Assembly (NCBI GenBank): GCA_016202485.1
Contig: JACQOP010000030.1
Span: forward strand, 1-33,650
Reading direction: 5' to 3'
From: Chloroflexota bacterium
Lineage (GTDB): Bacteria; Chloroflexota; Dehalococcoidia; Lucifugimonadales; JACPCL1
Length of the DNA: 33,650 nucleotides
The notes below the pieces were generated by a model. It was not told the DNA's origin. It saw only the letters and a program-made list of their open reading frames with translations, and searched no databases. This document shows positions 1 to 33,650 of the stretch, one piece after another; position 1 is the first letter of the stretch; every line of letters starts with the position of its first letter. Position numbers and translations under genes: made by a program.

Positions 1-439
1 CGGCCAAGCGGTCAACCAACTGGCCCGCCACCAGAACAAGGCCAAACATGCCCAGGAAATGGGCGCTCATCACAATGGGGACTGCGGCAACGTCGTGGCC
101 GTGCCCAATCATGATAAGCCCCGTCACGCTCATCAGGGCAGCCATAACACCCTGGGCCAGGACTGCTGCAATAAATGCGGGTAGGACAGCCGGCAGCCGG
201 AGCAGTTCTCCCAATGGTCGTGCAGGCTGGGATACTGAGGCGCTTACCGACTGGGCGGCTGCCGCCATGCGACGGCCTATCTGGATTGGACCAATCCGGA
301 TACCAAATATGACCACCAGACCAGCGCCGAGCAGCCCAGCAGCTACCAGCCACGGAGCAGCAATGTCCCCTGCGCCGCTCCTCGCCGCGGAGAGCAGAGG
401 CGCAAAGGCGATGGGGCTAATGAGGAGAGAACCCTGTCT
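1..439 (-). CDS. MFS transporter fragment (C-terminal half; runs off the left window edge, N-terminal half not found)
   Basis: Minus-strand reading directly after the TAG at 442-440 gives ...LISPIAFAPLLSAARSGAGDIAAPWLVAAGLLGAGLVVIFGIRIGPIQ...LLRLPAVLPAFIAAVLAQGVMAALMSVTGLIMIGHGHDVAAVPIVMSAHFLGMFGLVLVAGQLVDRLA, typical of MFS TM5-TM8 with a GxLvDR loop. First in-frame ATG is at 268; no N-terminal half in any upstream frame. Confidence 0.55.
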
Positions 440-1282
440 CTACACCTGGGCCTGCGCCCCGAAGAGCCGCTGCTTCTGGGAATGCAGATAGTGGGCCGAG
501 ATAAAGGTCAGCGGCTTGCGAGCAGATGTGAAATGGTCGCGGAGAAGGCCAAAGACCTCATGGAGCGCCAGCAGTTGCGCCGTCGGGTGCTGCTGGGCCA
601 GGCCATAGAAGCGGCGGCCATCGGTCTCGTAGTCCTCCAGACTGCGGCGCACGCGGCCCGAGGTCATGGGCCGCATCTCCCCGGTACCGGGGTAGCGGTA
701 GTCCAGGAAGGTATAGTCCGGGAAGACACCGGTCACAAAGAGGCACACGTCGGCAATGCGCTTGTACAAACCGAACCGGTGCTCCTCCTCTACCGTTTCA
801 CTCAGTCGCAGCAGGCTGTCCACATCCATGTCGCTGAAGCGCTGGCGCCGCCGGACGCCCCGGCGGACCCGTACGGAGGTGGTGTAGCTATGGATGCGTG
901 TGAAGGAACCTAGAAGGTGGGCCAGGTACAGGAGCACCTCCGGTTTTGCCAGCAGGTCCACCACCTCGCGGGAGTCAAACACGGGGATGCTCTGCCGCCC
1001 GGCCCGCTCCACGGTGTGAGTGGCCACCTTCAACTCTTTTAACGCCCTGCGAAGCAATATCTCAAAGTAGAGGGTGGGGGATATCTTGACAAAGATTTCC
1101 TCGTCATCCATCACCCGTTGGAACACCTTATCGTCCCCAACAAGGGCGGCGCGAAATCCATCCTCAGAACGGACAAGCCTCTTGAGCTCCTCCAGGTTTG
1201 ACGCCTTGGGGACAGCCTCACCGACCACGAAATCCAGGTCTGCTTCTGTTAAACTCAACTCCGTGATGAGCGGTCTTACCAT
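440..1282 (-). CDS. hypothetical protein (280 aa, soluble, charged)
   Basis: Long ORF with plausible coding composition (MVRPLITELSLTEADLDFVVGEAVPKASNLEELKRLV...); overlapping ORFs in other frames are low complexity. Confidence 0.75.
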   Translation of the reverse strand: MVRPLITELSLTEADLDFVVGEAVPKASNLEELKRLVRSEDGFRAALVGDDKVFQRVMDDEEIFVKISPTLYFEILLRRALKELKVATHTVERAGRQSIPVFDSREVVDLLAKPEVLLYLAHLLGSFTRIHSYTTSVRVRRGVRRRQRFSDMDVDSLLRLSETVEEEHRFGLYKRIADVCLFVTGVFPDYTFLDYRYPGTGEMRPMTSGRVRRSLEDYETDGRRFYGLAQQHPTAQLLALHEVFGLLRDHFTSARKPLTFISAHYLHSQKQRLFGAQAQV

Positions 1283-1427
1283 AGAACAGCCTCAAAGACA
1301 GGAAAGTCCGTGCTTTTCTTCTACCTTTACCTTCACAGAATGGATTTGTCAAGAATGCGGGTTGTACTATAGCCTCAGAGGGTACGTTTGGGAAGATGAG
1401 CCCAGCAGAATCATAAGGAGGCGCCAG

Positions 1428-1751
1428 ATGCGTGAAGGATTCGTCGCAGCCGCCAAAATGGGGGAACTTGCCCCAGGGGACATGAAACTACTGTACGTTG
1501 GGAACAGGCCGGTGGCCCTTGCCAATCTCGGGGGCGACTATGTCGCCTTCAGCGATACCTGCACTCACCAGGAGTGCTCCTTATCCGATGGCACGGTGGA
1601 GGGGGAGTCTGTAGAATGCCCCTGCCACGGGAGCATCTTCAACGCGAGGACGGGGGCGGTAGAGGAAGGGCCCGCCCAAACTCCCCTGGCCGTGCACGAG
1701 GTGCGCATCCAGGGTGAAGACATCCTCGTGGGACCTCCACAGACTGGTTAG
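1428..1751 (+). CDS. Rieske (2Fe-2S) domain protein
   Basis: MREGFVAAAKMGELAPGDMK...CTHQECSLSDGTVEGESVECPCHGSIFN has the CxH...CxxH Rieske cluster ligands. Start placed at ATG 1428 after AAGGAGG; the ORF track start (1074) is too far upstream. Confidence 0.9.
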   Translation: MREGFVAAAKMGELAPGDMKLLYVGNRPVALANLGGDYVAFSDTCTHQECSLSDGTVEGESVECPCHGSIFNARTGAVEEGPAQTPLAVHEVRIQGEDILVGPPQTG

Positions 1752-1771
1752 GTTACATCCGCACCTGAGCA

Positions 1772-4333
1772 GTGGCGGCCTCAACTTGCCGGCAGGGTAA
1801 TCAACCTGCGATAGGATGCTTGGTTGGCCTCTTCTGCCGGCGAGTGTCTCCTCTTGTGAGCCGGCGCACATATCTCGCTGCAGGTCATACGAGGAATGGC
1901 GGGGGAAAGCAGTCTCTTTTCTTCCCACCACCCTATGATACACTGATAAGTGTCCCCTTCCCCCAATCACAACCCGTATATAAGCAGGTGTCCTCCTTGA
2001 TTAACCAGGTTTCAGCCATAACTACACCCCAGATTGTAGAACTGCCCCTGCTCCCGCGCAGAGACAGCCTGGTGTACCCCCGCCTCACCACCCAGATGCT
2101 GGTCGTGCGCCCCGCGTTTCAACGCGCGGTGGAGGAGGCCATTGCAGGCGACCGGCGCATTTTGGTCGTCGGTAGGGCCAATGAGCAAAGCCGGGACTTT
2201 GATGTCCGCGACATTTACCCCATTGGGACCCTCGCCATGGTGGGCCGTATGATGAAGCTTCCTGACGGTTCCGCCACGGTCTGGCTCCAGGGAGAGACCC
2301 GTGTCCGCATCCTGGACGTCACCCAGACCGACCCCTGGTACCGTGCCACAGCGGAAGTGCTGGAAGAGACCCCCTATGAAGAGTCTCTCCAGGTCCAGGC
2401 CGCCATGCGTTCCCTGCTGGCCCAGTTTGAAAAATGCGTCCAGCTCTCGCCTGTCCTCTCCTGGGATGTCTACGTCGCAGCCATGAACGCCGAGACGCCA
2501 GGCTGGCTGGCTGACCTGGTCTGCTCCGCCCTTAATATAGAGATGGCGGACCGGCAGCAGCTGATGGAGCTCCTGGACCCTGTAGAACGCCTCTCTGCCG
2601 TCGGCCAGTTTCTGAGCAAAGAGGTGGAGCTGCTGGAACTCCAGAACGAGATTGATTCCCAGGTACGCGAGACTATGGACAAGTCCCAGCGGGAATATGT
2701 TCTGAGGGAGCAGCTCCGAGCCATTCAGAAGGAACTTCATGATATTGACCCCCAGGCCCAGGATATGGAGAACCTGCGGGCAAAAATAGAGTCTTCCGGC
2801 ATGCCCGAGGAAGCGGCAAAGAAGGCCACTGAAGAACTGGTACGCCTGGAGCGCACACCCCCTGCTTCGCCGGAGAATGGAGTTATTCGCGGCTATCTTG
2901 AATGGCTGACGGAGCTACCCTGGACTACCCACACTGATGACAACCTAGATATAGGGCTGGCGGCCAAGCTCTTGGACAAGAACCACTATGGGTTGAAGAA
3001 GGTGAAGGAGCGCATCCTGGAATACCTGGCCGTGCGCAAACTCTCCGAAGGCAAGCTGCACAGCCCCATCCTCTGCTTTGTGGGCGCACCTGGCGTAGGT
3101 AAGACCAGCTTGGGACGCTCCATTGCCGAAGCCATGGGCCGCAAGTTCGTACGCGTGAGCCTGGGCGGTATCCGCGATGAGGCCGAAATCCGGGGCCACC
3201 GCCGCACCTACATCGGCGCTCTCCCGGGCCGCGTCATCCAGACCCTGCGCCGCGCCGGCACCATCAACCCCGTCTTTATGTTGGACGAAATAGACAAGGT
3301 CGGCGCCGACTTCCGCGGCGATCCTTCCTCGGCGCTCCTGGAAGTCCTGGACCCGGAGCAGAACCACGCCTTCAGCGACCACTACCTGGAAGTGCCTTAC
3401 AACCTCTCCCAGGTCATGTTCATCACCACCGCTAATATCCTTGACCCCATCATTCCCGCTTTGCGTGACCGCATGGAGGTCATTGAACTGCCAGGGTATA
3501 CAGAGGACGAGAAGCTGGAAATCGCCCGGCGCTTCCTGGTACCCAAGCAATTGGAGGAACACGCCCTGATGGAGGACCAGCTCCGTTTCGCGCCAAACGC
3601 AATTCGCAAGATGATCCGGGAGTATACCCGGGAAGCGGGCGTCCGGAACCTGGAACGGGAGATTGGGACCATTTGCCGCAAGGTGGCCCGTACCATTGCC
3701 GAGGGGAAGAAAGCCCCTGGAAACATCGTGCCCCAGTCGGTGCCTAAATACCTGGGGCCAACACGCTTCAGTTGGGGGGCTGCAGAAGAGCAAGATGAGA
3801 TCGGCGTCGCAACTGGTGTCGCCTACACCCCAACGGGGGGTGACGTCCTCTCCATAGAGGTTGCCCTGCTGAAAGGCAAGGGTGATTTGCTACTCACTGG
3901 CCAGCTAGGCGATGTCATGAAAGAATCGGCGCAGGCTGCCCTCAGCTATTGCCGCTCCAAGTCCGACTCCTGGAGCCTCAAGGACGGCGTGAGACGCCAG
4001 GATATCCACATCCACATCCCCGCTGGGGCAACGCCCAAGGACGGCCCTTCAGCTGGCGCGGCGATGACCACCGCCCTGGCCTCTGCGCTCACCGGCAAGC
4101 CGGTGCGTAAGGAAGTTGCCATGACCGGAGAGATCACCCTGCGCGGGAAGGTACTGCCAGTGGGCGGCATCAAGGAAAAGGTGCTGGCAGCCCACCGCGC
4201 CGGCATCAAGGTTTTCGTGCTGCCAACGGATAACCGGAAAGACATGATTGACATACCGTTAAATGTGCGACGGGACGTGCAATTTATTTATGTCAAAGAT
4301 ATGGACAGCGTGCTACAAGTAGCGCTAAGGTAA
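1772..4333 (+). CDS. lon: ATP-dependent Lon protease
   Basis: N-terminal LON substrate-binding domain (VELPLLPRRDSLVYPRLTTQMLVVRP), Walker A GAPGVGKTSLG, catalytic serine KDGPSAGAAMTTALAS. True start probably downstream of 1772 (GTG 1988 or TTG nearby). Confidence 0.95.
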   Translation: MAASTCRQGNQPAIGCLVGLFCRRVSPLVSRRTYLAAGHTRNGGGKQSLFFPPPYDTLISVPFPQSQPVYKQVSSLINQVSAITTPQIVELPLLPRRDSLVYPRLTTQMLVVRPAFQRAVEEAIAGDRRILVVGRANEQSRDFDVRDIYPIGTLAMVGRMMKLPDGSATVWLQGETRVRILDVTQTDPWYRATAEVLEETPYEESLQVQAAMRSLLAQFEKCVQLSPVLSWDVYVAAMNAETPGWLADLVCSALNIEMADRQQLMELLDPVERLSAVGQFLSKEVELLELQNEIDSQVRETMDKSQREYVLREQLRAIQKELHDIDPQAQDMENLRAKIESSGMPEEAAKKATEELVRLERTPPASPENGVIRGYLEWLTELPWTTHTDDNLDIGLAAKLLDKNHYGLKKVKERILEYLAVRKLSEGKLHSPILCFVGAPGVGKTSLGRSIAEAMGRKFVRVSLGGIRDEAEIRGHRRTYIGALPGRVIQTLRRAGTINPVFMLDEIDKVGADFRGDPSSALLEVLDPEQNHAFSDHYLEVPYNLSQVMFITTANILDPIIPALRDRMEVIELPGYTEDEKLEIARRFLVPKQLEEHALMEDQLRFAPNAIRKMIREYTREAGVRNLEREIGTICRKVARTIAEGKKAPGNIVPQSVPKYLGPTRFSWGAAEEQDEIGVATGVAYTPTGGDVLSIEVALLKGKGDLLLTGQLGDVMKESAQAALSYCRSKSDSWSLKDGVRRQDIHIHIPAGATPKDGPSAGAAMTTALASALTGKPVRKEVAMTGEITLRGKVLPVGGIKEKVLAAHRAGIKVFVLPTDNRKDMIDIPLNVRRDVQFIYVKDMDSVLQVALR

Positions 4334-4354
4334 CATACCGTAGTATGCCGCTTG

Positions 4355-4379
4355 TAGGGGCGAGATAACCTCGCCCCTA
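4355..4379. repeat. perfect 10-bp inverted repeat / hairpin (possible intergenic palindromic repeat or terminator of lon)
   Basis: TAGGGGCGAG-ataac-CTCGCCCCTA directly between lon and the cvpA-like gene; weak T-tract. Confidence 0.6.
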
Positions 4380-4419
4380 TCATCATTTGGCATTTGGCAA
4401 GTACAGAGAGGAGACTCTC

Positions 4420-5010
4420 ATGAACTGGGTAGACATCCTGATTATTATCGTAGCGGGGATTGGCGCGCTCATTGGATGGAAGATCGGCTTGCTGGGCGCC
4501 ATCTTCAACACGATTGGTGTCTTCGTAGGCATCTTCGTCGCAGCCAACTTTAGCCAGGCCATCGCGGGTTGGATAGTAGAGCAAGGGGCTGGCAATTCTC
4601 TGGCCACGGTCCTGGCCTATGTGGTCATCATTATCGGCGTGTTCATCGCCGCCCAGATCGCCAAGACCTTCGTCAAAAAGGCGCTATCCCTGGTATTCTT
4701 AGGATGGGTAGACTCTGTTGGGTCAATAGCGGTCGGCCTCATCTTGGGTTTCGCTCTGGGCGGGGCAGTCATCTTGGGCCTCGCGCGCCTGTCGGTGGAC
4801 CTGCCCCAAGAGGGCGCAGGGGGATTTCTGGTGGAGATGACCGGTATCCGTGGCAGCCTCCAGGACTCCCTGGTCAAGTCCAATCTGGTGGGAATATTCA
4901 TTGAGGTCACGGACGCTATCCCAGCGAATGCATTTGGCATGGTACCGGGGGACTATCGCGCAGCCCTTGACCAGATAGAGCAGCGCCGCCTGGAAGGGGA
5001 GACGGCTTAA
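4420..5010 (+). CDS. CvpA family membrane protein
   Basis: MNWVDILIIIVAGIGALIGWKIGLLGAIFNTIGVFVGIFVAANFSQAIAGWI..., typical CvpA four-TM pattern; ATG 4420 preceded by AGAGAGGAGA. Confidence 0.85.
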   Translation: MNWVDILIIIVAGIGALIGWKIGLLGAIFNTIGVFVGIFVAANFSQAIAGWIVEQGAGNSLATVLAYVVIIIGVFIAAQIAKTFVKKALSLVFLGWVDSVGSIAVGLILGFALGGAVILGLARLSVDLPQEGAGGFLVEMTGIRGSLQDSLVKSNLVGIFIEVTDAIPANAFGMVPGDYRAALDQIEQRRLEGETA

Positions 5011-5156
5011 GAGCAGGCGGCCCTCTGCTCCCCTCTGTTGTCCAGATGCATTGGGACTCCACAGCCACGGAAGGGGGTGTCAAGAGAGACCAGTGTACAG
5101 GGCGCCTGCAATGTGAGTATCATGGCATAGCTAACATCAACCAGGCAGGTGGTCTC

Positions 5157-5675
5157 ATGGTGCAACGGTCAATTGGTGCACCCGTGCTGGTGCTCAATCA
5201 GAACTATGAGCCGATTAACGTGTGCCACGTCCGCAGGGCCGTCGTTCTCATAGACCGTGGAAAAGCGGAACTCCTGGTAAACGGCAACGGAGAGGTCCGC
5301 ACCCCCCGTCTGGTCTTTCCTGCCCCCTCCGTCATCCGCCTGGTGCAAATTGTCAAGCGCCCGATTATCCAGCGCCGGCTGTCGCGCCGGGACGTCTTCA
5401 TTCGGGACAGCTACACCTGCCAGTACTGCGGCAAGACCGGCCACGACCTGACTCTGGACCACGTAATGCCGCGCGTCCGCGGCGGTCCTCACACGTGGGA
5501 AAATGTGGTGGCTGCCTGCATCCCCTGCAACCACCGCAAAGCAGGCCGTACCCCCAAGGAGGCTGGCATGAAGCTCCTGAAGGAGCCACGCGCCCCCCGG
5601 CCAAACCCCTACTATCTCTTCCAGCGCCGGCCTGTTCAGGACGAGTGGCGACAGTTCATGCCCTGGGTCGTGTAA
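5157..5675 (+). CDS. HNH endonuclease family protein
   Basis: VLVLNQNYEPINVCHVRRAVVLIDRGKAELL...CQYCGKTGHDLTLDHVMPRVRGGPHTWENVVAACIPCNHRKAGRTP (CxxC, DH, N, CxxCNxxK). Confidence 0.9.
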   Translation: MVQRSIGAPVLVLNQNYEPINVCHVRRAVVLIDRGKAELLVNGNGEVRTPRLVFPAPSVIRLVQIVKRPIIQRRLSRRDVFIRDSYTCQYCGKTGHDLTLDHVMPRVRGGPHTWENVVAACIPCNHRKAGRTPKEAGMKLLKEPRAPRPNPYYLFQRRPVQDEWRQFMPWVV

Positions 5676-5860
5676 CCTTCCGTCCTGGAAGCCAGCCCCT
5701 GCCTATGGCGGCGGCTTCCCTGTCCAGCACCCGCCACTGCTGGTCCCACTGGAGCATGAAGAGAGGGCGCACGCCTGCCACCCCCTTACGAAGGAGAGAA
5801 CAGCAGTTCCTGCCTAGGAGATTCCATGGCGCTTGTCTCAAAACCCTACGAAACGGGTTC

Positions 5861-5890
5861 TTGACTTTCGTCAACTCTGAGGTATGGTAT
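5861..5890 (+). promoter_or_regulatory. candidate sigma70-type promoter upstream of HMGL-like gene
   Basis: TTGACT (5861-5866), 18-nt spacer, TGGTAT (5885-5890); -10 is weak. Confidence 0.3.
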
Positions 5891-5995
5891 AGGTGTCGTC
5901 GTATGCTTGCTTCTGCCGGCCTCAGAAGGGCGAGCAAGGGGCACATTTTAATCTACGCCCGAGATACGAGCCGAAGGCAGCCGAGGTTACGGGAA

Positions 5996-6020
5996 AACCC
6001 CGGCAGATGTTCCGGTTTTT
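5996..6020 (+). terminator. candidate leader hairpin with T5 tract (possible attenuator)
   Basis: AACCccGG-cagatgtt-CCGGTT-TTT: 6-bp stem with 2-nt bulge followed by Ts, inside the leader ahead of ATG 6078. Confidence 0.25.
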
Positions 6021-6077
6021 ATAGGCAAGGATCGCGGTTATTGCCGGGAGTTCCAAAGGCCAGAAAAGGAGGAAGAC

Positions 6078-7301
6078 ATGCCTGGTAGGTACCCAAAGGT
6101 TTCTTGGACCGAGCAAGGGCTCCGTGAAGGAATGCAGATTGAGGACGCCAATATCTCTGTGGACGATAAGATTCGTCTGCTGGATGCATTAGGCGAGACA
6201 GGTTTGAAGGCGATTGTGGTGGGGTCTTTTGTCAGCCCCCGCTACACGCCGCAGATGGCCCGCATGGACGAGTTGATGGCCAAATTCAAGCCCAGGCCCG
6301 GTGTTACCTACACCGCCTTGGCTTTGAATGAGCGCGGCGTAGAGCGCGCCCGCGCGTACTCTCCACCCCTGACAGTTGGCGGTGGTGAAGAGGGGGGTAC
6401 CGGCGTGCGCCGTCCCGGTTTGGGCGCCCATATGTGCGACATATTCGTTCGTCGCAACACCAATCGCTCCCAGATGGACGAGATGTCTAGCTGGTCCCGC
6501 ACCATTGCCCGCGCCATGGAGCAGGGTGTGAAGGAAGCGTCCATCGGCTCCAACGCTTCCATGGGTTCCAACTTCCTGGGCGACTTCCCGGTGGATTACT
6601 ACATGGCCATGCTGGAGCACCAGCACGCGCTGTGGGACGACGCCGGCATCAAGGTCACCCAGTGCTCCATCGGCGACCCCATGGGCTGGTGTCACCCAGC
6701 TAAAGTAGAGGAGATCGTCTACCGCGTCAAGGAAAAGTGGCCGGAAGTCACACACTGGAGCGGCCACTATCACAACAGCCGTGGCATGGCCGTAGCCAGC
6801 CACTTCTCCCACATCCGGTCCCTCGGCCCCGAGGATGACCTCCACCTGGACGGCACTATCGGCGGCTTCGGCGGCTGCCCTTACTGCGGCAACGGCCGCG
6901 CCACGGGCATGGCCCCCACGGAAGACTCCATCCACATGATGGAAGACATGGGCATTGATACGGGCGTAGACCTGGACAAACTCATTGAGTGCGTCTGGAT
7001 GGCCGAGGAAATCCTGGGCCGCCAGCTCTGGGGCCACGTCTCCCGCGCCGGACCCCGCCCCAAGACCCTGGACAAGCTGTACAATATCAATGCGCCTTTC
7101 GTAGAGACCCTGGAGCAGGTCAAGCATTTCAAGCTCGGCCCCAAGGCCTATGAAGGCGGCGTCTACCCCTGGCGCGAGCCTATCAAGAGCCCATACCGCG
7201 ACCGGATTGACAAGGGCCTGCCGGCCTACGAGCCCAACGGCTCCTGGCCCTGGAACGAACCCTGGTTCCCCAAGCCCTCTCACGGACGCAGCGGCTCCTA
7301 A
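6078..7301 (+). CDS. HMGL-like (DRE-TIM) aldolase/lyase family protein, hydroxymethylglutaryl-CoA lyase-like
   Basis: LREGMQIEDANISVDDKIRLLDALGETGLKAIVVGSFVSPR..., HYHNSRGMAVAS, DGTIGGFGGCPYCGNGRATGMAPTED match HMGL family motifs. Confidence 0.85.
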   Translation: MPGRYPKVSWTEQGLREGMQIEDANISVDDKIRLLDALGETGLKAIVVGSFVSPRYTPQMARMDELMAKFKPRPGVTYTALALNERGVERARAYSPPLTVGGGEEGGTGVRRPGLGAHMCDIFVRRNTNRSQMDEMSSWSRTIARAMEQGVKEASIGSNASMGSNFLGDFPVDYYMAMLEHQHALWDDAGIKVTQCSIGDPMGWCHPAKVEEIVYRVKEKWPEVTHWSGHYHNSRGMAVASHFSHIRSLGPEDDLHLDGTIGGFGGCPYCGNGRATGMAPTEDSIHMMEDMGIDTGVDLDKLIECVWMAEEILGRQLWGHVSRAGPRPKTLDKLYNINAPFVETLEQVKHFKLGPKAYEGGVYPWREPIKSPYRDRIDKGLPAYEPNGSWPWNEPWFPKPSHGRSGS

Positions 7302-7317
7302 ATAGCCCCTCTACGTG

Positions 7318-7347
7318 AGCCGCCAGACCATTCCAGGTCTGGCGGCT
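7318..7347. terminator. rho-independent-like terminator after HMGL-like gene
   Basis: Perfect 12-bp stem AGCCGCCAGACC-attcca-GGTCTGGCGGCT followed by TATTTGT. Confidence 0.75.
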
Positions 7348-7463
7348 TATTTGTGCCCTGATAAAGGCGCCAGCCAGTCGTTTACATTCCTTTCCCCATA
7401 GACTACAATCCCTCTATTGCCACCCAGACATAGAGGATACCACGTTTAGCGGGAGATGCTCCT

Positions 7464-9191
7464 ATGCCGAGAATGACCGGTACCCAAGCCCTTGTCCAAC
7501 TCCTCCGCGCAGAAGGGGCCAGCACCATCTTCGGCAACCCTGGTACCACCGAGTCGCCCCTTATAGACGCCCTGGACAGCGCCCGGGACATCCGCTACAT
7601 CGTCACCCTCCAGGAAGCTTCCGCCCTGGCCATGGCCGATGGCTACGCCCGGGCCACCGGCAAGCCAGCCTTCGTCCAGGTACACATCTCGGTCGGCGTC
7701 GCCAATGCCGACAGTATGCTGTACAACGCCTTCAAAGGCGGCACACCTCTAGTGGTCACCGCCGGCCAGGTGGATACCCACCTGCTCCTCCAGGACGCGG
7801 TCCTCAGCTCCGACCAGGCGGAGCGCACCCGGTACACCAAGTGGTCTGCGGAAGTGCTTCATCCCAGGGAACTCCCCATGGCCCTGCGCCGCGCCTTCAA
7901 GATCGCCAAGACCCCTCCCACCGGCCCCACCTTCCTGTCCTTGCCCTGGAACGTCATGGACGAGGCCGATGACCTGAACGACGTAGTCGGCTCTTCCCCA
8001 GGCTATTTTCGCATCCAGCCGGACGCCGAAGCGGTGGAGAAGACCGCGGCTCTGCTGGCCAAGGCGGAGCACCCCGTCATGCTCATTGGCGACCGCATCG
8101 CCCAATCAGCGGGCATGCATGAGGCGGTTGCCCTGGCTGAAACCCTGGGCGCCACGGTCTATGCAGGCTCCTTTACCGAGGTCAACTTCCCCACCAGCCA
8201 TCCCCAGTACATGGGCGGCGTAGGCGTCGGCTGGCCCAACCAGGCGGTGCGCAACGCCCTCAAAGACGCCGATGTCGTCCTCATCGTCGGCTCCGACGTC
8301 CTCCCCGCCTATGGCTACACGCGAGAGCCCTTCTTCGGCCCCAAGACCAAGCTCATCCACCTGGACAACAGCCAGTGGGATATTGAGAAGAAGTACCCGG
8401 TAGAAATTGGCATGACCGCGGACCCCAAGGCCGGCATGGCCGAACTTGCCGCCGCCCTGGATGCTACCATGAACGGCGAGGAGAAAGAATCGGCCCGCTC
8501 CCGCGCCGCTGCTCTGGGCCAGGCAAAGGCCCAGCGCAAGGCCGCCTTCCAGCAGCGCGCCCGCACCGCCTGGAACAATGCCCCCATTTCGCCAGAGCGC
8601 ATGATGGGGGAGCTTGCCCAGGTGATGCCCAAGGACGCCATCATGTGTAGCGAGGCCATAACCAGCGGCGGCGCCCTCATGGGATCCATGGATTTTGATG
8701 CTCCGGGCAGTTACTACTCGGCCCGGGGCGGCGCATTGGGCTGGGGCATGCCTGGCCCCCTGGGTGTGAAGCTGGCAAACCCCGACCGCCCAGTTGTGGC
8801 CGTCGTGGGCGATGGTTCCTCCATGTACACCGTCCAAGCCCTCTGGACGGCGGCGCGCTACAACATCCCCGTGGTCTACGCCATCTGCAACAACGGGAGC
8901 TGGCGCATCCTGCGTGAAGGCATGGCTCGTTACCTCACCGACTCGGGACGCAACCCAGAAAACGCGCTGCTGAACTTCAAGGCCTTGCCCCTGGACCTGG
9001 CAAAGGTGGCCGAAGGCTTTGGCGTGGAGGGGATCCGCGTGGACAAGCCAGAAGACCTGCGGAAGGCTTACGAGCGTGCCTTCGCCGCCGGCAAGCCCGT
9101 TCTGGTGGACGTGCATATTGACGACACTATGCCCACCGAGGCCCTTCAAAGCGACTACCGCCCCTTCAATCCCTATACCATTAGCCATTAA
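7464..9191 (+). CDS. thiamine-pyrophosphate-dependent enzyme, benzoylformate decarboxylase/acetolactate synthase-like
   Basis: N-terminal GNPGTTESPLIDAL, catalytic Glu in TLQEASALAMADGYARATGKPAF, ThDP/Mg motif GDGSSMYTVQALWTAARYNIPVVYAICNN. Confidence 0.9.
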   Translation: MPRMTGTQALVQLLRAEGASTIFGNPGTTESPLIDALDSARDIRYIVTLQEASALAMADGYARATGKPAFVQVHISVGVANADSMLYNAFKGGTPLVVTAGQVDTHLLLQDAVLSSDQAERTRYTKWSAEVLHPRELPMALRRAFKIAKTPPTGPTFLSLPWNVMDEADDLNDVVGSSPGYFRIQPDAEAVEKTAALLAKAEHPVMLIGDRIAQSAGMHEAVALAETLGATVYAGSFTEVNFPTSHPQYMGGVGVGWPNQAVRNALKDADVVLIVGSDVLPAYGYTREPFFGPKTKLIHLDNSQWDIEKKYPVEIGMTADPKAGMAELAAALDATMNGEEKESARSRAAALGQAKAQRKAAFQQRARTAWNNAPISPERMMGELAQVMPKDAIMCSEAITSGGALMGSMDFDAPGSYYSARGGALGWGMPGPLGVKLANPDRPVVAVVGDGSSMYTVQALWTAARYNIPVVYAICNNGSWRILREGMARYLTDSGRNPENALLNFKALPLDLAKVAEGFGVEGIRVDKPEDLRKAYERAFAAGKPVLVDVHIDDTMPTEALQSDYRPFNPYTISH

Positions 9192-9272
9192 GGACTGGCG
9201 CAAGATCAACATCGCAACCAGGAGCCGGCGAGGAGGCATTGCCCCACAGGGAGACCCGCCAAAGGAGACCAA

Positions 9273-10421
9273 ATGACGGAAGGCGTTCTAGAAGGCGTGA
9301 AGGTCATTGACCTCACCCACTACATTGCAGGGCCCTACTGCACCAAGCTCATGGCCGACTACGGTGCGGAGGTCATCAAGATTGAGCCGCCGGAGGGCGA
9401 CCCCTGCCGCATGATTGGCCCATTCCCTGGAGACATCCCCCACAAAGAAAAGGGCGGCTACTTCCTCTACCTCAACAGCAACAAGAAGAGCGTCGTGCTG
9501 GACCTGAAGCAGCCCCAGGACAAAGAGCAGCTTTTGGCCCTGGTCAAGGACGCAGACATCGTGGTGGAGAACTTTGCCCCCCATGTCATGCAAGACCTGG
9601 GGTTGACCTACGACACGCTGTCCCAGGCCAACCCCCGCATTATCATGGCCTCCATCTCCAACTTCGGCCAGACCGGCCCCTACAAGGACTGGAAGGCCAC
9701 GGAGATCGTTGTGGAGGCCATCGGTGGCAACATGTACGTCAGCGGCGACTACGACCGCGAACCTCTCTCCTTCGGCGTGCCACTGTATCAGTTTGTGGCG
9801 GGGCAGAATGCCCTGGCCGGCGCCCTGATCGCCCTGTGGGAGCGTGAACGCAGCAGCCAGGGCCAGCACATAGACGTCTCCCTCACCGAGGCCGTCACCG
9901 CCTGCTTGCCCTACGCCTTCCAGTACTACACCTACATCGGGGCGGTATGGCGGCGTGGCCCCAGGCGCCGCATCCTCTTTGGTGTGGACCTATGGCCCTG
10001 CAAGGACGGCCACGTTGGCCTTTCCGTCATCCGCAGCACCGACTTTGAGGAGATCGCCGGCTTCCTGGGCGCAGCCGAGCTCTTTGACCCCAAGTTCTCC
10101 ACTCCCGATGGCCGGGAGGAGCACTACGAGGAGCTGAAACAGCACTACCTTGCGGCCCTGGCGGAAAAAGGCAAGGACGAGTTCTTCAACGAGGCCCACG
10201 CCTGGCGGCTCATGGCCAGCCGGGAGCTGCTGCCCACGGAGTTGCTGCAATGCGAGCAACTTCTGGACCGTGGCTACTTCCTGCAGGCGGAGCATCCTGT
10301 GGCCGGCAGGCTCTCTTTGCCTGGGGAGGTCCTTGGCCTCACTGAATCCCCGGCGTCCCTGCGGTCACCAGCCCCGCTGCTGGGCCAGCACACTGAAGCG
10401 GTGCTGGGGTTGCTGCGCTGA
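9273..10421 (+). CDS. CaiB/BaiF family (family III) CoA-transferase
   Basis: VLEGVKVIDLTHYIAGPYCTKLMADYGAEVIKIEPPEGDPCR...YLNSNKKSVVLDLKQPQDKEQLL...VVENFAPHVMQDLGL: canonical family III motifs. Confidence 0.95.
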   Translation: MTEGVLEGVKVIDLTHYIAGPYCTKLMADYGAEVIKIEPPEGDPCRMIGPFPGDIPHKEKGGYFLYLNSNKKSVVLDLKQPQDKEQLLALVKDADIVVENFAPHVMQDLGLTYDTLSQANPRIIMASISNFGQTGPYKDWKATEIVVEAIGGNMYVSGDYDREPLSFGVPLYQFVAGQNALAGALIALWERERSSQGQHIDVSLTEAVTACLPYAFQYYTYIGAVWRRGPRRRILFGVDLWPCKDGHVGLSVIRSTDFEEIAGFLGAAELFDPKFSTPDGREEHYEELKQHYLAALAEKGKDEFFNEAHAWRLMASRELLPTELLQCEQLLDRGYFLQAEHPVAGRLSLPGEVLGLTESPASLRSPAPLLGQHTEAVLGLLR

Positions 10422-10473
10422 TAGTCACCCTTTCTCAGTTGTGCGGAGGGCCATACCCTGGCCGGGGGATGCG

Positions 10474-10577
10474 AAGCCTGTCCTTGAATAAGCCGAAGCT
10501 CCGAGTCTGTCGCGAGTCCCGCACGAAGTCGGGACACTGAGCGCAGCGAACGGGGAGCCGAAGGAGGTGTCCCCCGG
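10474..10577 (+). repeat. dispersed intergenic repeat, interrupted copy
   Basis: Blocks AAGCCTGTCCTTGA, TGAGCGCAGCGAA and AGGAGGTGTCCCCC recur as a compact unit in reverse orientation at 32419-32456. Contains hairpin GTCCCG-cacgaagt-CGGGAC (10516-10535). Confidence 0.65.
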
Positions 10578-10655
10578 CCTCATGGGCAGGTGGGCACAAA
10601 CGCCCCGGCAGCCTGAGAGAATCTGAAAGGCATTCCAAACCCAAAGAGGAACACC

Positions 10656-12080
10656 ATGGCAGACCTGCCCCTGAAAGGCATTCGCATCCTGGAGGCCTCG
10701 GACATCCTGGCCCTGCCCACCGCCATGAGCATTATGGCCGACATGGGCGCCGAGGTCATCCACGTGGAGTACCACCAGCGTCCCAACTTCTACCGCTTCC
10801 TGGGTCCCTTCCCGGAGAGCCGTCCCGGGGCCAACTGGCATGACCGCTCCGCCGCCTTCAACGCCTCCAACCGCAGTAAGCTCAGCCTTTCCCTCAACCT
10901 GGGCAGCCCCAAGGGCAGGGACATCTTTCTGAAGCTGGTAAAGAAAAGCGACGTAGTAGCGGAAAACTTCTCCGCCCGGGTCATGGGCAACTTCGGCCTC
11001 CACTACCCGGAGCTCAAGAAGGTCAAAGACGACATCATCATGCTGTCCAACACCGGCTACGGCCACAGCGGCCCCTGGCGTGATTACGTGGGCATGGCCC
11101 AAGTCATAGAAGCGGCTATCACGGCCCACGTCACCGGCTACCCCGACCGGCTACCCGGCAAGGCCGGCCAGTCCATCATGGACCTTATCGTCGCCTGGAA
11201 CATCGTCAATGCCATCATGCTGGCCCTCCTCTTCCGGCGGCGCACCGGCAAGGGCCAGTGGATTGACCACTCCATGCTCCAGGCCTGCATCCCCGTGGCC
11301 ATCGGCCCCCTCATGGACGCCGTGATGAATGGCCGGGACCAGATGCGCCGGGGTAACCGCGATGCCGTCCACGCCCCCCAGGGCTGCTATCCCTGCCAGG
11401 GCGACGACGACTGGGTGGTCATCTCCATCACCTCCGATGAAGAGTGGCAGGCCTTCGTCCAGGCCACCGATGGCCCTGCCTGGGCCGGCGACCCCCGCTT
11501 TGCGACAGAGGCAGGCCGCATGGCTGCCCACGATGAACTGGACCGCCACATCTCGGCCTGGACTGCCGGCCAGGACAAGATAGCCATCATGGAACTCCTG
11601 CAACAGGCTGGCGTTCCCGCGGGTGCAGTCTTGAAGAACAAAGAAGTCCTGGCCAACCCCCACTACCAGGCCCGGAGCTTCTGGGAACTGGTCAGCCACC
11701 CGCCGGAGACGGGCATCGGCGCACGCTGGTACTCTGGGCGCCCCTTCACGATGTCCCGCACCCCAGGCAAAGCCCGCCGCGCCACCGCGCCTCTGGCCTA
11801 CGATAACAAGTACATCCTGGAGGAGCTCCTGGAGCTGGACGAGGACACCATCCTGGACCTTGAGGATGAAGGAGTCATCGCTACTTACCTCACAGGAGCC
11901 GAGGTGGGCGATATGCGAGTGGGTAACATGCCCGGCGGCTACCGGCCCGCCTCACCCACTCCCCAGGGCCTGGTGGAGCGCGGCGACGCGCAGTCCTTTG
12001 ACGCCGACTACAACGAAGTCCTGGGCCAGAAGGTCAGCGGGCCCAGCGCCGCCAAAGGGAGAATACCGCTGGGGGAATAG
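10656..12080 (+). CDS. CaiB/BaiF family (family III) CoA-transferase
   Basis: LPLKGIRILEASDILALPTAMSIMADMGAEVIHVEYHQRPN...NRSKLSLSLNLGSPKGRDIFLKLVKKSDVVAENFSARVMGNFGLHYPELKK. Confidence 0.93.
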   Translation: MADLPLKGIRILEASDILALPTAMSIMADMGAEVIHVEYHQRPNFYRFLGPFPESRPGANWHDRSAAFNASNRSKLSLSLNLGSPKGRDIFLKLVKKSDVVAENFSARVMGNFGLHYPELKKVKDDIIMLSNTGYGHSGPWRDYVGMAQVIEAAITAHVTGYPDRLPGKAGQSIMDLIVAWNIVNAIMLALLFRRRTGKGQWIDHSMLQACIPVAIGPLMDAVMNGRDQMRRGNRDAVHAPQGCYPCQGDDDWVVISITSDEEWQAFVQATDGPAWAGDPRFATEAGRMAAHDELDRHISAWTAGQDKIAIMELLQQAGVPAGAVLKNKEVLANPHYQARSFWELVSHPPETGIGARWYSGRPFTMSRTPGKARRATAPLAYDNKYILEELLELDEDTILDLEDEGVIATYLTGAEVGDMRVGNMPGGYRPASPTPQGLVERGDAQSFDADYNEVLGQKVSGPSAAKGRIPLGE

Positions 12081-12092
12081 GGCTGGCATACT

Positions 12093-12578
12093 ATGGCTGA
12101 AGTCGCCAGGTGGGAGCTGCTCTGGGCCTGGGCCATTGGAGCTGTAGGGTCCATGGCCTACTATACCGTGGTCTATTTTGGGTTCATCGGGGCGGGAAGA
12201 GAGTCTCGGGACTATATTCTCAGCCATTTCTGGGGTAAGAACGGAGGAGGCACCCTCCTAAAGGTCACATGGTATATACTGGTGGGAGGAGCCATAGCCG
12301 GCGTCTTCCAGCTTGCGGAAACCGCCTTTGTCCCAGTCCAGTCCTTCATCCTGGGCGCCACCTGGCCCTCCATCGTAGGGCAACTTCTCTCCGGCAGGCA
12401 AGCAGGTCCTTCCGAGGGTGAATTGCGCAAGTGGGGCATCACGCCTGAAACACCACGGCTGGAAGAGGAAAAGGCCCAGCAGGCCGCCAGAGGGGCCAGA
12501 GAGTTCCTAAGGGAGTTGGGCTTGCCATCCCATGAGGCACCGCCAGCCCCTGGACAAGAGGAGGATACAGAACGATGA
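12093..12578 (+). CDS. hypothetical membrane protein
   Basis: 161-aa ORF with two to three hydrophobic segments; its stop overlaps the ATG of the next gene. Confidence 0.7.
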   Translation: MAEVARWELLWAWAIGAVGSMAYYTVVYFGFIGAGRESRDYILSHFWGKNGGGTLLKVTWYILVGGAIAGVFQLAETAFVPVQSFILGATWPSIVGQLLSGRQAGPSEGELRKWGITPETPRLEEEKAQQAARGAREFLRELGLPSHEAPPAPGQEEDTER

Positions 12579-13015
12579 TGAGGCAGTCTGCGCCCCAACC
12601 GCTGAGAAATCGTGTGGAGTTGTTTCTTGACCCCGCCGGGAAGACCAACAAGCTACCCGACACAGCCACGTTAATCAATGTGCTGGAGAAGTTCAGCGAA
12701 GGTCATGGCGCCGTAGTTATTATTGACAGTGAAGAGCGGCCTGTGGGCATCTTTACCCCATCAGACATGCCCAAACTCCCACCGGCTGTTCGGCAAGACC
12801 GCACGTCCCTGGCCAAAGACCTCATGACCACCCCCGTCCACTGTGTAGAGCTCTCCTCTACTATTGAAGAAGCCCTGGACTTGATGCAAGACAAGGGCCT
12901 TCACACGGGCATCGTTGTGGTTGAAAGCAGAAGGAATATGCGCTACGCGGGCTATCTTTACCGGTCCAGCGTGGCAAAAATGCTCTCCACCCTGCTGGGG
13001 TCCAAGGCCTACTAA
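12575..13015 (+). CDS. CBS domain-containing protein
   Basis: VLEKFSEGHGAVVIIDSEERPVGIFTPSDMPKL...AKDLMTTPVHCVELSSTIEEALDLMQDKGLHTGIVVVE: CBS repeat pattern. Confidence 0.8.
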   Translation: MMRQSAPQPLRNRVELFLDPAGKTNKLPDTATLINVLEKFSEGHGAVVIIDSEERPVGIFTPSDMPKLPPAVRQDRTSLAKDLMTTPVHCVELSSTIEEALDLMQDKGLHTGIVVVESRRNMRYAGYLYRSSVAKMLSTLLGSKAY

Positions 13016-13036
13016 CCACAGCAGTCGCCTATTGGG

Positions 13037-14090
13037 CTAGCCTTCCGCCTTACGGTCGGCGGTGTAACCAAGCACCTTCAGCACCCGCAGCACTCGCAGG
13101 GTCACCCACTTGCTGGGCTGTCCCCTTTGCTCAACATCTGCCCACATCTTGCCGTTATAGGTGTGCTCCAGCTTCCAGCGGCCATGGGCGTCCTGCTTCC
13201 CCAGCACCAGCTCAACCGCCTTCTGCAAGCGCGGGTCGCCGCCAGAGCCCAGGGCAGCCAGGGCCTCCAGGTTCTCCAGCACGTTGGACACATAGCCGGT
13301 GGGGTAGCCAAGCTTGAACCAGAGTGGGTTGGGCTTTTTCCCTACACCAAAGGGGTAATCGGCCACTGCAGGGTCCTTGCTGAGAAGGAACGCTGCCCCC
13401 AGGCGCAGGGCTTCGTCCATCGCAGGCGAGCGTCGGCCCTCGGGGGACCCTGGAAAGGCCCAGCAGTGCCTTGACCCCGCCCCAGGCACAAGGGAGGCCC
13501 AAGTTGACAGCGCAAGCAAACCCTGGGCCGGTGGTCCCAGCCTTGTAATACTTCTCTGCTGTGCCCTTTGCCTCCACACCTGCCACACCCGCTCCCACAA
13601 TCGCCCGCGCCTGCCACTGGAGCGCCCGCTGAAGGCGCCGGTGGCCCAGCCAGCCGAAGTCTATCAGGGCCTTTGCCAGCAGCCCCGACATGCAGTGGAC
13701 AAAGAGGCCTGGCGCGCCTGTGGGGGAAATGCCGCCATGGGCAGCACCATACCGTTTCAGAGCATACTCGCACCCCGCACGGACCCCGGGGTCAGCAGCA
13801 TCGGCCCCAAGCTGGGCGAGGAAGATGATTTGCCACACAGTGCTCGTGTACTTTGGTGAATAGCCGGGGCCCGGCTTGACCCAGTACCCCTCTTCCTGCG
13901 GCGCCGCCAGGATTGCAGGCACAGGACCGGTCGCCATCACCGCTGCCTGCGCCCGGCGCACCTGGGGGTCACTCTCTGGCAGGTCCAGCAGGTCACTCAA
14001 AGCAACATAACGCACCCCTGGGTTCGCTCCGTCCTCTTCCAGGAGCCAGGGCAACGGGTCCGCACGCAGCAAGTCTTTCCAGAGAGGCAT
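13037..14090 (-). pseudogene. terpenoid cyclase/prenyltransferase (squalene-cyclase-like alpha/alpha fold) domain protein, frameshifted
   Basis: N-terminal part in ORF 13212..14090 (MPLWKDLLRADPLPWLLEEDGANPGVRYVALSDLL...LLGLSRVP), C-terminal part in ORF 13037..13600 (EGRRSPAMDEALRLGAAFLLSKDPAVADYPFG...VLRVLKVLGY). Removing one base from the G5 run at 13442-13446 joins them as ...LSRVPEGRRSPAMDEAL.... Could equally be a sequencing error in an intact gene. Confidence 0.75.
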
Positions 14091-14191
14091 GGGTTACCCC
14101 TTACGGATGAGCGTTGTAGCACTACCGTGCTCTTGCTAGGGAGTCGTCGCGCCAGTATCATGGCAACCGTATTTGTAAAAGGAGCGCAGTA

Positions 14192-15946
14192 ATGACGACA
14201 GAGCTTGCCAGACCTACCTACGGGTCAGACCTTGCCATCTGGATGATGCGCCAGCTTGGCATCAAGTACATTGCCCTCAACACCGGGGCCAGCTTCAAGT
14301 GGCTCCAGGACTCCATGGTCAACTACGCCGGCAACAACCCCGAAATCATCCAGTGCACCCACGAGGAGATATCCGTTGCCATTGCCCACGCTTACGCCAA
14401 GGCTACCGGCACGCCCATGGTGGCCGCCTGCCATGATGTCGTCGGTCTGCAGCACGCCAGCATGGCCATCTTCAACGCCTATTGCGACCGCGCCCCGGTC
14501 ATCGTCATCGGCGGCACCGGCCCCATGGACGCCACCGCCCGCCGGCCTGCCATTGACACCTTACACACCGCCCTGGTCCAGGGCAACCAGGTACGCGACT
14601 ACGTGAAGTGGGACGACCAGCCATCCAGCGTCGCCGCCATCCCCGACTCCTTCCTCCGCGGCTACATGACCGCCGTAAACCAGCCCCAAGGCCCCGTCTA
14701 CCTGTGCTACGACGCTACTCTCCAGGCGGAGCTTGTGGGGGAAAAGCTGGAGTTGCCGTCCCTGCCTAGCTACGCCAAGGCGACTTCCATAGGCCCCGAC
14801 CCCGATGCCATCAAGACCCTGGCCCGCTGGCTGGTGGACGCTGAGAACCCTCTGGTCATCGCCGAGTATCTTGGCCACACACCCTCGGTAGAGGCCCTGG
14901 TGGAACTGGCAGAGCTACTGGCCCTTCCTGTCGCCGACCGGGGTGGGCGCTTCAACTTCCCCAACAATCACCCCCTGGACATTACTGGCCGCGACGTGGA
15001 GTTGCTGCGTGACCGGGACGTGGTGCTTTCCCTGGAGGCCAAAGACCTGTGGGGCACCCTCCACACGGGCGCCCGCAATAACTACAGCGACCGCCCTTTG
15101 ACCCCCCCATCCTGTAAGGTCGCCAGCATCTCCCTGTGGGAGCTGCGTGACCGCGGCTGGGCCCAGGACTGGCAGCGGCCGGCCCCCGTTGACCTGAACA
15201 TCATGGGGGATCCCTCTGTTGCCTTGCCTATGCTGGTGGAGGAGTGCAAGAAACTCCTGGATGGCAAGAGCAAGACGAAATACGAGCGCCGCTCCCAGGC
15301 TATCACCCAGCTCCACAACGAGACCAAGCAACGGTGGCTCCGGCAGGTCCGAGAAGGCTGGGACTCCAGCCCCATCGCCCCAGGCCGTCTGGCCTCGGAA
15401 ATGTGGGAGGTCATCAAGGGCGAGGACTGGGTGCTGGGTAGCGGCGGCCTGGGCGGCTGGCCCCGCCGTATCTGGGATTTTACCAAACCCTATCAGAGCT
15501 TGGGGGGCTCCGGCGGCCTGGGCCTCGGCTACGGCTACTCCGCCGCCATAGGCGCGGCCCTGGCCAACCGGGGCAATGGACGGCTCGTCCTCAACCTCCA
15601 GTCCGACGGCGACCTCCTGTACACACCTGGAGCGCCGTGGACGGCGGCCCACCACAAGCTCCCCATCTTGACGGTCATGTTCAACAACCGCAACCTGTTC
15701 AACTCCGATGAGCACGCCCGGAACGTTGCCACTGAGCGCAACCGCCCTGTGGAAACGCGGCATATCGGCGTGCGCATGGCCGACCCTGTTATTGACTTTG
15801 CCAAGCTGGCCGAGTCCCAGGGTGTGTATGGCATTGGCCCCATTGTCACGCCGGACAAAATTGCCCCAGCCCTCCAGCAGGCCCACAAATACGTCAATGA
15901 CACAGGCATGCCTGCCCTGGTGGACGTGGTCTGCCTGGACAGATAG
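14192..15946 (+). CDS. thiamine-pyrophosphate-requiring enzyme (acetolactate synthase-like superfamily)
   Basis: CTHEEISVAIAHAYAKATGTPMVAACHDVVGLQHASMAIFNAYCDRAPVIVIGGTGP; ThDP motif SDGDLLYTPGAPWTAAHHKLPILTVMFNN; RBS AAAAGGAG before ATG. Confidence 0.9.
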   Translation: MTTELARPTYGSDLAIWMMRQLGIKYIALNTGASFKWLQDSMVNYAGNNPEIIQCTHEEISVAIAHAYAKATGTPMVAACHDVVGLQHASMAIFNAYCDRAPVIVIGGTGPMDATARRPAIDTLHTALVQGNQVRDYVKWDDQPSSVAAIPDSFLRGYMTAVNQPQGPVYLCYDATLQAELVGEKLELPSLPSYAKATSIGPDPDAIKTLARWLVDAENPLVIAEYLGHTPSVEALVELAELLALPVADRGGRFNFPNNHPLDITGRDVELLRDRDVVLSLEAKDLWGTLHTGARNNYSDRPLTPPSCKVASISLWELRDRGWAQDWQRPAPVDLNIMGDPSVALPMLVEECKKLLDGKSKTKYERRSQAITQLHNETKQRWLRQVREGWDSSPIAPGRLASEMWEVIKGEDWVLGSGGLGGWPRRIWDFTKPYQSLGGSGGLGLGYGYSAAIGAALANRGNGRLVLNLQSDGDLLYTPGAPWTAAHHKLPILTVMFNNRNLFNSDEHARNVATERNRPVETRHIGVRMADPVIDFAKLAESQGVYGIGPIVTPDKIAPALQQAHKYVNDTGMPALVDVVCLDR

Positions 15947-16000
15947 GACAGAATCCCCAGCCCCGGTAAGCCCAAAAGTGAACCCTTTGAAAGGCAGAGC

Positions 16001-17386
16001 ATGTTCGTGATAAAGCTGGTCATTGCAGTCATTGTCTTAGGCGTCGTCGCAGTGGCAGCACTCGCTGCCTATGTGTTCGCCGTGGTTTCCGGGCCGCTTC
16101 AGGCTGAGGTGCAGCCCCCGTCTGCAGAGGAAGTAGCCAAGGCCCAGGTGGTTGAGCAGCGGGTGCAAAGTGAAGTCGCCGATAACTCGGCGTTCCTCCT
16201 CCAGCTTACCAGCGAGGATCTTACCACTCTCCTCCGCTCACGGGCTGGCAGCGTGGCGCCGGTGCGGGACGTGACAGCCACCGTGAATAGGGGCAATGTA
16301 TCCATTTCCGGCAACCTCAACGGCGCCATCGCCGTGCCTTTCGCTGCAACGGTCGGTGTTACCCTCCAAAAAGGAGTGGTCCAGGTCTCGGTGGACCACG
16401 TAACCATGGGCCCCGCTCCCCTACCCGGGGCCGTGCGCAACGAACTGCAGCCCCTCATTGACGAGGTCATCAATGTGAATGAGCTGCTGCAGTCTGCCGG
16501 CGCCGTTCAGATACAGCGAGTGGAGCTGGTCCCTGGCCAGCTCACCATCGCAGGCATCCAGGAAGGCGGCAAGGTGGTATCAGACGACACCGTGGCGGCC
16601 CTCACTGCCGCCTACGCCTCCGGAGAGAGCCGGCCCCCTCCCGCGCTGCCCGGCGGTGACCTCGTGCCCCCTGGCCGTATTAGCAACGGTCCTGGCGACG
16701 AACTCTACCTCGCCCTGGGAGACTCCCTTGCCGCCAACAAAGGCGTCTCCTCACCCCTGGAAGGCTACGTCTCCCGCTTTCACGCCCATCTGGAACGCCA
16801 AACAGGGAATGAACTTGGCCTTATGAACCTTGGCGTGTCCGGGGAGAGCACCTTGTCAATCTATAAAAGGCAGCTCCCTACTGCCCTGGCTGAGATGGAC
16901 CGCCTGCGCAACGACGGCGACCCTGCGACCCGCGTCTCCATCCTTACCGTGGACCTGGGCGCCAACGACCTGCTAGGCCACCTGGCTTCCCCTGTCTGCC
17001 GTCAGGACATCCGCGGCGACGAATGCACCGCCCGCCTGGAATCGGCCATCCCGACCTTTGCAGAGAACATCGCCGACATCCTCACCGCCCTCAGCCAGCG
17101 GCTGGAACCTGGTACGGAGTTCTACGTCATGACTATCTATAATCCCTTTGACTTCGGCATCGGCATCCCCTTTGAAGAGGACTCCAACGAGGTCATCACA
17201 CGTATGAATGACATCATCCGCGCCGAAGCCGCACGTGTCGGCGCCATCGTCGCAGATGCCTATACCCCCATGAGCGGCAACGCCGCGGCATGGACCCACA
17301 TGCTCAACGGGGACATCCATCCCACGGCGGATGGCTACCAGACCCTGGCCTATGCCTTTGCCCTGGCGCGAGCCGAGGCCAAGTAA
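16001..17386 (+). CDS. SGNH/GDSL hydrolase with N-terminal membrane anchor and an additional N-terminal domain
   Basis: N-terminal TM (LVIAVIVLGVVAVAALAAYVFAVV), block I LALGDSLAANKG, LGANDLLGH, C-terminal GDIHPTADGYQTLA. Confidence 0.88.
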   Translation: MFVIKLVIAVIVLGVVAVAALAAYVFAVVSGPLQAEVQPPSAEEVAKAQVVEQRVQSEVADNSAFLLQLTSEDLTTLLRSRAGSVAPVRDVTATVNRGNVSISGNLNGAIAVPFAATVGVTLQKGVVQVSVDHVTMGPAPLPGAVRNELQPLIDEVINVNELLQSAGAVQIQRVELVPGQLTIAGIQEGGKVVSDDTVAALTAAYASGESRPPPALPGGDLVPPGRISNGPGDELYLALGDSLAANKGVSSPLEGYVSRFHAHLERQTGNELGLMNLGVSGESTLSIYKRQLPTALAEMDRLRNDGDPATRVSILTVDLGANDLLGHLASPVCRQDIRGDECTARLESAIPTFAENIADILTALSQRLEPGTEFYVMTIYNPFDFGIGIPFEEDSNEVITRMNDIIRAEAARVGAIVADAYTPMSGNAAAWTHMLNGDIHPTADGYQTLAYAFALARAEAK

Positions 17387-17484
17387 CGTTCAAGCCTTCG
17401 CCCGTCTTTGCCCACCTGGGAGATACGCTGTGGAGAACGGCCTTATCTCCGCTGCCAGCCACGTCAGTGCTGTCCCCTCCCTGG

Positions 17485-17490
17485 TATAAT
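17485..17490 (+). promoter_or_regulatory. candidate -10 element of helicase gene
   Basis: Perfect TATAAT 6 nt before ATG 17497; no convincing -35. Confidence 0.35.
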
Positions 17491-17496
17491 TTCCCC

Positions 17497-19731
17497 ATGC
17501 AGATAGATATTCTAGAAGGCCTGAACCCCGCCCAGCGAGAAGCCGCCGAGCACCTAGAAGGGCCCCTGCTCATCGTGGCAGGCCCGGGCAGCGGCAAGAC
17601 CCGCGTCATCACCCACCGCATCGCCTATTTGATGAAACGTGTCGGTGTCAAGCCTTTTCACATTGTCGCAGTCACTTTCACCAACAAGGCGGCGCGGGAA
17701 ATACGGGAACGGCTCTTCGGCAAGTCTGCTAAAGACTCAGCGTCCCCGTTGCTCAGTTGGGAGTGGCGAGACCTGGGGATTACTGTTTCAACTTTCCACG
17801 CTTTTTGCGCCTCCCACCTTCGCCGAGACGGCCACCTAATCGGCCTGGACCGCTCCTTCGTCATCTATGACCAGGAAGACCAGCAGAGCCTTATCAAACG
17901 GGCCATGGATGAGGCGAAGATTGACCCCAAACGTTACCCCACTGGCGCCATCCACTCCGCCATCTCCCAGGCAAAGAGCGTCTTGCTGGACCCGGCCCAA
18001 TATGCCGCCACCGTCAAGAGCTACTACGAAGAAATCGTCCTCCGCATCTACGAGCGCTATCAGGGCCTTCTTACCCAGAGCAACGCCTTGGACTTTGACG
18101 ATCTTATCCTGCGCACCGTCCGGCTCCTGGAGCAATCTCCCGAGGCACTGGAGAAGTACCGCTCCCGCTATATCCACCTCATGGTAGACGAGTTCCAGGA
18201 TACCAACGTCGCCCAGTATGCCCTGGCAAAGCTCATCACCGGCAAGTACCGCAACATCTGTGTCGTCGGAGACCCCGACCAGTCCATCTACTCCTGGCGC
18301 AACGCCGACATCCGCAACATCCTCTCTTTCCAGAAAGACTACCCCGACGCCAAGGTAGTAAACCTGGGCGAGAACTACCGCTCTACCAGGAATATCCTGG
18401 AGGCAGCCAAGGGCCTCATCACCCCCAACAAGGCCCGCATCCAGCGAGACCTGTGGACCAGCAAGGAGGCCGGCGCCCCTATCATTGTCAAGGAGGCCCA
18501 TACCGAGGAGGAGGAGGCCCAGATGGTGGTAGAGGAGGCGGAGCGCCTGGTGAAGCGGGAGAAGCTGCACTATGCCGACTGCGCGGTCCTGTACCGCATC
18601 AACGCCCAGTCCCGGGCCCTGGAAGAGGCGTGCCTGCGTTTCGGCATCCCCTACCGACTCATTGGTGGCCTGCGCTTCTACCAGCGCAAAGAGGTCAAGG
18701 ACATCATCGCCTACCTGCGGGTCATCCAGAACCCCTACGACGAGGTGAGTCTGGCCCGCATCATCAACACGCCGACCCGGGCCATCGGCCAGCGCACCCT
18801 AGAAGACGCTACCGCCTGGGCCAGGGCCCGCAGCCTGCCCCTATACGCCGGCCTTCAAGCCCTGGTGGACGCCCAGGGCGACGGCGTCCTGAACCCCCGC
18901 GCTGTTGCCGCCCTGGACCGCTTTCTGCAGCTCATGGGTGGTCTGCAAGGAGAAGCGAGCAAGCTGGGTGCGGCAGACCTGCTGGACGCCGTGGTGGAGC
19001 GCACCGGCTACCGCCACTACCTCATGGAGTCCAGCAGCGACCGGGGTGAGGAGCAATGGGAAAACGTGCGCGAGCTGCGGGGGCAGGCAGCGGAAATCCA
19101 GGAGATGGTAGGCGAAGGGGGCTTGGAGGCATTCCTGGAGAAGGTGGCGCTGGTATCTGATGTGGACATTCTGGACGAGACCAAGGACGCCCTGACCCTC
19201 ATAACCCTGCACCAGGCCAAGGGCCTGGAGTTCCCAGCGGTCTTCATTGTCGGGATGGAAGAGGGCCTGCTGCCGCACGCCCGGTCCAGGGACGACCCCG
19301 CTGAGCTGGAGGAGGAGCGCCGTTTATGTTACGTGGGCGTCACCCGCGCCCAGCAGCGTCTCTACCTGTTCCGGGCCTTCCGCCGCCAGTTGATGGGCGG
19401 CAATATGCCCAGCATCCCTTCCCGCTTTCTGCAGGACATCCCGCGAGAGCTTATCGCTACATCTACCACGGCAACCTCGCCTTCTCTCCCGGGCATGATA
19501 AGCAGGCCGGGGCGCAGCACCATTAGCGCTGGCGGTCCTCGCGACGGCGCGTCCCCCGGTCCCGTGCCCCTTAAAGCCGGCGACCGCGTGACCCACAAGC
19601 AGTTCGGCGAGGGCATTGTGGTGAGCTGTGTGGCTGCTGGCGCCGACCACGAGGTGACGGTAGCCTTCCGGAGCGGCGCCGGTGTGAAGCGCCTGCTCCT
19701 GAGCTTTGCACCCCTGCAAAAGGCGGAGTAA
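17497..19731 (+). CDS. pcrA: ATP-dependent DNA helicase, UvrD/PcrA family
   Basis: LNPAQREAAEHLEGPLLIVAGPGSGKTRVITHRIAYL (Walker A), VDEFQDTN, VVGDPDQSIYSWRNADIRN, LITLHQAKGLEFPAVFIVGMEEGLLPH, EEERRLCYVGVTRAQ. Start set at ATG 17497. Confidence 0.95.
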   Translation: MQIDILEGLNPAQREAAEHLEGPLLIVAGPGSGKTRVITHRIAYLMKRVGVKPFHIVAVTFTNKAAREIRERLFGKSAKDSASPLLSWEWRDLGITVSTFHAFCASHLRRDGHLIGLDRSFVIYDQEDQQSLIKRAMDEAKIDPKRYPTGAIHSAISQAKSVLLDPAQYAATVKSYYEEIVLRIYERYQGLLTQSNALDFDDLILRTVRLLEQSPEALEKYRSRYIHLMVDEFQDTNVAQYALAKLITGKYRNICVVGDPDQSIYSWRNADIRNILSFQKDYPDAKVVNLGENYRSTRNILEAAKGLITPNKARIQRDLWTSKEAGAPIIVKEAHTEEEEAQMVVEEAERLVKREKLHYADCAVLYRINAQSRALEEACLRFGIPYRLIGGLRFYQRKEVKDIIAYLRVIQNPYDEVSLARIINTPTRAIGQRTLEDATAWARARSLPLYAGLQALVDAQGDGVLNPRAVAALDRFLQLMGGLQGEASKLGAADLLDAVVERTGYRHYLMESSSDRGEEQWENVRELRGQAAEIQEMVGEGGLEAFLEKVALVSDVDILDETKDALTLITLHQAKGLEFPAVFIVGMEEGLLPHARSRDDPAELEEERRLCYVGVTRAQQRLYLFRAFRRQLMGGNMPSIPSRFLQDIPRELIATSTTATSPSLPGMISRPGRSTISAGGPRDGASPGPVPLKAGDRVTHKQFGEGIVVSCVAAGADHEVTVAFRSGAGVKRLLLSFAPLQKAE
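19690..19731 (+). repeat. 42-bp direct repeat, copy A (3' end of helicase gene)
   Basis: CGCCTGCTCCTGAGCTTTGCaCCCCTGCAAAAGGCGGaGTAA; 40/42 identical to 21046-21087. Confidence 0.95.
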
Positions 19732-19769
19732 GGGAGAAACTATGCTACAGAGACAACAGGAGGGTTCTC

Positions 19770-20936
19770 ATGCAGGGAACGCGATTCGAAAAGCATTTGC
19801 TCGGAATATGCCCTCACTGTCATGGTTCCTTTTCTTTAACAGGAAAGGGAAATCTCTATGGCCATAACTGTAATGGCAGCATGCGCTACGGAGAGAAGCC
19901 TGTTCCTGACTCAATGCAGACATACGAGACCATCCAACAAGAAAAGAAGGAAACCGATTGGATAGGAAAGAGGCCAATGGTGGTGGTAGAACCTTTGGTT
20001 GGAATAAATGACGAAACGAGGGCTTCCCTATTTGGGGCAATTAATGTAGTTGAGGAGATTGCCGGAGACTTGCCAGACATTGAGATACCCAAAAATGAAG
20101 TTGAAGCGCTCTTGTGTTTCAATTGCGGTTCCCTTGTCCCAGATGACAGGAGGCATCCCCTCTATTGTACGGAGTTTTGCAGACAGGTAGCCGAAACAGT
20201 TCGCTACCATAGAAGAGTAATGGCAGATGGACGTTACGAGCAAGACTTTCCTGTGAAAGAAGCCATAGATGTAAGACTACAGAAGCTATGTCAGGGCGTA
20301 GTAGTTAGAAAGAATAGGATATCACCAGCCCTGCGTAAGCGTGTCTTTGACCGTACAGACGGGCTCTGTGCCCAGGGTTGTGGAAAGCCTGCGACCGATT
20401 TAGACCACATAAACGGCAGAGGCGAAGGCAACGTTGAGAGCAATCTCCAAGGCCTTTGCCAGGCTTGCCATTTGAAGAAAAGCAAGAAGGACGCTAAAAC
20501 GCTCTCCCAGGAGATGAAATCGGAAAGAGAACAAATCGATGAGAAGGGACTGCTAAATGGCTTTTTGCAAAGATATACAGTCAGAGTATATAGACCGATA
20601 CCCTCCTTAATTTGTGACAACCCTGATGAATGGCCAGGTATGTGGCAAAGCATTGCCCAAAAGCGAAGGGCAATCCGCAAACAGAGAGAGGCCGCTCAAA
20701 GAAGAACTTTAGCCAGCACCTCACCTCTGTCCAAGGCCACTCCTATAACGAACTCAGCTAAGGATATGCAACGTCGTGCAAAGGCTGTTAAACAGACTCA
20801 ACATAACCGTGAAAGGAAATTAGAGTTTGCCATCAAAGCATACCACAAAACAGGCAAGCTCTTTAGCTTTCATCCGGCATATATGACTTGGATTGCTCTA
20901 GAATCGTACTTTGGAATTAAACGAGAGGGGATTTAG
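19770..20936 (+). CDS. HNH endonuclease domain protein with N-terminal Cys-rich motifs
   Basis: HNH core GLCAQGCGKPATDLDHINGRGEGNVESNLQGLCQACHLKKSKK; Cys motifs CPHCHGSFSLTGKGNLYGHNC and CFNCGSLVPDDRRHPLYCTEFC; AGGAGG upstream of ATG. Confidence 0.85.
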   Translation: MQGTRFEKHLLGICPHCHGSFSLTGKGNLYGHNCNGSMRYGEKPVPDSMQTYETIQQEKKETDWIGKRPMVVVEPLVGINDETRASLFGAINVVEEIAGDLPDIEIPKNEVEALLCFNCGSLVPDDRRHPLYCTEFCRQVAETVRYHRRVMADGRYEQDFPVKEAIDVRLQKLCQGVVVRKNRISPALRKRVFDRTDGLCAQGCGKPATDLDHINGRGEGNVESNLQGLCQACHLKKSKKDAKTLSQEMKSEREQIDEKGLLNGFLQRYTVRVYRPIPSLICDNPDEWPGMWQSIAQKRRAIRKQREAAQRRTLASTSPLSKATPITNSAKDMQRRAKAVKQTQHNRERKLEFAIKAYHKTGKLFSFHPAYMTWIALESYFGIKREGI

Positions 20937-21045
20937 ATAGAGCAGATTATTAATATGATGCTCCTAACTACGTCAGACACCAGATAGGCCTTCGACTCCC
21001 TTCTACTTGCTTTAGTTATAGGGAAGGGGATCTGTCTACAAGGCA

Positions 21046-21087
21046 CGCCTGCTCCTGAGCTTTGCGCCCCTGCAAAAGGCGGGGTAA
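21046..21087 (+). repeat. 42-bp direct repeat, copy B (displaced 3' end of helicase gene)
   Basis: CGCCTGCTCCTGAGCTTTGCgCCCCTGCAAAAGGCGGgGTAA encodes RLLLSFAPLQKAG*, vs RLLLSFAPLQKAE* in the intact gene. Confidence 0.95.
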
Positions 21088-21091
21088 CGTG

Positions 21092-21880
21092 CTAGGCAGG
21101 TGGAGAAATAGTAAAGGACACGTTCACGTCTTTTATTTCCCCAGACCATTCCACAGACGCCTCTTCACCAGCCCCATTGCGCATCTTCGCCTTGAAAAGG
21201 TACTTCACCGGGAAACCACCCTGTTCCGCAATCCACACCTCCCCTGTGGATTCCATCAGTTCTCCCATGGCCATATAGCCCCACCCTTTGTAAGAGGACG
21301 TATAACGCACAGTCGCTATGCCGTTGACTGTCTCCCGTGACTTGAAGGATGCACCGGCCGCCAGGTTCCCCCCAAGCGCGCTCCAGTACGTGGTGAAAGA
21401 AAAGGCATCAAACATGGGCTGCAGCGCGGGGGCTGCAAAGGACGGCATCTCTTCCCAGGCAGCCCCCTCCTCCTTCATCCACATGCGGCCCTCCAGCCAC
21501 ACAATCCCAGTTTCAGAATCGGTAGCCAGGTCTTTAATCACTATCCGGTAGCTATCTTGGCCGGCCCACTCCCCCTCTATCTCCATAGACCCTTCATCCA
21601 GAACGCCCGTCGTCTTGGACTCAAACTGCATTCGCACAACATAGCGATAGCTCTTGATCTGGCCCAGTGCTCCTTCGGAACGCTCAAACAGTTCAATAGG
21701 GTCAGCAGCCGCAGAGGAGGAAGAGGGTTCGGTAGGTGTGGGTGTCGCGGAAGCTCCTGCCGTTGGCGTGGTGGCCGCCTTATCGCCGCAAGCCATGAAT
21801 AAGAGGAGCACAGGGAAGAGGAGAACAAGGACACCAGCCTGAAGCCCACGGGGGAGGGGAATGCCGTGATTATCAACCAT
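21092..21880 (-). CDS. lipoprotein (LppX/LprG-like outer-envelope lipoprotein, tentative)
   Basis: Signal peptide with lipobox LLLFMACGDK, Ser/Thr/Pro-rich linker, then a beta-rich domain. Confidence 0.75.
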   Translation of the reverse strand: MVDNHGIPLPRGLQAGVLVLLFPVLLLFMACGDKAATTPTAGASATPTPTEPSSSSAAADPIELFERSEGALGQIKSYRYVVRMQFESKTTGVLDEGSMEIEGEWAGQDSYRIVIKDLATDSETGIVWLEGRMWMKEEGAAWEEMPSFAAPALQPMFDAFSFTTYWSALGGNLAAGASFKSRETVNGIATVRYTSSYKGWGYMAMGELMESTGEVWIAEQGGFPVKYLFKAKMRNGAGEEASVEWSGEIKDVNVSFTISPPA

Positions 21881-22012
21881 GTTCCACCTCTTAACAGCGC
21901 AATTATATGCACGCTCCCTTGCTTGTCAACTGTGGTGGAGCAAGGGAAGGAGGAGATTCACTCCTTAGACAGGTCGGCGTCCCAGCGATTCACAAAGAGG
22001 ACATGGGGTTCG

Positions 22013-23020
22013 CTACAAGATTAAGGTCAGCACCTTCATCAGCGCCCAGGCCAGCAGCCCGCAGAAAGGGAAGGTGATGAGCCAAGCCAGCCCAATACCC
22101 CGGGCTACGCCCCACCGCACTGCTGACAAGCGCACCGTGGCCCCCTGGCCCATGATAGTAGAGGAAATGACGTGTGTGGTGCTCAAGGGGAAGCCCAAAC
22201 GGGAAGCGCTCTCAATTACCGCTGCTGCGGCGCTCTCGGCAGCAAAGCCGTGAATAGGACGCATCTTCACAATGCGGACTCCCAGAGTTCGTACCACACG
22301 CCAGCCTCCGGTATAAGTACCCAGGGCCATCACCGTAGCGGATAGGATGATTACGCCCAGGGGCACTTCAAAAGGGATGCCCTGTTCAGCCCACTGGTAA
22401 TGTACCGCTATGGCCAGCGTAATGACCCCCATTGTCTTCTGGGCATCATTGGAGCCGTGGCTAAAGGCCATCGCCGCCGCAGAAAGGACCTGGAGCTTAC
22501 CAAAAACGGCAGAGACCAGGCCGGGGCTTGTCCCTCGGACGGTCCAATACAGCAGCAACATGAGAAAATACCCCCCTACGAATCCAATCATGGGCGCAAA
22601 CACCAGGCCTAGGAGCACTTTGTTTATGCCACTGCCAATGAGGGCATCCACACCGCCCGTCGCCAGACCTGCTCCCGCCACACCTGCCACAAGGCTATGA
22701 CTGCCGCTGATCGGGAGTCCCAACCTTGAGGCAAGGAGCACCCACAAGGCCGCAGCCCCTACTCCCGCCGCGACAGTTGTCAGGGTGATGGCCTCTGGGG
22801 ACACGATGCCTGCGCCCACAACTTTCGCCACGGTAGTGCCAGACAGAGCGCCAAGGAAATTAAGGGCCGCCGCCATGAGCACCGCCACGATGGGGGATAA
22901 TACCCGTGTGGATACGACGGTGGCAATAGCATTGGCTGCGTCGTTGAACCCATTAGCGAAGTCAAACAGAATGGCAATTCCTATAACAATGAGCAGGAAA
23001 GTAAACGAGGACTCAGGCAT
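22013..23020 (-). CDS. inorganic phosphate transporter, PiT family
   Basis: FDFANGFNDAANAIATVVSTRVLSP and SHGSNDAQKTMG signature repeats; start set at ATG 23020 (MPESSFTFLL). Confidence 0.95.
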   Translation of the reverse strand: MPESSFTFLLIVIGIAILFDFANGFNDAANAIATVVSTRVLSPIVAVLMAAALNFLGALSGTTVAKVVGAGIVSPEAITLTTVAAGVGAAALWVLLASRLGLPISGSHSLVAGVAGAGLATGGVDALIGSGINKVLLGLVFAPMIGFVGGYFLMLLLYWTVRGTSPGLVSAVFGKLQVLSAAAMAFSHGSNDAQKTMGVITLAIAVHYQWAEQGIPFEVPLGVIILSATVMALGTYTGGWRVVRTLGVRIVKMRPIHGFAAESAAAAVIESASRLGFPLSTTHVISSTIMGQGATVRLSAVRWGVARGIGLAWLITFPFCGLLAWALMKVLTLIL

Positions 23021-23648
23021 GCTTGAGCACCACGGCTTCAAGCACATTCGCAACATCCTCACAGCGGTCCGTCGCAAGCTCAAGCTGCTCATAAATGTCC
23101 CGCCACTTCATCAGCTCAATAGGAGATTCCCCGTTGCTAAAGAGCTTGGCGTTAGCCCGACTGGTAATCTGGTCAGCCTCGTTCTCCAGTCGGTTTACCT
23201 CAACCGTATCGGGCAAGATACTTTTCAGCTTGGCCCCGTGGAAGTGGAGTTTGCTCATGGCTTGCTGGAGAGATTCAGTTGAACAGACGATGATGCGCGA
23301 TAGCTCTAGGGCCTCATGGGTAGGCTGCTGGATGCGATATTCCACCAGATAGCGAGACGCTTCTTCTATTGCATCCACCACATCGTCCAGCCGTTCTCCC
23401 AGCAAGGCAATATCTTCTCTGTCAATGGGAGTCACAAAAGTCCTATGCAGGTTTCTCATGATTTCGTGGATAATGAGGTCCCCCACCTCCTCAAGTCGCT
23501 TAATCTCGCTAACCTTCTCAGGCACGTCTTCATAGTGTTCCATCAGGTCAACCAGACGCAGCGAGGCCTCTACCAAATTGTTCGTGCTACTGCGTATTAA
23601 GCCAAAGAACCGGTTCTCCCTTGGCATCAAGAACGAGAGTAACCGCAT
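23013..23648 (-). CDS. DUF47 / PhoU-like Pit accessory protein
   Basis: MRLLSFLMPRENRFFGLIRSSTNNLVEASLRLVDLME...RLEEVGDLIIHEIMRNLHRTFVTPIDREDIALLGERLDDVVDAIEEASRYL; 8-bp overlap with the Pit gene. Confidence 0.93.
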   Translation of the reverse strand: MRLLSFLMPRENRFFGLIRSSTNNLVEASLRLVDLMEHYEDVPEKVSEIKRLEEVGDLIIHEIMRNLHRTFVTPIDREDIALLGERLDDVVDAIEEASRYLVEYRIQQPTHEALELSRIIVCSTESLQQAMSKLHFHGAKLKSILPDTVEVNRLENEADQITSRANAKLFSNGESPIELMKWRDIYEQLELATDRCEDVANVLEAVVLKHA

Positions 23649-23793
23649 GTGGTCCCCCTTTTGGTCGTTAGGATGTTTGCCCGTGAGGAGTATAGAGGCG
23701 GCTCCACATGGGGTCAACGTGCTATTTGACGCCCCTCCACCCCTCCTCCTACAATAAAAGAAGCAACCCCTTATTCTCCCCAGAAAGGTATTC

Positions 23794-25056
23794 ATGTACC
23801 AGCAAACGGTCCTTCCCAACGGCTTGCGGGTCATCTCCGCCGAAATGCCTCATACCCGCTCCGTGTCCATCAACATCTTCACAGGCGTCGGCTCCCGCTA
23901 TGAAAACGACCAGGAAGCAGGCGTCTCCCACTTTCTGGAGCACATGCTCTTCAAAGGCACCAAACGCCGTCCTACCGGCGCCGACATCAGCGGCGCCATT
24001 GAGCAGGTGGGGGGACTCATGAACGCCGGCACCGACCGCGAGACCACCAGCTTCTGGTGCAAGGTCGCCTCTCCCCACTTTCATCAAGCCCTGGATGTCC
24101 TCATGGATATCTTGCGCAACCCCCTCATCAGCCTGGAGGATGTGGAGAAAGAACGGGGGGTTATCCAGGAAGAGCTGAACATGACCAACGACTACCCCGG
24201 CTACCGGGTAGACCTTCTCACCGATGAGATGCTCTGGCCCAACCATCCTATGGGCCGCGACATCGGGGGCACCCGGGAGACGGTGGAGGGCGTCACCCAG
24301 CCCATGATCCTGGACTGGTACCACAAGCACTACGTCGCTTCCAATATGGTGGTCAGTGTTGCTGGCAACATCGCCCACGGCGAGGTGGTGGAGGCAGTAG
24401 CCAACTTGGCCCACGACCTTCCAACGGGAACGATCCCCCAGTACCAGCCGGCAGTCTACGGCGACCCATCCCAGCCACGGGTACGGCTGGAAAACAGGAG
24501 GACAGAGCAGGCGCACCTCAGCCTCTTCCTGCCGGGGCTGGCTACCCGCCACCTAGACCGCTACGCTCTAGATCTGATGAACGGCGTCCTGGGAGACGGT
24601 ATGAGCAGCCGCCTCTTCGTAGAGCTCCGGGAGAAGCGGGGCCTTGCCTACGAAGTCCACAGCAGCAGCACCCATTTTCGCGACACCGGCTCCATTGTCG
24701 TTTACTCTGCCGTAGAACCCCACAAAGCCAAGGAAGCCTTGTGCACCGCCCTGGAGGAGATGGAACGCATCAAGGACAGCATTCCAGAGGAAGAACTGTC
24801 CAAGGCCAAAGAATATGCAAAGGGCCGCCTCCTGTTGCGTATGGAGGACACTCGGGCAGTCGCCGGCTGGGCTGGCGCCCAGGAGATACTCTATGGTCAG
24901 GTGATGACAGTTGACGACGTGGTGGACCAGGTGGACGCCATCACCACGGACGACGCCCTCCGCGCTGCCCGTACCTATCTTACAACGGAGAAACTGAAAC
25001 TGGCAGTCGTTGGCCCCTACCGCAGCGATCGCCAGTTCCAGGCCTTGCTGAAATAG
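23794..25056 (+). CDS. M16 family zinc peptidase (processing-peptidase-like)
   Basis: Inverted zinc motif HFLEHMLFKGT plus downstream Glu region; NGLRVISAEMPHTRSVSINIFTGVGSRYE. Confidence 0.95.
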   Translation: MYQQTVLPNGLRVISAEMPHTRSVSINIFTGVGSRYENDQEAGVSHFLEHMLFKGTKRRPTGADISGAIEQVGGLMNAGTDRETTSFWCKVASPHFHQALDVLMDILRNPLISLEDVEKERGVIQEELNMTNDYPGYRVDLLTDEMLWPNHPMGRDIGGTRETVEGVTQPMILDWYHKHYVASNMVVSVAGNIAHGEVVEAVANLAHDLPTGTIPQYQPAVYGDPSQPRVRLENRRTEQAHLSLFLPGLATRHLDRYALDLMNGVLGDGMSSRLFVELREKRGLAYEVHSSSTHFRDTGSIVVYSAVEPHKAKEALCTALEEMERIKDSIPEEELSKAKEYAKGRLLLRMEDTRAVAGWAGAQEILYGQVMTVDDVVDQVDAITTDDALRAARTYLTTEKLKLAVVGPYRSDRQFQALLK

Positions 25057-25086
25057 ACCTCCAGGAGTCGCCCACCGAAAAGCGTG

Positions 25087-25122
25087 AAGCTGGCTGGCCA
25101 GTTCCAGGACACCGGCCAGCTT
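25087..25122. terminator. candidate hairpin terminator after M16 peptidase
   Basis: AAGCTGGC...GCCAGCTT (8-bp stem) followed by TATGT. Confidence 0.35.
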
Positions 25123-25221
25123 TATGTCTAGGGTCTGCGTACCTGTGTCAGCTATCCAGGACCTGGCCCGAGTCCTGTTGCCCCGCAGAATCGGGCGCCG
25201 CATGAGAAAGGGCGTAAATGT

Positions 25222-25746
25222 ATGCCCACCCTCAACCAAGACCTCAGCCACATCCTCCAGCACAGCTTCTTCATCCGCACCACCATGAAGCGGCGGCGTA
25301 ACGGCCTGCCCCGTACCCTGGAGACCACCTATGTCTGGGACGGCGGGGACCGCATCTATCTCTCAGGCTACCCAGGCAAGCGCGACTGGGTGGCCAACAT
25401 GGCCGCTTATCCAGAAGTCACGGTCCATACCGTAGAAGGCGACCGCTGGTATGACATCCCTGCCCGCGCCCGTGTCTTGCGCAACCGTGAGGAGCGCCTC
25501 CCCCACCTCTTTGCCTTCATTGAGAACTGGGCCAAACGGCCAGGCTATCCCCGCTGGCGGTTCATGCTCTTCCTCACAGCTATCCGCTGGAACCGTGCCC
25601 TGCGCCTGCCCTGGTGGGGGCCTTTTCTCCTGGCACGCCGCATCCTGGACGCCATGCCCTGCGTGGAGATTACCTTTGTGGGCCAGCCGGTCCCCCGTCC
25701 CGGCGGCCCTCCACCCCTTTCCGAGTCACGGGAGGGCAGACCTTAG
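25222..25746 (+). CDS. deazaflavin-dependent nitroreductase-family (DUF385-like) protein
   Basis: RRNGLPRTLETTYVWDGGDRIYLSGYPGKRDWVANMAAYPEVTVHTVEGDRWYDIPARARVLRNREER resembles the DDN/DUF385 split-barrel fold. Confidence 0.6.
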   Translation: MPTLNQDLSHILQHSFFIRTTMKRRRNGLPRTLETTYVWDGGDRIYLSGYPGKRDWVANMAAYPEVTVHTVEGDRWYDIPARARVLRNREERLPHLFAFIENWAKRPGYPRWRFMLFLTAIRWNRALRLPWWGPFLLARRILDAMPCVEITFVGQPVPRPGGPPPLSESREGRP

Positions 25747-25761
25747 TTATGACAAGAACCG

Positions 25762-27381
25762 TTGACCCCTTCCTCAAAAAGGTGTAATGTCACCTATGGC
25801 CCCCGATGGTTCCCCCTCCCCATCTTAAGCCCCTACATCTCCTTTAAGGCGAAACCTCCATTGCAACGTCAATCTGCCGAACATACCGCATCTCCTGTAG
25901 CACAAACCACCGCAGTCACTACGGAACCCCAACTTGACAACATTCGCATTGACGCCCACGGCGGCTCCCGCGGCCCAGTCAATCTGAAAGGCAAGGACCT
26001 CACCCAGGGCAGCATCCCCAAGAACCTGTGGTGGCTCGCCTGGCCTCAGATTGTAGAGTCCCTCCTCAACACCGCCGACCAGCTTGTGGACATCGTCTGG
26101 GCAGGCATGATCAGCGTCAGCGCCATCGCCGGCGTGGGCATCGCCCAGACCTATCGCCAGCTTGTCATGACGGGCCGCATGGGCCTGGACACCGCCATGA
26201 GCGCCCAAGTCTCCCGGGCCATTGGTGCGAGGAACGACCCGCTGGCCAACCATGTCGCACTCCAGGGATTTACCCTCAGCGCCAGCTTCTCTACTGTTGT
26301 CGGCCTCTCGGGCGCTATGTTCACCATCCCTCTCATGAAACTCCTGGGCCTGGGAGATGACATTATTGAAACGGCCTCCCTTTACCTTCGTATCCAGTTC
26401 TTGGGGGTCATTGCGTTGGCCTTCAGGCAAATGAGCGGCGCCGCCCTCCAGGCGGCAGGCAACGCCGTCATCCCCATGGCGGCCACAACGGTTACCCGCA
26501 TCACCCATATCATCCTTACTCCCTTTTTTATCTTTGGTTTGTTCTTTTTCCCGGAGCTGGGTATCGCCGGCGCAGCCCTGGCCGACGTCATCGCCCAGTT
26601 CTTGGGCACTTCCTTGAACTTCTGGGCATTGTTCACCGGCAAGTCCCGCCTGCACCTGAAGCTCAGCGCCTACCGGCTGGACCCCCCTGTCCTCTTGCGT
26701 ACCTTGAAGATAGGCGGCCCAGCAGCTATCAGCGGCATGGAGCGCTCCGTAGCCCAGCTCGTTATTGTCGGCCTCGTGTCTGCCTTCGGTACCGTGGGCC
26801 TCGCTGCCTTCTCCCTCACCCGCCGCGCCGAAAACCTTGCCATGCTCGGCGCCGGCGGCCTGGCGCGCGCGTCCGGCGTTCTGGCCGGCCAGAACCTTGG
26901 GGCAGGCAGGCCAGAACGCGCCCGCAAGACCGTCTACTGGGCCCTGGCCTTTGTCATCGGCCTTGGCGCCCTCCTCACCTTGCTGCTGGTCATCTTTGCC
27001 CCTTCCGTCGTCCTCCTCTTCACCCGGGACGCCGACTTGGTCCCCGTGGCAGTGGTGTGGCTGCGGATTCTGGCCCTGAGCATCATCTTCCTTGGGACAG
27101 GCCAGGTCTTCGCCCAGTCTTTCAATACAGCAGGCGACACCATGGCCCCTATGATAGCCACCCTCATCAGCATGTGGTTCATAGAAATCCCCCTGGCCAT
27201 GGTCATCTCCGGGCACCAGTACACCATTGGCCTCTTTGGCTTCTCCTATACCATGCCGGTCATCGCCGACTTCGGCCAGTACGGCATCGCCTGGTCCATC
27301 ACCATCGCCATGTTCCTGCGTAGTGTCTTCTTCCTCCCGTACCTCTTCTGGGGCCCCTGGCTTAGAAAACGGGTTATCTAA
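25762..27381 (+). CDS. MATE family efflux transporter
   Basis: LTQGSIPKNLWWLAWPQIVESLLNTADQLVDIVWAG..., GAGGLARASGVLAGQNLGAGRPERARK; multiple TMs. Start uncertain. Confidence 0.9.
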   Translation: MTPSSKRCNVTYGPRWFPLPILSPYISFKAKPPLQRQSAEHTASPVAQTTAVTTEPQLDNIRIDAHGGSRGPVNLKGKDLTQGSIPKNLWWLAWPQIVESLLNTADQLVDIVWAGMISVSAIAGVGIAQTYRQLVMTGRMGLDTAMSAQVSRAIGARNDPLANHVALQGFTLSASFSTVVGLSGAMFTIPLMKLLGLGDDIIETASLYLRIQFLGVIALAFRQMSGAALQAAGNAVIPMAATTVTRITHIILTPFFIFGLFFFPELGIAGAALADVIAQFLGTSLNFWALFTGKSRLHLKLSAYRLDPPVLLRTLKIGGPAAISGMERSVAQLVIVGLVSAFGTVGLAAFSLTRRAENLAMLGAGGLARASGVLAGQNLGAGRPERARKTVYWALAFVIGLGALLTLLLVIFAPSVVLLFTRDADLVPVAVVWLRILALSIIFLGTGQVFAQSFNTAGDTMAPMIATLISMWFIEIPLAMVISGHQYTIGLFGFSYTMPVIADFGQYGIAWSITIAMFLRSVFFLPYLFWGPWLRKRVI

Positions 27382-27397
27382 GACAATTTCTGCCGCC

Positions 27398-27437
27398 AAA
27401 GGAGTCCTGCTTGACTGATAAGCAGGACTCCTTTTTT
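27398..27437 (+). terminator. rho-independent terminator after MATE gene
   Basis: 15-bp stem AAAGGAGTCCTGCTT-gactgat-AAGCAGGACTCCTTT followed by TTT. Confidence 0.92.
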
Positions 27438-27652
27438 CTGCACCGTAGCCCGGACCAGTGACCCCGCCCATCGCGGACACTCCATTATCCTATATCCTAT
27501 CCCCGGACTCTGGCACAGGCTTTGCCATTGTGAAAGAGGAACGGAGCATCTCCAGCGTAGGCTGGTCCATAGGGGGGCAGGTCCTCACCCGCCTGTGGGG
27601 AAGAGACACACGAACCTACGACCGTCGGGATAGACCCCGTGCGGAACCCCCA

Positions 27653-27976
27653 TCACTGCATGGGCGAGTACGGCGTGGGCCGCATGATGGTGTTGGTGAT
27701 CCGCGTCACCAGCGGACCACCTCGTTCTGTTTCGGCAAAGGCCTTGACCCGCTCCTGGTCCGCACTAAAGGCCGCCCACGCTCGCTCCCGATGGGCAAGG
27801 TCGTCAAAGGCCAGCATATAAGTTAGCCGGCCGCTGATGCCGATGACATCAGTCCAGAAGCCTACCACCCGGATATCGTACTTCTTGAAATACCCCAGGG
27901 TGATGTTGGCAAAGCGGTCATTGAGCGCAGGCAGTTTCCCTGGTACAACCTCGTAAATCCGCAGTTCATAGATCAT
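27653..27976 (-). CDS. NIPSNAP family protein
   Basis: MIYELRIYEVVPGKLPALNDRFANITLGYFKKYDIRVVGFWTDVIG...; GGAGGCGATT before ATG 27976. Confidence 0.85.
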   Translation of the reverse strand: MIYELRIYEVVPGKLPALNDRFANITLGYFKKYDIRVVGFWTDVIGISGRLTYMLAFDDLAHRERAWAAFSADQERVKAFAETERGGPLVTRITNTIMRPTPYSPMQ

Positions 27977-28123
27977 AATCGCCTCCTGACGGTGTGGGCA
28001 CTGTGGCTGGGCTGTATCGTACCCGTTTTGCGACCCAGTGTCACCGCATTGTAGCACCAGTCCTACTAGAGACCCCCTGCTCTAGCGCAAAAGCCCTTCC
28101 CAATTCCCTCCGAATTGGCGACA

Positions 28124-29149
28124 ATGGAGTACGGTGTAACCCATACTGGAGCAAACTTCTTGGCATCCGAGCATCAGCACGCCTCATCAGCCAGCACTGG
28201 GGCCGCCCGAGGCCAGCCCCGCTACCTCTACGGCGGCCAGGCCGTCATAGAGGGGGTCATGATCCGAGGGCGGCGCTTCTACTCAGTAGCCGCGCGCCGT
28301 CCCGACGGCCAGCTCACCTCCATAGTGGAGCCTCTCAACTCTCTCTACACTGGCCCTATCCGGCGTATCCCGGTTGTGCGTGGGACTATTGTTCTAGCAG
28401 AGACACTGGTCCTGGGCATCAAGGCCCTCATGTATTCTGGTAATGTGACCCTTGAGAAAGAAGGCGAGAAGCTGGGCGGACCCGCCATGGCCCTCACCCT
28501 CGCCTTCTCCCTCACCATGGCCATCGCCATCTTCTTTGTAGCCCCCCTCTTCGCCGTCAACCTCTTTGACCGCACCGTCTTCACCGGCGACTCTGCCACG
28601 GCAGATTTTCTGAGTAACATCGTGGAAGGGGCGATCCGCCTGGGTCTCTTCCTGGCGTATATCTGGCTCATCGGACTGATGCCAGATATACGCCGCGTTT
28701 TTGCTTACCACGGCGCGGAGCACATGACCGTCAAGGCGCATGAGGCCAACCTTCCCCTGGAGGCACCCTATATCCGCCGCTTCTCTACTGCCCACCCCCG
28801 TTGCGGTACGGCCTTCCTGCTGACGGTCATGGTAGTCGCCATTCTTGTCTTTGCCCTCCTGGGCCGCCCCGACCTGGAATGGCGCATCCTCTCCCGTATC
28901 GTGCTATTACCTGTCATCGCTGGCATCGCCTATGAGGTCATTCGTTTCAGCGGCCTCCACCAGCATAACCCCTTTGTCCAACTCATCTCTGCGCCCAACC
29001 TGCTGCTACAAAAGCTGACCACCCGCCCACCAGACGACAACCAGATTGAGGTGGCCATCCACGCCATGAACACCGTCATTGCCGCAGATGAAGGCCTGCC
29101 ACTGCCTCCCGATGCCAGCAGGCCGGCAGAGGGAATGGCGGGGGCGTAG
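28124..29149 (+). CDS. DUF1385 (YqhQ-like) membrane protein
   Basis: RYLYGGQAVIEGVMIRGRRFYSVAARRPDGQL...YHGAEHMTVKAHEANLPL...STAHPRCGTAFLLTVM. Confidence 0.92.
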   Translation: MEYGVTHTGANFLASEHQHASSASTGAARGQPRYLYGGQAVIEGVMIRGRRFYSVAARRPDGQLTSIVEPLNSLYTGPIRRIPVVRGTIVLAETLVLGIKALMYSGNVTLEKEGEKLGGPAMALTLAFSLTMAIAIFFVAPLFAVNLFDRTVFTGDSATADFLSNIVEGAIRLGLFLAYIWLIGLMPDIRRVFAYHGAEHMTVKAHEANLPLEAPYIRRFSTAHPRCGTAFLLTVMVVAILVFALLGRPDLEWRILSRIVLLPVIAGIAYEVIRFSGLHQHNPFVQLISAPNLLLQKLTTRPPDDNQIEVAIHAMNTVIAADEGLPLPPDASRPAEGMAGA

Positions 29150-29172
29150 GATGGTGTACTGGAGCAGCAATC

Positions 29173-29706
29173 ATGCCCCACAGGTTTGGCACAGCCTGCC
29201 CGGATGAAACCATTGTGTTTGGGGCACAGCGGCCAGGGTATAACGCATACTGGGTGGAGCAGCATTACGTTGAGGAATGGCTCGCCTTTATGAGGGGGCA
29301 GGCTATCTCCAGGGTGGTCTGCCTCTTGCCGCCGGAACAGCTTGATTACTACGAATCAGACCTCCTCTCCAGCTACAGGGAGGCCTTCGGCCCTCACAAC
29401 GTGCTCTCCGCACCCATTGGCGACTTCTGCCTTTCCAGCGAAAAGAACCTGAAACTGGTCATGGACTTCCTGGATGAGAGCGTCCGCCTGGGGCTGAAGA
29501 CTGTGGTGCACTGCTCCGGCGGCTCCGGGCGGACCGGCCACGTCCTGGCCGCATGGCTGGTATACCGATATGACATGGAAGCGGGTGACGCCATAGAGAC
29601 CATCAGAAGGCTCCCCGAACGTCGCAATCCCCTGGAGGCGGTCACCACCCCGGAAGAGGAGGATGCCCTCTATGAGCTGCTTGACAGCGTCCGGGGTAGT
29701 AGGTAG
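29173..29706 (+). CDS. dual-specificity-type protein phosphatase
   Basis: P-loop VVHCSGGSGRTGHVLAAWLV (HCx5R). Confidence 0.85.
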   Translation: MPHRFGTACPDETIVFGAQRPGYNAYWVEQHYVEEWLAFMRGQAISRVVCLLPPEQLDYYESDLLSSYREAFGPHNVLSAPIGDFCLSSEKNLKLVMDFLDESVRLGLKTVVHCSGGSGRTGHVLAAWLVYRYDMEAGDAIETIRRLPERRNPLEAVTTPEEEDALYELLDSVRGSR

Positions 29707-29716
29707 GGAGAGGCGT

Positions 29717-30769
29717 CTAACCCCGCCCGGCTGGCTGGCACGCCTCCATGACCGCAAGGGCTGATTCCACAGTTGGACGCGCCGCCACCACGCGCACGAT
29801 AGCGATATCCAGGCCTTCGGCCAGCGTGCGGAAGGCCTTTGCTGCTCCGCTGGCAGGGCCATAGTAGCCCACCTTCAGGGCCAGCTCATCGGGGAAGGCC
29901 TGGATAAGCTGCTCCTCCGTTGCCCCCTCCCGGCGCATCATGTCAAGGCGCAGCAACTCATCGGTGAAGCCCATGCGCTCAAAGTGGCCGCGATAGCCCA
30001 GGCCGCGCTCCCGCTCGCTGGGAACCGACTGCCCCAGGGCGTAGCCCATCACCGAGCGGATGAAGGCCCGGCGAGCCACCTCCACGTCGTCATCCACGCA
30101 AATGCGGATATACTCAGACAGCTTGATATCACTGGGGTCCCGCCCTGCCTTGGCTGCGCCCTGGGCCACCTGACGGCGGCTCCAGGCAATTTGCTCGGCG
30201 GAGCACCAGTTTAGCGAGATGCCGTCGGCCAGTTCCCCGCCCAGGTACAGCATCTGCGGCCCCAGGGCAGCCAGGTAGACCGGCGTAGGGGGCGGCACGC
30301 GCCCGCCCAGGCGGAGCTGCGCCCCATGCAGTGACGTCGTCTTGCCCTGGTAGTCCACCGTCTCGCCGCGCAGCAGCCTCTTGATAATGGTGAGGTAGTC
30401 CCGCATGAGGGAGATAACCGGTACGTCGCTGCCGAAGCGCCCCTGATAGGCGTCCCGGTAAACGCCGCCGGAGCCGATGCCCAGGATGAAGCGGCCCGCG
30501 GTCAGCTCGCCGGCGGTAGCGGCGCTCAGGGCGAAGGCCTGAGGCAACTGCGCCTCCACGGGGTACACGGCGGTCCCCACAATCAGCCCCTCCTCTATCA
30601 CTGCCCGTGTAGCGTGCCAGCGGTGGAGGCAAAGCTGGAAGAAGTCGTAGCCGGCGCCGGCGGGCGTCCACAGGCTGGTATAGCCCATGCTCGCCGCCTG
30701 GCGGCTCAGCTCTGTTTCCTGGTCAGGGGTCAGCCGTAGGGAAGCGTCCAGTCCAACGCCGATGTTCAT
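29717..30769 (-). CDS. LLM class (F420-dependent-type) oxidoreductase
   Basis: MNIGVGLDASLRLTPDQETELSRQAASMGYTSLWTPAG...AGELTAGRFILGIGSGGVYRDAYQGRFG...PVYLAALGPQMLYLGGELADGISLNW. Confidence 0.9.
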   Translation of the reverse strand: MNIGVGLDASLRLTPDQETELSRQAASMGYTSLWTPAGAGYDFFQLCLHRWHATRAVIEEGLIVGTAVYPVEAQLPQAFALSAATAGELTAGRFILGIGSGGVYRDAYQGRFGSDVPVISLMRDYLTIIKRLLRGETVDYQGKTTSLHGAQLRLGGRVPPPTPVYLAALGPQMLYLGGELADGISLNWCSAEQIAWSRRQVAQGAAKAGRDPSDIKLSEYIRICVDDDVEVARRAFIRSVMGYALGQSVPSERERGLGYRGHFERMGFTDELLRLDMMRREGATEEQLIQAFPDELALKVGYYGPASGAAKAFRTLAEGLDIAIVRVVAARPTVESALAVMEACQPAGRG

Positions 30770-30856
30770 TGTGGGACTCCTTACCAACTCAGCCAGGCCA
30801 GTACAAGCTCGCCAATCACCCGGCATATGCGGTGGGCCATCCAAACTCAATTGACC

Positions 30857-31030
30857 CTAGCGCCTACTCCCTGGAGTGAAGTCATCCCTAAGCCAACGAA
30901 CAAAGCTATCAGAATGTTGGATGTAAGTCGCCTTTGTAGACTGAGCAAGTACGACCGCTTCGACTTCCCGTTTGTATTGCTCTAGCGCCTTCTCTATCTG
31001 TTCCAAACATTGCAGGGGAATCTTTGGCAT
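30857..31030 (-). CDS. 57-aa protein resembling the SAM-like core-binding segment of tyrosine recombinases
   Basis: Not in the ORF track (<60 aa). Translation MPKIPLQCLEQIEKALEQYKREVEAVVLAQSTKATYIQHSDSFVRWLRDDFTPGSRR*, preceded by GGAGGG; TKATYIQHSDSFVRWL resembles integrase N-terminal helices. Confidence 0.55.
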   Translation of the reverse strand: MPKIPLQCLEQIEKALEQYKREVEAVVLAQSTKATYIQHSDSFVRWLRDDFTPGSRR

Positions 31031-31068
31031 GTCGCCCTCCGATCGTCTATCAGTAAATTGGATGGTAA

Positions 31069-31491
31069 TTACGCCTTTTCTATTTCCTGGAAGCCTAATC
31101 GGCGGAGGATGCCCCTAGCCCTATTGGTTGTAAACACGTTTGCTGGGTAGTCAAAGCCAGGGTGGCGTCGCCTTAATGCGGCTTTCACCAATGGCCAAAC
31201 TGGATAGTACGTTTCCTTACCTTGGCTGTCCTCTAATTCAACGAAGTACTTCTGCCCCCTTCCGGTGACACCTGCTTTAGCAGCTTCTTTAATGTTAGCC
31301 TGAGAGACCTCGTATTCCTTGCCCTTTATGACCACGGTGATTTCGGAAGGGAATCTTAGGACATGCCTCTTGCCCTGATCTAGATTGGCAAGGGACACTG
31401 AATGATCTGGGCCAGTTTCCTCTGGCTCTGACCTGACCAAAGCCAATTCCAGGGTCTCGCCACAGGACGGACATACCATAAGCATCGTCAC
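31069..31491 (-). CDS. hypothetical protein with N-terminal zinc-ribbon-like CxxC
   Basis: MTMLMVCPSCGETLELALVRS...; AGGTGTG before ATG; 140 aa; A/T-richer context. Confidence 0.6.
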   Translation of the reverse strand: MTMLMVCPSCGETLELALVRSEPEETGPDHSVSLANLDQGKRHVLRFPSEITVVIKGKEYEVSQANIKEAAKAGVTGRGQKYFVELEDSQGKETYYPVWPLVKAALRRRHPGFDYPANVFTTNRARGILRRLGFQEIEKA

Positions 31492-31527
31492 ATCACACCT
31501 CCATAGAATCGTATCTTGACGACGCCT

Positions 31528-31556
31528 ACAATACCCCCTCTGTAACTAGATGTCAA
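31528..31556 (-). promoter_or_regulatory. candidate sigma70-type promoter for the 31491-30857 cassette
   Basis: On the minus strand TTGACA (31556-31551), 17-nt spacer, TATTGT (31533-31528). Confidence 0.5.
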
Positions 31557-31614
31557 TATAACCATCTCTTGCATACATGTAGCCTATCATTCTCTATAGA
31601 TCAACTCCTGTTTC

Positions 31615-32241
31615 CTACCTTCTTCGTTCCCTTAGCACCTTCCACACGTCCTCCGGCGACGCGCCGGATGCCGCCAGGAGCACCAGGGTGTGGTACAACA
31701 GGTCGGCGGCCTCCTGGGGCAGGTGCTCTTTGTCGCCGGTGGCTGCGGCAAGGGCAGTTTCGCCTGCTTCTTCTATCACCTTCTGGGCGATGCGGGGTAC
31801 GCCTTCCTGGAACAGGGAGGTAGTGTAGCTGCCTTCGGGCATATCCCGCTTGCGCTGCTGGATGACGGCGAAGAGCTCGTCCAGGATGCCTGCGCCGGAT
31901 TCGTGGCGCTGGTATTCCTCCGGCTTCGGTGTCTCTGCCAGCGGCGTGAAGAAGCAGGAGGTGTTCCCTGTGTGGCACGTCGGCCCCTCAGGATGCACCT
32001 GGAAGAGGAGCACATCGCCGTCGCAGTCCGCCGAGGCTGAAACGAAGTTCAGGTAGTTGGCCGAGGTCTCGCCCTTCATCCACAGGTCCTGGCGGCTGCG
32101 GCTGTAAAACCAGACGCGGCCTTCTGCAAAGGTGCGTTGGATGGTGTCTGGGTTCACGTACCCCACCATCAGCACCTCCTTGGTGTTGGCGTCCTGCACC
32201 ACCGCCGGCGCTAGGCCACGCTCGTCCAGCCTGATGTTCAT
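31615..32241 (-). CDS. hisIE: bifunctional phosphoribosyl-AMP cyclohydrolase / phosphoribosyl-ATP pyrophosphatase
   Basis: LAPAVVQDANTKEVLMVGYVNPDTIQRTFAEGRVWFYSRSRQDLWMKGETSANYLNF (HisI) and LFAVIQQRKRDMPEGSYTTSLFQEGVPRIAQKVIEEAGETALAAATGD (HisE). Confidence 0.95.
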   Translation of the reverse strand: MNIRLDERGLAPAVVQDANTKEVLMVGYVNPDTIQRTFAEGRVWFYSRSRQDLWMKGETSANYLNFVSASADCDGDVLLFQVHPEGPTCHTGNTSCFFTPLAETPKPEEYQRHESGAGILDELFAVIQQRKRDMPEGSYTTSLFQEGVPRIAQKVIEEAGETALAAATGDKEHLPQEAADLLYHTLVLLAASGASPEDVWKVLRERRR

Positions 32242-32418
32242 GAGCTGTCCTTCATCTCGGTTGCATATTTGCCCGTCGCTCTCTGACGGGCCTATTGCAC
32301 AAGTATAGATTGGCTTTAGGCCTTTGTCTTCTCCCGTCCAGGCAGCCTTGCCGTAAAAGTCCTTTTGACCTCACCCGCTAGCCCCCTTCGCTGAAGTGGG
32401 AGGGGGAAGAATTGTATC

Positions 32419-32456
32419 TGGGGGATACCTCCTTCGCTGCGCTCAAGGACAGGCTT
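32419..32456 (-). repeat. dispersed intergenic repeat, compact copy
   Basis: Reverse complement AAGCCTGTCCTTGAGCGCAGCGAAGGAGGTATCCCCCA shares its three blocks with 10474-10577. Confidence 0.65.
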
Positions 32457-32539
32457 TGACCCCCAGCGGGAACTGACGGTCCCTGCACTCTTCTGACGTT
32501 TGAGGCAACGCTCGTGCGGGCTGGCGCGACGCAGCGGCG

Positions 32540-32568
32540 TTGACATGCGTTTTGCATGCAGCCATACT
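32540..32568 (+). promoter_or_regulatory. promoter/operator of toxin-antitoxin operon
   Basis: TTGACA (32540-32545), 17-nt spacer, CATACT (32563-32568); ATGC-gtttt-GCAT inverted repeat and TGCATGCA palindrome within the spacer. Confidence 0.6.
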
Positions 32569-32574
32569 GTAGGC

Positions 32575-32802
32575 ATGGTAAACGTGCAAATTCGTAATGT
32601 CCCGCAGGATGTGCATCGCACCCTCAAAGAGCGGGCGGCCAAGCATGGGATGTCCCTGTCAGGGTATCTTCTTCAGCAAATAGAAGCCCTGGCGGAGCGC
32701 CCTACGATGGAGGAGATTCTAGAGCGGCTAAGTCACCATGAGCCGGTGAATCCCTCCATAAGTCCGGCTGACATCATCCGCGAGGAAAGGGACAGCCGCT
32801 GA
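32575..32802 (+). CDS. antitoxin, FitA/VapB-like ribbon-helix-helix protein
   Basis: MVNVQIRNVPQDVHRTLKERAAKHGMSLSGYLLQQIEALAERPTMEEILERL; immediately upstream of a PIN-domain gene. Confidence 0.88.
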   Translation: MVNVQIRNVPQDVHRTLKERAAKHGMSLSGYLLQQIEALAERPTMEEILERLSHHEPVNPSISPADIIREERDSR

Positions 32803-32807
32803 GTATC

Positions 32808-33194
32808 GTGTTGGATGCCTCGGCGCTCTTGGAGTTCTTGCTGCGTACTGATGCTGGCCTGCGCCTTCGTGAGCGGCTTCGGGATGAGCCTGGTCCAATC
32901 CATGCACCGCAAATAGTGGACTTGGAGGTCGCCCAAACGCTCCAAAGGCTCCTATTCAGGGGAGAATTGACGACCGCCAGGGGCCAGCAAGCCTTGCAGG
33001 TGCTTTACGATATGCCGATCCAGCGGTATCCGCACCGTCCGTTGCTCCACCGCATTTGGGAACTGAGAGCAACTATCACCGCCTACGATGCGGCGTACAT
33101 CGCGCTGGCTGAGGCCCTTGACGCGCCGCTTTGGACTCGGGACGGCAGGCTGGCGGAGGCAACGGGCCACCGCGCCGTGGTGGAGCTGGTCTAG
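32808..33194 (+). CDS. vapC: PIN domain ribonuclease toxin, VapC family
   Basis: VLDASALLEFLL (first Asp), DLEVAQTLQRLL, YDAAYIALAEALDAPLWTRDGRLAEA. Confidence 0.92.
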   Translation: MLDASALLEFLLRTDAGLRLRERLRDEPGPIHAPQIVDLEVAQTLQRLLFRGELTTARGQQALQVLYDMPIQRYPHRPLLHRIWELRATITAYDAAYIALAEALDAPLWTRDGRLAEATGHRAVVELV

Positions 33195-33458
33195 CGTCCT
33201 GACAAGAGAGCAACTGCTGTTCTTGGTCTAGCCTTTTGCGGCTGTAGGGAGAGCCGGGCGGATGCCCCGGCCCTGTGCGGGCAAGCGGAGGGGGTGAGGG
33301 ATTCTCCGATGCATCGGGGCGGAGCGCATAGAATCGCAAAGGCAGTTTGACCACTTCGCTCTAGAATGACCATGCCTTTTCTGGTGAGCCGCTCCAAGAG
33401 CCGCCAACACGCCTTACACGCACTTGATCACGTGTCAGGACACTGGCAAGGGTGCAGC

Positions 33459-33650
33459 CTAATCCGCCCTGACCTCCAGGATAGCCAGCAGCTCCCGTAA
33501 GTCCTTGATCTCATAGTCCGGCGCAGGATACTTGGGGTCCAGCTTTACGCCGTTGCGGTTCACCCACGCCGCCCGCATACCTACCGCCTTGGCCCCCTGG
33601 ACGTCGTCGTGCTGGGAGTCACCGACGTACAGGGACTCCTCCGGCTTCAC
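33459..33650 (-). CDS. HAD family hydrolase (C-terminal part; runs off the right window edge)
   Basis: KPEESLYVGDSQHDDVQGAKAVGMRAAWVNRNG: HAD motif IV context. Confidence 0.85.
   Translation of the reverse strand: MKPEESLYVGDSQHDDVQGAKAVGMRAAWVNRNGVKLDPKYPAPDYEIKDLRELLAILEVRAD

What the first reader, a model, noticed from the sequence alone, without database searches (positions are those of the whole stretch)
30857..31491. A/T-richer two-gene cassette: zinc-ribbon protein plus mini recombinase-like protein
Two co-directional minus-strand ORFs (140 aa, 57 aa; 38-nt gap) with their own promoter (TTGACA-17-TATTGT) sit between the LLM oxidoreductase and hisIE in a visibly A/T-richer island. The first has CPSCGETL and a C-terminal ...TTNRARGILRRLGF helix; the second resembles only the core-binding segment of a tyrosine recombinase. 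The function is not obvious from known systems. A regulatory or defence-type cassette is speculation.
Basis: partly seen in the sequence, partly recalled or inferred. Interest (0 to 1): 0.6.

Follow-up and report, generated by a model that had tools for sequence, protein, structure and literature searches.

The report
Acquired two-gene regulator-like cassette
Between two ordinary genes, a Chloroflexota bacterium carries a small, probably acquired pair of genes: one a likely DNA-binding regulator of the kind attached to toxin antidotes, the other a tiny helical protein of unknown job; both are real, but their pairing was seen nowhere else.

Summary
The two ORFs, the 38-nt gap, the A/T-richness and the neighbours are as described, and both ORFs are real genes with homologues. 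The pair is not a recurrent cassette: among 285 same-class genomes, 14 carry the ORF1 domain and 4 clear ORF2 relatives; only this genome has both. The ORFs fill a variable slot: a congener has hisIE and the LLM gene 21 nt apart where this contig has 842 nt (GC 0.49), and two other congeners have unrelated small modules at the hisIE end. ORF1's C-terminal domain is related to NCBIfam's uncharacterised SCO5918 family. In 13 of 25 Chloroflexota loci it belongs to toxin-antitoxin-type modules: nine N-terminal to HicB next to HicA, four just upstream of PIN or PIN-like genes. It also lies in an McrB-EVE protein. I therefore read ORF1 as an antitoxin-type DNA-binding regulator (inferred). Its "zinc ribbon" is a single CPxCG knuckle. 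ORF2 belongs to a rare family of stand-alone 57-71 aa proteins whose predicted helical hairpin weakly matches the N-terminal SAM-like region of tyrosine recombinases. Whether ORF2 is ORF1's partner is unproven.

The parts
31069..31491 (-). ORF1, 140 aa: N-terminal single CPxCG knuckle plus C-terminal SCO5918-like domain (about residues 48-137)
   Evidence: full-length homologue L003 at 38% identity; profile built without ORF1 and L003 finds ORF1 at E 2e-8 against 0.012 for the best of 5000 shuffles; hhalign 98.8%
30857..31030 (-). ORF2, 57 aa stand-alone helical hairpin, motif FVRWLxDDFxPG
   Evidence: homologues at 30-56% identity in Chloroflexota, Acidimicrobiia and one IMG/VR contig; AlphaFold2 pLDDT 92.8, helices 6-25 and 30-47
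30773..31614 (.). variable slot, 842 nt between the hisIE stop codon and the LLM ATG; the congener G632 has 21 nt here
31528..31556 (-). candidate sigma-70-like promoter TTGACA-17-TATTGT
   Evidence: 0.8 expected by chance, so position is the only support
31479..31528 (-). candidate operator: inverted repeat TAGGCGTCGTCA ... TGACGATGCTTA (10 of 12 pairs, 26 nt apart) from the -10 element to the ORF1 start
   Evidence: 33 of 300 shuffles reach it, so only suggestive
31497..31502 (-). Shine-Dalgarno GGAGGT of ORF1
   Evidence: sequence
31035..31040 (-). Shine-Dalgarno GGAGGG of ORF2
   Evidence: sequence
31615..32241 (-). hisIE, upstream border of the slot
   Evidence: PF01502, PF01503
29717..30772 (-). 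LLM (luciferase-like) oxidoreductase, downstream border of the slot, start revised to ATG 30772
   Evidence: PF00296; congener start

Best explanation
A small, probably laterally acquired two-gene cassette in a variable slot between hisIE and an LLM oxidoreductase. ORF1 is most likely a DNA-binding, autoregulatory repressor: its C-terminal SCO5918-like domain is the module that HicB-type and VapB-type antitoxins of related bacteria carry N-terminally, where a DNA-binding domain is expected; its single CPxCG knuckle may bind zinc across a dimer. ORF2 is a stand-alone helical hairpin probably expressed with ORF1 and, by position, may be its partner or an accessory protein. Shown: real genes, homology of the ORF1 domain to the antitoxin-fused domain, different slot contents in congeners, no recurrent pairing. 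Inferred: DNA binding, autoregulation, zinc binding, co-transcription, lateral acquisition. Unknown: what ORF2 does.
For: Domain homology and NF038312 hits of its relatives. Of 25 accepted loci of the domain, 13 are toxin-antitoxin-type contexts: nine HicB fusions next to HicA (L045-L049, L052-L054, L068; HicB_lk_antitox and HicA_toxin by Pfam in the members tested) and four small proteins overlapping or abutting a PIN or PIN-like gene (L051, L063, L067, L069). The domain also sits in an McrB-EVE protein (L055) and 9 nt upstream of a methylase-like gene (L062). Experimentally studied HicBs carry a C-terminal HTH/RHH DNA-binding domain, and other classes an N-terminal Phd/YefM one (PMC10865869); the fused HicBs show no Pfam HTH, RHH or Phd/YefM domain (two tested) and carry this domain instead. 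Slot comparison in three congeners. ORF2's stand-alone form is under purifying selection in another genus of the class (dN/dS about 0.11-0.18).
Against: No DNA binding is shown for the SCO5918-like domain; no solved relative and no confident model of ORF1 (pLDDT 38). The only near-full-length homologue of ORF1 (L003) has no partner gene. ORF2 relatives are mostly solitary. The operator-like repeat is not significant, and the promoter is at chance expectation. The domain in front of ftsA-like genes (L050, L065, L066) shows that it is not confined to toxin-antitoxin modules.
Confidence: 0.55

Rival explanations
1. Two unrelated small genes that happen to lie side by side after insertion into a permissive intergenic slot; no functional link between them.
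For: No co-occurrence elsewhere; each family is found without the other; the slot holds unrelated genes in congeners.
Against: Same strand, 38-nt gap, similar low GC, each with its own strong Shine-Dalgarno sequence, so co-transcription is likely.
Confidence: 0.4
2. ORF1-ORF2 is a two-gene toxin-antitoxin-type module: ORF1 the antitoxin and repressor, ORF2 the effector in the downstream position where HicA or PIN toxins lie after this domain.
For: Gene order of antitoxin-domain gene then small gene as in L045-L049 and L051; one ORF2 relative lies 28 nt downstream of a DUF433 gene (L026); one congener holds a CopG-antitoxin gene with an overlapping partner at the same hisIE end.
Against: ORF2 relatives are mostly solitary and no other genome of 285 in the class has both genes; ORF2 resembles a helical recombinase segment, not a known toxin; ORF1 ends with its domain and has no recognisable toxin-neutralising tail.
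Confidence: 0.2
3. ORF2 is a decaying remnant of a tyrosine recombinase from the element that delivered the cassette.
For: hhalign of the family against recombinase N-termini: 44 columns, probability 97%.
Against: Relatives in several genera end at the same point after DDFxPG with no catalytic domain downstream; purifying selection; no recombinase motif within 4-20 kb of any relative examined or in the window.
Confidence: 0.04

Closest known systems
SCO5918 family (NCBIfam NF038312, hypothetical, 98 positions)
   Same: Relatives of the ORF1 C-terminal domain match it below cut-off (L049 7e-8, L059 5e-8, L051 8e-5, L003 0.019).
   Different: ORF1 itself does not reach the model; ORF1 adds an N-terminal CPxCG knuckle and a longer loop before the last helix.
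HicBA toxin-antitoxin modules, classes 5-6 of PMC10865869 (N-terminal Phd/YefM DNA-binding domain on HicB)
   Same: The Chloroflexota fusions have the antitoxin gene upstream, an extra N-terminal domain on HicB, and an overlapping toxin gene.
   Different: Their N-terminal domain is SCO5918-like; ORF1 has the domain without HicB, and ORF2 is not HicA.
VapBC-type modules with a PIN toxin
   Same: The same domain is carried by a small protein overlapping or abutting PIN genes (L051, L067, L069; PIN-like L063).
   Different: No PIN gene is next to ORF1; the FitA/PIN pair of the window is on the other side of hisIE.
N-terminal SAM-like core-binding domain of tyrosine recombinases (PF13495 and relatives)
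   Same: About 44 residues align by profile; 3 of 10 family members match PF13495 weakly.
   Different: Two helices only, no catalytic domain, family-specific DDFxPG tail; no recombinase among PDB matches by sequence or fold.

Membership tests
SCO5918 family (NF038312) | score above the curated cut-off (60 bits) | tested here: not met
   ORF1: no hit at E up to 5; relatives 15-33 bits
SCO5918-like domain (as defined by alignment) | found by a profile that excludes ORF1 and L003 | tested here: met
   E 2.4e-8 with the more distant rows only; best of 5000 shuffles 0.012
Zinc ribbon | two CxxC-type knuckles in one chain | tested here: not met
   only Cys7 and Cys10 in ORF1; one knuckle also in L003
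Type II toxin-antitoxin module | recurrent adjacency of the two genes across genomes | tested here: not met
   only the window's genome among 285 in the class
Type II toxin-antitoxin module | known toxin family in the second gene | tested here: not met
   no significant Pfam, NCBIfam, PADLOC or PHROGs family for ORF2
Type II toxin-antitoxin module | second gene toxic and neutralised by the first; operator binding | not testable with these tools
   needs expression and binding assays
Tyrosine recombinase | catalytic domain with R-H-R-Y residues | tested here: not met
   ORF2 and its relatives end after DDFxPG; no recombinase motif in flanks
SAM-like core-binding domain of tyrosine recombinases | fold and sequence of the N-terminal helical domain | tested here: inconclusive
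   two-helix hairpin predicted, no Foldseek match with E <= 0.001, weak profile match
Known anti-phage defence system | PADLOC model match | tested here: not met
   no family for either ORF

The most novel reading that the evidence does not exclude
The SCO5918-like domain is an unrecognised DNA-binding module shared by HicB antitoxins, VapB-type antitoxins, an McrB-EVE restriction protein and stand-alone regulators, and ORF1-ORF2 is a toxin-antitoxin-like module of a new type whose effector is a recombinase-like helical hairpin.
Probability: 0.1. Interest if true: 0.65.

Novelty: new variant of a known kind. Interest (0 to 1): 0.35.

Why it matters
The pair itself is a minor accessory locus, but it leads to a small domain that NCBIfam holds only as a hypothetical family and that recurs as the N-terminal module of antitoxins of two unrelated toxin families and in a restriction protein. 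If it is a DNA-binding domain, it would explain how these HicBA and VapBC modules are regulated, and it would suggest a function for the SCO5918 family. It also documents a family of 57-71 aa proteins that keep only a recombinase-like helical hairpin, and a variable slot at the hisIE end that holds small modules in this genus.

Tried and rejected
Curated family libraries for both ORFs: nothing significant. Plasmid and phage tblastn with ORF1 and with ORF2 relatives: no match. A viral scan with the HicB fusion gave L061, a chance peptide match inside another protein. Weak domain hits in polynucleotide phosphorylase (L056-L058; L056 read) and in an overlapping frame (L070) were rejected as spurious. 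A defence island around ORF2 relatives: GmrSD restriction genes near two of eleven loci, otherwise mainly housekeeping genes. A mobile element with its own integrase: no recombinase motif near the ORF2 relatives or in the window and no tRNA in the window. Known RNA families: none. Foldseek of ORF2: no match with E <= 0.001. Literature search for SCO5918 and for stand-alone SAM-like recombinase domains found nothing relevant.

Full report
OBSERVATION. Each has a strong Shine-Dalgarno sequence at a good distance (sequence). The stretch is A/T-richer than its neighbours (0.49 against 0.63 for hisIE and 0.67 for LLM). The promoter-like site exists, but 0.8 such sites are expected by chance per kilobase here, so only its position, 36 nt upstream of the ORF1 start, speaks for it. 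Pfam confirms the LLM oxidoreductase and hisIE. The window is a whole contig of a 1.87-Mb draft genome, 77% complete. The phylum is Chloroflexota: contig C13 of G013, a genome of the same phylum, has the same length and genes as JAJPGV010000062.1, titled Chloroflexi.

THE SLOT. In a congener (G632) hisIE and the LLM gene are direct neighbours: after the hisIE stop codon come 21 nt that carry the LLM Shine-Dalgarno, and then the LLM ATG. The window has 842 nt at the same place. This also shows that the window's LLM gene most likely starts at ATG 30772. A second congener (G631) has at the hisIE end a CopG-antitoxin gene with an overlapping gene of unidentified family, and a third (G633) an AAA_15/AAA_21 ATPase with an overlapping 152-aa gene; a homologue of the window's 33459-33650 gene upstream of hisIE ties both to the same locus. 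The slot is therefore variable in this genus. An insertion in the window is the simplest reading; a loss in G632 is not excluded by four genomes.

ORF1. No curated family matches it. A near-full-length homologue (L003, 38% identity, E 1.6e-7) occurs in another family of the class, with the same N-terminal CPxCG and no ORF2. Only two cysteines are present, so the 'zinc ribbon' is half a ribbon. A profile of the C-terminal part found further relatives. A profile of only the more distant of these, with ORF1 and L003 left out, finds ORF1 at E 2.4e-8, while the best of 5000 shuffled sequences reaches 0.012; profile-profile comparison gives 98.8%. Relatives match NF038312, the hypothetical SCO5918 family, below its cut-off.

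CONTEXTS OF THE ORF1 DOMAIN. I accept 25 loci, after removing spurious hits in polynucleotide phosphorylase and one overlapping frame. Nine are N-terminal fusions to a HicB-type antitoxin immediately followed by a hicA-type gene (Pfam: HicB_lk_antitox 1e-7 and 1e-8, HicA_toxin 3e-16 in the members tested). Three are small proteins whose gene overlaps a PIN-type gene (PF01850 1e-7 in L051), and a fourth (L063) overlaps a PIN-like frame that did not reach Pfam's threshold. One is inside an McrB-like protein, between its N-terminal part and its EVE domain (L055). One lies 9 nt upstream of a methylase-like gene (L062; sub-threshold N6_N4_Mtase), one next to DUF7662 (L064), three in front of a gene that I read as ftsA (L050, L065, L066; by eye, not tested). 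The others, ORF1 and L003 among them, have no such partner. Published HicB antitoxins carry a C-terminal HTH or RHH domain or an N-terminal Phd/YefM domain for DNA binding, or none that can be recognised (PMC10865869). The fused HicBs here show no HTH, RHH or Phd/YefM domain by Pfam (two tested) and carry the SCO5918-like domain instead. The simplest inference is that this domain binds operator DNA. That is inference, not a result.

ORF2. Relatives of 57-71 aa with the motif FVRWLxDDFxPG are scattered over Chloroflexota, Acidimicrobiia and one IMG/VR contig. They are mostly solitary: one follows a DUF433 gene by 28 nt (L026), two lie near GmrSD genes. The model is a confident two-helix hairpin (pLDDT 92.8). 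Four of the weaker hits of the family profile lie in the N-terminal region of proteins that are tyrosine recombinases by their sequence (L035, L036, L038, L040), and all four score above 10,000 shuffled sequences; those four were chosen by the same profile, so the test is not independent. PF13495 matches 3 of 10 members weakly. A fold search finds nothing significant. The copies in G039 and G263 show dN/dS of about 0.11-0.18, so the stand-alone form is kept by selection.

CO-OCCURRENCE. In 285 genomes of the class the ORF1 domain is in 14 and clear ORF2 relatives in 4; only the window's genome is in both sets. In 400 genomes of the phylum the same holds apart from G246, whose two hits are the McrB protein and a recombinase. 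About 0.2 shared genomes are expected by chance in the class (14 x 4 / 285). The pair is therefore not a recurrent module in this sample; metagenome collections could not be searched.

MECHANISM. I think it most likely that ORF1 is a small autoregulatory DNA-binding protein and that ORF2 is expressed with it. An inverted repeat, TAGGCGTCGTCA/TGACGATGCTTA, reaches from the -10 element to the start codon and would be a fitting operator, but 11% of shuffles do as well. Whether ORF2 is an effector, a helper or a bystander cannot be told from the sequence.

VERDICT. Interest 0.35.

Noticed in passing
L045-L049, L052-L054, L068: HicB-type antitoxins with an N-terminal SCO5918-like domain, followed by HicA. 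From the passages read, this arrangement is not among the 14 classes of PMC10865869 (supplement not read).
   Followed up: partly
L051, L067, L069, L063: Small proteins with the same domain overlapping or abutting a PIN or PIN-like gene, as a VapB antitoxin would be.
   Followed up: partly
L055:187-2355: McrB-like protein with the same domain between its N-terminal part and an EVE domain.
   Followed up: no
L050, L065, L066: The domain protein directly in front of a gene that looks like ftsA in three genomes of one family; the overlap or short gap suggests co-translation.
   Followed up: no
L101:6728-8265: AAA_15/AAA_21 ATPase with an overlapping 152-aa gene of no known family at the hisIE end of a congener; a possible two-gene defence module.
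   Followed up: no
L100:5896-6680: CopG-antitoxin gene with an overlapping gene of unidentified family (BrnT-like by eye) at the hisIE end of another congener.
   Followed up: partly
window 32575-33194: FitA-like RHH antitoxin and PIN toxin pair upstream of hisIE, shared with congener G631 at 73-80% identity.
   Followed up: partly
window 19770-20936: Second A/T-rich island (GC about 0.47) with a 388-aa HNH-like protein behind a UvrD-like helicase gene; weak PF01844 match.
   Followed up: no
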